Positions 1 to 42,647 of a DNA stretch of 42,647 bases are shown here, piece after piece. The DNA comes from a virus: the IMG/VR virus record IMGVR_UViG_3300034062_008255, positions 1 through 42,647 of that record; one strand, given 5' to 3'. A program made the translations under genes and the position numbers. Under the pieces are notes generated by a model, which made no database searches, was not told the DNA's origin, and saw only the letters and a program-made list of their open reading frames with translations. Position 1 is the stretch's first letter; each line of letters opens with the position of its first letter.

Positions 1-1
1 T

Positions 2-718
2 TTTATAAGCTTTTTTTACGCCTCTGGGGACACCGATTACCCTTGGCAAGCAACGTGGGCTGATGGAACTGTAACCCGCACAGCTACAACCGTTGATGAC
101 CCTGCGGAAAATGACGAAACAGTTACGCAATGGAACAACTTGGTTTCCGGTAAACCTAATTTGTCCCAATCCTCCGCAAGCCTCCAACCTGTTTTCAAGT
201 CTAATGTCAACGGACGGAAAGCGGTGTTTTTCAATGGAGATGTTTTATCAAGTTCTGGGTTCTCCACTTTCACGCAGCAATACTCTTACTATTTAGTGGG
301 GACAGACATGGGAACTGGAACCGCTATTCGACTAGGAAACTCCACAATAGCACCTAGAGGTATGTTTATTGGGTCTTCTGAGGGGGTTATTGGTGCTAAC
401 AACGGAACATCTAGACTTTCAACTTTATCCAAAAGCTCAGGTTCAAACCATAACATTTGGTCAGCACGTTTCAATGTTGGGAATAGTGGAGAAGCTATTG
501 TTGGTAGTAAGAAAACGCATCAAACCCTGTCTGGTAGTGTTGGAACCTCCTCCGCAAATAGGTCTGATATTTTGTTGGGAGCGTCGAATAGCACCGGAAC
601 ACAGGGAGCTGTGGCTTTGAATTACACCGAAGTTCTGATTTACCGTGCTGTACATGATGAAACAACTGCTAACCAAATTATTGATTACCTTGCCGCTAAA
701 TGGGGAATAACGCTATGA
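2..718 (+). CDS. Tail-fibre/adhesin C-terminal part, LamG/ConA-like (5' end outside window)
   Basis: The frame is open from the left edge, so this is only the C-terminal ~238 residues. The stretch around W-N-N-L-V-S-G-K-P-N, followed by a core N-G-R-K-A-V-F-F-N-G and ending in Y-L-A-A-K-W-G-I, is the pattern of LamG/concanavalin-like jelly-roll domains in phage fibres; the gene at 40707-41927 ends in a similar segment (S-I-K-W-G-V). A role in surface glycan binding is inferred from the family. No start is visible; a TTG at 140 is internal. GC is visibly higher here than in most of the window, which suggests recent acquisition of the fibre tip. The stop overlaps the next start (ATGA). Confidence 0.75.
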   Translation, partial: FISFFYASGDTDYPWQATWADGTVTRTATTVDDPAENDETVTQWNNLVSGKPNLSQSSASLQPVFKSNVNGRKAVFFNGDVLSSSGFSTFTQQYSYYLVGTDMGTGTAIRLGNSTIAPRGMFIGSSEGVIGANNGTSRLSTLSKSSGSNHNIWSARFNVGNSGEAIVGSKKTHQTLSGSVGTSSANRSDILLGASNSTGTQGAVALNYTEVLIYRAVHDETTANQIIDYLAAKWGITL

Positions 719-939
719 AATCTTATAAAATTCATCAAGAAATATACCCAGAGTTTCAACAAGCCGTCGATACGGCTTTTGAAGACGAGCTTATCAAAAC
801 AGGCAGATGTAAACACATTTTCCCCCCTGAAATGGAAGCTGACGAGGACGGTTATATCACTCTGCGAGTGAAGCAATGGCTCCTCGATCTTGAAGGAATG
901 GGCGAGCTCTTCAACAGTTGGTCAGTTAACAGCATTTGA
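715..939 (+). CDS. Small acidic protein of unknown function
   Basis: This 74-residue protein begins at the ATG that overlaps the TGA of the upstream fibre gene (ATGA), a translationally coupled arrangement; an alternative upstream TTG/GTG is less likely. The sequence has an acidic middle (E-M-E-A-D-E-D-G) and the segment I-T-L-R-V-K-Q-W-L-L-D-L. I do not recognise the family. Its position directly behind a fibre gene suggests a fibre assembly or tail-tip accessory role, but that is inference from context only. The following reading frame (872-1021) carries a fibre-like remnant, so the last ~15 residues could result from a frameshift. Confidence 0.6.
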   Translation: MKSYKIHQEIYPEFQQAVDTAFEDELIKTGRCKHIFPPEMEADEDGYITLRVKQWLLDLEGMGELFNSWSVNSI

Positions 940-1021
940 ATTACCTGTTAACTTCTCATTTAATGGTCCTATAACGTCACTGACGTTACTATACGGAGCA
1001 GCTTTTGTTTATAAGCTATAA
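872..1021 (+). pseudogene. Frame-broken C-terminal remnant of a fibre protein
   Basis: In the +1 frame relative to 715-939, 49 codons without their own start encode a fibre-like tail ending in L-Y-G-A-A-F-V-Y-K-L. The DNA around 990-1015 closely resembles 29886-29910 inside the fibre gene 29459-29941, whose protein has Q-Y-G-G-A-F-I-Y-K-D at the matching place. It is therefore either a remnant left by recombination between fibre loci or the true end of the preceding gene reached by a frameshift. An inverted repeat (TAACGTC/GACGTTA) lies inside it. Confidence 0.35.
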
Positions 1022-1049
1022 ACATACTTTGCATAATTATACAGTATTA

Positions 1050-1057
1050 AATAAATA
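1050..1057 (+). promoter_or_regulatory. T4-late-like box AATAAATA
   Basis: AATAAATA lies 11 nt before the ATG of the reductase gene at 1069. It is one of many TATAAATA-like boxes upstream of genes in this window, here with a longer gap than usual. Confidence 0.45.
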
Positions 1058-1068
1058 GTTAGTGGTAT

Positions 1069-1806
1069 ATGCTTAAATTTTCAGATTACTTAATAGCTGA
1101 AGCTAAGGTTACTGACTCTAACCTTTCGAAAACTATAGCTTATCTAGAAGGCGAAAAACGTGTTTTGCTTATAACTACATCTACAAGACCTGATCATAAA
1201 AAAGAAGATATACCAAAAAGTACCCAACTAGCACGATTTATACAAAGTAGGATAGGTTCGAACAAATGTGAAATTGTTGACGCTGCGGCACTTAACATAC
1301 TTCCTTGTGTAGGTAATGTATCATCTGCTGAAGGTAATACTTGTGGATTAAAGGGCGCTCTTTTAAAAGATAAAGAAAAGAACCCTTCAGGTTATCATAG
1401 ATGCTGGGTTTCTTTTGGTAATGAAAAGGACGAGTTGTGGAAGATTTCGAAATCACTTTTTAATTCATCAGCTGTTATATTTTTTGGTCCTATTCGTTGG
1501 GGTCAAATGAATGGTATATATCAAAAATTAATAGAACGTCTTAACTGGATTGAAAACAGAAAAACTAGCCTTGAGGAAGGTAATATTGTAGGTAACATTA
1601 AAGCGGGTATTGTTACAGTGGGTCACAACTGGAGAGGCAAAGAAGTTGTAGATATGCAAAAAGATGTATATAAATTTTTTGGTTTTAAAGTTCCCGATGA
1701 AATAAGCTGGCACTGGCAATATTCTGCAAACGCTAATTTAGAATCCCTGGAGTCATATAAAGCCGATAATAAAGCGTTTGAAAAAACATTTGATCTACAA
1801 TATTAG
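1069..1806 (+). CDS. Flavodoxin-fold NAD(P)H:FMN reductase-like protein with capsid-targeting-like N-terminus
   Basis: A 245-residue protein. After the first ~30 residues it has the flavodoxin-like pattern of NADPH-dependent FMN reductases: a hydrophobic strand followed by T-T-S-T-R-P (residues ~36-41), and later F-F-G-P-I-R-W-G-Q-M-N-G with Q-K-L-I-E-R-L (~140-160), the flavin-contact loop of this family. The expected activity is reduction of flavins or quinones by NAD(P)H; the substrate is unknown. The N-terminus M-L-K-F-S-D-Y-L-I-A-E-A resembles the T4 internal-protein capsid-targeting sequence, cleaved after I/L-x-E by the head protease, so it may be packaged in the head and injected (inference). 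The gene stands alone on the + strand with an AATAAATA box upstream. Confidence 0.75.
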   Translation: MLKFSDYLIAEAKVTDSNLSKTIAYLEGEKRVLLITTSTRPDHKKEDIPKSTQLARFIQSRIGSNKCEIVDAAALNILPCVGNVSSAEGNTCGLKGALLKDKEKNPSGYHRCWVSFGNEKDELWKISKSLFNSSAVIFFGPIRWGQMNGIYQKLIERLNWIENRKTSLEEGNIVGNIKAGIVTVGHNWRGKEVVDMQKDVYKFFGFKVPDEISWHWQYSANANLESLESYKADNKAFEKTFDLQY

Positions 1807-1881
1807 TATTGTAGTATCAGCCCTTAAATTAGACAGCTCATATTTTTATGGTTTTCACTGGTGAAAAGAATAAATATATAT

Positions 1882-2046
1882 ATGAAAATCTTATCAGTTG
1901 TGAGCGGTCTTTTTACAGATCTACTTAACAATATTAAAGGGTTTCTTAGCCGTCCTGTCAAAGCGACAAAAGAAAAACAAGTTAAAACAGCAGTCAAAAA
2001 AGCAAAAGTTGGCCGCAAGCCCGGTAAAAAAAACAAAGGCAAGTAG
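1882..2046 (+). CDS. Small lysine-rich basic protein
   Basis: A 54-residue protein, started at the ATG at 1882 rather than the GTG at 1861 because the ATG is preceded by an A/T-rich TAAATA-type stretch as in other genes here. The N-terminal half is mildly hydrophobic (I-L-S-V-V-S-G-L-F-T-D-L-L) and the C-terminal half is very basic (repeated A-V-K-K-A-K and G-R-K-P-G-K-K). Such tails bind nucleic acid non-specifically; a histone-like or packaged DNA-binding role is possible but not shown. No family is recognised. About 125 nt without an obvious gene follow before the leftward genes begin. Confidence 0.5.
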   Translation: MKILSVVSGLFTDLLNNIKGFLSRPVKATKEKQVKTAVKKAKVGRKPGKKNKGK

Positions 2047-2172
2047 TCTTTAAATGAGAATATTCTTACACACACTCTTCCTATACTTCACAACCATCTT
2101 AAAACAAGATATAAGTGAAATTGCTTATATGATTAGAAAAAACGATACTAGAAGCTGTAATAAGTCGTTTTT

Positions 2173-2430
2173 TTAATTATTTCTTTTAAGCTGTATCTCA
2201 GTTTTTTCTAGTTCTTCGCCTTTATCCCATGAGTTGCCAGAATTAGAACATTTATAACATATTGTATTACCTACAGTATTACCTTTTGAGTCCTTAAGTT
2301 GTTTTACCTTTGTTACTTTACCTTCACTTTTATAGTGCTTACATTTAGCATTAGTATCAATAACCTTATCTCCTTTTTTAATGGTATTAGGTTTATTGTT
2401 TTCGGTATAAAAGCTGTTAAACGTAATCAT
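2173..2430 (-). CDS. Small KOW-like protein with capsid-targeting-like N-terminus
   Basis: An 85-residue protein. Its ATG overlaps the TAA of the upstream gene by one base (TAATG), so the two are coupled. The N-terminus M-I-T-F-N-S-F-Y-T-E-N resembles the M-x-x-F-x-x-F/Y-x-x-E leader seen on three other proteins in this window, although Y-T-E is a weaker cleavage site than I-x-E. The body (K-K-G-D-K-V, then G-K-V-T-K-V-K) resembles a small KOW/SH3-like barrel, and C-K-H plus C-Y-K-C suggest a possible metal site. Function unknown. Confidence 0.6.
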   Translation of the reverse strand: MITFNSFYTENNKPNTIKKGDKVIDTNAKCKHYKSEGKVTKVKQLKDSKGNTVGNTICYKCSNSGNSWDKGEELEKTEIQLKRNN

Positions 2431-3116
2431 TACGCAGAAATAATTGTAGCTCTATATTGATTAGTTGTTGGTGTAGATGGCATTGTAATAGAGACAGTAT
2501 TTACCGTATCGCATGTAATCACAGAAGGCAGTGTAACGGTGTATGGCGGTGCATTTAACGCTACGCTTATTATCACATCTCTTGTGTTTAAGTTATGTGT
2601 TATAGTATTAGGATTATTAATCCCGTTTCCAAACGTAGTAGCAAATTTTCGAGGAAGATTTGCACTAATTCCGTAAAATGTTGTGTAACTGGTCTCCCAT
2701 CGAGCTGAAAGCGCTGATACCGTTGATCTTGCACTTGTCCATGATGTACTTAGATCTTGCACAGTAGTATATGCACGTGCTGCACGCACAGCTCCTGTAT
2801 CCCAAGTATTTTTACCAGCATTAACAAAATTATAGGCATCTAACCAAAATCCACTAAAGGCTTTTGTCGTTAAATAACCGCTTGATAATACAGGCTTATC
2901 ATTGGTATAGCTAGTAGTATTATTTTGCCAATTTGAACTCAATGCACTAACTGTTGTGCTAGCAGATTGCCATAATGCATTAGATCCAATAGCAATAATA
3001 GAAGAAAGTGTCGCTCTTGATGTAGTATATGCACCTGAAGTTATTACTTCAAAAGGTAGCCAGCTCTGTCTTGTCGGTACATTAAGTGGTAAATCTTTAA
3101 TTCTTACATTAGCCAT
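2430..3116 (-). CDS. Tail-fibre-like structural protein with W-repeat segments
   Basis: A 228-residue protein. The N-terminus (M-A-N-V-R-I-K-D-L-P, then S-W-L-P-F-E-V-I-T-S-G) matches the short domain found at the start of many phage fibre proteins. The centre has repeats of the type S-T-V-S-A-L-S-x-x-W (residues ~56-65 and ~130-140), which recur in the large fibre protein at 39202-40668, so the two are probably related and trimeric. The C-terminal ~65 residues form a small beta-rich domain (T-H-N-L-N-T-R-D-V-I) common at fibre ends. A CATAAATA box lies 7 nt before the ATG. A role in receptor binding or as an accessory fibre is inferred. Confidence 0.7.
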   Translation of the reverse strand: MANVRIKDLPLNVPTRQSWLPFEVITSGAYTTSRATLSSIIAIGSNALWQSASTTVSALSSNWQNNTTSYTNDKPVLSSGYLTTKAFSGFWLDAYNFVNAGKNTWDTGAVRAARAYTTVQDLSTSWTSARSTVSALSARWETSYTTFYGISANLPRKFATTFGNGINNPNTITHNLNTRDVIISVALNAPPYTVTLPSVITCDTVNTVSITMPSTPTTNQYRATIISA

Positions 3117-3123
3117 ACATATA

Positions 3124-3131
3124 TATTTATG
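3124..3131 (-). promoter_or_regulatory. T4-late-like box CATAAATA
   Basis: On the minus strand CATAAATA ends 7 nt before the ATG of the fibre-like gene 2430-3116. No Shine-Dalgarno sequence fits between, so a transcript starting about 6 nt after the box would be almost leaderless. Confidence 0.55.
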
Positions 3132-3146
3132 GCACTAAATGTGAGA

Positions 3147-3986
3147 TTAATTAAAGTATCGCATTTCTAGTGAAATACGTGTAATATTGGTATTTAAATT
3201 GACCCCACCGCCATGAATAAGTTCGGGTGTAAAAATTAATATTTCACCTTCTTTAGGATTAGGTGTTATTAAATTTAATCCCTTATTTCTATGAACAATT
3301 GCAGGTACATTAAACTCTTTTTTGTCTACAAAAGAAGGTGAAGAAGATACTATATATTCACTTTCTGGTTCTAGATGTGAGCCAGGTATAATAGGTAATG
3401 AGGATTTTTCGTTGCAACCTACAATCGGGTAAAAAGATATAACCATATTTCTATTTCTCTCTAAATGGCTGTCTTTATGCGGTGGATTATTGTCGTTTGT
3501 ATTAGGTCGTATTATTCTTATCCAAAATTTTTTAATAGATAATCCTAACTTTTGTACATGTATAGAAACCGGTCTATTGCTTTGAATTGTTTTATTAATA
3601 AAAGAGTCAATATCTGGTATTGGTATATTTAATTGTTCGATTGGAATACCATTATAGCCATCCATTCCTCCACGAAAACTATCGACTACTTTTTGATGTA
3701 TTTTATCATTTACATAGGTGTGATATTGATCTAGTTGAAAATTCTCGGGATTGACTCCATTTACATTTAAAGCGTTAAGTATATAGCTCTTAATAGAGCT
3801 AATAATTGTTTCATGCCACATCTCTGGTACCTTGGCTATCATATAGCCGTTTTTCAAAAAAGAAGGTTCATCAAAAAGAGGGTCCTGCAACTGAATTTCA
3901 TTCAACCCCCGCTTAAAATGCTCTGCTTCTACATCGAAGTTTTTTTCGATACTGTTGACTGTAAATGATAATGCGTGTGTATTCAT
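3147..3986 (-). CDS. PhyH-like 2-oxoglutarate/Fe(II) dioxygenase
   Basis: A 279-residue protein. It carries the iron-binding facial triad of the PhyH/cupin dioxygenases: H-x-D in P-P-H-K-D-S-H-L (about residue 171) and a distal His in E-L-I-H-G-G-G; the Arg in T-R-I-S-L-E-M-R-Y near the end would hold 2-oxoglutarate. It probably hydroxylates a small molecule or a modified group, substrate unknown. Such genes are frequent in marine myoviruses. I start at the ATG at 3986, which has AGGA about 8 nt upstream and lies 2 nt after the stop of the preceding gene, rather than the in-frame TTG at 4004. It is the last gene of a leftward group with a methyltransferase-like gene. Confidence 0.8.
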   Translation of the reverse strand: MNTHALSFTVNSIEKNFDVEAEHFKRGLNEIQLQDPLFDEPSFLKNGYMIAKVPEMWHETIISSIKSYILNALNVNGVNPENFQLDQYHTYVNDKIHQKVVDSFRGGMDGYNGIPIEQLNIPIPDIDSFINKTIQSNRPVSIHVQKLGLSIKKFWIRIIRPNTNDNNPPHKDSHLERNRNMVISFYPIVGCNEKSSLPIIPGSHLEPESEYIVSSSPSFVDKKEFNVPAIVHRNKGLNLITPNPKEGEILIFTPELIHGGGVNLNTNITRISLEMRYFN

Positions 3987-3988
3987 AA

Positions 3989-4348
3989 TTATCCTATTGA
4001 CCAATTAACCCGGGTTCTTAAAACAAGAGGTACATCTTTTTTAACTAGAGAACGTGTTTCCATATTAATTTCATAATACTCCTCAATATTACCGATTTTA
4101 AAAATACCTTCGCTAAACTCTTCTATAAAAAATGCATCATAGTAACACTCCTCCATATCTTTCCACTGTGAAAGTATAGTTTTTCTTGCCCCAACAAGCG
4201 TTTGGAAAAAACCAAAGGATCGATGCCTGTCGTCTTTTATATTATAACCTACAATAAAATAATTTTTTGCTACTGGTTGATACATCTCATCAGGTGAACA
4301 GGACGTAGGTCCAAACATTTTATATAGATTATCGTTAGAAGCGGACAT
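3989..4348 (-). CDS. Hypothetical protein
   Basis: A 119-residue protein with no recognised family. It is rich in aromatic and acidic residues (Y-Y-D-A-F-F-I-E-E-F) and has no membrane segment. It sits between the methyltransferase-like gene (2 nt upstream) and the dioxygenase gene (2 nt downstream), all leftward, so the three are very likely co-transcribed and may act in one modification pathway. The ATG at 4348 is the only reasonable start. Confidence 0.65.
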   Translation of the reverse strand: MSASNDNLYKMFGPTSCSPDEMYQPVAKNYFIVGYNIKDDRHRSFGFFQTLVGARKTILSQWKDMEECYYDAFFIEEFSEGIFKIGNIEEYYEINMETRSLVKKDVPLVLRTRVNWSIG

Positions 4349-4350
4349 GT

Positions 4351-4911
4351 TTATATTTGATTATAGAGTATGACAAATCTGTCATTACAATAATAATAAT
4401 CTTCTACTCTACTATCATGCAGTACATTAATAATGTTATGTTCGGTAATTTCTGACCAGTCTTCATTTATACTAGTTCCAAATAATCTTGCATCGTCAAT
4501 GATAATACCAGCTTTATAAGGAAAATCATTTATTGACTTTATTTCTTCTAAAAGGGGCACATCTTTATCACCCTTGCCTGTTGCACCTCCCGACCAGTGA
4601 CCATCAAGCCAAAAAACAGTATCAGTATTAATTTTTCGAATAAACTCCGGAATTATTTTCGCAGAATCTCCCATGACAAGCTCTACGTTGTTTATCTTTC
4701 GTCTCTCAAATTCATTTTTACATGTATTATACAGTTGTTCTGCTATTTCGATTGTATATAGTTTTTCAAAATAAGGATGCAGAGCTATGATAGTTGACCC
4801 CACATGTGTACCTGTTTCTACAAACGACTTGAATGACTTAGTAAAAAAATCTTTGCTTCTCTTTGTGGTTGTAAAAATTTGTTTAAGCTGTACCGGGTCA
4901 AGATTAGGCAT
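4351..4911 (-). CDS. Class I SAM methyltransferase-like protein
   Basis: A 186-residue protein when started at the ATG at 4911. V-E-T-G-T-H-V-G-S-T gives the glycine-rich SAM loop (motif I), L-Y-T-I-E-I the acidic end of strand 2, and V-M-G-D-S-A the motif II region. The later W-L-D-G-H-W-S-G-G-A-T-G-K-G-D with P-L-L-E-E-I and I-I-I-D-D-A-R is typical of small FkbM/TylF-type methyltransferases that act on sugars or small metabolites. I prefer ATG 4911 over a TTG at 4962 because a TATAAATT box sits just upstream of 4911. The substrate is unknown; the neighbouring dioxygenase suggests a shared pathway. Confidence 0.7.
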   Translation of the reverse strand: MPNLDPVQLKQIFTTTKRSKDFFTKSFKSFVETGTHVGSTIIALHPYFEKLYTIEIAEQLYNTCKNEFERRKINNVELVMGDSAKIIPEFIRKINTDTVFWLDGHWSGGATGKGDKDVPLLEEIKSINDFPYKAGIIIDDARLFGTSINEDWSEITEHNIINVLHDSRVEDYYYCNDRFVILYNQI

Positions 4912-4934
4912 ATAACTTAATTTATAATAGATTT

Positions 4935-5324
4935 TTATGATTGCAATCTTGTAACTTCCCAAGCTTTAGTGATACGAGTATAGGGTCCCGGCCTATATGT
5001 ATCTAATACTACACTGTCTCTAATTACAAAAACATGTGCATATTTTTGTACATAAAAAGTGCCTGTAGGATACTTTTGAATAAACTTTTGTAAAGTAATT
5101 GCTTTACGAAATTTTAGTTTTTTAAAAACATGATTAAAGTGAACTGTGCCAGATTTTAATATTTTACATATATGAAAACCTCTATTACGTTTTCGTCCTG
5201 CAGTAGCTAACTTAGCATATGCTTTTATATATGGTGTTTCAGTCGCAATAGCCAATGCACGAACAGTACAATCATTTTTCTCACTATCAGGGGAGCCTGC
5301 ACTCTCTATAATATAGTTAACCAT
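4935..5324 (-). CDS. Papain-like (C39/NlpC-like) putative cysteine peptidase
   Basis: A 129-residue protein. E-K-N-D-C-T-V-R-A-L-A near the N-terminus supplies a catalytic-type Cys at the start of a helix, and A-H-V-F-V-I-R-D-S-V-V-L-D-T-Y supplies His and Asp in the order expected of papain-like folds. Short proteins of this layout are common in tailed phages, with unknown targets. The start ATG overlaps the TAA of the preceding zinc-ribbon gene (TAATG). A similar Cys-His-Asp arrangement is seen in the membrane-anchored protein 16238-16627. Peptidase activity is inferred from the motif order only. Confidence 0.55.
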   Translation of the reverse strand: MVNYIIESAGSPDSEKNDCTVRALAIATETPYIKAYAKLATAGRKRNRGFHICKILKSGTVHFNHVFKKLKFRKAITLQKFIQKYPTGTFYVQKYAHVFVIRDSVVLDTYRPGPYTRITKAWEVTRLQS

Positions 5325-5590
5325 TAAACGTATTCTGTTGCTTTTGAGACTCGATGAATGCCTGACCCGCGGCCTGTATGTCTTCCGTAAGGATTTAATC
5401 TGCGATAGTCTCTAAAATTTTCTACGGACACCACCTGCATTTCACCTGCAGTTTTATGACCGTATATCATGATACCTTTTTTAGGCTTTAGTTTAATGTA
5501 TTGCTGAGCGCATGTAGAACACACTTTTGTATTTGGTAACATTTTAATACGTTCAGGTTCGATAAACAAACTACAGTTTGCACAAGTCAT
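5324..5590 (-). CDS. Small zinc-ribbon protein
   Basis: An 88-residue protein. C-A-N-C at residues 3-6 and C-S-T-C at 23-26 form a four-cysteine zinc ribbon; the C-terminal half is basic (R-R-L-N-P-Y-G-R-H-T-G-R-G-S-G). It probably binds nucleic acid or a protein partner, possibly in transcription; not assigned to a family. It is first in the leftward run 5590 to 3147 and is coupled to the next gene by a TAATG overlap. Confidence 0.6.
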   Translation of the reverse strand: MTCANCSLFIEPERIKMLPNTKVCSTCAQQYIKLKPKKGIMIYGHKTAGEMQVVSVENFRDYRRLNPYGRHTGRGSGIHRVSKATEYV

Positions 5591-5624
5591 GTAAATATAA
5601 TAAAGGAAATTCCTATCTCATCAA

Positions 5625-5656
5625 GAAAAAAATAAAGGCGGCAATGCCGCCTTTAT
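5625..5656 (-). terminator. Strong intrinsic terminator
   Basis: A perfect 11-bp stem (ATAAAGGCGGC / GCCGCCTTTAT, positions 5632-5642 and 5646-5656) with a 3-nt loop. On the minus strand it is followed by a run of U residues (A-tract at 5625-5631). It ends leftward transcripts from the small membrane gene at 5676-5783 and from hsp20. Confidence 0.85.
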
Positions 5657-5675
5657 CCAAAAATGTCTGCCAAAC

Positions 5676-5783
5676 TCATTTACTACGAGTGGGTCTGTCA
5701 AACACTTCTGTGAGCATTACAAAATACCCAATAAACAATACGCTTATGTTGTAGATTGTAATAGCTGTTATTATTGTTGTCAT
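5676..5783 (-). CDS. Small single-span membrane protein (35 aa)
   Basis: A 35-residue protein starting at an ATG preceded by a textbook ribosome site (AAGGAGGTAAAT). Residues ~4-24 are a hydrophobic stretch (I-I-T-A-I-T-I-Y-N-I-S-V-L-F-I-G-Y-F-V-M-L), followed by a charged tail (F-D-R-P-T-R-S-K): one membrane span with the C-terminus probably in the cytoplasm. A hairpin with TCGCG/CGCGA arms stands right before the ribosome site. It lies between hsp20 and the strong terminator, so it is probably co-transcribed with hsp20. Function unknown. Confidence 0.6.
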   Translation of the reverse strand: MTTIITAITIYNISVLFIGYFVMLTEVFDRPTRSK

Positions 5784-5853
5784 ATTTACCTCCTTCGCGA
5801 AAACTCTTATTCCCGCGACAGAGATAACTTAGACTCAAATATTTATTAAATGC

Positions 5854-6465
5854 CTCTGGTGCTCAAGCAGAAACTAAAAACTAATCAGTCAACCTTTATA
5901 TCTACGTTGTAGACCTCAGGCTGCTTTACAGGGACGGTAACCTTGAGTAAACCATCCTTGTAATCGGACGAGATGCTTTTGACATCTACGTTTTCAGCTA
6001 GGTGAAACGACATTGTAGCCTTTCTTTTGCTGATTCCTTTTCTCGCATATTTGATATGCGATTTTTCTTCGACCTCTTCTTTACTAATATCAATAGTCAA
6101 ATAACCATCTTTTACTTTGACTTTGATACCTTCTTTACCGATTCCGGCAAGAGCTACATCAATTTCATATCTGTAGACCTCACCTTCGTTATTGGTGAGC
6201 ACTTTGACATCATAAGGATAGTGAGTCCCTGGGACATCAAACGCTTTTGCTGGAATATCTATTCCATCGAACAGATCAGCGAGCCAATGATCGCTAAACA
6301 GCGCAGGTAGTTGACGAGCTACCTGCAATGGAGACCACTCCACGCGACCTACTGTGTATCCGGATCCTTCCGGTATTGTTATCATGTTTGTATTACTCAT
6401 ATGTTTTTGTTTCCTTTCTTTTAGACAAGGTTAATGAGTTCTAGCCTCTAGAATGAGCACCAGAG
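5854..6465. repeat. 12-nt inverted repeat flanking hsp20
   Basis: CTCTGGTGCTCA at 5854-5865 and its exact complement TGAGCACCAGAG at 6454-6465 flank the hsp20 gene. In the leftward mRNA they would lie in the 5' leader and the 3' region and could pair. Each arm lies close to a TAAATA-type box on the minus strand. Confidence 0.6.
5885..6400 (-). CDS. hsp20: Hsp20/alpha-crystallin small heat-shock protein
   Basis: A 171-residue protein. Residues ~60-165 form an alpha-crystallin domain: Y-P-Y-D-V-K-V, Y-E-I-D-V-A-L-A-G, V-K-V-K-D-G-Y-L-T-I, the R-G-I-S-K-R segment, then D-Y-K-D-G-L-L-K-V-T-V-P. It is an ATP-independent holdase that keeps unfolding proteins soluble. Hsp20 genes are frequent in large marine myoviruses, where they may protect virion proteins during assembly. 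The start ATG at 6400 has AAAGGAAA upstream. It is divergent from nrdJ, with ~190 nt of A/T-rich promoter region between them. CCTT in the leader could pair with AAGG of the ribosome site, a weak hint of thermal control. Confidence 0.95.
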   Translation of the reverse strand: MSNTNMITIPEGSGYTVGRVEWSPLQVARQLPALFSDHWLADLFDGIDIPAKAFDVPGTHYPYDVKVLTNNEGEVYRYEIDVALAGIGKEGIKVKVKDGYLTIDISKEEVEEKSHIKYARKGISKRKATMSFHLAENVDVKSISSDYKDGLLKVTVPVKQPEVYNVDIKVD

Positions 6466-6471
6466 CAACAT

Positions 6472-6479
6472 TATTTATA
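6472..6479 (-). promoter_or_regulatory. T4-late-like box TATAAATA upstream of hsp20
   Basis: A perfect TATAAATA on the minus strand, ~72 nt before the hsp20 ATG. Unlike most boxes in the window it leaves a real leader with a Shine-Dalgarno site. Confidence 0.5.
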
Positions 6480-6591
6480 ATTGGAACTATTAAAAAATCA
6501 ATATTTAAAACTTTTTATAACTTTTAATTTTTAAAAGATCGTATTTTCAGTTTCATTTTGTAAATACTATCATAAAATACCTTTCACTATT

Positions 6592-8904
6592 ATGAGTCTA
6601 AAGTCACTTTCCGATTACACGTTTTATTCTAGATATTCACATTATTTACCGGAGCATAAACGCAGAGAGACGTGGTCCGAAGCAGTTGAGCGAGTCTATA
6701 ATATGCACAGACTTTATTATAAGGATCAATTGCAAAAGGAACCGCAGTTGGCAGAAGAAATAGATTTTGCAGAAGAGCAGCAAAAGAAAAAAAGAGTACT
6801 AGCAGCTCAGCGTACTTTACAGTTTGGAGGTGCACCTATCTTAAAACATAATGTACGCCTATATAATTGCTCTGCCACTCATATTGATCGTCAGCGTGTC
6901 TTTGCAGAAGCTTTGTATGTCCTTCTTTGCGGTTGCGGTGTTGGTTTCTCTGTTCAATACCCTCACATTCAAAAACTTCCTAACATCAAAAAAAGATCAA
7001 GCTCCTCTAAAACACATATAGTAGGTGACTCAATTGAAGGGTGGTCTGATGCTGTTGGTGTTTTAATGGCATCATATTTTGATTCGAATGATGAAGAATG
7101 GAAAGAGTATAAAGGTAAAACAGTTGTATTTGATTATAGTGAAATAAGACCGAAGGGCACATTAGTTGCTAATCAGTTTTTAGCTCCTGGTCCAGAGGGG
7201 TTATTTAATTCAATGCAGAAAATTGAAGCGTTAATTGAAAAACGTATTAATAGTCCAGAATTCAAAACTGATGAATGGGCAGGGAAGCTTCGTCCTATCA
7301 ATTGCTATGATATTATTATGCATATCGGTGATGCTGTGTTATCAGGTGGTGTCCGTCGTTCAGCAACACTTTGTCTTTTCTCCTTAGAGGATAAGGAGAT
7401 GGCTACAGCTAAGACAGGTGATTGGTTTATTACTAATCCTCAAAGAGGTAGAAGCAATAATAGTGCAGCTCTTCTTAAAGGACAAGTAACCAAAGAGCAG
7501 TTTCGCGAACTAATGCAAAGTACAAAGCAATTTGGTGAACCGGGCTTTGTTTGGTTGAGCGATGTTGATATCTGCTATAATCCTTGTGTAGAAATTGCTC
7601 TGTATCCCAAAACTGCGGATGGCAGGTCTGGTTGGGAGTTTTGTAATTTGACAGAAATCAACGGACGCTTCTGCGATACAGAAGAGAATTTTCTACAATG
7701 TTGTAGAGCAGCTTCCATTATTGGTACATTACAGGCAGGCTATACTGATTTTAAATATCTCACTGAAGCTACTAAGGAGATAGTTCAAAGAGAAGCTCTT
7801 CTCGGCGTATCTATTACCGGTATTATGGATAACCCAGAAATTCTTCTGAATCCTGAAATACAGAAAAAAGGCGCTAAAGAAGTAAAAAAGGTTAATAAAA
7901 AGGTAGCTCAGCTTTTGGGTATTAATCAATCAGCGCGTACAACTTGTACTAAACCAGCAGGATCGACTTCCTGTATTCTCGGCACTTCATCAGGCATTCA
8001 CCCTCACCACGCTCGTAGATATATTCGTAGAGTACAGGCTAACAAAACCGAGTTCTGTCTTCAAGAATTCGAAAGACAGAATCCTGTAGCTGTAGAGGAG
8101 TCTGTTTGGTCTACAAATAAGACTGACAAAGTCATTTCATTCTTATGTGAGGTACCACAAGGTGCTATTACAAAGAATCAATTAGGGGCTGTTGATTTAC
8201 TTAAAAATGTTCTAGTAGCTCAACAAAACTGGGTAGAAGCCGGTACTAATGTAGATCTTTGTGCTCAGCCTTATATCCGTCATAATATTTCTAATACTAT
8301 CACAGTCAAAGATGAAGAGTGGGATGATGTAGAGAAGTTTATCTTTGATAACCAAAAATGGTTTGCAGGCATTTCATTACTACCGGCTTCTGGTGATTTA
8401 GATTATAACCAAGCTCCGTTTTCTACTGTACTCACACCAAATGAAATTGTAAGAGAATACGGTGATGCAGCTGTATTTGCTTCAGGTGTAATTGTTGATG
8501 GGCTTAAAGCGTTTCAAGATCTCTGGAAGGCATGTGATGCTTTAAATGGTTATGGTGAAAAATTAGCTAAACCAGAAGACATGGTTAAGCCTGAATACCC
8601 AAATAACAGATCTAATAAAGCTTTAGCAGAATATTTTCTTGCTAAGGAGGCATACGATTCATGGTTTAACAAGTACGATTGGATTCGTAGAGCTAAACAA
8701 TTTGCAGTAAGGTATTTTGAAGGCGATGTACGTACATGTACATACTGCTTAAAACACGTCCATCTCTGGAAAGTCTGGTGTGATCTCAAGAGAGAGTATA
8801 AAGAAATCGATTGGGAAATCACTATAGAAGAACGAGCCGAGCATGTAGATATCGATACACTCGCAGCTCAAGCATGCTCCGGTGGTGCATGTGAGATTAT
8901 TTAA
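6592..8904 (+). CDS. nrdJ: Adenosylcobalamin-dependent ribonucleoside-triphosphate reductase (class II, monomeric)
   Basis: A 770-residue protein close to the ~740-residue length of monomeric class II reductases. It converts ribonucleoside triphosphates to deoxyribonucleotides with a B12-generated thiyl radical, supplying phage DNA synthesis. Visible landmarks are Y-N-C-S (substrate-site Cys, residue ~94), G-G-V-R-R-S-A-T, Y-N-P-C-V-E-I (thiyl-radical Cys), F-C-N-L-T-E-I (partner Cys), C-T-K-P-A-G-S-T and the C-terminal redox pair in C-S-G-G-A-C-E-I-I. All catalytic cysteines are present, no intein or intron is seen, and the reading frame is intact. It depends on host cobalamin. It is the only gene of its transcription unit apart from the tiny orf that follows. 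Confidence 0.95.
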   Translation: MSLKSLSDYTFYSRYSHYLPEHKRRETWSEAVERVYNMHRLYYKDQLQKEPQLAEEIDFAEEQQKKKRVLAAQRTLQFGGAPILKHNVRLYNCSATHIDRQRVFAEALYVLLCGCGVGFSVQYPHIQKLPNIKKRSSSSKTHIVGDSIEGWSDAVGVLMASYFDSNDEEWKEYKGKTVVFDYSEIRPKGTLVANQFLAPGPEGLFNSMQKIEALIEKRINSPEFKTDEWAGKLRPINCYDIIMHIGDAVLSGGVRRSATLCLFSLEDKEMATAKTGDWFITNPQRGRSNNSAALLKGQVTKEQFRELMQSTKQFGEPGFVWLSDVDICYNPCVEIALYPKTADGRSGWEFCNLTEINGRFCDTEENFLQCCRAASIIGTLQAGYTDFKYLTEATKEIVQREALLGVSITGIMDNPEILLNPEIQKKGAKEVKKVNKKVAQLLGINQSARTTCTKPAGSTSCILGTSSGIHPHHARRYIRRVQANKTEFCLQEFERQNPVAVEESVWSTNKTDKVISFLCEVPQGAITKNQLGAVDLLKNVLVAQQNWVEAGTNVDLCAQPYIRHNISNTITVKDEEWDDVEKFIFDNQKWFAGISLLPASGDLDYNQAPFSTVLTPNEIVREYGDAAVFASGVIVDGLKAFQDLWKACDALNGYGEKLAKPEDMVKPEYPNNRSNKALAEYFLAKEAYDSWFNKYDWIRRAKQFAVRYFEGDVRTCTYCLKHVHLWKVWCDLKREYKEIDWEITIEERAEHVDIDTLAAQACSGGACEII

Positions 8905-8906
8905 CG

Positions 8907-8914
8907 AATAAATA
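8907..8914 (+). promoter_or_regulatory. T4-late-like box AATAAATA
   Basis: AATAAATA starts 2 nt after the nrdJ stop and ends 6 nt before the GTG of a 20-codon orf, the same spacing as at larger genes here. Confidence 0.4.
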
Positions 8915-8920
8915 TCTTAT

Positions 8921-8983
8921 GTGATATATTACTTTTTAGCATTCGCAATATGGTTTGTGCTCTTTTATGCTTTTAAGTCTTAA
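8921..8983 (+). CDS. Possible 20-aa membrane peptide
   Basis: GTG start, 20 residues, almost entirely hydrophobic (Y-Y-F-L-A-F-A-I-W-F-V-L-F-Y-A-F) and ending K-S. The AATAAATA box at the usual distance is the main support. It ends exactly where the convergent lipoprotein gene ends. It could be a real micro-protein or chance. Confidence 0.35.
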   Translation: MIYYFLAFAIWFVLFYAFKS

Positions 8984-9268
8984 TTACCAAAACCAAAGCT
9001 CATATGAAGCTTCATAATAAGCCGGTTTATCAGGATACAAAGGGTCGTGGTTTATTTTTTGTTTTGCTTTATAAGGAATACCATTAATATTACCGTTATA
9101 AGTCATAACGATTTCATTACGATGTTTTTCAGATATTTCCTCTTTAGTGTAAGAGTAATTTCCAGCAATATCTAGACTTTTACAACTTGATAAGATTACC
9201 AGGCTTATCAACCAGACGAACATCAATACCAGCTTTTTTAGCCTCTTGACATGTAAAAAAGTCATCAT
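8984..9268 (-). CDS. Small lipoprotein
   Basis: Up to 94 residues. The N-terminal part has a positively charged region (V-K-R-L-K-K), a hydrophobic core (L-V-L-M-F-V-W-L-I-S-L-V-I) and a lipobox L-S-S-C, so it should be lipidated at Cys and anchored in the host envelope. The mature part has no recognised domain. The first ATG lies inside the end of the upstream HAD gene; internal starts (for example the ATG at 9223) are possible, so the start is uncertain. Phage lipoproteins often act in superinfection exclusion or lysis, but nothing here decides between these roles. Confidence 0.6.
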   Translation of the reverse strand: MMTFLHVKRLKKLVLMFVWLISLVILSSCKSLDIAGNYSYTKEEISEKHRNEIVMTYNGNINGIPYKAKQKINHDPLYPDKPAYYEASYELWFW

Positions 9269-9554
9269 CTATATGTAGTCTTGAATTTAACTTCTTCAAG
9301 AAAGGTAATTTAGGCTCCATGTTAGTGCAAATAATACCTTTAATAGGCAATTTGTTAACCATTATTACTCTCTCCATTTCAGCTCTATCTTTTTCTTTCC
9401 GGAAAGACACAATGTATACATCTGTACCTATACTGTGCTCATAGCGAATAATTTCTTCTATTTTAGGTACAATATGTAAGCTTGAACCACCGTAAGCTGT
9501 AGGGTAAGGCACAACCAGAGTTTCATCAAAATCTACTGTTATTACTTTTTTCAT
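9180..9554 (-). CDS. HAD-superfamily hydrolase
   Basis: A 124-residue minimal HAD protein. Motif I is V-D-F-D-E-T (nucleophile D8, acid D10), motif II is the Ser in Y-I-V-S-F-R-K, and motif IV is H-I-D-D-D-F-F near residues 94-100. It probably removes phosphate from a nucleotide, sugar or nucleic-acid end; single-domain HADs of this size in T4-like phages often resemble the phosphatase half of polynucleotide kinase. It is followed by the lipoprotein gene with overlap and preceded by tRNA-Val, 6 nt from its start. Confidence 0.8.
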   Translation of the reverse strand: MKKVITVDFDETLVVPYPTAYGGSSLHIVPKIEEIIRYEHSIGTDVYIVSFRKEKDRAEMERVIMVNKLPIKGIICTNMEPKLPFLKKLNSRLHIDDDFFTCQEAKKAGIDVRLVDKPGNLIKL

Positions 9555-9560
9555 TTAAAG

Positions 9561-9634
9561 TGGTAGGGGGTAATGGAGTTGAACCATTCACCTACGGATG
9601 TAAACCGTATGTTTTACCGATAAACTAACCCCCC
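9561..9634 (-). tRNA. tRNA-Val(UAC)
   Basis: Full cloverleaf, acceptor GGGGGGT/ACCCCCT with a G-U end pair, anticodon loop TTTACAT, canonical T-loop TTCAACT and GG in the D-loop. Discriminator A and an encoded CCA. Confidence 0.93.
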
Positions 9635-9650
9635 ATATAATTTTTTTTAT

Positions 9651-9938
9651 TTAGTAAGAGTCATACTCTTTATCTTTTTTAAATTTAAACCATGCATGCA
9701 TTAATAGCAAGCACATAACTACTCCCACACAATAATTAATAAACCACCATAATCCAAAGGTCGAAGTAAACAAATATACCATTCCAGAAATGTAGCCACC
9801 TAATGACATAATAACCAGCATTAATGATACATCATTTGACGACTTATTTTTGTAAATCTTATATATTTGTGGTATGTAGCATAACATGAAACAGATCATC
9901 ATGATGAGCCCCGATACCTCTCTTATAATTTCAATCAT
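9651..9938 (-). CDS. SemiSWEET/PQ-loop membrane protein
   Basis: About 95 residues from the ATG at 9938 (an upstream TTG at 9965 is less likely). Three hydrophobic helices are visible, and the first is followed by C-Y-I-P-Q-I-Y-K-I-Y-K-N-K-S-S-N-D-V-S, the PQ motif and loop of SemiSWEET/PQ-loop proteins. Those form dimers of three-helix bundles that move sugars along their gradient. A phage copy could alter sugar flux in the infected cell; the substrate is unknown. The C-terminus is charged and probably cytoplasmic. It is leftward, next to the tRNA-Val gene, and divergent from the glycosyltransferase gene. Confidence 0.75.
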   Translation of the reverse strand: MIEIIREVSGLIMMICFMLCYIPQIYKIYKNKSSNDVSLMLVIMSLGGYISGMVYLFTSTFGLWWFINYCVGVVMCLLLMHAWFKFKKDKEYDSY

Positions 9939-9989
9939 ATATATATAGTAGTTGATAATTAACAAAAAACAATTAAAAATATAGACCTT

Positions 9990-10823
9990 ATGTTAAAAGA
10001 TTTTATTGTCAATTCTTATCAAGTTGATAGAGCTTTAAATACTAAAAATATAATTTTAACATTTATTACGGGTGAGTTTTGCACATTACTATTAAACTGG
10101 TATAAACATCTGCAAAAACTAGGTATTAATGATAATGTAATTGTAGTTTGTCTAGACGCTACGGCATATACGTATGCCGTAGAGCATGGTATGACATGTA
10201 TGTACGTAGATCAAGAAACACTTGTTAATAGTGAAGATGAAGAAGTGTTTCTGCTCAGAAAAGCGTACAAAGAAAAGCACCATATATGTAAAGCCTATTG
10301 TATTGGTCACATTGCGTGCGAAAATAATATTAACGTAATCCATTCGGATATTGATATGATATTTTTGAAGGTACCTTTTGATCGTTTGTCTAAATTAATA
10401 ACTGAAAAATATGATATAGGAGCTTATATGGATTTGTCTTATGAGGAGTTGACATCTGGAATTCCACGTGAAAAAGGCGGGTTTGGTTTTATAATATTCT
10501 ATGCAACACCTACTTGGTATCCAAAGTTTTTAGATCAACTTAGAAAAGATCCGTTATGCATAGATGATAATGATGTAGGTCAAGCTGTTATGCAAAAGCA
10601 CTTTAAAGAAATCAAATCGCGTTGGTTGAATTCTTTTCTATTTACAAATTATAATATCTGGAAAGTTAAAGAAGTGCAGGATAATATAAGAAATATTTGT
10701 TATTGTATTCATTATAATACATCGGAAAATACGTGGATGTATAAAATGACAAATGAAAGAATTGAGAGACGGAATAATACAAAAATTGAAAGAATGAAAG
10801 AATATGGCCACTGGTTATTATAA
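9990..10823 (+). CDS. Glycosyltransferase (nucleotide-diphospho-sugar transferase type)
   Basis: A 277-residue protein. The segment N-V-I-H-S-D-I-D-M-I-F-L-K (D120, D122) is the D-x-D motif of the nucleotide-diphospho-sugar transferase family (GT77-like), which binds the metal and sugar nucleotide; G-G-F-G-F-I-I-F further on matches the acceptor-side loop. It probably adds a sugar to phage DNA, a virion protein or a host glycan. It overlaps the following GNAT gene by 20 nt. The sugar-nucleotide dehydrogenase (14296-15027) and reductase/epimerase (20898-21770) may supply related sugars. Confidence 0.7.
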   Translation: MLKDFIVNSYQVDRALNTKNIILTFITGEFCTLLLNWYKHLQKLGINDNVIVVCLDATAYTYAVEHGMTCMYVDQETLVNSEDEEVFLLRKAYKEKHHICKAYCIGHIACENNINVIHSDIDMIFLKVPFDRLSKLITEKYDIGAYMDLSYEELTSGIPREKGGFGFIIFYATPTWYPKFLDQLRKDPLCIDDNDVGQAVMQKHFKEIKSRWLNSFLFTNYNIWKVKEVQDNIRNICYCIHYNTSENTWMYKMTNERIERRNNTKIERMKEYGHWLL

Positions 10824-11325
10824 AGAGCAGGATATTAAACTTAAGTCAATTGATGTCTTAAACGAAACAGATCAAAAATTTCTTTATGATGTTGTTTTAT
10901 ATAGATGGAGGTTCCATGAAACTGTTAATATTACCTACAAAACACCACCTACACCACCTACATACGAGCAGCACATTCAATACCTAAAAAAGAACAATTA
11001 CAAAGAAATATATAGAATATGTTTAGGTGAATTTGCAGTTGGCACAGTTTATATAGATACAAATAATGTTTTTAGTATTTTCATATTACCCAATCTTCTT
11101 AAACTCGCCTTAAAAGAAAAGAAATTTATAAAAAATAGTAACAAGAGACTAGCAACAATTGTTATTCATAAATTAATGAAACTTAACTCTAATATTAAAA
11201 CGTTTTATGTAGGTATTAATGCTAAAAATACCGCAAGTTTAAACACAGCTATAGAATTACAGTGTTGTTATCCTATAGAGTATGTTTTAGGTTGTACAAA
11301 TATTTTTTATGAAAATGGCGGGTAG
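10804..11325 (+). CDS. GNAT-like N-acetyltransferase
   Basis: A 173-residue protein. The layout suits a GNAT fold: a variable N-terminal helix region (Y-L-K-K-N-N-Y-K-E-I-Y-R-I), the central strands G-E-F-A-V-G-T-V-Y-I-D, and a C-terminal F-Y-V-G-I-N-A-K-N-T-A-S-L-N-T-A-I-E, which matches the motif in which acetyltransferases end with N-x-x-S. The acetyl-CoA loop (Q/R-x-x-G-x-G/A) is degenerate, so the assignment is moderate. Translationally coupled to the glycosyltransferase, it may acetylate an amino sugar. Its last codons lie over the 3' end of tRNA-Ser on the other strand. Confidence 0.5.
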   Translation: MATGYYKEQDIKLKSIDVLNETDQKFLYDVVLYRWRFHETVNITYKTPPTPPTYEQHIQYLKKNNYKEIYRICLGEFAVGTVYIDTNNVFSIFILPNLLKLALKEKKFIKNSNKRLATIVIHKLMKLNSNIKTFYVGINAKNTASLNTAIELQCCYPIEYVLGCTNIFYENGG

Positions 11326-11403
11326 AGTAGGATTTGAACCCACGGAACATTTCTGTTCTTCGGTTTTCAAGACCGATGCAATAAGCCGCTCTGCCATCTA
11401 CCC
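11316..11403 (-). tRNA. tRNA-Ser(UGA), copy 1
   Basis: Type II tRNA with a long variable arm (GAACAGAAATGTTC), anticodon loop CTTGAAA, acceptor GGGTAGA/TCTACCC, discriminator G and encoded CCA. Its 3' end overlaps the stop region of the convergent GNAT gene by 10 nt. Confidence 0.93.
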
Positions 11404-11414
11404 GTTATAATATT

Positions 11415-11921
11415 TTAGCAATGATAGTTCAAAAATCTCTGGGCTGCTTTAGCTGTATTGTTACCTTTATTTTTTTGCTTACCTTTTAAGGTACGTGCCT
11501 TTGAACAGGTCATTTTACCTTTAACTTGTCTCTTAAGAATACCAGGACGAACAGGATCATGAATTGATTTTTCTTGTATTCCAAATCTATTTGATGCTTG
11601 TTGTTGTTTTCCAAATGTTTTTAATCCACGAGCTCCTCCTGCAGCTATTTTTGTGGCAGGTCTTCCTAATTTACGTAGTTTTAAAAGCTTAATTACATCA
11701 GCAAAGGGAATCATAGATATTGCAGAAATGCCTGCATTAATTATATGCTCCTTTCTTTGATCGGTATTTTTTGCTGCTGCAGCTCTAAGGCCAGAAATTA
11801 TTGTGTTAACTGCATCTGCACCTGTACCTACGGTAGGCTCAAATCCTGCAACATCGAGAGCAGCTTGAAGTTGATCAAGCTTACTCTTTTCTTCTATATA
11901 AAAAGATTTAAATGTTTTCAC
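11415..11921 (-). CDS. Putative internal head protein with pre-toxin-like hydrophobic segment
   Basis: A 168-residue protein with a GTG start overlapping the upstream TGA. The N-terminus M-K-T-F-K-S-F-Y-I-E-E is very close to the T4 internal-protein leader and contains an I-x-E cleavage site. Next comes a helical region (A-A-L-D-V-A-G-F-E-P, then G-A-D-A-V-N-T-I-I-S-G-L-R) and A-G-I-S-A-I-S-M-I-P-F-A-D-V-I-K-L-L-K, which resembles the hydrophobic pre-toxin segments seen before toxin domains. The C-terminus is strongly basic (L-K-G-K-Q-K-N-K-G-N-N) and has two Cys. It is probably a packaged, ejected protein, possibly membrane- or DNA-active. Activity unknown. Confidence 0.6.
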   Translation of the reverse strand: MKTFKSFYIEEKSKLDQLQAALDVAGFEPTVGTGADAVNTIISGLRAAAAKNTDQRKEHIINAGISAISMIPFADVIKLLKLRKLGRPATKIAAGGARGLKTFGKQQQASNRFGIQEKSIHDPVRPGILKRQVKGKMTCSKARTLKGKQKNKGNNTAKAAQRFLNYHC

Positions 11922-12751
11922 TTTATGTAACCTAATCCTTTTTTAAGGAATGTAAGATCTCTATCAATAGAAACTGGTGAAGGTTCGAGACCACTAATAA
12001 TTAAACCTGTATTAAAAGAAACGGTTGATGATAATTTTGCTTTTGGGCTGCGAAGCTCCGTACTATCGAGAGTTGATCCACCCCATTTTAATCTTGTTCT
12101 TACTCTCACCACATCTGGGTTAAACTGCGGCACACCATACTTTGCCAACCCCAATGGGTCTTTTTCCAAATAATAAAAGCCACCTGCAGGAGTGCCTATT
12201 TGAACATAAAATACTTTTTTAGCTGTATAGTTCGCAAAAATAGCATCCACACTCGAGTCAAAAGTTCCCAGTTCAGGTTTATAAGAAGGGTTATCTTGTC
12301 TAAACAAAGTATACTGAAGATTGGTAAGTGTTAAGGGAAATTCAGTAGCTGTGTATTTGATATTTCTTTTTTTAAACCAAGCATTAAACATTTTAAGCTT
12401 TGCAGCCACCTCGGATTGGACTTGTGGTAGTACAATATTATCAATTAAACCAATTTCATCGTAAAATGCTGTAAGATCGTCCTGCTTACTCGGCCAGCTC
12501 CATGAACCGTTTTTAACGTTATATCTAATATTTTTTTGACCTGCAAAAACATTAGGACTCAACTTTACCTCTACACCATATGGTTTACCACTTTTGGTAT
12601 ACATTTGAGCGTCAGCACCGTGACCTGCACCAGCTGTTTGTAAATTTGCAGGAGCTAAACCTGCACGGCTTAATTTGGCTTGAATATCTTTTTCATAAAT
12701 ACCACCAAGCTTGGCGTGAACTTCTACTATAAACTCTTTGAAAGAGACCAT
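11918..12751 (-). CDS. PD-(D/E)XK nuclease-like protein with capsid-targeting-like N-terminus
   Basis: A 277-residue protein. The leader M-V-S-F-K-E-F-I-V-E-V carries an I-V-E cleavage site of the T4 head-protease type. Just after it, G-A-D-A-Q (D47) and G-V-E-V-K-L (E61-V-K63) give the D...E-x-K core of PD-(D/E)XK nucleases, with an acidic helix (Y-E-K-D-I) before it. It may therefore be a nuclease packaged in the head and injected with the DNA, acting on host DNA or on competitors. The middle and C-terminal parts are not recognised. An ATTAAATA box lies 5 nt before the ATG, and the stop overlaps the GTG of the next capsid-targeted gene. Confidence 0.6.
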   Translation of the reverse strand: MVSFKEFIVEVHAKLGGIYEKDIQAKLSRAGLAPANLQTAGAGHGADAQMYTKSGKPYGVEVKLSPNVFAGQKNIRYNVKNGSWSWPSKQDDLTAFYDEIGLIDNIVLPQVQSEVAAKLKMFNAWFKKRNIKYTATEFPLTLTNLQYTLFRQDNPSYKPELGTFDSSVDAIFANYTAKKVFYVQIGTPAGGFYYLEKDPLGLAKYGVPQFNPDVVRVRTRLKWGGSTLDSTELRSPKAKLSSTVSFNTGLIISGLEPSPVSIDRDLTFLKKGLGYIK

Positions 12752-12756
12752 AATAA

Positions 12757-12764
12757 TATTTAAT
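12757..12764 (-). promoter_or_regulatory. T4-late-like box ATTAAATA
   Basis: ATTAAATA on the minus strand, 5 nt before the ATG of the nuclease-like gene 11918-12751, overlapping the stop of the upstream gene. Confidence 0.5.
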
Positions 12765-12994
12765 TACTTAACAAACACTTTACAGTGAGGATTAATAGAA
12801 AGAAACGCTATAGCATCATCATACTTGTCAAAGCTTTTAGATGTACCGTCTGGTAGAATAGCTAAAAATTGGGGTGGATCAGTTTTTAGTTCCGATAATA
12901 CCTTATCGATAGCTTTCTTCATACTTTGATCAGAAGTATAATGATCAGTATCTATGAAAGCATGCGTATAATGCTGAGGTTGAACAGGAAACAT
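12764..12994 (-). CDS. Hypothetical small protein
   Basis: A 76-residue soluble protein of mixed charge (K-A-I-D-K-V-L-S-E-L-K, then F-L-A-I-L-P-D-G-T-S-K-S-F). No family recognised. It has a perfect TATAAATA 7 nt before the ATG, so it is probably expressed late, and it precedes two capsid-targeted genes in the same direction, which suggests a virion-related role. Confidence 0.6.
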   Translation of the reverse strand: MFPVQPQHYTHAFIDTDHYTSDQSMKKAIDKVLSELKTDPPQFLAILPDGTSKSFDKYDDAIAFLSINPHCKVFVK

Positions 12995-13000
12995 ATATAA

Positions 13001-13786
13001 TTATTTATATCTGTTTTCGGCTCTTTTATTCATTGCATAGTACTTTTTAAAAGATGGTGTAGATGGTGCTTCTTTGTATTTGCTCATATATAGAGCAAGG
13101 CCTTGTTCAACCAGCTTTTTTGTAGTTAATACATCGTCAAGCGCTTGATGCCAATTATCAATTTGATTGAAAAGAGCTTTTGAGAGAGCACCGAGATTAC
13201 TTTGAACAGTTTTTCTCTGACCGTCTTTTTTGTAGCTAGAAGTTAATTGATCAAGCAACTGTTTTGCTTCTTGTGATCCTTCTTCTTCTTGTGAGCGTAA
13301 TAGCGGAACAAAAAATCTCCGAGAAAATGCTAATGAATCGAGAACAGGTATGTTTTTAATAGTTTGAATACCATACCGTTTCATTCTAGAATTAACCATT
13401 TTCATATCATATGAAGCATTATGTGCCAGAAGATATTGTGATTGTTCTGCAAATTCTTTAAATTTTCTTAACGCCTCTTCTTCTGTTGCTGTGGTTTTAG
13501 CTTTTGTATCATAGTAATTTGTCATTTGAAGAAGTTCGTCAATTGATTTATCATATTTGTTTTTACGTTCGAAGTTCTGAGCCTGTTGAGCAATTAATTG
13601 CTTTGTATCGTTAGTGAGTTCTATTTTTTCATAAAACTGATCATTTCCTCTTACAGCAGCTATTTCTACAATTTGAGCATCTGATGGTCTTAGACCGGTT
13701 GTTTCCGTATCAAAATAACAAACTTTTGCAAAATCAATACCCTCTAAAGGATTTGAGGTGTATGGGTTATAGCCTTCTTTTAGCAT
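13001..13786 (-). CDS. DnaQ-like DEDDh 3'-5' exonuclease
   Basis: A 261-residue protein. Exo I is Y-F-D-T-E-T-T-G (D26, E28), Exo II is L-A-H-N-A-S-Y-D, and Exo III is H-Q-A-L-D-D-V, giving the D-E-D-D-h metal-binding set. It removes nucleotides from 3' ends and could act in proofreading, repair or degradation of host nucleic acid. Residues beyond ~220 form a basic tail with no known domain. The CATAAGTA box 5 nt before the start overlaps the CCA end of tRNA-Ser(GCU). A separate phage FEN-type nuclease is encoded at 15342-16211. Confidence 0.88.
   Translation of the reverse strand: MLKEGYNPYTSNPLEGIDFAKVCYFDTETTGLRPSDAQIVEIAAVRGNDQFYEKIELTNDTKQLIAQQAQNFERKNKYDKSIDELLQMTNYYDTKAKTTATEEEALRKFKEFAEQSQYLLAHNASYDMKMVNSRMKRYGIQTIKNIPVLDSLAFSRRFFVPLLRSQEEEGSQEAKQLLDQLTSSYKKDGQRKTVQSNLGALSKALFNQIDNWHQALDDVLTTKKLVEQGLALYMSKYKEAPSTPSFKKYYAMNKRAENRYK
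13002..13009 (-). promoter_or_regulatory. T4-late-like box TATAAATA
   Basis: A perfect TATAAATA on the minus strand, 7 nt before the ATG of 12764-12994, partly inside the end of the exonuclease gene. Confidence 0.6.
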
Positions 13787-13791
13787 ATTAA

Positions 13792-13799
13792 TACTTATG
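13792..13799 (-). promoter_or_regulatory. Late-like box CATAAGTA overlapping a tRNA end
   Basis: CATAAGTA on the minus strand, 5 nt before the exonuclease ATG; its first bases are the CCA end of tRNA-Ser(GCU). The same box and the same spacing occur after tRNA-Arg at 16633-16640. Confidence 0.45.
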
Positions 13800-13888
13800 G
13801 CGGAACGAGCAGGATTTGAACCTGCGGAGGATTTTAAGCCCTCGAGTCTTTAGCAAAGACTTGCTTTAAGCCGCTCAGCCACCGTTCC
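13798..13888 (-). tRNA. tRNA-Ser(GCU)
   Basis: Type II tRNA with a long variable arm, anticodon loop TTGCTAA, acceptor GGAACGG/CCGTTCC-type pairing with one wobble, canonical T-loop TTCAAAT, discriminator G and encoded CCA. Confidence 0.93.
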
Positions 13889-13894
13889 TAAATA

Positions 13895-13977
13895 TGCCGA
13901 AGATAGGACTCGAACCTACACGGGTTACCCCAACAGATCCTAAGTCTGTCGCGTATCGCCAATTTCGCCACTTCGGC
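13895..13977 (-). tRNA. tRNA-Leu(UAG)
   Basis: Type II tRNA, variable arm with GGG-GTAA-CCC hairpin, anticodon loop CTTAGGA, acceptor GCCGAAG/CTTCGGC, canonical T-loop TTCGAGT, discriminator A. CCA is not encoded. Confidence 0.93.
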
Positions 13978-13985
13978 CAAAAATA

Positions 13986-14056
13986 TGGAGAATACCAGAG
14001 TCGAACTGGTGACACCTGAATGCAAATCAGGAGTTATACCACTTAACTAATTCCCC
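13986..14056 (-). tRNA. tRNA-Ala(UGC)
   Basis: Acceptor GGGGAAT/ATTCTCC contains the G3-U70 wobble pair that identifies alanine tRNAs; anticodon loop TTTGCAT; canonical T-loop TTCGACT; discriminator A; CCA not encoded. Confidence 0.93.
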
Positions 14057-14062
14057 GAAAAG

Positions 14063-14087
14063 TGAGACGTTTACCCGCGACGTCTCA
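14063..14087 (-). terminator. Hairpin between lipoprotein gene and tRNA-Ala
   Basis: 8-bp stem TGAGACGT/ACGTCTCA with a 9-nt loop, followed on the minus strand by CTTTTC only 6 nt before the tRNA-Ala 5' end. It could be a weak terminator or a processing signal. Confidence 0.4.
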
Positions 14088-14150
14088 GGACTAATCTCTA
14101 CCACTCGTATGTGGAAATGTCGGCACCATTTACAAGATTAACCCGTTGTA

Positions 14151-14258
14151 TTATTTAACCTTACAAACAACAGTTTTATTGCATGGAGTGCATTGTTTTT
14201 TAGATGCACATGCAGTAACACCGAGCATAAGGAATAATGATAGGATGATGTATTTCAT
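14151..14258 (-). CDS. Tiny lipoprotein (35 aa)
   Basis: 35 residues starting M-K-Y-I-I-L-S-L-F-L-M-L-G-V-T-A-C: charged start, hydrophobic core and a lipobox V-T-A-C, so the mature product is a 19-residue lipid-anchored peptide rich in Cys and Lys (C-A-S-K-K-Q-C-T-P-C-N-K). Small lipoproteins of this kind in phages resemble outer-membrane spanins (Rz1) or exclusion factors; there is no overlapping Rz-like gene here, so the role is open. It sits in the tRNA cluster between tRNA-Ala and the sugar dehydrogenase gene. Confidence 0.65.
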   Translation of the reverse strand: MKYIILSLFLMLGVTACASKKQCTPCNKTVVCKVK

Positions 14259-14295
14259 AGAATCTTTATTCTACTACATGTCTTATAAACTGCAA

Positions 14296-15027
14296 CTATT
14301 TTTTAAATTTTAAAACTTCCTCTATCAAAGAACTATCAATTAAATTTTCTAAAAGTTCAGCATTAGGTACAACACAGTGACCACCTATTTTACCTTCTGG
14401 TGGATATAACACTGGCCGTGTAAAATGGCTCATACCTAGTTCTTTATAACCCTCATTGTATGAAACATTCCAATCTGTTGATACGTTAACGTATTCTAAG
14501 CTATGTCTATCACAAAGCTTTTTAACTAGATCATGCCATGCTATACATACTCCGTAATATGTTGTGCAAAGAAGTTTTGAGAGTTCAGTAGCAAAAGAAT
14601 TCTTCATACGCTCACATTTAAAACCTAAAAATTTTAAATGTGCATAAGCCAATTGATAACCGTCCTCCGTATCACTTCCAATATATTTAACAAACCGTTT
14701 AAGTGAGTCATAAAGATAAGGATGAATGCCTCTTACAGGGCTATGAATAACAAACTTGTTCGGGCTTAACATCTGTAATCGTTTTGTTGTACCAGGAAGA
14801 ACCGTTGAATGAATTATCGTAATGATAGGCTTTGATGTTTGAATTTGTTCATAAACAATATCTAAAAAATCATTATTGTAGGGTATACAGACGTTAAGTA
14901 TTACTAGCTCACCGAGCTGTTCTACACTATTTTTGTCTTTTATCTTAAGGTTAAAAGGTTTATCTTTATAGAATTCGCTTAGCGCTTGTCCTATTTCACC
15001 GTAACCTAAAATACCAACGTCAATCAT
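14296..15027 (-). CDS. UDP-sugar dehydrogenase-like protein (short)
   Basis: A 243-residue protein, shorter than the usual ~400. It begins with the NAD-binding G-x-G-x-x-G (G-I-L-G-Y-G-E-I-G), then has H-S-T-V-L-P-G-T-T and H-S-P-V-R-G-I, and A-T-E-L-S-K-L-L-C-T-T-Y-Y, all characteristic of UDP-glucose/UDP-ManNAc dehydrogenases; the end G-K-I-G-G-H-C-V-V-P-N matches the loop that carries the catalytic Cys. The C-terminal UDP-binding domain is missing, so it may be a reduced enzyme, a reductase relative or inactive. It may modify sugars used by the phage glycosyltransferase. It is placed inside the tRNA cluster. Confidence 0.65.
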   Translation of the reverse strand: MIDVGILGYGEIGQALSEFYKDKPFNLKIKDKNSVEQLGELVILNVCIPYNNDFLDIVYEQIQTSKPIITIIHSTVLPGTTKRLQMLSPNKFVIHSPVRGIHPYLYDSLKRFVKYIGSDTEDGYQLAYAHLKFLGFKCERMKNSFATELSKLLCTTYYGVCIAWHDLVKKLCDRHSLEYVNVSTDWNVSYNEGYKELGMSHFTRPVLYPPEGKIGGHCVVPNAELLENLIDSSLIEEVLKFKK

Positions 15028-15064
15028 ATCACAAGTATATTGTATCTTTTATAAAATTCAATAT

Positions 15065-15140
15065 TGGGTTGCTCGACGGGGTTCGAACCCGCTCTGACAG
15101 GATCACAACCTGTAATGCTAACCGTTACACTACGAGCAAC
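15065..15140 (-). tRNA. tRNA-His(GUG)
   Basis: Has the extra G at -1 paired with C73, the histidine identity feature. Anticodon loop TTGTGAT, canonical T-loop TTCGAAC, encoded CCA. Confidence 0.93.
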
Positions 15141-15148
15141 ATTTAAAG

Positions 15149-15223
15149 TGGCCGCTGCTGTTGGTAACGCTCCAACCTATCAAGTTCTTCAGACTCGTGC
15201 TAATCTATCTCAGCTAAGCAGCG
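15149..15223 (-). tRNA. tRNA-Phe(GAA), atypical elbow
   Basis: Perfect 7-bp acceptor CGCTGCT/AGCAGCG, anticodon stem CGAGT/ACTTG with loop CTGAAGA (GAA), T-stem GTTGG/CCAAC and encoded CCA. The T-loop is AGCGTTA instead of TTCRANN, and the D-loop reads ..ATAGAT with A-G where G18-G19 is normal. Four-nucleotide variable region and discriminator G, both unusual for Phe. Intact stems argue for a working tRNA. Confidence 0.75.
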
Positions 15224-15243
15224 TAATATCGGGAGATAAAGTA

Positions 15244-15318
15244 TCGGGCAGAGAGGACTCGAACCTCCGGTCATTCCTGCTCCCAAAGCAGGTGCCATGG
15301 CCACTAGGCGACTGCCCG
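15244..15318 (-). tRNA. tRNA-Pro(UGG)
   Basis: Acceptor CGGGCAG/CTGCCCG with the C1-G72 pair of bacterial proline tRNAs, anticodon loop TTTGGGA, canonical T-loop TTCGAGT, discriminator A, CCA not encoded. Confidence 0.93.
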
Positions 15319-15341
15319 TTTAAAGTGTTTTATATATTTAT

Positions 15342-16211
15342 CTAAAATTTTAGAAAATCCGTAAGTGTACGGATTTGATCACTTCTTAAAAAGAACAAAT
15401 CATACCATTGATTTATATTCTTTAAAATCTGATGAAACCCTAACTCCTCACATCTCTTTTTAAACTGACTAAATTTGAATTCAACTGGTTGTTTAAACTG
15501 TTCTTTTACATAAGAACATTCTGTTTCATCTTGCAGAGTGTTTCTCAAATCTAATAATAAAAGATTATGTGCATATTGAGCTAGCTCTTCTGCACTCATT
15601 TCGACTTCACCGGCCAAATATTTTTCTATCTTAACTTTTCCAAAGCCTTTAATGCCTGGAACGTTATCAGATTTGTCACCTTGCAGAGCTTTAATTTTTA
15701 CGAAGTGCTCCTTTTTACATTTTAATACTTCTTCGAAGTTTGCTAAATTAAATTCTACTTTACGAATCGGATCAAAAACTACTGTATTCTTATCAATAAG
15801 TTGACAAAGGTCTCTGTCGACAGTAATAATGACTTTTTGATCGTCCTTGTATTCATTACAAAAGATAGCAATCACATCATCTGCTTCATATGCATAGGGA
15901 CACACGCTATTAATACCGAGATAACCAAGCATCTCTTTAATAATGTAATTCTTTGTATGAACATCTTTATTGCGTTCCTGATCACGATTACCTTTATAGC
16001 CTTCAAGCAAAGCTTTGCGCTTATTAACTTGATAGTCTGCTTTCTCGTCCCATGCACAGTAGGTTACGTTAGGCTGATACTTAGCTACGTATTTTTTAAC
16101 ACTCGTCAAAAAAAGATGAATGTGGAAGTGCTCGTTATAAATTGGCTGGTTTTTAGCAACCCAAAAAGTTCTATGAACAAGATTGTTGCCATCTATAATG
16201 AGACGTTTCAT
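15342..16211 (-). CDS. FEN-family 5'-3' exonuclease / RNase H (T4 Rnh-like)
   Basis: A 289-residue protein. It contains the PIN/FEN acidic sites I-I-D-G-N-N-L near the start, Y-E-A-D-D-V-I-A, T-V-D-R-D-L-C-Q-L-I, and the helix-hairpin-helix region Q-G-D-K-S-D-N-V-P-G-I-K-G-F-G. It removes RNA primers and 5' flaps during lagging-strand synthesis, like T4 RNase H, rather than being the nuclease part of a polymerase, since no polymerase domain follows. It is leftward, between tRNA-Pro and the membrane-anchored papain-like gene. No start other than the ATG at 16211 fits the conserved first strand. Confidence 0.9.
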   Translation of the reverse strand: MKRLIIDGNNLVHRTFWVAKNQPIYNEHFHIHLFLTSVKKYVAKYQPNVTYCAWDEKADYQVNKRKALLEGYKGNRDQERNKDVHTKNYIIKEMLGYLGINSVCPYAYEADDVIAIFCNEYKDDQKVIITVDRDLCQLIDKNTVVFDPIRKVEFNLANFEEVLKCKKEHFVKIKALQGDKSDNVPGIKGFGKVKIEKYLAGEVEMSAEELAQYAHNLLLLDLRNTLQDETECSYVKEQFKQPVEFKFSQFKKRCEELGFHQILKNINQWYDLFFLRSDQIRTLTDFLKF

Positions 16212-16237
16212 TGCTATATAATAGAGGATTTCTTCAG

Positions 16238-16627
16238 TTAATGCAATAATAATGTTGGTTCAATATAGTATGCTTTTTTTATTGAAAGTTTTGGAAAAGC
16301 AAGTTCCGCGATCATTAATGGGTTATAAAGTGAAAAGTGCGCTACAGGGAAAGATCCGCGATTAGGATCATAAACCCACGTTATATTTTTATAGACAAAA
16401 ACAGTTACAGCATGTCCTTCTATTATTCCATAAAATTGAATTGCAAGAACTCTTGTCCACATGTATTCATCTAATATTTGCTGAGCTTGTATAACTTGTT
16501 GAAAATATAAAGATTGTATTAGACAGCCGTCATTCAGCATTTCATATTTAAGTGGCACACGAACTGAATAATATTCAAAATAAAAAAACAAACCCACTGC
16601 TACTAGTATAGTAGGCCACCACTTCAT
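16238..16627 (-). CDS. Membrane-anchored papain-like putative cysteine protease
   Basis: A 129-residue protein. Residues ~5-20 (T-I-L-V-A-V-G-L-F-F-Y-F-E-Y-Y) form one membrane anchor. Then N-D-G-C-L-I-Q-S-L gives a Cys at a helix start, and E-G-H-A-V-T-V-F-V-Y and V-Y-D-P-N-R-G-S give His and Asp in the papain-like/transglutaminase-like order. It may act in the envelope or periplasm on peptides or proteins. The similar but soluble protein at 4935-5324 has the same order of residues. A CATAAGTA box overlapping tRNA-Arg lies 5 nt before the ATG. Catalysis is inferred from the motif order. Confidence 0.5.
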   Translation of the reverse strand: MKWWPTILVAVGLFFYFEYYSVRVPLKYEMLNDGCLIQSLYFQQVIQAQQILDEYMWTRVLAIQFYGIIEGHAVTVFVYKNITWVYDPNRGSFPVAHFSLYNPLMIAELAFPKLSIKKAYYIEPTLLLH

Positions 16628-16632
16628 AAAAA

Positions 16633-16640
16633 TACTTATG
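16633..16640 (-). promoter_or_regulatory. Late-like box CATAAGTA after tRNA-Arg
   Basis: CATAAGTA on the minus strand, 5 nt before the ATG of 16238-16627 and overlapping the last bases of tRNA-Arg, exactly as at 13792-13799. Confidence 0.45.
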
Positions 16641-16710
16641 GATCCTCCAAGGGTCGAACTCAGAATTTAACGTCCGTAGCGTTACGTGATATCCATTTCA
16701 CCAAGGATCC
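16639..16710 (-). tRNA. tRNA-Arg(ACG)
   Basis: Acceptor GGATCCT/AGGATCC, anticodon loop CTACGGA (ACG; A34 needs host TadA to become inosine), canonical T-loop TTCGACC, GG in the D-loop, CCA not encoded. Confidence 0.93.
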
Positions 16711-16714
16711 GAAA

Positions 16715-16788
16715 TGGCGGTTCGTAGGGGTTATGCTCCCCTGCTACTAGAGTGACAATCTAGTGTACTGCTATTATACTAACGAACC
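16715..16788 (-). tRNA. tRNA-Asp(GUC), atypical elbow
   Basis: Acceptor GGTTCGT/ACGAACC, anticodon loop TTGTCAC, T-stem AGGGG/CCCCT, discriminator G (an Asp identity base) and encoded CCA. T-loop AGCATAA and D-loop AATAGCA replace the usual TTCRA and GG. Identity and stems are intact, so it is likely functional. Confidence 0.8.
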
Positions 16789-16793
16789 ATAAG

Positions 16794-16865
16794 TGGAGTC
16801 GGTGGGGGTCGAACCCACGGCCAATTGGTTAAAAGCCAACTGCTCTTCCTCTGAGCTACAACTCC
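16794..16865 (-). tRNA. tRNA-Lys(UUU)
   Basis: Acceptor GGAGTTG/CGACTCC, anticodon loop CTTTTAA, canonical T-loop TTCGACC, GG in the D-loop, discriminator A, CCA not encoded. Confidence 0.93.
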
Positions 16866-16872
16866 CGAAATA

Positions 16873-16943
16873 TGCCGCAGCACGGTACTGCCCCGAGTTC
16901 TTTAGTTTGGAAGACTAACACATTACTTTTATGTTACTGCGGC
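16873..16943 (-). tRNA. tRNA-Gly(UCC), atypical elbow
   Basis: Acceptor GCCGCAG/CTGCGGC, D-stem ACAT/ATGT, anticodon stem TTAGT/ACTAA with loop CTTCCAA. T-loop GGCAGTA and D-loop AAAAGTA deviate from the canonical form; T-stem has one mismatch. CCA not encoded. A second, canonical glycine tRNA (GCC) is at 18206-18277. Confidence 0.75.
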
Positions 16944-16947
16944 TAAA

Positions 16948-17031
16948 TGGCATGTCCGTGAGGAATCGAACCCCTTAGTCAAACGACGAGAGTTTTGGAG
17001 ACTCTGTACAATCCCACTTGTGAGCGGACAT
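16948..17031 (-). tRNA. tRNA-Trp(CCA) with long variable arm
   Basis: Acceptor ATGTCCG/CGGACAT with A1-U72 and G73 as in bacterial tRNA-Trp, anticodon loop CTCCAAA, canonical T-loop TTCGATT, encoded CCA. The variable region is 13 nt with a GTC-GTTT-GAC hairpin instead of ~5 nt, and position 8 is C instead of U. Confidence 0.8.
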
Positions 17032-17039
17032 ATAAAGAA

Positions 17040-17112
17040 TAGCGGGTGAGGAAATCGAATCCTCCTATAGATGCTTATGAGACACCTGAACTCACCAGAG
17101 TTCTAACCCGCA
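17040..17112 (-). tRNA. tRNA-Met(CAU), initiator-like
   Basis: Anticodon loop CTCATAA as in bacterial initiator tRNA, acceptor with an unpaired 1-72 position (U-U) over five G-C pairs, and A11-U24, all initiator features. The three G-C pairs of the anticodon stem are absent (GGTGT/GCATC), so elongator use is also possible. Canonical T-loop and D-loop; CCA not encoded. Confidence 0.85.
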
Positions 17113-17128
17113 GTTAAAATTATTTAAA

Positions 17129-17200
17129 AGCCCCAGGACGGTTACGCTCCGTCTACCGATCCTTACCAAGGAACTGTTTTGCTATTAGAACTACAAGGGC
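17129..17200 (-). tRNA. tRNA-Thr(GGU), atypical elbow
   Basis: Acceptor GCCCTTG/CTGGGGC with one U-U mismatch, anticodon loop TTGGTAA, T-stem GACGG/CCGTC. T-loop AGCGTAA and D-loop ..AATAGCA are non-canonical. Discriminator U and no encoded CCA. Less perfect than the other atypical tRNAs; could be decaying. Confidence 0.65.
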
Positions 17201-17208
17201 GGTTAAAA

Positions 17209-17299
17209 TGGCGGGCAGAGTAAGATTCGAACCCATGGTGAAGTTTCCCCCACTTCCGATTTCAAGTCGGGCGCCTTAGACCAACTCAGCTATCTGCCC
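17209..17299 (-). tRNA. tRNA-Ser(UGA), copy 2
   Basis: Type II tRNA with long variable arm, anticodon loop CTTGAAA, acceptor GGGCAGA/TCTGCCC, canonical T-loop TTCGAAT, discriminator G, encoded CCA. Same anticodon as 11316-11403 but clearly different body sequence. Confidence 0.9.
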
Positions 17300-17304
17300 T
17301 AAAA

Positions 17305-17378
17305 TGGTCCCTCCTCATGGTACCGCCCCATGCTCTGTTCCTTATCAAAGAACCGTTCTACTACTGAACTAAGGAGGG
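17305..17378 (-). tRNA. tRNA-Ile(GAU), atypical elbow
   Basis: Perfect acceptor CCCTCCT/AGGAGGG, D-stem GTTC/GAAC, anticodon stem GTTCT/GGAAC with loop TTGATAA, T-stem CATGG/CCATG, discriminator A, encoded CCA. T-loop GGCGGTA and D-loop AGTAGTA are non-canonical. The stems are essentially perfect, the best evidence that this class is not degenerate. Confidence 0.8.
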
Positions 17379-17717
17379 AAAGGGCGTGTTTTTGTACCAG
17401 AAACCGAAGGCGTCCCAACTTAATGTGTACTGGCTTTGTTATCACGCTAGATCACCCGAACGGTGCGCATCGACATCATCGAGAGGCGTCCCGGGTCTAC
17501 TAAAATATTTAGTATGTGAAGGGTTTTGTCCTAGGAATTGTCCCTTCCTCAACGGAGCCCGGCATGGAGCCAGTACTTCCGTCCTCAGCCTGTGTTAAAC
17601 TAAATGCATAGAGTCGTAGCTTTATGTAGCCTAGCTCGTCTAGCACAGATGGGTCTCCTAACACACTAACAGGCAAAGAGATTCCACCCTGATCTGGAAA
17701 CCACTACGGCCAGATCG
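17379..17717 (-). ncRNA. Candidate large structured RNA of unknown family
   Basis: About 340 nt with no credible gene and GC near 50%, well above the surroundings. At least seven helices can be drawn: 17427-17434 with 17569-17576 (8 bp), 17491-17495 with 17558-17562, 17498-17504 with 17508-17514, 17518-17523 with 17542-17547, 17591-17597 with 17659-17665, 17607-17613 with 17620-17626 and 17691-17697 with 17710-17716. Their nesting gives two multi-branched domains and an end hairpin. The 9-mer AGGCGTCCC occurs twice (17408, 17484). It directly abuts tRNA-Ile and the tRNAs run leftward, so I place it on the minus strand. I find no tmRNA tag, RNase P motifs or group I core. Large ornate phage RNAs (GOLLD, ROOL) also lie near tRNAs, but this one is shorter. 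Confidence 0.6.
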
Positions 17718-17924
17718 TTAAACAAGATTTTTATTCCATTCTCGTGCTGCTTCAATATAACCTTCTTCTTGAAGATAGTTTCTTAAAGCTTGAAAGTCAT
17801 GACCAGAGATTCTTTTCTTTGAACGAATTTCTAAATCATAATGATCTTCACCATCGTTGGTCCAAAGGGTTTTGATACCAACTTCCATATTATTGCCTTT
17901 GAATGATAATCTTGTCGTATACAT
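17718..17924 (-). CDS. Hypothetical small protein
   Basis: A 68-residue soluble protein (start M-Y-T-T-R-L-S-F-K-G; later G-H-D-F-Q-A-L-R-N-Y-L-Q-E-E-G-Y-I). No family is recognised. It lies between the structured RNA and tRNA-Cys in the same leftward direction; a TATAAT sequence stands ~10 nt before the ATG and could be a host-type -10 element or coincidence. Confidence 0.6.
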   Translation of the reverse strand: MYTTRLSFKGNNMEVGIKTLWTNDGEDHYDLEIRSKKRISGHDFQALRNYLQEEGYIEAAREWNKNLV

Positions 17925-17967
17925 AAATTCATATTATACGAATATTTGCTATTTGCAAATAAAAAAA

Positions 17968-18042
17968 TGGAGCATCGGGTCAGAGTCGAACTGACTAATA
18001 AAGGTTTTGCAGACCATTGCCTAGCCGTTTAGCTTCCGATGC
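17968..18042 (-). tRNA. tRNA-Cys(GCA)
   Basis: Acceptor GCATCGG/CCGATGC, anticodon loop CTGCAAA, discriminator U73 (the cysteine identity base), canonical T-loop TTCGACT, encoded CCA. One mismatch in the anticodon stem. Confidence 0.92.
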
Positions 18043-18049
18043 AAAAAAA

Positions 18050-18132
18050 TGGGGCCAGTGGAGGGACTCGAACCCCCGTTGTTTGTATACCGCTTTACAA
18101 AAGCGGTGCTGTCGCCGCTGAGCCACACTGGC
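18050..18132 (-). tRNA. tRNA-Thr(UGU) with long variable region
   Basis: Acceptor GCCAGTG/CACTGGC, anticodon stem CCGCT/AGCGG with loop TTTGTAA, canonical T-loop TTCGAGT, encoded CCA. The variable region is ~12 nt without an obvious stem and the discriminator is C, both odd for threonine. Confidence 0.8.
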
Positions 18133-18144
18133 ATTAAAATCTTA

Positions 18145-18188
18145 CCCGGGATCCGTCACTACATTAGCAGGAGAGGGATTGTCCCGGG
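18145..18188. other. Imperfect inverted repeat between two tRNAs
   Basis: CCCGGGA (18145-18151) pairs with TCCCGGG (18182-18188), extended by TCC/GGA after a bulge. It fills the gap between tRNA-Thr(UGU) and tRNA-Gly(GCC); no cloverleaf can be drawn. It might be a small RNA, a processing signal or a collapsed tRNA. Confidence 0.4.
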
Positions 18189-18205
18189 ACTGTAAAATTT
18201 TAAAA

Positions 18206-18277
18206 AGCGAGTGATCGGGCTCGAACCGACAGTACCTTCGTTGGCAACGAAGTGCATTACCATTATGCTACACTCGC
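18206..18277 (-). tRNA. tRNA-Gly(GCC)
   Basis: Acceptor GCGAGTG/CACTCGC, anticodon stem CTTCG/CGAAG with loop TTGCCAA, canonical T-loop TTCGAGC, GG in the D-loop, discriminator U, CCA not encoded. Confidence 0.93.
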
Positions 18278-18339
18278 GCTTTTTATAAAGATCTACACCT
18301 CTATATATTTCATATACCCACGGATTCAAGGTGGTTGTT

Positions 18340-18495
18340 TCGATGATTCAGGCTCATCTCCCAAAAAGCCTTTTAAATTGAAACCCGCTGCTCATTTTAT
18401 TGAGTTCAGCGGGCTTATCAAGAAAATTCTATATAATACCCGCTTAGAAGACAAAGGTTGTCCATGAGCCTGTAATTGGGCTCGGACAACTTGTT
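18340..18495 (-). ncRNA. Candidate structured RNA with alternative helices
   Basis: The 297 nt between tRNA-Gly and the next gene contain no credible orf. Helix A: GTTGTCC (18457-18463) with GGACAAC (18484-18490), extended by GAGCC/GGCTC. Helix B: CCCGCTG (18384-18390) with CAGCGGG (18407-18413) plus an inner CTCA/TGAG. Competing pairings exist: CAGGCTCAT (18349-18357) is the exact complement of ATGAGCCTG (18464-18472, inside helix A), and CCCGCT at 18439-18444 can replace the 5' arm of helix B. Mutually exclusive long helices are typical of switching RNAs. Orientation is assumed from the neighbours. Confidence 0.5.
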
Positions 18496-18574
18496 CCGCG
18501 TGTATCTGTATGAAGTTTCATTTTTGAATGTATATATATATTTATAAAGGAACCTATGGTAAAGTGCAAGTATT

Positions 18575-18715
18575 TTATGGCTTTCTTTTTCCGCCTGCAT
18601 CAGAGCGTTGTGCTCGAGTGTTTTTGTTATAGAACTGACGAACATTTTTAGCTGTCTGGTATTGGCCGCCAGGAACTGCATACGTCTTCTGAATAATTTT
18701 ATTTTTTGTTTTCAC
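18575..18715 (-). CDS. Small basic protein (46 aa)
   Basis: 46 residues with a GTG start that overlaps the TGA of the upstream gene, so it is coupled to it. The sequence is basic and protein-like throughout (Y-A-V-P-G-G-Q-Y-Q-T-A-K-N-V-R-Q-F-Y, ending S-D-A-G-G-K-R-K-P). No family is recognised. A longer open frame on the same strand (18418-18681) overlaps both this gene and the structured RNA and looks like a shadow. Confidence 0.55.
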   Translation of the reverse strand: MKTKNKIIQKTYAVPGGQYQTAKNVRQFYNKNTRAQRSDAGGKRKP

Positions 18716-19347
18716 AGTCTATATAATGCTTTAGTTAAGCATGAATATGTCTTATTGACTATTCTTAATAATAAACGAATTACATAACGATAGCAAGCAA
18801 ATTTTCTTAAGAAGCCAACAATCTTTCTTGAAATTTTTTTGTTTTCCACAGCCCTTTTTTCAGCCCAGATTTTGTTGTTTTTAATTCTTTCGCTTATCGG
18901 ATCCTTAGTTACTTTTATAAGTTTTATTTCATCTAAATTTCCGTGTGTAAAATAAGCTTCAAATTCTATCCACCAATCATAGCCTTGAATGAGTTCGATA
19001 TCATCCCAAGTCATTTGCTCCGGGTCATCACTAACCCAATCCCAGTTATAACCATCATTATCACAATATGATGTATAAAAATTAATAGTGCCGTGAAAGT
19101 CAACTTTCCTCCACTCTTCCTTTGCCACATCCATATAGCCTTTTAGAAAAGCACCATCATCATCCTTCCATACTCTCTCTTGCCATAGATAGTTTAGCTT
19201 TCCCGTTTTAGTAATCTCATATGTTTCCATGAGACTTTCCAGGTCCTTTGTTTGAAAAGGTTCTTCTTCCCATTTAACATTAAGAGCTTTAAGCTCCTTA
19301 GTTAAGGGTAGTTTCTTTTTAACAAAGATAGTATCAAACATTCCCAT
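18712..19347 (-). CDS. Hypothetical phage protein with C-terminal basic region
   Basis: A 211-residue protein started at the ATG at 19347, which overlaps the upstream TAA (TAATG) and has GAGGAG just before it. The N-terminus M-G-M-F-D-T-I-F-V-K-K-K-L-P-L and the W/D-rich centre (Y-N-W-D-W-V-S-D-D-P-E) are of a type seen in many myovirus hypotheticals. The last 50 residues are basic and partly hydrophobic. Function unknown. Confidence 0.65.
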   Translation of the reverse strand: MGMFDTIFVKKKLPLTKELKALNVKWEEEPFQTKDLESLMETYEITKTGKLNYLWQERVWKDDDGAFLKGYMDVAKEEWRKVDFHGTINFYTSYCDNDGYNWDWVSDDPEQMTWDDIELIQGYDWWIEFEAYFTHGNLDEIKLIKVTKDPISERIKNNKIWAEKRAVENKKISRKIVGFLRKFACYRYVIRLLLRIVNKTYSCLTKALYRL

Positions 19348-19517
19348 TACTGTTGCTCCTCCCACTTAGGTAAGTCAACGTCATCAATCGGGGCGAAATA
19401 TTGATCAATTTTTTGTTCTAGTCTTGAAAAGCGTATTTCATTTGAAAATAGAACCATAAGTTGTATTATTAAAATTGATAGTATTACAAAAAGTATAGTG
19501 TTTATATTATTATTCAC
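19347..19517 (-). CDS. Small single-span membrane protein (56 aa)
   Basis: GTG start with AAGGAAG about 12 nt upstream, overlapping the end of the previous gene by 8 nt. Residues ~8-24 (I-L-F-V-I-L-S-I-L-I-I-Q-L-M-V-L-F) form one membrane span, followed by a charged helix and the tail P-K-W-E-E-Q-Q. Both ends are coupled to neighbours, so it is very likely expressed. Function unknown. Confidence 0.6.
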   Translation of the reverse strand: MNNNINTILFVILSILIIQLMVLFSNEIRFSRLEQKIDQYFAPIDDVDLPKWEEQQ

Positions 19518-19827
19518 AGAGTAGTTCTTCCTTTTTATTAAGTGTGTCGCGTGTTTTAATTGTGTCTTTTAACACATCTTCGATGACTTGGTTGCATGAA
19601 ATGTCTTTCTCACAGGAAACACCAACAATATACTCCAGTACCTCTCTTGACCATTCTGACATATCAACATCCACTTTAACATATGGTTTTAAAAAAATGG
19701 ACCCTGTAACCTTATCGAAAGATAAGGATAGCTTTTGACCCTCTTCCCACCCAATTTCAGACATCTCTTCATCAGAAAACTGAATATAGAGCTCTTTCTT
19801 TTCTAATATCTTTTTATATTTTTCCAT
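19510..19827 (-). CDS. Hypothetical protein, AbrB-like N-terminus
   Basis: A 105-residue protein. The segment Y-I-Q-F-S-D-E-E-M-S-E-I-G-W-E-E-G-Q-K-L resembles the swapped-hairpin N-terminus of AbrB/SpoVT-type DNA-binding proteins; the C-terminal half is helical (C-N-Q-V-I-E-D-V-L-K-D-T-I-K) and could be a ribbon-helix-helix type helix. Regulatory DNA binding is a guess from this resemblance. A perfect TATAAATA lies 7 nt before the ATG. Confidence 0.6.
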   Translation of the reverse strand: MEKYKKILEKKELYIQFSDEEMSEIGWEEGQKLSLSFDKVTGSIFLKPYVKVDVDMSEWSREVLEYIVGVSCEKDISCNQVIEDVLKDTIKTRDTLNKKEELLCE

Positions 19828-19834
19828 GTGTTGA

Positions 19835-19842
19835 TATTTATA
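19835..19842 (-). promoter_or_regulatory. T4-late-like box TATAAATA
   Basis: A perfect TATAAATA on the minus strand, 7 nt before the ATG of 19510-19827, with no Shine-Dalgarno between. Confidence 0.6.
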
Positions 19843-19851
19843 ATAAATGCT

Positions 19852-20064
19852 TCATGAAAGAAAATCAATAAAAAACTTCTTTACTAAGACAAAAAGACCT
19901 GTAGGTATTGTAGTGAATATTGACCAAGTCATAATATTAATTAAAACATCATAGCTTTTAAAATATTTTTCGACGTTATCCCCATATATCATAGAAACAA
20001 TTACACCTATCACAAAACATACAATAAAAATTATTACTGAAGCAATAAAAAAAGACTCAATCAT
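19852..20064 (-). CDS. Two-span membrane protein
   Basis: 70 residues with two hydrophobic helices (F-F-I-A-S-V-I-I-F-I-V-C-F-V-I-G-V-I-V and I-M-T-W-S-I-F-T-T-I-P-T-G-L-F-V-L-V) joined by a charged turn (Y-G-D-N-V-E-K-Y-F-K). No family. It follows the next gene upstream without a gap, in the same leftward unit. Confidence 0.55.
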   Translation of the reverse strand: MIESFFIASVIIFIVCFVIGVIVSMIYGDNVEKYFKSYDVLINIMTWSIFTTIPTGLFVLVKKFFIDFLS

Positions 20065-20334
20065 TTACATCACCGCCTTTTTTTCTCCATAAAACTTATT
20101 TAGTTCATTTTTGGTTTCCTGAATGAGTTTTGAATTTAAATACACTAATAAATCTTCACTTTCATCATCTGTTAAGTGTAGAGTTATTTTTTCTCCGTCG
20201 TACTTAGATCCGTAATTAAACTCTAGGGTCACTTCACACGGTGATGCTCGATATAAGGGGTCAATTAACTTACCGCTAAAATCAGAATAGTATACAGCGT
20301 CTTCTTCTAAGAATGGCTTAAGAACCTTTTTCAT
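20065..20334 (-). CDS. Hypothetical protein
   Basis: 89 residues from the ATG at 20334, which lies inside the end of the HExxH gene. Mixed alpha/beta composition (Y-Y-S-D-F-S-G-K-L-I-D-P-L, then E-K-I-T-L-H-L-T-D-D-E-S-E-D-L-L). No family is recognised. It is co-transcribed with the neighbouring small membrane protein. Confidence 0.55.
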   Translation of the reverse strand: MKKVLKPFLEEDAVYYSDFSGKLIDPLYRASPCEVTLEFNYGSKYDGEKITLHLTDDESEDLLVYLNSKLIQETKNELNKFYGEKKAVM

Positions 20335-20905
20335 TAAAGAATTTAAGGTACACCTCATGAGGTGCAAGGTATTCTTTAGGCTGTAAAAAGACTTTAGGCA
20401 TATTTTTTACAATACGGGGGTTGTTATACGGGAACGGGTACCATTTGCGATTTTGATATGTAGCCCAATAGCTTAAAAGATAGGCGTTAACCTGTTGTAT
20501 ATATTTTGTAATGTTTATATTAATTTTATATTTTTTGATCTTTTTAACTGTTCGCTTTTCGCAGTCTAATTCCATTAAAATAGAATCTTGAAACGATTTA
20601 TACAATCTAGTTTTATTAATGTTTTTACCGCCGAGCCATTCATCAATAATAATAATACCCCTGCCACCTTTATCATATATTTTTGATTTACCTATAAATT
20701 GATCAAGATGACAAGACTCGTGAATTAAAACATCGACCCAATCTTTCTTACCAGATGCCACTACAAGTGATGTGTCGTCGAAATAACCTGAGCATTTAAT
20801 ATTGTGATCCACCAATACGTGATCTTTTGGCACAAGCTTAAGCTCTATATTATTGTCAACACATTGCTTGACAATATCTCCTAAAAGATGTTTAAGTTTA
20901 GTCAT
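20318..20905 (-). CDS. HExxH-motif putative metalloprotease
   Basis: 195 residues from the ATG at 20905, which overlaps the end of the sugar reductase gene. V-L-I-H-E-S-C-H-L-D-Q-F contains the zinc-binding H-E-x-x-H; a downstream Asp/Glu-rich helix (S-I-L-M-E-L-D-C-E-K) may give the third ligand, as in gluzincin-type peptidases. Proteins of this layout with a late W-Y-P-F-P-Y segment occur in T4-like marine phages as unknown metallopeptidase-like proteins. The target is unknown. Confidence 0.6.
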   Translation of the reverse strand: MTKLKHLLGDIVKQCVDNNIELKLVPKDHVLVDHNIKCSGYFDDTSLVVASGKKDWVDVLIHESCHLDQFIGKSKIYDKGGRGIIIIDEWLGGKNINKTRLYKSFQDSILMELDCEKRTVKKIKKYKININITKYIQQVNAYLLSYWATYQNRKWYPFPYNNPRIVKNMPKVFLQPKEYLAPHEVYLKFFNEKGS

Positions 20906-21770
20906 TGATCGTTTGTGAGAGAAGCTGTATGTCTCGTTCAAGCGATTCTAATGTAGGAGGCAAGGAAAGTCCAATGGATTTTATTTTTTCTGCCGACAAC
21001 ACGCAGTTTGATCTATTTGCTTTTGTATTGAGCTCACTTACCTTAATAAAAGACCAATTGGGGTTATTGATATTATATTTCTTTAGTAGTGTAACAACAC
21101 ATTCTGCTGTCACAGGATCGGGGTTAACAACATTATACAAGCCATGGTTAATGGTACCATCTTTAATTTTGTTTATAAATTTAACAATGAACTCATTAAA
21201 ATCTGTTATAGATGTAATTGAGTTGTTTTCACTTATGAGTGAATCGTAGTTTATAAGTTTAGTAAAGTAATTCTTTCGAGAATTATCAGAAGTGAAAGGA
21301 ATCCGTATTCTAAGTACGGAGCATTGAAAGTGTTTAGCGAATGTTTCAAATATGTGTTTACATTTACTATAATAGGACGATTCATTAGAAAATATGCCAA
21401 AGTCCGGGGTGTCATTTTCTGTATATTCTTTTTCATAGCCTGAGTATATGCATCCTGATCCTATGTGAATAACAGGTATCTTACGACGCTCACAAACGTT
21501 TAAAACCTGCAACGGATACGCTACATTGTAGTTATAACAAAGTTCTTTATTGTCTTCACAAGCGTCAACATTAGGTACACCAGTGTACCCAGAGCAATTT
21601 ATTACAATATCTATTTTGTTCCCTGGTTCGTCTAAATAAGCTGCTAGGGTATTAGAATCTGTATACTCCAATTCGGACTGACCGTAAATGGTACTCTGTA
21701 TTTTATTTTTTTGAAAATGTTCGTGTAGATGTGTCCCTACAAAACCTTTACCGAGAATTAGAATAGACAT
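20898..21770 (-). CDS. NAD(P)-dependent sugar reductase/epimerase (RmlD-like)
   Basis: 290 residues from the ATG at 21770, which has AAAGG upstream. The Rossmann start G-K-G-F-V-G-T-H-L, the middle I-N-C-S-G-Y-T-G-V and the catalytic S/Y-x-x-x-K in S-S-Y-Y-S-K-C-K identify the extended short-chain dehydrogenase family, closest in layout to dTDP-4-dehydrorhamnose reductase. It would make an activated deoxysugar, possibly used with the phage glycosyltransferase (9990-10823). It overlaps the small gene 21748-21906 and the HExxH gene. Confidence 0.75.
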   Translation of the reverse strand: MSILILGKGFVGTHLHEHFQKNKIQSTIYGQSELEYTDSNTLAAYLDEPGNKIDIVINCSGYTGVPNVDACEDNKELCYNYNVAYPLQVLNVCERRKIPVIHIGSGCIYSGYEKEYTENDTPDFGIFSNESSYYSKCKHIFETFAKHFQCSVLRIRIPFTSDNSRKNYFTKLINYDSLISENNSITSITDFNEFIVKFINKIKDGTINHGLYNVVNPDPVTAECVVTLLKKYNINNPNWSFIKVSELNTKANRSNCVLSAEKIKSIGLSLPPTLESLERDIQLLSQTIND

Positions 21771-21906
21771 AAATTTTTTTTCCTTTTTTAATTTGTTCAG
21801 CAGGCCCATCTTTTTTCTTTTTTTTGTCTGACCAGTTTATAGAGTCGTAATTTTTTTTAAATTGTGATGAAAAACAACTACGTGGTCTGTCTCCTTTGCC
21901 TGCCAT
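21748..21906 (-). CDS. Small conserved-type phage protein (52 aa)
   Basis: 52 residues starting M-A-G-K-G-D-R-P-R and containing F-K-K-N-Y-D-S-I-N-W, a pattern I recognise from many tailed phages (short M-x-G-K-G-x-x-P-R proteins of unknown role). It is very basic, with a K-rich run. It lies 3 nt after the RadA-like gene and overlaps the sugar reductase start, whose ribosome site lies inside it. Confidence 0.65.
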   Translation of the reverse strand: MAGKGDRPRSCFSSQFKKNYDSINWSDKKKKKDGPAEQIKKGKKIYVYSNSR

Positions 21907-21909
21907 ATA

Positions 21910-22827
21910 TTATATATATGCTGGTAGCTTAAAAACTTCCACTACCTGTTTTGGTTCAGAAGTAAGCTTCCATGTAGCTTTTTTACCACGGCCGCGCTGT
22001 TTGAGTTTACCCTCTGTTGCAAGCTCGCGAAGTAAATAGCCAGCACGTGTTGCATCAATATCAAGCTGTTTACTGACAGTGCTGATTGTAATTTTACCGT
22101 CCATGGTAAGAATTGTACGACGTTGACCCTCTTTCTTAGAGACCCGTTCATCCTTATCTGTAATAATATTAACAAAGTCAAACCCGTATTCTGTAAGCGT
22201 ACAATCAAAGTCGCCTCCAGGACCGAACCGGTTCTTTGTTGTACGTATATTACGAGCACCATCAACGCTATCCTTAATAAGATCTAGATTCACATTAACA
22301 TCAACAGCGTATGTTAACAAATTGGTACCTCTCATATCACCGCTTTTGGTAAGATGACAGATAAGGATCAAAACACATTCAGTTGTTTTGGCTTTTTGAA
22401 TGAACGTCTCGATAACTGCTTTGTCGGATTTATCTTTAATGTCAATACCCTGAAAAGAGTCGACAACTACTACATCCATGTGCTCCATGAACTCGAGAAT
22501 TTTTTCCATTTTACTCTCGTTACATATACCAACACTCTTGACCCCGATACGACGGCAGTTAAAAGCAACCTGATAAACAGACTCTTCTGAGCTACAAAAA
22601 CCCACATCAAATCCTTTGTCCGCTAGGCGTTCAAGAATTTGTAAAACAAATGTAGTTTTGCCGAGACCAGCCCGAGAACTTAGAGTAATGACCGAGCCAG
22701 GAAGCATTCCGCCTCCAAACATTTTGTCAATAACATCGTAGTCACATTTTAGACGACGATTATAGATATCAGGGATTTCAATGTCCTTAACTCGGACAAA
22801 CGAAGTAGATTGCAAACCAAGTTTCAT
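21910..22827 (-). CDS. RadA-like RecA-fold ATPase
   Basis: A 305-residue protein. Walker A is S-R-A-G-L-G-K-T (residues 52-59), Walker B is V-V-V-V-D-S-F-Q (119-126) and K-N-R-F-G (199-203) is the signature of RadA/Sms, which drives branch migration and D-loop extension. The N-terminal zinc finger and the C-terminal Lon-like domain of bacterial RadA are missing; instead residues ~240-295 look like a winged helix (I-S-T-V-S-K-Q-L-D-I-D-A-T-R-A-G-Y-L-L-R-E-L). It may serve as recombinase mediator or as a helicase in phage DNA replication. It heads the leftward group that continues with the M-A-G-K-G protein and the sugar reductase. Confidence 0.8.
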   Translation of the reverse strand: MKLGLQSTSFVRVKDIEIPDIYNRRLKCDYDVIDKMFGGGMLPGSVITLSSRAGLGKTTFVLQILERLADKGFDVGFCSSEESVYQVAFNCRRIGVKSVGICNESKMEKILEFMEHMDVVVVDSFQGIDIKDKSDKAVIETFIQKAKTTECVLILICHLTKSGDMRGTNLLTYAVDVNVNLDLIKDSVDGARNIRTTKNRFGPGGDFDCTLTEYGFDFVNIITDKDERVSKKEGQRRTILTMDGKITISTVSKQLDIDATRAGYLLRELATEGKLKQRGRGKKATWKLTSEPKQVVEVFKLPAYI

Positions 22828-22863
22828 ATAACAGTAATAATATTACAGGAACACGTTTAGGAA

Positions 22864-23133
22864 TTAAAGCTTTTTATATTTTGCTTCGGCCGACTTTAGA
22901 TCTAAACAAGTCCAACCGTTGACACCCCATTGGGATGCTCCAGGGTAAGTTTCGGCCGGAGCAATAAATTGCTCTCCGAGAGTATATCCATTATGTCGAT
23001 TTATTCGGATTACTTCGTAGTGTTTTTTGACAAATCCTTCTTTAGTCTGCTCGTAAATAGCTTTGTCCCCTTCGCGTTTAATTTGCTTAAGGGTAAAACC
23101 TTTTTGTTCAAGGACTTTCGGTAATGTTTTCAT
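22864..23133 (-). CDS. Hypothetical protein
   Basis: 89 residues from the ATG at 23133, which has AGGTACG before it. A small alpha/beta protein (V-L-E-Q-K-G-F-T-L-K-Q-I-K-R-E-G-D-K-A-I-Y, then Y-P-G-A-S-Q-W-G-V-N-G-W-T), with a tail like those of host-derived hypotheticals. No function can be assigned. It is upstream of radA in the same direction. Confidence 0.6.
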   Translation of the reverse strand: MKTLPKVLEQKGFTLKQIKREGDKAIYEQTKEGFVKKHYEVIRINRHNGYTLGEQFIAPAETYPGASQWGVNGWTCLDLKSAEAKYKKL

Positions 23134-23172
23134 CGTACCTATAATGAAGGAATTTAAATATTTTGGCAAGAA

Positions 23173-23481
23173 CTATTTTCCATTTATTTTAAGTGCTTCA
23201 ACGATGTCCTCATTACTTGGCTGCAGAACATCTGTACTTACACTAAATTCCTGCCTTACTTCTTCCAACGTTTTACCGGATTTTAAAAGAGTTAACGCAT
23301 CTCTGCAAATATAATATTGAATAAAACGTTCTTTTGATCCAGCTTTGATCGACTTTTCTTCCAAATATTGAGAGTTTGTTGGTCTAGACCTACCTGTAAC
23401 TATGCACGTTAAGACATTAGGATCTTTAGTAATAGACTTTTTAAATCTTTTATTAATTTCTGAAATAAGGTCTGCTGTCAT
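23173..23481 (-). CDS. Paralogue A of the C-I-V-T-G phage family
   Basis: 102 residues from the ATG at 23481. The core T-C-I-V-T-G-R-S-R-P-T-N, then K-A-G-S-K-E-R-F-I-Q-Y-Y-I-C-R-D-A-L-T-L-L-K, is clearly related to the first 75 residues of 24133-24612. The family is familiar from marine T4-like phages but has no known role. The C-terminal part after the core is different from that of its partner and has no cysteine cluster. Confidence 0.6.
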   Translation of the reverse strand: MTADLISEINKRFKKSITKDPNVLTCIVTGRSRPTNSQYLEEKSIKAGSKERFIQYYICRDALTLLKSGKTLEEVRQEFSVSTDVLQPSNEDIVEALKINGK

Positions 23482-23550
23482 AAGTGAACATATTAAATGG
23501 GTTTGAAATGATTTCAAGTAGATTTTTTACTACTTTAAAATAAATAGAAA

Positions 23551-23571
23551 TGCCGAACCAAAGGTTCGGCA
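23551..23571 (-). terminator. Intrinsic terminator
   Basis: A 9-bp perfect stem TGCCGAACC/GGTTCGGCA with loop AAA. On the minus strand it is followed by TTTCTATTTATTTT. It lies 25 nt after the stop of 23597-23788. Confidence 0.75.
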
Positions 23572-23596
23572 CTCTATGACATCTAGCCGTTGAGTA

Positions 23597-23788
23597 TTAG
23601 GCGACGGTGATGTTGCTGCTACGAAGAGCGCGAGTAAAATCGCGTGCATCAATACGACGAAGGGTACGAGCATACTGGTTAGTCTTCTCGAGAACATTCG
23701 CCTTTTTGACACGAAACTCTCCGTTACGCTGACGCTCAATTTGAACGTAGAACGTCTTAGGACGTAGATCGGTGTTATTGTAATCCAT
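23597..23788 (-). CDS. Small basic protein with strong ribosome site
   Basis: A 63-residue protein preceded by AAAGGAGGTGAAATAAC, one of the strongest Shine-Dalgarno sequences in the window. It is basic (E-R-Q-R-N-G-E-F-R-V-K-K, then R-T-L-R-R-I-D-A-R-D-F-T-R-A-L-R). No family is recognised. It stands alone between two hairpins, so it is probably a separate, highly translated transcript, perhaps early. Confidence 0.65.
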   Translation of the reverse strand: MDYNNTDLRPKTFYVQIERQRNGEFRVKKANVLEKTNQYARTLRRIDARDFTRALRSSNITVA

Positions 23789-23820
23789 TGTTATTTCACC
23801 TCCTTTCGGTTATTCATACT

Positions 23821-23850
23821 AAAATAGTTGTTAGATATTGCAACTATTTT
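23821..23850. terminator. Bidirectional terminator-like hairpin
   Basis: 10-bp perfect stem AAAATAGTTG/CAACTATTTT with a 10-nt loop, followed on the plus side by more T. It overlaps the stop of 23844-24038 and separates that gene from 23597-23788. Confidence 0.55.
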
Positions 23851-24038
23851 TTTGAAAAATTAGGTACTTGAATTTCTTCCGGTTCAGGTAACATAAAAGT
23901 GTCTTTATGTTTTCTGCTAGTGCTTTTGCGCTTATAACCAATTAAAAAATGCTTCCCATCAGAATCAGATTTAATTACTGGAACAAGTCGACCTTTTTTA
24001 ATTAGGTCTTCGATTTTTTTTGGTGATACTTTACCCAT
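23844..24038 (-). CDS. Hypothetical small protein
   Basis: 64 residues, basic N-terminus (M-G-K-V-S-P-K-K-I-E-D-L-I-K-K-G-R-L), then F-L-I-G-Y-K-R-K-S-T-S-R-K-H-K and an acidic tail (L-P-E-P-E-E-I). GGAG lies only 1-2 nt before the ATG. No family recognised. Divergent from 24133-24612, with ~95 nt between that include an imperfect AGCAAC/GTTGCT hairpin. Confidence 0.55.
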   Translation of the reverse strand: MGKVSPKKIEDLIKKGRLVPVIKSDSDGKHFLIGYKRKSTSRKHKDTFMLPEPEEIQVPNFSKK

Positions 24039-24132
24039 GCTCCATTAATAATAGCTTTAAATTTTTGGAGAAGCAACCTTTTTTTTTAGGAAGTTGCTAT
24101 TTTCTTGTCACTTAATAACATAATTAACATTA

Positions 24133-24612
24133 ATGAGCACCGATAAAGTCAAAAGCACAATAATTGCTTGTATTGTAACAGGGATAGAGAAACGTGTTTC
24201 AAAAAACGTTATTACAAAAGGTATTAGTAAGTTCGGCTCTTTTGAACAATTTAAAAAACACTACATAGACCGTAGTGCTAAAAAACTTTTAAAACAAAGA
24301 CAACAACCGGAAGAGGTACAAAAAAAATTGCTGCCTAAAGGTAAACAGGGCTTTGTTATTGATAAAAATGCTTTAATTAAGCTTAAGCTACTTAAAAAAC
24401 CTAAAAATACTAAAGTAGAGTATAAGGATTTAACATTTACCCCAAAACCACCTGTCAAGTGGGCGTCATTTCAAGCTTATGTTGAAAGTATGACAGAGCA
24501 TGCATGTCTTCGACCGGACATCTATTTGGATAACGGAAGATGCTGTGTAGGTTGCCCGTATGTAGAATTTTGTATCTGCTCGGTCAAAAAACTTAAACCC
24601 GGCAAGCGCTAA
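24133..24612 (+). CDS. Paralogue B of the C-I-V-T-G family with Cys-rich C-terminus
   Basis: 159 residues. Residues ~8-75 align by eye with 23173-23481 (A-C-I-V-T-G-I-E-K-R, K-F-G-S-F-E-Q-F-K-K-H-Y-I-D-R, P-E-E-V). A C-terminal extension has six Cys (A-C-L-R-P, then R-C-C-V-G-C-P-Y-V-E-F-C-I-C), probably a metal or redox site. It is the only rightward gene in the surrounding leftward block and converges with 24609-25733, overlapping it by 4 nt. The role is unknown. Confidence 0.65.
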   Translation: MSTDKVKSTIIACIVTGIEKRVSKNVITKGISKFGSFEQFKKHYIDRSAKKLLKQRQQPEEVQKKLLPKGKQGFVIDKNALIKLKLLKKPKNTKVEYKDLTFTPKPPVKWASFQAYVESMTEHACLRPDIYLDNGRCCVGCPYVEFCICSVKKLKPGKR

Positions 24613-25733
24613 TACCCTTCATATGTTTTTCTGTATAGATAGGGTTTTGATTCAACCTTAACGATCTTTGTTTTCGGTTGTTGTCTTTCATAACGTATAA
24701 CGTAGACAATAACTATATCACCTATTTCCATTAAAATCGCGAGCAGCATACATATGAGTGCTGTTATTTCGAATGCAAATAAGGCACCAAAAGAAAGATT
24801 TAAGATATTACTTGATCCTTTTATCTCTACAGGTTTAAACACCACATTTAAGTTAGAAGCAATTGATGAAATTAAGCTGTTAGCATTAATTACTGCAAGG
24901 TCGAGTTCGTGAAATTTATGTGCCTGTGATATAATTTGTTTTGTCTCTATTATTCTTGCATCCAACAGCTGAATAGATTGTGTTACAGCTTCAATTTGTT
25001 GTTTCGTCTCTTGTTGTACATTAACTGATGCACGCTGTACGTTTTCTTTTAAATTTTTTTGTTCGAGATTAACTTGCGCTTCAAGTCTTCTAACTGTAGC
25101 TTCAAGCTCGCGTGTTCTTGGACCAGCTCCTGACCTTCCAGAAGTAGAGTTAGATTGTACACCAGTCTTTTCATCTATAATTTCTTGTCGTGCATTCTCT
25201 AATTCTTTTTGTTTTGTTAATAGCGTTTGTCCTAATTGTTCTTCGAGTTCCGTAGTCTTTGCTCTTTCGTTGTTTTGAATAGTGAGTATTTGCTGCTGAG
25301 CAGCACGACGGCTCTGTGCCTCGAAGTCGGTTAGTGTTTGTACAATTTCTGTCTTACTTCTATTTAAACTATCTTGCAAACCGGTTTCAGAGTATAACCC
25401 CGCAAAATCAAATACTGTAGGAAGAATGCTAAGAAAACCGCAAAGCAACGCTGCTTTTAAAGGAAACGTTTTTCTGCCAAAGAGTATTATTTTTACACAG
25501 TATGGCAAACCCACAACAGCTAAACTCGCTAACCCTACAAGGAACCAGTTCCATGAAACTAAAATTACATCTAAAGCATGAAATGCGAAACAGTAAGCTA
25601 CAAATATAATAAACCAATAGATAATATCGATGGCCTGTGCTGCTGTTTTACTTGTTGTATCAAATCCAAAAATTGTATGATAAGAATCAAGTTTTTCTGT
25701 TGAAGCAACAGGTTGTTTAAAGAAATCTAACAT
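24609..25733 (-). CDS. Large membrane protein with central coiled coil
   Basis: 374 residues. Three or four N-terminal membrane helices (residues ~35-115: I-I-Y-W-F-I-I-F-V-A-Y-C-F-A-F, W-N-W-F-L-V-G-L-A-S-L-A-V-V-G, A-A-L-L-C-G-F-L-S-I-L), then about 150 residues of predicted coiled coil rich in Q and E, then a hydrophobic segment (~315-345: F-G-A-L-F-A-F-E-I-T-A-L-I-C-M-L-L-A-I-L) and a basic tail. AATAAATA lies 6 nt before the ATG, so it is probably late. The shape suits a membrane scaffold, an exclusion protein or a holin-linked component; no family is recognised. Confidence 0.65.
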   Translation of the reverse strand: MLDFFKQPVASTEKLDSYHTIFGFDTTSKTAAQAIDIIYWFIIFVAYCFAFHALDVILVSWNWFLVGLASLAVVGLPYCVKIILFGRKTFPLKAALLCGFLSILPTVFDFAGLYSETGLQDSLNRSKTEIVQTLTDFEAQSRRAAQQQILTIQNNERAKTTELEEQLGQTLLTKQKELENARQEIIDEKTGVQSNSTSGRSGAGPRTRELEATVRRLEAQVNLEQKNLKENVQRASVNVQQETKQQIEAVTQSIQLLDARIIETKQIISQAHKFHELDLAVINANSLISSIASNLNVVFKPVEIKGSSNILNLSFGALFAFEITALICMLLAILMEIGDIVIVYVIRYERQQPKTKIVKVESKPYLYRKTYEGY

Positions 25734-25739
25734 GATAAG

Positions 25740-25747
25740 TATTTATT
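25740..25747 (-). promoter_or_regulatory. T4-late-like box AATAAATA
   Basis: AATAAATA on the minus strand, 6 nt before the ATG of the coiled-coil membrane gene 24609-25733. Confidence 0.55.
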
Positions 25748-25751
25748 ACTA

Positions 25752-25937
25752 TTAGTTATCATCCATTATATAACGAAAATAGTCATAGTTTTCTGATAAA
25801 ATAAAATCAATAGGAGCTCGATTCATAAAATGTTTGTTTTTAAGAAAAAGCCATTTTTCCGTGAATTCACTACCTATTTTTTCTTTTAATGTATCAACTA
25901 TAAATTTCTGTGTTTTATTTAGATTGGGTAATTCCAT
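25752..25937 (-). CDS. Small protein, weak resemblance to MbcA/Xre toxin-binding domain
   Basis: 61 residues. W-L-F-L-K-N-K-H-F-M-N-R-A-P-I-D-F-I-L resembles the short helical DUF2384 (MbcA/ParS) segment with its W..x..N..P-x-x-x-L pattern, but the DNA-binding part and any partner toxin are absent. TTTAAATA lies 11 nt upstream of the ATG. It is divergent from the large fibre gene. Function not shown. Confidence 0.45.
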   Translation of the reverse strand: MELPNLNKTQKFIVDTLKEKIGSEFTEKWLFLKNKHFMNRAPIDFILSENYDYFRYIMDDN

Positions 25938-25972
25938 AATTACATAAGTATTTAAACAATACCACTATTTTT

Positions 25973-25980
25973 TATAAATA
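25973..25980 (+). promoter_or_regulatory. T4-late-like box TATAAATA before the main fibre gene
   Basis: A perfect TATAAATA ending 6 nt before the ATG of the 1155-residue fibre gene. If T4 spacing holds, transcription starts within 1-2 nt of the ATG. Confidence 0.65.
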
Positions 25981-25986
25981 CTATAT

Positions 25987-28900
25987 ATGGCTGATAATGC
26001 AAGATTTCATAATAAGCTACATAGAAGAAATCACCATTCTATTGCTACACCAAACTACCCTGATTCTGGTACTGATCCTATAGCTTCTAAGGAAGAGCCA
26101 TTTCAGGGTGATTTGGTTGTTAATGCCACGGTAAGTGCTCAAAATTTACATATTAACAGAGACGGCTTTATAGGGAGAGATGTAACAATCATGGGCAATC
26201 TCTCTGTATATGGAGACCAATCATATTTTGAATCATATGTTACCGCTACGAGTTCATTATCAGTAATTAATCACGGTACTGGGCCAGCAATGACGGTACA
26301 GCAAACTGGTGGTAATCAACCTGTAGCGAGATTTTTAGATGCAGATTCGTCAGATGGTGTTGCAGGTCGTAATGCTTTATTAATCGCCAATAACGGTCAA
26401 ATAGTCATTAACGATGTAGCTCCTAAATTAGATCGGAGAGTTACTATTTGTGGTAGTGTAACGGCTTCAGGTAACACTGAATTTCAAGCAGGCAGTGCAA
26501 CCGCTACCCGAACTTTAGCAGCTAACTCAGGTAGAGCGTTTGCAGATGATGCAGCTGCGTTCAACTCTGGTAGAGCCTCAGGAACGAACTCTTTCGCTAT
26601 CAATAACAGTATAGCTGTTGGGCCTTCATCGCATGCGGAAGGAACAGGAAACACTTCCACAGGAACCGCATCCCATGCTGAGGGTAATAATAACCAATCG
26701 ATTGGTGATTTTTCACACACTGAAGGTGCAAATAACCAAGCTATAGGTGAAGGAAGCCATGTAGAGGGGTTAGGAAATGTTGCTTACGGTGTTTATAGCC
26801 ATGCTGAAGGAAATGCAAACATTGCAGATGATCAGTATGCCCACGCTGAAGGTACAACAACACTTGCAACTGGGTTTGGTTCACATAGTGAAGGTGTATC
26901 TACAAGTGCTTTTGGTACTAATGCACACTCTGAGGGTAACCTAACACTTGCACGAGGTAATTTTTCACATTCGGAAGGATTTAGTACATTCGCTATTGGT
27001 GTCAATTCACATTCTGAAGGTCGCGGTACAATAGCACTCGGTGAGGGTTCACATACACTAGGATTTGGTACAAGCGCTTTAGGTATATACACAAATGCTG
27101 AGGGCCTATCTACCATGGCTGTCGGGTTATTCAGTCATACTGAAGGGGTAGGTACGAGTGCTCTCGATGTAGGTGCACATGCTGAAGGTTTGCAAACCCG
27201 AGTTAATAGTGGTGCACATTTCGGACACGCAGAGGGTCAACGCACACAGGTACTTTCATCTTATGGTCACGCCGAAGGTATAGAAACTATTGCAGCGAGC
27301 GGTGCACATGCTGAGGGGTTTAGAACAATAGCTTCTGATATTTACACACACGCAGAAGGGTTCAATACACAAGCAACAAGATTTGCTAGCCATGCTGAAG
27401 GATATGAAACATTTGCAGGTGAGCCACTTCAAGGGTGGGCAACACATAGTGAGGGTATCTACACAAGTGCATTTGGCTTAGGTGCTCATGCTGAAGGGTT
27501 TAGAACTTTAGCACAAGGCACATACGCACACTCCGAAGGTATGCTTACAAGAGCTCTTGGACACAATTCACATGCTGAGGGCAATGATACGGTTGCAGTT
27601 TTAGATGGCTGTAAAACATGGGGTGTACAAACTACTGCATGGGGTGTTTATTCAAACGCAGGTGGCCGTGAGACATTAACAATTGGACCAGCGAGTATGG
27701 CTGTTGGGCGTAACCTAACTACAGGTCCAGATGCGTCCGGTGCGTTTGTAGGTGGGGATGGGTCAAGCGCTTTTGGGTACGCGAGTTTTTCAATAGGCTC
27801 TAATACCTCAGCTGCTGGTAATTTCTCTTACGCAGCAGGTGATACAACTATAGCCACAGGAAGCGGTTCTTACGCGTATGGACGCTTGGCTAATGCAAAA
27901 TTTGATAATTCGTATATATTTGGGGGGGATTACTCGCATACAAAACAGCTAGAAACAACCCGCGTCGGTCAATTCATGGTATCAGCTGCTGGTGGTGCAT
28001 ATTTTCCAGGCTTTGTAGGTATAGGCGACCGTTCAGTTACCAATCAAACAACCTGGAACCAAGGAGTTGATCCCTTATTCTCTAACCTACTGTTTGTTAA
28101 TGGTGGTAATATTAGAGTTCACGGTGTAGATAGATCAACAGCACCATGGGTATCCTTAACAGCAGCAAGTACCGATGGTCAATCACTTTTTGACCTTAGA
28201 AGTGAGTCGGTAGGAGCTAATTATAGTCTCTCTATTGCAGAAAGCGGCAACCCTTTTCCTGGCCCTGCTCACTTCTTAAAATTCTTCGGAGGTAGAACCG
28301 GAGACGCGCAGGCGTTCATTAACGTAAAGGAAGGTGACCCGCTAAGATTCGGGTCGTTCTCTAATTTCTACGGTCAACAATTTAAGGAATATATGCGTGT
28401 TGGCGCTAATGGAAATATAGGCATTGGTATTAATCATCCATATGTCAATAATGTTTATAATATTGAGCCTGTCGCCAAATTAACCGTGAACGGTAGCATT
28501 TCATCAAACAATACTTCTGATGCACGTCAGATACTTTCTGCTGGTGTAGATTTATGGTCGTTAGGTCTTGGTGGTGGTGGTGGTACGTTAACATCTGATA
28601 TTACGACAGATTTAGCAGTTGGGGCATTAACAGCTCTTTCTATTTTAAGAAATGGCGCTACTCTTCAGCATTGTATGGAGCGACTATTAACACAGGTATC
28701 TTTCCCAACTGTAAGTCCTTTTGCATCAGGATCGATGACTGCTTTAATAAACTCTGTAACCATCTCTAACGGTGGACAAGTTGAAGTAGGTGAACAAACA
28801 GCTAGCTTTACAGCTGCATTAAATACTGGTGCCTGGATTGGTAAACTCGTTGGTGGTGTCTGGAATCCATCAGCCTTCCAAATAAATGCGGCTGGGGCAG

Positions 28901-29454
28901 CAAATAATTACCTTTTCTTCGGCGAAGTAAATAATTTAACTAACACTTTACTTACAACAGCAGCAAATATTAATGATGGGACAAATTCATATGCTATTAA
29001 TATTGGGTTTGATGTCGGTGCTCAACCAATAAATAGTAAGAGTGTGCTACAACCTGCATTTGGTCCAGGTAGAGCACCAGGAACCATGACAATTACAGGA
29101 AAAAGAAAATTATTTTATAGCAATGATACTTCTGCATCTGCACCAGCTGATTCATCGGCTATTCGTGGATTAACAGGGGTGATAGGAAGCGGTAGTACAT
29201 GGCCTGCTAACGGAACAACATTCGATATTCCGATTTATGCGGGTACAAAACGAATTGTAATCACTTATCCAACAACCTTTGGCGTAATATCCGAAGTGAG
29301 AAACGGCCTAGGCTTTAACGTAACAGGAGACTTTACACAAACAACGGTATCGGTAAATGGAGCTAATAGTTTATTCCCAACTAACTATTATGTGTATACA
29401 TATTTAGCTGTGGGTACCTTTACGTCCAATGAAACATATAGTGTAATAGTATAA
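25987..29454 (+). CDS. Large trimeric tail fibre with YadA-head-like repeats
   Basis: A 1155-residue protein. The N-terminal ~190 residues are a fibre attachment region (D-P-I-A-S-K-E-E-P-F-Q-G-D). Residues ~214-535 hold about twenty copies of a 14-residue S-H-A-E-G-x-x-T-x-A-x-G unit, the left-handed beta-roll repeat of trimeric YadA/Hep_Hag heads, followed by less regular versions to ~655. Then come beta-rich domains and a C-terminal region (residues ~900-1155) with G-V-I-G-S-G-S-T-W-P. It is likely the long adhesive fibre that binds the host. It opens the rightward structural block, downstream of a TATAAATA box; the downstream genes are closely spaced. Confidence 0.85.
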   Translation: MADNARFHNKLHRRNHHSIATPNYPDSGTDPIASKEEPFQGDLVVNATVSAQNLHINRDGFIGRDVTIMGNLSVYGDQSYFESYVTATSSLSVINHGTGPAMTVQQTGGNQPVARFLDADSSDGVAGRNALLIANNGQIVINDVAPKLDRRVTICGSVTASGNTEFQAGSATATRTLAANSGRAFADDAAAFNSGRASGTNSFAINNSIAVGPSSHAEGTGNTSTGTASHAEGNNNQSIGDFSHTEGANNQAIGEGSHVEGLGNVAYGVYSHAEGNANIADDQYAHAEGTTTLATGFGSHSEGVSTSAFGTNAHSEGNLTLARGNFSHSEGFSTFAIGVNSHSEGRGTIALGEGSHTLGFGTSALGIYTNAEGLSTMAVGLFSHTEGVGTSALDVGAHAEGLQTRVNSGAHFGHAEGQRTQVLSSYGHAEGIETIAASGAHAEGFRTIASDIYTHAEGFNTQATRFASHAEGYETFAGEPLQGWATHSEGIYTSAFGLGAHAEGFRTLAQGTYAHSEGMLTRALGHNSHAEGNDTVAVLDGCKTWGVQTTAWGVYSNAGGRETLTIGPASMAVGRNLTTGPDASGAFVGGDGSSAFGYASFSIGSNTSAAGNFSYAAGDTTIATGSGSYAYGRLANAKFDNSYIFGGDYSHTKQLETTRVGQFMVSAAGGAYFPGFVGIGDRSVTNQTTWNQGVDPLFSNLLFVNGGNIRVHGVDRSTAPWVSLTAASTDGQSLFDLRSESVGANYSLSIAESGNPFPGPAHFLKFFGGRTGDAQAFINVKEGDPLRFGSFSNFYGQQFKEYMRVGANGNIGIGINHPYVNNVYNIEPVAKLTVNGSISSNNTSDARQILSAGVDLWSLGLGGGGGTLTSDITTDLAVGALTALSILRNGATLQHCMERLLTQVSFPTVSPFASGSMTALINSVTISNGGQVEVGEQTASFTAALNTGAWIGKLVGGVWNPSAFQINAAGAANNYLFFGEVNNLTNTLLTTAANINDGTNSYAINIGFDVGAQPINSKSVLQPAFGPGRAPGTMTITGKRKLFYSNDTSASAPADSSAIRGLTGVIGSGSTWPANGTTFDIPIYAGTKRIVITYPTTFGVISEVRNGLGFNVTGDFTQTTVSVNGANSLFPTNYYVYTYLAVGTFTSNETYSVIV
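26629..27590 (+). repeat. Tandem S-H-A-E-G repeat region
   Basis: About twenty imperfect ~42-48 nt units encode S/A-H-A/S/T-E-G followed by T-x-A-x-G. Codon choice differs between units, so they are old repeats kept at the protein level. Such regions are prone to recombination and copy-number change. Confidence 0.85.
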
Positions 29455-29458
29455 TATT

Positions 29459-29941
29459 ATGGCATTAACATTCTCACTCTCAAGACCGTTTGCAAGACTT
29501 TCAAATCAGCCTATAGATAATAGTGCTGTTTTTTCATCCTTGTCCTCTTTAACAGCATATGCTGATACAGACCCTATCGCATACCCAGGACAAATAGTGG
29601 CTCTTTCGAGCACAGAAACAGCCTATATTATAGGCAATAACAATAATGCAATAGTTATAGGGTCACCTGTAGCTATTACCGATGTATCTGTTACAAAAAC
29701 GTTTGCAGATGCTGATACCAATAAAATATTTCATTTTAATACTACAACTCAACCCCTATGCGCTATATTTCCTACCTCATTACCTAATGGATTTAATGTA
29801 GCAGTTATGAATACAGGAACAAATAATTTAAGATTGTCTGCAGCGCAACTTAACTCCGTTGGTGTTACCATTGGAGCACAATACGGAGGAGCTTTTATCT
29901 ATAAAGACAACAATCAATTATTCGCTGTAGGGAGGTTATAA
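29459..29941 (+). CDS. Fibre-associated structural protein
   Basis: 160 residues, beta-rich, with no membrane segment. It starts M-A-L-T-F-S-L-S-R-P-F-A-R-L-S and ends with Q-Y-G-G-A-F-I-Y-K-D-N-N-Q-L-F, the segment echoed by the remnant at 872-1021. It follows the large fibre gene after 4 nt and overlaps the next gene by one base. A fibre-tip or cap role is inferred from position. Confidence 0.6.
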   Translation: MALTFSLSRPFARLSNQPIDNSAVFSSLSSLTAYADTDPIAYPGQIVALSSTETAYIIGNNNNAIVIGSPVAITDVSVTKTFADADTNKIFHFNTTTQPLCAIFPTSLPNGFNVAVMNTGTNNLRLSAAQLNSVGVTIGAQYGGAFIYKDNNQLFAVGRL

Positions 29942-30171
29942 TGTTTCATAATAAACAGGCTCTTATAGGTCTCTACGCTGGATCTTCTCCTACTGGTGTT
30001 GTATTAACCGGGTTTAGTGTAACTACCACATCGGGAAATATTTCGGTAGATTGGGGCGACGGCACTTCTGATTCTTTAAACTCTATTACACCAGTGAATC
30101 ATACCTTTTATTGTCCAGACTATTCTGCTCCTCTAAGCACTTTTTGGAATAATATAAACCCCTGTGTTTAA
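29941..30171 (+). CDS. Stand-alone PKD-like domain protein
   Basis: 76 residues. The core T-T-T-S-G-N-I-S-V-D-W-G-D-G-T carries the W-G-D-G-T signature of PKD domains, beta-sandwiches used as spacers and binders. The sequence from F-S-V-T-T-T-S-G-N onwards is clearly paralogous to residues ~103-157 of the protein at 41951, down to the closing F-W-x-N-I-x-P-C. Start ATG overlaps the previous stop (TAATG). Likely an accessory fibre or decoration protein. Confidence 0.65.
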   Translation: MFHNKQALIGLYAGSSPTGVVLTGFSVTTTSGNISVDWGDGTSDSLNSITPVNHTFYCPDYSAPLSTFWNNINPCV

Positions 30172-30177
30172 TAAATA
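30170..30177 (+). promoter_or_regulatory. T4-late-like box AATAAATA
   Basis: AATAAATA overlaps the stop of 29941-30171 and ends 6 nt before the ATG of the next fibre gene. Confidence 0.55.
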
Positions 30178-30183
30178 ATATAG

Positions 30184-32493
30184 ATGGCTACAAAAAAATT
30201 TACACAATTTTCAACAGCAACACCTCTTACTACAGGAGATTATATTGTGGGGTATAAAGAGGATGGGTCTGAAGAATTAAAAGCAACTGTAAAACAAATA
30301 ATCGATCTTGTACAAGATTCAGACAATCAGACTCTTTTATTTGATCAAAATTCTAAAAATCTTTCTATAACTTCTGGTAATACCGTTTCTTTATCTTCAT
30401 TTACAGCAAATACAGACTTTGATTCTTATAAAACTAATGTTGCTTCTGCTACAGCAACACTTTTACCTACCACAATATATCAAGAAGCATCAGGTTTTTG
30501 GCAAGCTGCCTCTACTGCAACAAGTCAAGCTTCTGCAAATACAATTTTAGCAGGAGGAAATACAAGAGGCGCCATTACAACAATAGGTACAAATGATGCT
30601 TTTAATTTTAGATTAGAAACAAACAATACAACCAGAATTAACATTCTCTCAAGCGGTTTTGTAGGAATCGGAACAGCAAATAATGATAGCAGAGTAACTG
30701 AAAGATTAACTGTAGATGGGAATATTAATTTAAGAGAAACTGGTACAGAAACAAGATTTATTGAAATCGGAACAGGAAGAACAGGTAATGGAAATTCTTA
30801 TGTTGATCTCATTGGGGATGCTGTACATCTTGATTTTGGAACTAGAATTCTCAGAGAAGATACAGGTCCAAACGCAAACTCTTATATTCGGCACAGAGGT
30901 ACAGGTAATTTAATTTTAGATGTTATGAATACCGGTAGCTTAAAGTTTTTTACAGCTAGTGCAGAAAGAGGAACAATAGATTCTGTGGGTAATTTTAGCT
31001 TTGGAAATGTTCTTCCAAATGAAAGATTAACAGTTTCGGGTAACATTTCTGCAACAGGTGTGGTATATGCTCAAGAAGGAAACTCCACCCAATGGAATTT
31101 AGCATCAAATACAGCAATAAATTACACCCATGCTAATTTCTTACCTTTAACAGGCGGGATAATATCCGGAGAAACAAGAATTAATAACAACTTAACAGTT
31201 TGGGGTAATATATCAGCTACAGGCACTACAACATTTGCTAATACAGTGTTTTCTACTACAAGTGCTTTGAGTGTTGTTCATATTGGTTCTGGACCAGCCA
31301 TATGGGTAGGTAATAACGGAGATGGAGATATTGCTTCATTCTATGATATTGACTCTGATGTAGAAGTATTGCATGTTGGGGGAAACACTGGATCTTTTCC
31401 AAATGTTGGTGTAAAAACAAGTACCCCAAATAAAGACTTTACAGTAAATGGTGAAATAAGTGCATCTAATACAATTTATGATAACGTAGGCAATTCTACT
31501 CAGTGGAATCAAGCTTATACCACCGTTCAGAGTAATTCAGCATTTTGGGAAGAGTCTGCTGAAATTTTACCCACAGTTACAAATTACCTTTCTACTAATA
31601 ACGTTTTAATATCTTCTTTAGAAGTTAATGCTTTTTCGACCTTTAAGAATAAATTGTTAGTAAGTGGTCAGGTTATTGGGGGCGCTCTACCGGAAGGATT
31701 TTCAGACATTAATCCTTTTGTGGGTATTCAATTATATTCACAGTTTGGATCTTCTGAAGCAGAACATAACGGGAATATACTAATGAATAGATCTAGCAAC
31801 AGCGGAGCTATTAGTAATAATATTCGCTTTCAAAAAAGTAGAGGAAATTTGACAGACCCATTAACTATTCAAAATAATGATAGATTGGGCGGAATAACAT
31901 TTACTGGGTATCTTTCTTCAGCATCTACTAGTTTTACAAGAAATACATATACAGCAGCAGATATAAATGTTTTTGTTGATAAGACTCCGTCTGTTGCATT
32001 AAGTTCTGTCCCAGGTAGATTGTCTTTTTCGACAACAACTTCAGGGAATACTATACCGACAGAAAGACTGGTTATAAATTCTGATGGATTGGTTGGAATC
32101 GGTACAATAAATCCTAATAGCACTTTGACTGTTGTTGGAACGGTTAGCACCTCTCAACACGGAGATTCAACCCAATGGAATCAAGCTTATAATGTTACGA
32201 CAGCTTATCAAAGTGCTTCTAGTTCTTTTACCACTAATACAGACTTTGATTCTTATAAGACTAATGTTGCTTCTGCTACAGCAACTTTATTACCTCTTGC
32301 TGGGGGCACTCTTACAGGTAACTTAACAGTTAATGGAACAGTTAGTGCTTCAAGTACAATATTTAGTGCTGGCAGAAGAGCAGTAACCACTAACACCACA
32401 ACAGTTCCCGGAACCAGTGCAGTTACTAGTATCTTAGCTGTTTCTGCTTTACCTGTTGTTCAAGAAACAGGAGTATTATATATTGTAATATAA
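30184..32493 (+). CDS. Tail-fibre protein
   Basis: 769 residues. It begins with M-A-T-K-K-F-T-Q-F, T-T-G-D-Y-I-V-G-Y and L-K-A-T-V-K-Q-I-I, the common fibre N-terminal domain. The rest is a long beta-rich shaft with repeats: N-S-T-Q-W-N-x-A occurs three times, short T-V-x-G-x-I-S units recur, and a 50-nt block is repeated almost exactly at both ends of the gene (30409 and 32236). The last ~40 residues end in V-V-Q-E-T-G-V-L-Y-I-V-I. It probably forms a trimeric side fibre. Confidence 0.8.
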   Translation: MATKKFTQFSTATPLTTGDYIVGYKEDGSEELKATVKQIIDLVQDSDNQTLLFDQNSKNLSITSGNTVSLSSFTANTDFDSYKTNVASATATLLPTTIYQEASGFWQAASTATSQASANTILAGGNTRGAITTIGTNDAFNFRLETNNTTRINILSSGFVGIGTANNDSRVTERLTVDGNINLRETGTETRFIEIGTGRTGNGNSYVDLIGDAVHLDFGTRILREDTGPNANSYIRHRGTGNLILDVMNTGSLKFFTASAERGTIDSVGNFSFGNVLPNERLTVSGNISATGVVYAQEGNSTQWNLASNTAINYTHANFLPLTGGIISGETRINNNLTVWGNISATGTTTFANTVFSTTSALSVVHIGSGPAIWVGNNGDGDIASFYDIDSDVEVLHVGGNTGSFPNVGVKTSTPNKDFTVNGEISASNTIYDNVGNSTQWNQAYTTVQSNSAFWEESAEILPTVTNYLSTNNVLISSLEVNAFSTFKNKLLVSGQVIGGALPEGFSDINPFVGIQLYSQFGSSEAEHNGNILMNRSSNSGAISNNIRFQKSRGNLTDPLTIQNNDRLGGITFTGYLSSASTSFTRNTYTAADINVFVDKTPSVALSSVPGRLSFSTTTSGNTIPTERLVINSDGLVGIGTINPNSTLTVVGTVSTSQHGDSTQWNQAYNVTTAYQSASSSFTTNTDFDSYKTNVASATATLLPLAGGTLTGNLTVNGTVSASSTIFSAGRRAVTTNTTTVPGTSAVTSILAVSALPVVQETGVLYIVI
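30409..30458 (+). repeat. 50-nt direct repeat, copy 1
   Basis: This block differs from 32236-32285 in one base. Both copies are in frame and encode N-T-D-F-D-S-Y-K-T-N-V-A-S-A-T-A. The near identity suggests a recent duplication or gene conversion inside the fibre gene. Confidence 0.8.
32236..32285 (+). repeat. 50-nt direct repeat, copy 2
   Basis: Second copy of the block at 30409-30458, near the 3' end of the same gene. Confidence 0.8.
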
Positions 32494-32494
32494 T

Positions 32495-33067
32495 ATGCAG
32501 CTTCAAACTTCTAAATCTATATCTTATAGTAATAAGAATGCCAAAGAAGTTTGGTTAAATGGCTCTAAACTTTGGTCTAATCTAGTTGTCAATGGAGATT
32601 TTTCTAATGTTTCTGGAATGACTAGTAATGTTACTAATTGGTGGGGAAGAGCAGTTCCTTTTGGATGGGGAACAGCTAGAAATGTATCTACAAATGATTT
32701 TGTGGTGTTACAGTCTGCTACTACTGTTGGTGTTTATTATGCAAATCTTAATGTTCTATCAAGATCTCCAGCGGAAACAGGAGGGGTGTTACCTTTTTTT
32801 CAAGACTTCGTAATGCCAGTAACTTCTAATATTACTTTGACATTTTTTGCGTCTAATCCTTTTAATGCTAATAATTGGAGTCTTGGATGTAACATAGTAA
32901 ATGCTACCACCTCAACTACTTTGGCAAATACAAGTATAACTACCCCTCAAACAGTTACTCTATCAGCTTCAAATGTTCCTGCTGGAAACACTATACGCAT
33001 TAATTTTTGGAAAGGGGCGGCTGCTCATTCCCCAGGAATTACAAATGTTTTTGTAACATTGAATTAA
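32495..33067 (+). CDS. Carbohydrate-binding-like structural protein
   Basis: 190 residues, beta-rich. L-V-V-N-G-D-F-S-N-V-S-G resembles the opening of galactose-binding-like/CBM beta-sandwiches, which often carry N-G-D-F. The end (N-T-I-R-I-N-F-W-K-G) suits the last strand of such a fold. It begins 1 nt after the fibre gene stop and is probably a fibre-tip glycan binder. No catalytic residues seen. Confidence 0.55.
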   Translation: MQLQTSKSISYSNKNAKEVWLNGSKLWSNLVVNGDFSNVSGMTSNVTNWWGRAVPFGWGTARNVSTNDFVVLQSATTVGVYYANLNVLSRSPAETGGVLPFFQDFVMPVTSNITLTFFASNPFNANNWSLGCNIVNATTSTTLANTSITTPQTVTLSASNVPAGNTIRINFWKGAAAHSPGITNVFVTLN

Positions 33068-33109
33068 TACATTATAAAGTTAAACAATCTTGTAAATTAA
33101 CCAATTGTT

Positions 33110-33117
33110 TATAAATA
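33110..33117 (+). promoter_or_regulatory. T4-late-like box TATAAATA
   Basis: A perfect TATAAATA ending 6 nt before the ATG of the leucine-rich-repeat fibre gene. Confidence 0.6.
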
Positions 33118-33123
33118 ATTGAG

Positions 33124-34371
33124 ATGGCAACAACCTCCATATCCATAACTCCACAATTTGGAAACAATACAGTTACAGAAATTAACTGTGGATCAAGTTC
33201 TCCAAGACTGAGTGGAACTATTGATTTATCTGCTTTTCCTAATTTAACGGGATTTCGTTGTATTAATAACCACATTACAGCTATCAGTGGTTATGAGAAT
33301 AATGCAAATTTAACTTTTATAAATCTTGGTACTAATAAAATTACAGGAAATTTACCATCTTTTGCAGGAACTCCTAATTTAGGTACTGCTGTGTATAGTA
33401 ATAATTTATATTCAGGAACTATTCAAAATTATAATTCTCAATTAAAAAACTTCCAATGCCTTAATAATAATCTTTCTGGGAGAATTCCTGATTTAACCAA
33501 TACTAATGGTTGGACTAACTTTTTGGTTCATGATAATAATCTTACAGGACCAATTCCACCATCTTTAAGCAATCAAGTTGCTATGTTGGTATTTTCTTGT
33601 TATTCAAACCCTTTAACAGGTTCTATTCCTAATATTAATTCTTGTACAAAGTTACAAAGGTTTTTATTAGCTTCATGTAATTTAACAGGCTCTATACCAA
33701 ATCTAACAAATAATGTAGATCTCACGGAGTGCTGGTTTCATAATAATCTTTTAACAGGCTCTATACCAAGCCTTAGTGCAAATACCGAATTAGAAAAATT
33801 TTTTTGCTATAATCAACGGGGAACAACATCTAAACTATCAGGCTTTGCTGGTGGTTCTGTTTCTAATACTCTTGGAGAATTTCAAGCGCAAAATAATCAA
33901 CTAACCCGAACTACAGTAAACACTATTCTATCAACATTTGATGCAACAACAAGAACTGCAGACCCAAGAATCCTTATTTTAGGTGGTACAGGAAATTTTG
34001 CTCCAAGCTATACAGGTGGGTTTACTACTACATTAACCGGTTCGAATTTTACTACTCTCGGTACAACTGTTACAGCTAATGTAACAAACCACAATCACCC
34101 AAATGGTAGTCTAGTGACAATCACAGGTCTTCAAAGTGTATTTACAGGAACATTTGCTATATCTTCTATTAATGCAAATCAGTTTAGATATACTGTAGCA
34201 ACAGATTCACCAACTCTTGTTACAGGCACAGGAACAGCTACTATGAGAAGAACTACTAATGCTAATGATGGATTTAGATTTTATCAGAATTTAGCTAGAT
34301 TTGGAAGACTTGCAACTGTACAATCAGGGCTAAGTGGATTTCCATGGGATGTGACTGTTAACTTACCATAA
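33124..34371 (+). CDS. Leucine-rich-repeat tail/receptor-binding protein
   Basis: 415 residues. Residues ~30-260 are about nine leucine-rich repeats of the L-x-x-x-x-x-x-N-x-L-T/S-G-x-I-P type, for example N-N-L-S-G-R-I-P-D-L, N-N-L-T-G-P-I-P-P-S-L and L-T-G-S-I-P-N-L. This is the plant-type repeat, seen rarely in phages. The C-terminal ~110 residues are a different beta-rich domain with T-V-T-A-N-V-T-N-H-N-H-P-N-G. The curved LRR surface is a likely receptor-binding site. No signal peptide; it is placed in the fibre block downstream of its own TATAAATA box. Confidence 0.8.
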   Translation: MATTSISITPQFGNNTVTEINCGSSSPRLSGTIDLSAFPNLTGFRCINNHITAISGYENNANLTFINLGTNKITGNLPSFAGTPNLGTAVYSNNLYSGTIQNYNSQLKNFQCLNNNLSGRIPDLTNTNGWTNFLVHDNNLTGPIPPSLSNQVAMLVFSCYSNPLTGSIPNINSCTKLQRFLLASCNLTGSIPNLTNNVDLTECWFHNNLLTGSIPSLSANTELEKFFCYNQRGTTSKLSGFAGGSVSNTLGEFQAQNNQLTRTTVNTILSTFDATTRTADPRILILGGTGNFAPSYTGGFTTTLTGSNFTTLGTTVTANVTNHNHPNGSLVTITGLQSVFTGTFAISSINANQFRYTVATDSPTLVTGTGTATMRRTTNANDGFRFYQNLARFGRLATVQSGLSGFPWDVTVNLP

Positions 34372-34375
34372 TATT

Positions 34376-34609
34376 ATGATTAATGTATATTCAAAAGCAG
34401 CGGTTGAAGTCGATCAAGATAAATGGATTCTACTTTATCAAGAGAGTTCTAAAGAGATTCTTATGGAGCCTCAACAATGTGGAGGTCTTTGGACAGTTGT
34501 AGAAACTTTAGCAGTTGCAGATACCAAAGAAGAATTGGATCAGTATATTGTGGACAATGGGTTAAAGTATCCGGAGCGCGATTTATCGTCCTTTGAGGTA
34601 CTTGAATAA
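34376..34609 (+). CDS. Hypothetical protein
   Basis: 77 residues, acidic, soluble (W-I-L-L-Y-Q-E-S-S-K-E-I-L, then A-D-T-K-E-E-L-D-Q-Y-I). No family. It begins 4 nt after the LRR gene, and its end overlaps the convergent Nudix gene by 27 nt. Confidence 0.55.
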   Translation: MINVYSKAAVEVDQDKWILLYQESSKEILMEPQQCGGLWTVVETLAVADTKEELDQYIVDNGLKYPERDLSSFEVLE

Positions 34610-34978
34610 TTCTGCTATAGCCTGTCGAACAGACTTCGAAAGCTTTATTTTTTTAAGCTCTGCTATTTGAATCCATCGATAATCAATATGTTCAGAGGAT
34701 AGAATTGGAATAAATTCTTTTTTTATTTTCATTAAAAAAGAAAAACATTTACCCTTTGTATCAGGTTTTATATATTTAAAATAACCTAAAATTTCTCCTT
34801 TGGGTATTACACCTATTTCTTCCATACACTCTCTCATTGCTGTCTCTTTAGGTTCTTCATATAATTCAGCATGACCCCCGGGAAACGTCCAATTTTTATT
34901 TGGTTTTTGGAGCAATAAAACCTTATTAGATGTTGTCAAAAAAATAAATCCCGCTCCTTCAAATTGGCTTTCTTGCAT
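34583..34978 (-). CDS. Nudix hydrolase
   Basis: 131 residues from the ATG at 34978. The complete Nudix box G-x5-E-x7-R-E-x-x-E-E-x-G occupies residues 35-56 (G-H-A-E-L-Y-E ... A-M-R-E-C-M-E-E-I-G). It hydrolyses nucleoside diphosphates linked to another group, for example oxidised dNTPs, ADP-ribose or capped RNA; the exact substrate cannot be read. I prefer this ATG over a TTG at 35014 because TATAAATT lies 5 nt upstream. It is divergent from 35035-35547. Confidence 0.85.
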   Translation of the reverse strand: MQESQFEGAGFIFLTTSNKVLLLQKPNKNWTFPGGHAELYEEPKETAMRECMEEIGVIPKGEILGYFKYIKPDTKGKCFSFLMKIKKEFIPILSSEHIDYRWIQIAELKKIKLSKSVRQAIAELFKYLKGR

Positions 34979-35034
34979 AAAATAATTTATAGCTTGATAA
35001 TACCTAAAATTCAACTATTATTGATATTAGACAA

Positions 35035-35547
35035 ATGATTAAAAAACTTAAAAGCAGCATTAACTCTGTTAGACCTCCAGATTGGTTGGGTTATAAATCT
35101 ACTTGGCAAGACCGTGTTGGTTGGTTTATTCAGGACGAAATTATTAGACGCATTCCTTATCAGATTAGAGAATTTTATTGGATGAAGGTTAAGACCATCT
35201 GGGCACCTAAGCATTCTCGAATCCGCAAGGCAGTACCTCGTCATTGGATGGACCTTGATCATGTTCTTCAAGAAGTTAATTTTGAGATTATCAAATCTTT
35301 TTACGAAGATGAATATAAGGCAGGGATCGTAGACTGGGAAGGTACAGGTGGGGATGCTTTAAAATTTACTACATGGCTTGAGTGGGCTTATATCTATATT
35401 ACCTCATACCGCAAAGTACTAGAGAAGCAAATTGGCAATGCCTATCCTAACTACAAGAAGGTTGAAAAGCTGGAACAGGAAATGGAAGATAAAGACACTA
35501 AGGTTTTAATCGAGCTTGTTAAGTGGCGGAGGCATCTCTGGACATGA
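35035..35547 (+). CDS. Hypothetical phage protein
   Basis: 170 residues, rich in aromatic and charged residues (D-R-V-G-W-F-I-Q-D-E-I-I-R-R-I-P-Y, ending L-I-E-L-V-K-W-R-R-H-L-W-T). I recognise the general type from myovirus genomes but not a function. The stop overlaps the next start by ATGA. Confidence 0.65.
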   Translation: MIKKLKSSINSVRPPDWLGYKSTWQDRVGWFIQDEIIRRIPYQIREFYWMKVKTIWAPKHSRIRKAVPRHWMDLDHVLQEVNFEIIKSFYEDEYKAGIVDWEGTGGDALKFTTWLEWAYIYITSYRKVLEKQIGNAYPNYKKVEKLEQEMEDKDTKVLIELVKWRRHLWT

Positions 35548-35762
35548 AAATTGGACCAATTAACATTTGGTTTGACTGGGTGCCTTTATTTCATTTAAAA
35601 GCATATCCACGCTTTTCTTTTTTTAATGGCGGCAAATACTGGAAGTTTTCTATCTATTGGTTCAAATATTTGCTTGAGTTTTCTGGTCCAAAAAAAGATA
35701 ATACTGTCTACAAAAAAGTTACATCAGAAGAATTAGATAAGATCTTAAAAGAGTTAAAATGA
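35544..35762 (+). CDS. Small hypothetical protein
   Basis: 72 residues from the ATG that overlaps the previous TGA (ATGA); aromatic-rich (W-F-D-W-V-P-L-F-H-L-K, Y-W-K-F-S-I-Y-W-F-K-Y) with a charged helical end. Coupled on both sides by ATGA overlaps, so it belongs to the operon with the metallophosphoesterase. Confidence 0.6.
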   Translation: MKIGPINIWFDWVPLFHLKAYPRFSFFNGGKYWKFSIYWFKYLLEFSGPKKDNTVYKKVTSEELDKILKELK

Positions 35763-36616
35763 AAACTATAGTTATACCTGATATTCATCAGCGTGTTAAA
35801 TCAGTCAGACATATTCTTAATACTGAGACAGATTACGATGAAGTTGTCTTTCTCGGAGATTATTTCGATTCGTTTTATGAACCACCTAAAGTAGCCGGTT
35901 TTGAAGAGACATGTGAGTATCTGCGGCATCTTGTTTTAGATCACCCTAATAAGGATAAGTTCGTATTTTTAATAGGCAACCACGACATTTCATATATTCA
36001 CGAAAATAAGGACTACTCTTCTAATAGAATTTCCAAAACGGTAAAATATTATTGTTCAGGCTTTACAGCTTCAAAGGCTAAAAAGTTCCGTCATCAGTTC
36101 TTTGACCGCGGACTTAAAGACGAGTTCTTTACTGAACATTTTAAAATTGTTCATCGTACACAAGGGTTTACTTTGTCTCATGCTGGGGTATCTGATAAGC
36201 ATATACCTTACGGAATGACTCCAGAAGATCTTATTGAAAAGATTATCCCTGTTGTTTGGAAGAACTTTAGGGACTTTACTCGCCCTCACAACTATCTCCT
36301 TTCAGGAGCTGGTTACTGCAGAGGCGGTGACTGCAATACAGGTGGTATGTTATGGCTTGACTGGAACAACGAGTTTCAGGCTTCAGAAGCTATTGGTAAA
36401 CAGATCGTTGGGCACACAAGATGTCGTGAGCCTGAATGTCTGGGTATGAATCAACCCTATGAAAGTTGGAACCTTGATACAGAGAAAGATTATGGTATAA
36501 TTATAGATGGCAGGATGACTACAAAGCCTATACCTCAAGAGAATCCAAAGAAGTATAAGCTTTCTTCCCGGGTTACAGGTTTAACAAATAACGAAACATT
36601 AAGATATGACAGTTAA
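35759..36616 (+). CDS. Calcineurin-like metallophosphoesterase
   Basis: 285 residues. The metal-binding motifs appear in order: P-D-I-H-Q (D8, H10), G-D-Y-F-D, G-N-H-D, S-H-A-G and G-H-T-R. It is probably a phosphatase or phosphodiesterase acting on nucleotides, RNA ends or phosphoproteins, like the phage lambda phosphatase group. A Cys-containing insert (Y-C-R-G-G-D-C-N-T-G-G-M-L-W-L-D-W) precedes the last motif. Translationally coupled with its neighbours. Confidence 0.85.
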   Translation: MKTIVIPDIHQRVKSVRHILNTETDYDEVVFLGDYFDSFYEPPKVAGFEETCEYLRHLVLDHPNKDKFVFLIGNHDISYIHENKDYSSNRISKTVKYYCSGFTASKAKKFRHQFFDRGLKDEFFTEHFKIVHRTQGFTLSHAGVSDKHIPYGMTPEDLIEKIIPVVWKNFRDFTRPHNYLLSGAGYCRGGDCNTGGMLWLDWNNEFQASEAIGKQIVGHTRCREPECLGMNQPYESWNLDTEKDYGIIIDGRMTTKPIPQENPKKYKLSSRVTGLTNNETLRYDS

Positions 36617-36815
36617 GGAGCTTACAGAACACCTTTTACGGCTTGATCCAGATATTGAAATCGTTGTTAATGGATACGAAGACGGTTTTGATCCAGTTGC
36701 TAATTTGCATCAAAAATTTATAAGGCCAAATTCTAATCCTAAATGGTACTATGGTAAATATGAAGAAGGTACGGGTAATAAATCTAAGCTTGCACTTCTA
36801 ATCTCGCGTCACTAA
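36606..36815 (+). CDS. Small hypothetical protein
   Basis: 69 residues starting M-T-V-K-E-L-T-E-H-L-L-R-L-D-P-D, a type of short protein found in many phages and some bacteria, with unknown role. Overlaps the end of the phosphoesterase gene by 11 nt and is followed by the next gene after 1 nt. Confidence 0.6.
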   Translation: MTVKELTEHLLRLDPDIEIVVNGYEDGFDPVANLHQKFIRPNSNPKWYYGKYEEGTGNKSKLALLISRH

Positions 36816-36816
36816 T

Positions 36817-37050
36817 ATGGCTGGAATGACAAATAAAGAATACTACGAATTAGTAGATGAGTCACTAGTGCTCTTTGGAGGAGGTGCTCCTTGCTGTAAT
36901 ATAGATGCAAGATTATGGGGTGATTTTAAAGAATTATACAAAGAGTTTAATGATTCTGTTCCAAAAACAATTGATTGGTCTTTCGATCAAGTGCACGACT
37001 GGATAAAGGGATATGAAGAACAATTGAAAGAGAAAGAGAAAGAAAAATGA
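36817..37050 (+). CDS. Small acidic protein
   Basis: 77 residues, helical and charged, with C-C at residues 27-28 (G-G-A-P-C-C-N-I-D-A) and a K/E-rich end. No family. Its end overlaps the next start (ATGA). Confidence 0.55.
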   Translation: MAGMTNKEYYELVDESLVLFGGGAPCCNIDARLWGDFKELYKEFNDSVPKTIDWSFDQVHDWIKGYEEQLKEKEKEK

Positions 37051-37580
37051 AACAAGAACTAGAACATAAACTAATCGAAAAGTATCCTAAGCTTTTTAAA
37101 AACATAAACATGTCACCAAAAGAGACTCTTATCTGTTTTGGGTGTGAGTGCGGTGACGGGTGGTTTGATATTCTCGATAACCTTTGCGGGTTCATTACAA
37201 ACCTTCAGAAAAATCGCTCTTATTTCATAAAGAAAAATGATGGTGAGTATGTTAACTTCTATTGTCCGGATGTTGTTTTTGACCAAATCAAAGAGAAGTA
37301 CGGTACTCTCCGGGTGTATTGGCATTTTGGTGAGCTGAATTATGCAGAACTTGGATTCGAGCTTAAAGACACGGATGAGCTCTATAAAAACCTTAGCAGG
37401 TATTCCGATACAATTGAAAGTGCTATAGATTTTTGTGAATATCTTTCTTCTAAGACTTGTGAGGTCACAGGAAAGCCTGGTAAACTATATTCAAGAGGCT
37501 GGTGTGTGACTCTGTGTAAAGAAGAAGCAATTAAGCGTTTTGGTTTTGATCCTGATGAAGATGAAGAGAAGCAACCGTAA
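37047..37580 (+). CDS. Hypothetical Cys-containing phage protein
   Basis: 177 residues. C-F-G-C-E-C-G-D-G-W-F at ~42-52 and, near the end, C-E-V-T-G-K-P-G-K-L-Y-S-R-G-W-C-V-T-L-C look like a bipartite metal site. The pattern C-E-x-T-G-x-P-G is familiar from phage and bacterial proteins of unknown function. It is the last gene of the unit that starts at 35035. Confidence 0.6.
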   Translation: MKQELEHKLIEKYPKLFKNINMSPKETLICFGCECGDGWFDILDNLCGFITNLQKNRSYFIKKNDGEYVNFYCPDVVFDQIKEKYGTLRVYWHFGELNYAELGFELKDTDELYKNLSRYSDTIESAIDFCEYLSSKTCEVTGKPGKLYSRGWCVTLCKEEAIKRFGFDPDEDEEKQP

Positions 37581-37585
37581 TTTAT

Positions 37586-37593
37586 AGTAAATA
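37586..37593 (+). promoter_or_regulatory. T4-late-like box AGTAAATA
   Basis: AGTAAATA ends 7 nt before the ATG of the HNH gene. Confidence 0.5.
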
Positions 37594-37600
37594 TTTTTGT

Positions 37601-38194
37601 ATGTCGCATCTTACAAAAGATACAGTTTTAGTTTTAAATCGCGGTTGGCAGGCTATTCATATTAAAACACCTGCTGATGCATTATCAATGATGTATTCAG
37701 ATACCGCAACAGGATTAGATATTAGAGGTGAAGATCATATGGTTCCGCTTAAGTGGGCTGACTGGATTAAATTGCCAGTAAATGACAATGATCACTATAT
37801 TAAAACAGTAAGAGGTAATATTAAAATACCTAAAGTAATAGTATTATGTAATTTTGATAGGGTACCTAAAAAAAGACCAAGGTTCTCTAATAAAAATATC
37901 TGGTTACGTGATGGTGGAGTATGTCAATATACTGGTAAAAAACTGCAACCAGGTGAGGGTAATATAGATCATGTAATTCCTAAACAGCAAGGCGGTGAAA
38001 CTACATGGGCGAACTGTGTTTTAGCTCATAAAGATGTAAATTCAAAAAAAGCTGGTCGTACACCTGAGCAGGCAGGGTTAAAACTATTAAAAACACCTAA
38101 ACCACCAAAAGAAATGCCGGTTACATACTATATTCGGAATAAACATAGGATTAAAGAATGGGATCTTTTTCTCAAACCTTTTACTAATAATTGA
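37601..38194 (+). CDS. HNH endonuclease
   Basis: 197 residues. The C-terminal half holds the HNH fold: C-Q-Y-T-G-K-K-L, then N-I-D-H-V-I-P-K-Q-Q-G-G (catalytic His), W-A-N-C-V-L-A-H (Asn, His) and D-V-N-S-K-K-A-G. The N-terminal ~90 residues (V-L-N-R-G-W-Q-A-I-H) match stand-alone bacterial and phage HNH proteins rather than homing enzymes. It cuts DNA; the target could be host DNA or packaging intermediates. Confidence 0.85.
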   Translation: MSHLTKDTVLVLNRGWQAIHIKTPADALSMMYSDTATGLDIRGEDHMVPLKWADWIKLPVNDNDHYIKTVRGNIKIPKVIVLCNFDRVPKKRPRFSNKNIWLRDGGVCQYTGKKLQPGEGNIDHVIPKQQGGETTWANCVLAHKDVNSKKAGRTPEQAGLKLLKTPKPPKEMPVTYYIRNKHRIKEWDLFLKPFTNN

Positions 38195-38233
38195 GAAACA
38201 GTAAAAAATGTATAAGTAATAGTAGAAACTACT

Positions 38234-39163
38234 ATGGAATTATACGCTTTGCCGCCAAATGCAGTAGCGGGCACTATATACTTATCACCTTTCCTTGATA
38301 CTACCAAGGACATAGTTATATCGTTTGAATATGCATGCTACGGATCAGAAGTATCGGGCAGTGAGGGGTTTTGTGTGTTTTTCTATGATACTTTTGCTAA
38401 ATGTTTATCAGGTGGTGGACCGGGACCTGGTCTGTGTTATTCTTCGACAATAGGTATATCAGCAAGTGTTAATAATTCACAACAAGATACCTTTTTCGGT
38501 GTTAATGGTGGTCAGTTAGGTGTTGGGTTTGATATAACAGGTAATTATGGTACATCAGCTTTTGGTCCTGATGGTTCAACTATAGGCACACCTAATAGTA
38601 TTTCTGTTCGCGGCTCACAAAATAGATTGTATTCAAAATATTATACGTCGAATGATTTATCTTTATCGGCATATAGTAAACCACTTTCTCTATATCAACA
38701 AGTACAAACATATGATGAAGTCAAATTCTATAAAATGAGAATTAGACTAACAGATTTTTGTAAAACGCTTATTATAGATTGTCAGCACCCTGAAGATACA
38801 AGTTATACCAGCTATGTTAATACTTCATTACCAGAAGATTGGCCAGTGAGTGTTTGTTGTTGTTTATCTTTCGCTACCGGTTTAATAGATACATGTTTTT
38901 CTATTAAAAACTTTAATGTTAACGGTATATTTACATCACTCTCCGGTATACCATCTACTACGTTGTGGACTTATTATGGAGCGACCTATCTTGGTCAGGT
39001 GCCAAACCCAGCAACACTATCACTTTACGATTCTATCAGCATAGAAAATGCACCTCCTTATAATTATCTACCACCTCTTATTTTAATAACACCTGATGGA
39101 ACAGCTCCTTTACAGAGCGGAGATGATTATATAACGATTAATTATGGTACTTCTAGCTTTTAA
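38234..39163 (+). CDS. Lectin-like (ConA-fold) virion protein
   Basis: 309 residues. I-S-F-E-Y-A-C-Y-G-S, then G-F-C-V-F-F-Y-D, and G-Q-L-G-V-G-F-D-I-T-G-N-Y-G match the legume-lectin-type beta-sandwich found in phage fibres and large DNA viruses. It probably binds a host glycan. Several Cys pairs (C-C-C-L, C-Y, C-L) may stabilise it outside the cell. It opens the second rightward structural block. A TATAAGTA sequence 16 nt upstream of the ATG may be its promoter. Confidence 0.7.
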   Translation: MELYALPPNAVAGTIYLSPFLDTTKDIVISFEYACYGSEVSGSEGFCVFFYDTFAKCLSGGGPGPGLCYSSTIGISASVNNSQQDTFFGVNGGQLGVGFDITGNYGTSAFGPDGSTIGTPNSISVRGSQNRLYSKYYTSNDLSLSAYSKPLSLYQQVQTYDEVKFYKMRIRLTDFCKTLIIDCQHPEDTSYTSYVNTSLPEDWPVSVCCCLSFATGLIDTCFSIKNFNVNGIFTSLSGIPSTTLWTYYGATYLGQVPNPATLSLYDSISIENAPPYNYLPPLILITPDGTAPLQSGDDYITINYGTSSF

Positions 39164-39188
39164 AAATGGTAGAAAACTTTAAAATATA

Positions 39189-39196
39189 ATTAAATA
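39189..39196 (+). promoter_or_regulatory. T4-late-like box ATTAAATA
   Basis: ATTAAATA ends 5 nt before the ATG of 39202-40668. Confidence 0.55.
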
Positions 39197-39201
39197 CTAA
39201 T

Positions 39202-40668
39202 ATGCCTAATATTGCAGCAACATTATCTTTAAACGTACCAGCAATTACAGCTCTCTGCAAGGGAGAGCCAGGGAATACAGTGCGCAATGGTGTTGGTACG
39301 CCATCTGCTTCATTAGGTGTTAATGGTGATTTTTATATTGATACTTCAATCTATGCTATTTACGGTCCTAAATCAGGGGGTGTCTGGGGTCCAGGGTTTA
39401 TTCTAACAAATAGCACAGCGGCGCCTCTTTGGACAAGCACATATACAACAATGACAGCTAATAGTGCATCGTGGTCAAGTGTATATAGTTTTGTTAATAG
39501 TAACAGTAGTAGATACCAAACAACAGTTAGTACATTGTCTTCTTTAAGTTCTAGGTGGCAGTCAAATTATACAACTACAAATAATTTCAGTGCTGGTTGG
39601 TGGACAACATGGAACACTGTTTCTTCATTAAGCTCCACATGGGGAGGTGCAACTGCAGGGGTGACCCAAATAGTAGCAGGTACAAACGTAACAATATCAC
39701 CACCTGGAGGAACAGGAGTTGTAACTATAAACGCTGCCGGTGGAGGTGGAGGTGGTGGTAGTGGTGCCGACACTGCTGTCCGTGATTTAACCGCGAGATT
39801 TCAATCTACAACATCAACAGTATCCTCTACAAGCGGCAACTGGAATACATCATATAATCAAGTACTTTCCTTAAGCTCTCAATGGAATTGGGGTTATCAA
39901 AATTCACTGACCGGTACCGATAATTGGAACTCAGCTTATAATAATGTATTTACTATTTTACCGGAAATTCCGAACTGGAACTCAACACACGATACACTTT
40001 ATGCAGTAAGCGGTGGGTTTGTCTCAACAACATCAACGGTCAACGCGGGTAGCGCTGATTGGTGGAATACAGCACAAACTGTACTAGACCCCACAACAGG
40101 TCTTTCTTTCTCTGCATCGGTTTATTACAATAGCACATACGTACAGTATTTGAGTGATACACAAGTAGTACAAGATCCAGCTTTAGGTGGTCCGGGGACA
40201 ATTTCTAGACAGGCGTTGTATGATGCAATTGCGGTTCTTTTTACAAGCAATTACCCGTTTTGGAACGCCACTACCCAGGCTTTAATTTTCGAGCCTGTAG
40301 GTAAGCCTATTGTAGAATTAGGTGTAGATGTGTTATCAGCTGACTCAGTAAACACATATATACTACCTGTAACAGCTCACAGAAGAACAATAGTAGGCAA
40401 TAGTAGTGTCCGGTCTGTGATACGTATACCTGCTAATGATGCATCAGGTCTCCCATATGGTATAGGTACAGAGGCAACAGTTCTACAATTGGGTACAGGT
40501 ATTATTGAAATCTCAGCTACCGGTGGACAAACGATCAATAGTAACCCAAGAACAAATAGATATACGCGCGGTGGTGTTACTCTCTGGTCAACATCCGGTC
40601 CCTATACAATGTATAGAGTGATTAAATTTAACAGTACTAACTGGGTTGTGATGAGTAGTGAGATATAA
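39202..40668 (+). CDS. Tail-fibre protein with W-repeats and poly-Gly linker
   Basis: 488 residues. It begins with a small attachment region and the module G-D-F-Y-I-D-T-S-I-Y-A-I-Y-G-P-K-S-G-G. Then come repeats of T-V-S-x-L-S-x-x-W and Y-x-T-x-x-x-x-S-A-x-W (residues ~85-290), shared with 2430-3116 and probably forming a coiled, trimeric shaft. A G-G-G-G-G-G-G-S linker interrupts them at ~183-190. The C-terminal part (I-V-E-L-G-V-D-V-L-S) is a beta-rich tip domain. Confidence 0.75.
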   Translation: MPNIAATLSLNVPAITALCKGEPGNTVRNGVGTPSASLGVNGDFYIDTSIYAIYGPKSGGVWGPGFILTNSTAAPLWTSTYTTMTANSASWSSVYSFVNSNSSRYQTTVSTLSSLSSRWQSNYTTTNNFSAGWWTTWNTVSSLSSTWGGATAGVTQIVAGTNVTISPPGGTGVVTINAAGGGGGGGSGADTAVRDLTARFQSTTSTVSSTSGNWNTSYNQVLSLSSQWNWGYQNSLTGTDNWNSAYNNVFTILPEIPNWNSTHDTLYAVSGGFVSTTSTVNAGSADWWNTAQTVLDPTTGLSFSASVYYNSTYVQYLSDTQVVQDPALGGPGTISRQALYDAIAVLFTSNYPFWNATTQALIFEPVGKPIVELGVDVLSADSVNTYILPVTAHRRTIVGNSSVRSVIRIPANDASGLPYGIGTEATVLQLGTGIIEISATGGQTINSNPRTNRYTRGGVTLWSTSGPYTMYRVIKFNSTNWVVMSSEI

Positions 40669-40693
40669 TAGGCTGCTAAATTTAATAAAATTG

Positions 40694-40701
40694 AGTAAAT
40701 A
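40694..40701 (+). promoter_or_regulatory. T4-late-like box AGTAAATA
   Basis: AGTAAATA ends 5 nt before the GTG start of 40707-41927. Confidence 0.5.
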
Positions 40702-40706
40702 ATAAT

Positions 40707-41927
40707 GTGAAAAGTTATGTTATAACCTTATCTAGCAGTCAAGAGCTGGGTAATCCACAACTTTTAAATCACTATTTATTTGTAGATCCTGTATATAGGC
40801 TAAATTTTGTATATGGATTGACGGCAGATGGTGGAGCAATTTACCCAAACACATTCGTTGAAACTGTTAGCGGTGGTCAGTTTTTCCCGTGGGGGTATAT
40901 ATTTCAAACAACTTATGAGTTTATTACTGCTGCACCTTTTAAAGGACCTTATAATATAACATTTTCACCATCCGGTATTGACACATCGAGTTATGCTGCG
41001 TTAAAAATAGCTTACGACTTTGGCGATGGTGAATCTATAGTTATTGAAAGAGATATTGTACCAAATCTTGTAGGTGCAGCATTATTGAACAGTGGAGACC
41101 CCACATCAGTCAATATATCACATGAGTATTGGCCAAAATCAAACGAAGTAACAACATATATACCTACTATAACAGTATTAAACGGTAATATGTCTGCAAA
41201 TATTTTTAGATATAAACTTGACTTTTACCCTTCAACCATTTATGATTTTGAAGATATAAGACTTTTAAATATTGCGCAACATGCAGAAAACTTAGATGAA
41301 ACATTGGGTGTGTTTGAAATAGATAAACCAGAAAACTATACTACAAACGCGCGATTTTTTAGCGCAGCAGATAGAGTATATAATAACGTACTTCCTGATG
41401 TAAATTTTGATATTGTATATTCAGACTCTGTAATTATTAGCGGTGTTTACCAAGGGAGATCTAATTTAATATTAAATTTAGATGCAAGTGATCCGCTTGT
41501 TGTATTTAAAGATTTAAATAATTTAGTTTCGTACTGGAAAGATAAATCTGTGTATGGTAATGATTTTGCACAAGGTGTTTTTATATCACGGCCTCTGTTT
41601 CTTTATGAAACACAAAGCCAGTCTCAGCGCAAATGTATTCTTTTTAATGGGTTAACAACTAACAAGTTTTTGACATGTATTAATTCAACAGGGTTTGCAA
41701 CTATCACCAGCGATTACACGTTGTTTTTAATAATGAAGGGCAATATACCTGACGGTACAATATTTTATAGCTCTTCCTCCTTACCGCCGGAGTTACTCTT
41801 AAATAATGAAGTGTCTCATATTCTTTTATATGATAGAGCGTTGACACCACCAGAAAAATATGAAATTTTCGAAAAACTGAGCATAAAATGGGGCGTTAAC
41901 TTTGAGATACCCGTAGACAATGATTAG
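40707..41927 (+). CDS. Virion protein with PKD-like and LamG-like parts
   Basis: 406 residues, GTG start. Residues ~90-165 contain A-Y-D-F-G-D-G-E and later S-H-E-Y-W-P, a PKD-like pattern. From residue ~250 the segment L-N-L-D-A-S-D-P, V-S-Y-W-K-D-K-S-V-Y-G-N-D-F and the final L-S-I-K-W-G-V-N-F form a LamG/ConA-like jelly roll of the same kind as at the left edge of the window. A glycan-binding fibre or baseplate role is inferred. Followed after 23 nt by the gene running off the right edge. Confidence 0.7.
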   Translation: MKSYVITLSSSQELGNPQLLNHYLFVDPVYRLNFVYGLTADGGAIYPNTFVETVSGGQFFPWGYIFQTTYEFITAAPFKGPYNITFSPSGIDTSSYAALKIAYDFGDGESIVIERDIVPNLVGAALLNSGDPTSVNISHEYWPKSNEVTTYIPTITVLNGNMSANIFRYKLDFYPSTIYDFEDIRLLNIAQHAENLDETLGVFEIDKPENYTTNARFFSAADRVYNNVLPDVNFDIVYSDSVIISGVYQGRSNLILNLDASDPLVVFKDLNNLVSYWKDKSVYGNDFAQGVFISRPLFLYETQSQSQRKCILFNGLTTNKFLTCINSTGFATITSDYTLFLIMKGNIPDGTIFYSSSSLPPELLLNNEVSHILLYDRALTPPEKYEIFEKLSIKWGVNFEIPVDND

Positions 41928-41950
41928 CTCTCTAAATAATTTGATAAAAC

Positions 41951-42647
41951 ATGAGTTCTGTTAATACATTTATATTGAAATACATAACCCCTGGTGGTCT
42001 TAGTGTTACTCAAGGACTCTCTACAGTAGAAATACCAAAAATACTACCAAATTTAAATACTGTAAATGTTTATTCGGTTTCTGTTAATAAACAAAAAAGA
42101 CTCACAGTTACTGCAGACAATGTTCAAGTTAAAATAAACAATTTTAATGCGCCTTTTTTATTTCAAAATCAAGTAGTAGCTGTGGGTAGTCCTATTGTCA
42201 CCACACCTACCCCTACACCTACCCCTACACCAACCCCACCACCGTGCAGTTCAGATTTAATTGACTTTAATATTACAACAACATCAGGCAATATTACTGT
42301 CAATTGGGGTGATGGTACCCAGCAAACAGCGTTTTCTAATGTACCTGTATCACATGATTTTTTCTGTCCTCACACTTCAGCTTCTATAGGTTTTTGGACT
42401 AATATTGATCCCTGCGCTTTTTGTACCCCAACGCCGACACCTACTCCAACACCGACACCTACTCCAACACCTACACCGACTCCTACTCCAACTCCAACAC
42501 CAACACCTACACCGACGCCTACTCCAACGCCGACACCGACACCAACACCGACGCCTACTCCAACGCCGACACCTACTCCAACACCTACTCCAACACCTAC
42601 ACCTACTCCAACACCTACTCCAACACCTACACCAACACCTACACCTA
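41951..42647 (+). CDS. Adhesin-like protein with PKD-like domain and Thr-Pro linker (3' end outside window)
   Basis: At least 232 residues, open at the right edge. Residues 1-80 are beta-rich, 84-98 a short Thr-Pro run, ~100-157 a PKD-like domain with V-N-W-G-D-G-T (paralogous to 29941-30171), and from residue 159 on an uninterrupted run of Thr-Pro pairs. Such runs form stiff extended stalks that hold a binding domain away from the virion. Only the ATG at 41951 fits; TCTAAATA stands 12 nt upstream. Confidence 0.75.
42425..42647 (+). repeat. Thr-Pro coding repeat
   Basis: At least 37 consecutive Thr-Pro codon pairs using mixed synonymous codons (ACA/ACG/ACT/ACC with CCT/CCA/CCG), with 12- and 18-nt sub-repeats. 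Length is unknown because it reaches the window edge; such repeats are also prone to assembly collapse. Confidence 0.9.

Follow-up and report, generated by a model that had tools for sequence, protein, structure and literature searches.

According to the usual teaching, the tRNA elbow hardly varies at G18, G19, U54, U55, C56 and A58; gene-finding programs, structural arguments and modification enzymes all lean on this constancy. An A at position 60 is known from eukaryotic initiator tRNA-Met. Suppressor tRNAs in which 54-58 or the D/T contacts are altered have reportedly been selected by Steinberg and colleagues; they indicate that translation can in principle proceed with altered elbows, but are the product of laboratory selections, and not natural genes. 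The contacts described for the canonical elbow are G18-pseudouridine 55, G19-C56 and U54-A58 (PMC4810234, PMC7912444). Eukaryotic initiator tRNA-Met carries A54, engaged in an A54-A58 pair; in the part of the source that deals with it, base 58 stays A, and no 18-55 change is described (PMC7912444). The G18-G19 and T-Psi-C sequences are missing in tRNA-Pyl and in type II mitochondrial tRNAs, and tRNA-Pyl, tRNA-Sec and metazoan mitochondrial tRNAs either use other architectures or lose the D/T contact (PMC7609411). SAR11 tRNA-His, which has A73 and no G-1 (PMC3937112), belongs to a gene family found here with an alternative elbow. The paper treats the acceptor end of the molecule, and its main text nowhere uses the terms elbow, U55, G18 or T-arm. 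Van den Berg et al. 2023 (PMC10264068) have described phage tRNAs that evade anticodon nucleases. Like the tRNAs reported below, these differ from host tRNAs at otherwise constrained bases, but the changes lie in the anticodon loop, and T-loop, D-loop, T-arm, D-arm and elbow are not mentioned in the main text. No report of a natural A18-G55 elbow was recognised among the papers listed by searches of open PubMed Central literature; subscription journals or preprints could have one.

The window, i.e. the whole stretch of viral DNA analysed (42,647 nucleotides, IMG/VR record IMGVR_UViG_3300034062_008255), carries the tRNA array of a large phage on the minus strand (9561-18277), in which five genes with an alternative elbow are interspersed among 15 canonical tRNA genes. 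Positions 5345-26211 are found as an identical stretch on the 86 kb contig holding L001. All five genes are encoded by the minus strand. The tRNA-Phe(GAA) gene (15149-15223; cloverleaf score 27.3) has an encoded CCA, the D-loop AGATAGAT (A18 G19) and the T-loop AGCGTTA (A54 G55 C56 G57 U58, A60). Its discriminator is G73, the usual one of tRNA-Phe being A73. The tRNA-Asp(GUC) gene (16715-16788; D-loop AATAGCA, T-loop AGCATAA) has CCA and G73, and is detected by ARAGORN, Rfam (53.2 bits) and the cloverleaf scan. The tRNA-Gly(UCC) gene (16873-16943; D-loop AAAAGTA, T-loop GGCAGTA with G54-G58; Rfam 46.9 bits, cloverleaf score 25.6) and the tRNA-Thr(GGU) gene (17129-17200; D-loop TAATAGCA, T-loop AGCGTAA; Rfam 28.1 bits against a cut-off of 29, cloverleaf score 23.1) both lack an encoded CCA. 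The tRNA-Ile(GAU) gene (17305-17378; D-loop AGTAGTA, T-loop GGCGGTA with G54-G58) has CCA, and is found by Rfam (45.1 bits) and the cloverleaf scan. Neither an Rfam family nor an unusual fold was found at 17379-17735.

According to the cloverleaf scan of the window, all five D-loops have A18-G19, the T-loops read AGCRU or GGCRG, and the canonical combination of G18-U55 with U54-A58 is found in none of the five. The ability of G19 to pair with C56 is kept in all. The 15 remaining tRNAs, corresponding to the 16 ARAGORN calls minus Asp, feature GG and UUC-R-A as judged by eye; the scan lists 14 of them, Pro being absent. The segregation noticed in the preliminary description, with A18-G19 and altered T-loops in Phe, Asp, Gly(UCC), Thr(GGU) and Ile and canonical loops in the other 15, is thus correct. 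All five genes fold as cloverleafs with paired acceptor, D, anticodon and T stems, bar one T-stem mismatch in Gly and, in Thr, a mismatch each in the acceptor and anticodon stems, so that the stems had fairly been called largely intact; G73 of Asp was also correctly read. The five have a seven-base anticodon loop with U33 (loop size and U33 being conditions set by the scanner) and a plausible anticodon and discriminator. As in the canonical elbow, the T-loop is seven bases long, C56 is able to pair with base 19, R57 and G53-C61 are present and the cloverleaf dimensions are ordinary. In contrast with it, 18-55 is A-G, 54-58 is A-U or G-G, base 60 is A, a Watson-Crick 15-48 pair is mostly lacking, and there is no U54 or U55 to be modified. 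A natural purine 54 is shared with eukaryotic initiator tRNA-Met, as would be the coupling of R54 with A60, if A60 is indeed the base found there. The genes described here differ from the initiator by A-U or G-G at 54-58 and by the A18-G55 switch, and are bacterial and phage tRNAs of elongator type. They differ also from tRNA-Pyl, tRNA-Sec and mitochondrial tRNAs, as compensated bases would preserve the D/T contact, in tRNAs that are otherwise ordinary and have many identities.

Common programs detect these genes only in part. ARAGORN identified in the window one alternative gene out of five (Asp), and missed Phe, Gly, Thr and Ile. Asp, Gly and Ile score above the cut-off of the Rfam model RF00005, Thr lies 0.9 bits below it, and Phe is absent from the RF00005 matches up to E=1. 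The expectation that standard finders would miss such tRNAs is partly right. How far it holds depends on the class. In the tRNA set assembled here ARAGORN recovered 83/166 AGC..T, 7/67 GGC..G and 113/126 TGC..A tRNAs, against 1,153/1,154 canonical ones; the expectation is strongly borne out for GGC..G, by half for AGC..T and little for TGC..A. Censuses of phage tRNAs based on ARAGORN are probably undercounts, since in this set the program overlooked one in two AGC..T and nine in ten GGC..G tRNAs. The cloverleaf scanner demands U33 and at least 4/5 pairs in the anticodon and T stems, and badly degraded genes are therefore invisible to it. Structures scoring at least 26 numbered 1,739 on the real strands, and a reversed-sequence control of 2.62 Mb gave none. 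In the window, three of the five alternative genes reach this score; Gly (25.6) and Thr (23.1) fall short, and are assigned as genes by Rfam and by their position within the array.

Coupling between the altered positions was monitored in 1,376 unique viral tRNAs, from which 204 matches to the search patterns and 2 duplicates had been excluded. Among the 448 with a seven-base D-loop, 18-55 is G-U or A-G in 436 (shuffle maximum 318), and 19-56 is Watson-Crick in 440 (shuffle maximum 401). The 54-58 pair is U-A, A-U or G-G in 1,315 of the 1,376 (shuffle maximum 1,054). In these comparisons the shuffles ignore relatedness, and rows are sequences, not events. R54 is accompanied by A60 in 154/171 tRNAs, and U54 by Y60 in 1,098/1,123 (summed over the tabulated classes). 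These counts show that 18-55 is a covarying pair, of which A-G is a second state. In tRNAs with a non-UUC T-loop, the register of the D-loop fits their own bases 55-56 in 349/377 cases, and U55-C56 in 110/377. A tRNA of the metazoan mitochondrial type, devoid of the D/T contact, had been considered as a candidate and was rejected, given the matching register in 349 of the 377.

Paired differences separate also similar genes. The tRNA-Pro genes of L496 and L059 differ at 7/53 non-loop positions, and their D- and T-loops differ only by G19A plus C56U. Two tRNA-Val genes (L265 and L310; 3/53 differences) feature A18-G55 with A54-U58 and G18-U55 with A54-A58, respectively. Natural exchanges are seen at each of the three elbow pairs. 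The L294 and L077 genes, identical at non-loop positions, differ by a single D-loop G-to-A change and by C56U; the pair is ambiguous, because G18-A19 fits only in a register shifted by one.

Relatives with the same 18/55 and 54/58 pattern, for which a search had been suggested, were found in quantity. The window Phe gene has one in another contig, L266, with the same elbow and only 2/53 non-loop differences. Relatives of the Ile gene in L266 and L293 share elbow class and 3' acceptor strand, and differ at 16-17/53 positions. By contrast, for the Asp and Gly genes of the window the set offers a canonical tRNA as the closest one with the same anticodon (14/53 and 20/53 differences, respectively); nearest to Thr is an AUC..U form (12/53), followed by a canonical and an AGC..U form (13/53 each).

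The data do not support the view that the alternative elbow is a phage trick: SAR11, Nomurabacteria, Taylorbacteria, Verrucomicrobia and other genomes encode tRNAs with the same elbow. The 119 strict-pattern loci retrieved from bacterial and archaeal genomes can all be folded into cloverleafs, and 72 are tRNA-His of the SAR11 type. Wider samples contain few genomes with the strict form (4/147 and 1/379). In six SAR11-family genomes, tRNAs found once per genome switch elbow type, and no other tRNA was found for the anticodons of the alternative ones. Thus tRNA-His has A18-G55 in G023 and a canonical elbow in G006 and G041, the acceptor stem being common to all three; tRNA-Tyr has A18-G55 in G041, while the near-identical gene of G023 is canonical. 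At the Phe-His locus, where neighbouring reading frames are conserved, both genes are canonical in G027, Phe alone has A18-G55 in G036, and both have A18-G55, with A54-U58, in G018. An elbow restricted to phages is ruled out by the cellular genomes, once-per-genome SAR11-family tRNAs included.

The covariation, the 119/119 folding loci and the once-per-genome switches therefore point to a working alternative elbow, which is neither decay nor phage-specific. The preliminary description had already argued for a working elbow with co-varying 18-55 and 54-58, and covariation and paired differences support it. Covariation, paired differences in similar genes and once-per-genome presence in bacteria are observed directly, and the five genes probably encode translation-competent tRNAs, the elbow of which is built by a second, compensated set of tertiary contacts. 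Covariation and the once-per-genome tRNAs suggest that the products take the L-shaped fold, are aminoacylated and are used by the ribosome; we infer also the base-pair geometry of the alternative elbow. In this elbow A18 would face G55 in place of G18 and pseudouridine 55. A54-U58 or G54-G58, along with A60 and mostly no Watson-Crick 15-48, would replace U54-A58 and pyrimidine 60, and the G19-C56 contact would be retained. The elbow may plausibly be viewed as three exchangeable modules, 54/58/60 plus 15/48, 18/55, and 19/56, with phages, and occasionally bacterial chromosomes, shifting between module states via paired substitutions. There is, more weakly, about an even chance that the ordinary form is frozen by modification enzymes and other elbow readers that depend on U54/U55. 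Where this dependence is relaxed, as may be the case for short-lived phage tRNAs and reduced genomes, drift or selection would lead onto modification-independent solutions.

Random loop changes in decaying tRNA pseudogenes would be another account. The Thr and Gly genes of the window have stem mismatches and, alone among the five, no encoded CCA; Thr, the weakest of the five with its two mismatches, could be a gene that is weakening. Decay is nevertheless highly improbable in view of the compensated pairs, the well-paired stems of relatives, the Phe gene kept at 51/53 non-loop positions in another contig, the bacterial once-per-genome genes and the zero count in the reversed-sequence control. 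Uncompensated stem or tertiary changes, the mark of a tRNA pseudogene, are not the pattern found, the window Thr gene being the weakest case. Altered elbows are known also in the staphylococcal cell-wall (peptidoglycan) tRNA-Gly, and the five tRNAs might serve a dedicated non-ribosomal role, the elbow lowering their use in translation. This is just as hard to credit, as the anticodons of the viral AGC..T class span 15 amino acids, other altered classes are similarly broad, and in SAR11-family genomes no second tRNA was found for the anticodons concerned.

Two further accounts concern why the tRNAs changed their elbow. Loss of TruB, and perhaps of other T-loop enzymes, may do away with the need for U55 and allow neutral drift along compensated paths. 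No TruB match was found in the pattern-positive SAR11-family genomes G004, G018 and G064, or in G001 (900,000 bases, probably incomplete), and alternative elbows account for 4/32 tRNAs in G018, against 1/32 in the TruB-positive G023. Yet G041, also TruB-positive, has 2/30, and the totals in three TruB-positive and three TruB-negative SAR11-family genomes, which are not independent, are 3/93 and 8/91 (p=0.13). No TruB match was obtained in 119/147 genomes drawn from the SAR11 family, some perhaps incomplete, and the strict pattern occurs in only 4 of these 119 and in none of the 28 with TruB (Fisher p=1.0). Elbow and TruB moreover coexist in the tested non-SAR11 genomes G148-G151 (Nomurabacteria, Taylorbacteria, Verrucomicrobiales, Chitinophagales), so TruB loss is not required. 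TruB loss is suggestive as a cause but unsupported as the sole one, and pure relaxation is possible, though doubtful. The supposed escape from TruB and TrmA holds only trivially, there being no U54 or U55 in these tRNAs. Alternatively, phages may have altered the elbow of their tRNAs so that a nuclease, toxin or modifier of the host no longer recognises it, the fold being kept by compensation. The presumed readers would sense U54, U55, C56, A58, G18 or G19. The changed bases are those that such readers would read, several different solutions exist, some 10% of phage tRNAs deviate from UUC..A (67/648, even in a sample found with a canonical pattern), and changes in the anticodon loop let phage tRNAs escape anticodon nucleases in the cases described in PMC10264068. 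The same states are however found in once-per-genome bacterial tRNAs, and 15 of the 20 tRNAs of the window phage remain canonical; such antagonistic diversification looks unlikely.

The tRNA elbow, supposed to be all but universal, occurs naturally in several versions, which common finders partly miss, and whether fold, modification or recognition is the cause of elbow conservation, a long-standing question, is directly testable by module swaps. Elbows might even come as a few interchangeable codes (54/58/60, 18/55, 19/56), of which phages carry several at once as a defence against readers of the common elbow, and some were fixed by marine bacteria in essential tRNAs. This is a conjecture to be held loosely; were it true, TruB, TrmA, RNase P and tRNA-targeting effectors would have to cope with more than one code or be defeated.

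In a search for named phages the tRNA region matched 175 records, each of them over less than 80% of its length. Matches at the 20 places listed are mostly located at annotated tRNA genes or in unannotated records, and the best among them (93.8% over 80 bases) lies at the canonical Thr(UGU) gene. No A18-G55 gene was found in the scanned stretches of L121-L124, L671 and L672, no elbow variants in those of L123 (CcrRogue) and L671 (RHph_TM30), and positions 1-50000 of Atu_ph07 have no tRNA according to annotation. Other module states are present: A54-U58 forms in the uncultured phage L121, in tRNA-Pro of DSS3_MAL1 and in tRNA-Lys of Aeromonas phage Ahp1, and C19-G56 in tRNA-Met of Phosso.

Twenty tRNA genes are found on the minus strand of the window (a virus record of 42,647 bases), which also carries phage-type genes, among them those for ribonucleotide reductase and an exonuclease. 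A stretch of 20,867 bases recurs with 100% identity on an IMG/VR contig of 86 kb. ARAGORN and Rfam (above cut-off) detect 16 tRNAs each, the two sets not being identical. A cloverleaf scanner written for this analysis displays all five genes with an alternative elbow, located on the minus strand within 15149-17378 and encoding tRNA-Phe (T-loop AGCGTTA), tRNA-Asp (AGCATAA), tRNA-Gly-UCC (GGCAGTA), tRNA-Thr-GGU (AGCGTAA) and tRNA-Ile (GGCGGTA). All five feature A18-G19 in the D-loop, a four-base variable loop and A60. The remaining 15 tRNAs have GG in the D-loop and UUC-R-A in the T-loop, and the preliminary description, in which A18-G19 and altered T-loops set five tRNAs apart from 15 canonical ones, is borne out. 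Three of the five genes score >26; Gly and Thr score 25.6 and 23.1, respectively. At a score of >=26 the scanner finds no structure on 2.62 Mb of reversed sequence, versus 1,739 on real strands. The usual discriminator of tRNA-Phe is A73. The tRNA-Phe of the window (15149-15223) bears G73, found also in relatives from loci L266 and L012; the Phe genes of L110 and L247 have A73. The 357 bases at 17379-17735, between tRNA genes, include no listed ORF of 100 aa and match no Rfam family at E values up to 1, and their predicted fold is not better than that of shuffles (z -0.31). An ORF at 41951-42646, whose second half is largely a Pro-Thr dipeptide repeat, runs past the contig end.

Covariation of the elbow pairs was monitored in 1,376 viral tRNAs, those from the named phage sequences retrieved up to that point included. 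Some bases are dictated by the search patterns, and tRNAs matching any of the three patterns used had therefore been removed (204 rows, plus 2 duplicates). Pairs 18-55 and 19-56 were counted in the 448 tRNAs with a seven-base D-loop, in which the register is unambiguous. The former is G-U in 345, A-G in 91 and other in 12; the latter is G-C in 415, A-U in 18, C-G in 4, U-A in 3 and other in 8. Pair 54-58 is U-A, A-U or G-G in 1,315 of the 1,376 tRNAs. When T-loop letters were shuffled among tRNAs, the maxima were 318 (18-55), 401 (19-56) and 1,054 (54-58). Shuffles ignore relatedness, and close pairs of tRNAs were therefore compared. Between the tRNA-Pro genes of loci L496 and L059, 7 of 53 non-loop positions are different, and G19A and C56U are the sole changes in the D- and T-loops. 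In the tRNA-Val genes of L265 and L310 (3/53 non-loop differences), A18-G55 and A54-U58 are replaced by G18-U55 and A54-A58. The L294 and L077 tRNAs, identical at non-loop positions, are distinguished by C56U together with a single G-to-A substitution in the D-loop; the latter restores G18-A19 provided that the register is shifted by one, and not otherwise. Altogether 193 same-anticodon pairs with at most 12 non-loop differences differ in T-loop class; the count is one of non-independent pairs, as distinct from events on a tree.

T-loop classes, denominated by bases 54-56 and 58, differ also at other positions. A60 is found in 154 of 171 tRNAs of the R54 classes (AUC..U, AUC..A, GUC..G, AGC..U and GGC..G summed), a pyrimidine 60 in 1,098 of 1,123 of the U54 classes (UUC..A, UGC..A and UUU..A summed). 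Among canonical tRNAs whose variable loop has four or five bases, pair 15-48 is A-U or G-C in 680/833, as it is in 59/77 UGC..A tRNAs; in AGC..U tRNAs (n=40) the leading combinations are A-C (14), G-G (7), A-A (7) and G-A (4). Given the coupling of R54 to A60 and of U54 to pyrimidine 60, and the mostly non-Watson-Crick 15-48 combinations in AGC..U tRNAs, positions 54, 58, 60, 15 and 48 change as one; 18/55 and 19/56 can change separately. In nature the R54 state already has a parallel in eukaryotic initiator tRNA, which has A60. In the same tRNA 54-58 is A-A (PMC7912444). The grouping fits known tRNA anatomy, as 54-58 stacks on 53-61, so that 59 and 60 flip out (PMC7912444), and position 15 pairs with 48 (PMC4810234).

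A loose pattern (D-loop ATAGCA plus T-loop AGC(A/G)T(A/T)A) matches at least 119 stretches in viral contigs. Alternative cloverleafs scoring >=24.5, 122 in total, were found in 47 of 119 scanned loci, that of the window's own virus included, and in none of the others, many of which are presumably chance matches. A strict pattern of 47 bases, matching the window twice versus 0 in 100 shuffles, identifies at least 120 stretches in viral contigs and at least 119 in bacterial and archaeal genomes. All 119 listed genome loci fold as tRNAs by the scanner; 86 have anticodon GUG, 72 of these being SAR11-type tRNA-His, and 16 have GGU. Others, among the 80 loci with listed titles, include tRNA-Thr(GGU) in records assigned by title to Alphaproteobacteria, Rickettsiales or Pelagibacteraceae, as well as tRNA-His in Nomurabacteria and Taylorbacteria and tRNA-Asp in Verrucomicrobia. 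In broader samples the strict form is rare, being found in 4/147 genomes of the family of G001 (a Pelagibacteraceae record), the same four recovered by a looser tRNA-His pattern among 118, and in 1/379 genomes from the phylum to which the Nomurabacteria genome belongs, namely the starting genome itself. In a sample of 648 unique tRNAs, from 120 viral loci chosen by a canonical pattern, 581 are UUC..A and 67 are not; G55-C56 occurs in 18, from 13 loci. Many elbow variants are found together on contig L104 (1485-12741), including an A18-G55 form with C19-G56.

The strongest argument for function comes from SAR11-family chromosomes. In six genomes of the G001 family, tRNAs were located by Rfam and re-read with the scanner. 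Alternative elbows are 0/31 in G006 (of its 33 Rfam matches, the scanner re-read all but two), 2/30 in G041, 1/32 in G023, 1/29 in G027, 3/30 in G036 and 4/32 in G018. Genes for tRNA-His, Phe, Thr(GGU) and Tyr are single in each of the six, that for Val(GAC) in five. Identical extra copies were sought in G006, G041, G027 and G036 and none was found; in G018 and G023, 32 distinct tRNAs correspond to 32 Rfam matches. The tRNA-His of G006 and that of G041 have canonical elbows, and that of G023, which shares their acceptor stem, has A18-G55; tRNA-Tyr has A18-G55 in G041, and its near-identical counterpart in G023 is canonical. At the Phe-His locus, whose flanking reading frames in G036 and G027 show matches to G018 of up to 92% and 89%, respectively, both elbows are canonical in G027, only Phe is A18-G55 in G036, and both are A18-G55, with A54-U58, in G018. 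As the sole tRNA for its codons must work, the alternative elbow is probably functional, sole meaning the only one found by RF00005 and the scanner.

With neither U54 nor U55, the alternative elbow is without the bases on which T-loop methyltransferases and TruB usually act. No TruB (PF01509) match was found in the pattern-positive genomes G004, G064, G001 and G018, the last a 1.32 Mb single contig; TruB is present in G023. Only 28 of 147 G001-family genomes have a match and 119 have none, all 14 control genomes being positive. Independence from modification is the leading explanation of the alternative elbow, though a weakly supported one, because the strict pattern occurs in only 4 of the 119 genomes with no TruB match (Fisher p=1.0), elbow counts versus TruB give p=0.13, and four further elbow-bearing genomes do have TruB. 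The main rival, a hypothetical one, is that phage tRNA elbows changed to escape nucleases.

Of the scanner cloverleafs that score >=26, taken from both viral and bacterial loci and including those found by pattern, ARAGORN recalls 1,153/1,154 canonical UUC..A, 49/51 AUC..U, 113/126 UGC..A, 83/166 AGC..U and 7/67 GGC..G tRNAs. ARAGORN was the main finder in a survey of tRNA genes in viruses published in 2019 (PMC6409571), which therefore likely under-counts these elbow classes. Among the open-access PubMed Central papers listed in literature searches, no earlier report of such an elbow was recognised. Altered elbows are found in synthetic suppressor tRNAs. In an uncultured 642 kb phage (LR756502.1), CAA rather than CCA directly follows the discriminator base in 15 of 19 tRNA genes, and several of its tRNAs have A54 with U58 or A58, plus G18-U55. 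Genes annotated as tRNA-Pyl are found in Sinorhizobium phage Phosso (22668-22743) and DSS3_MAL1 (13412-13485); the former has anticodon CTA, is otherwise like an ordinary tRNA, and is possibly an amber suppressor.
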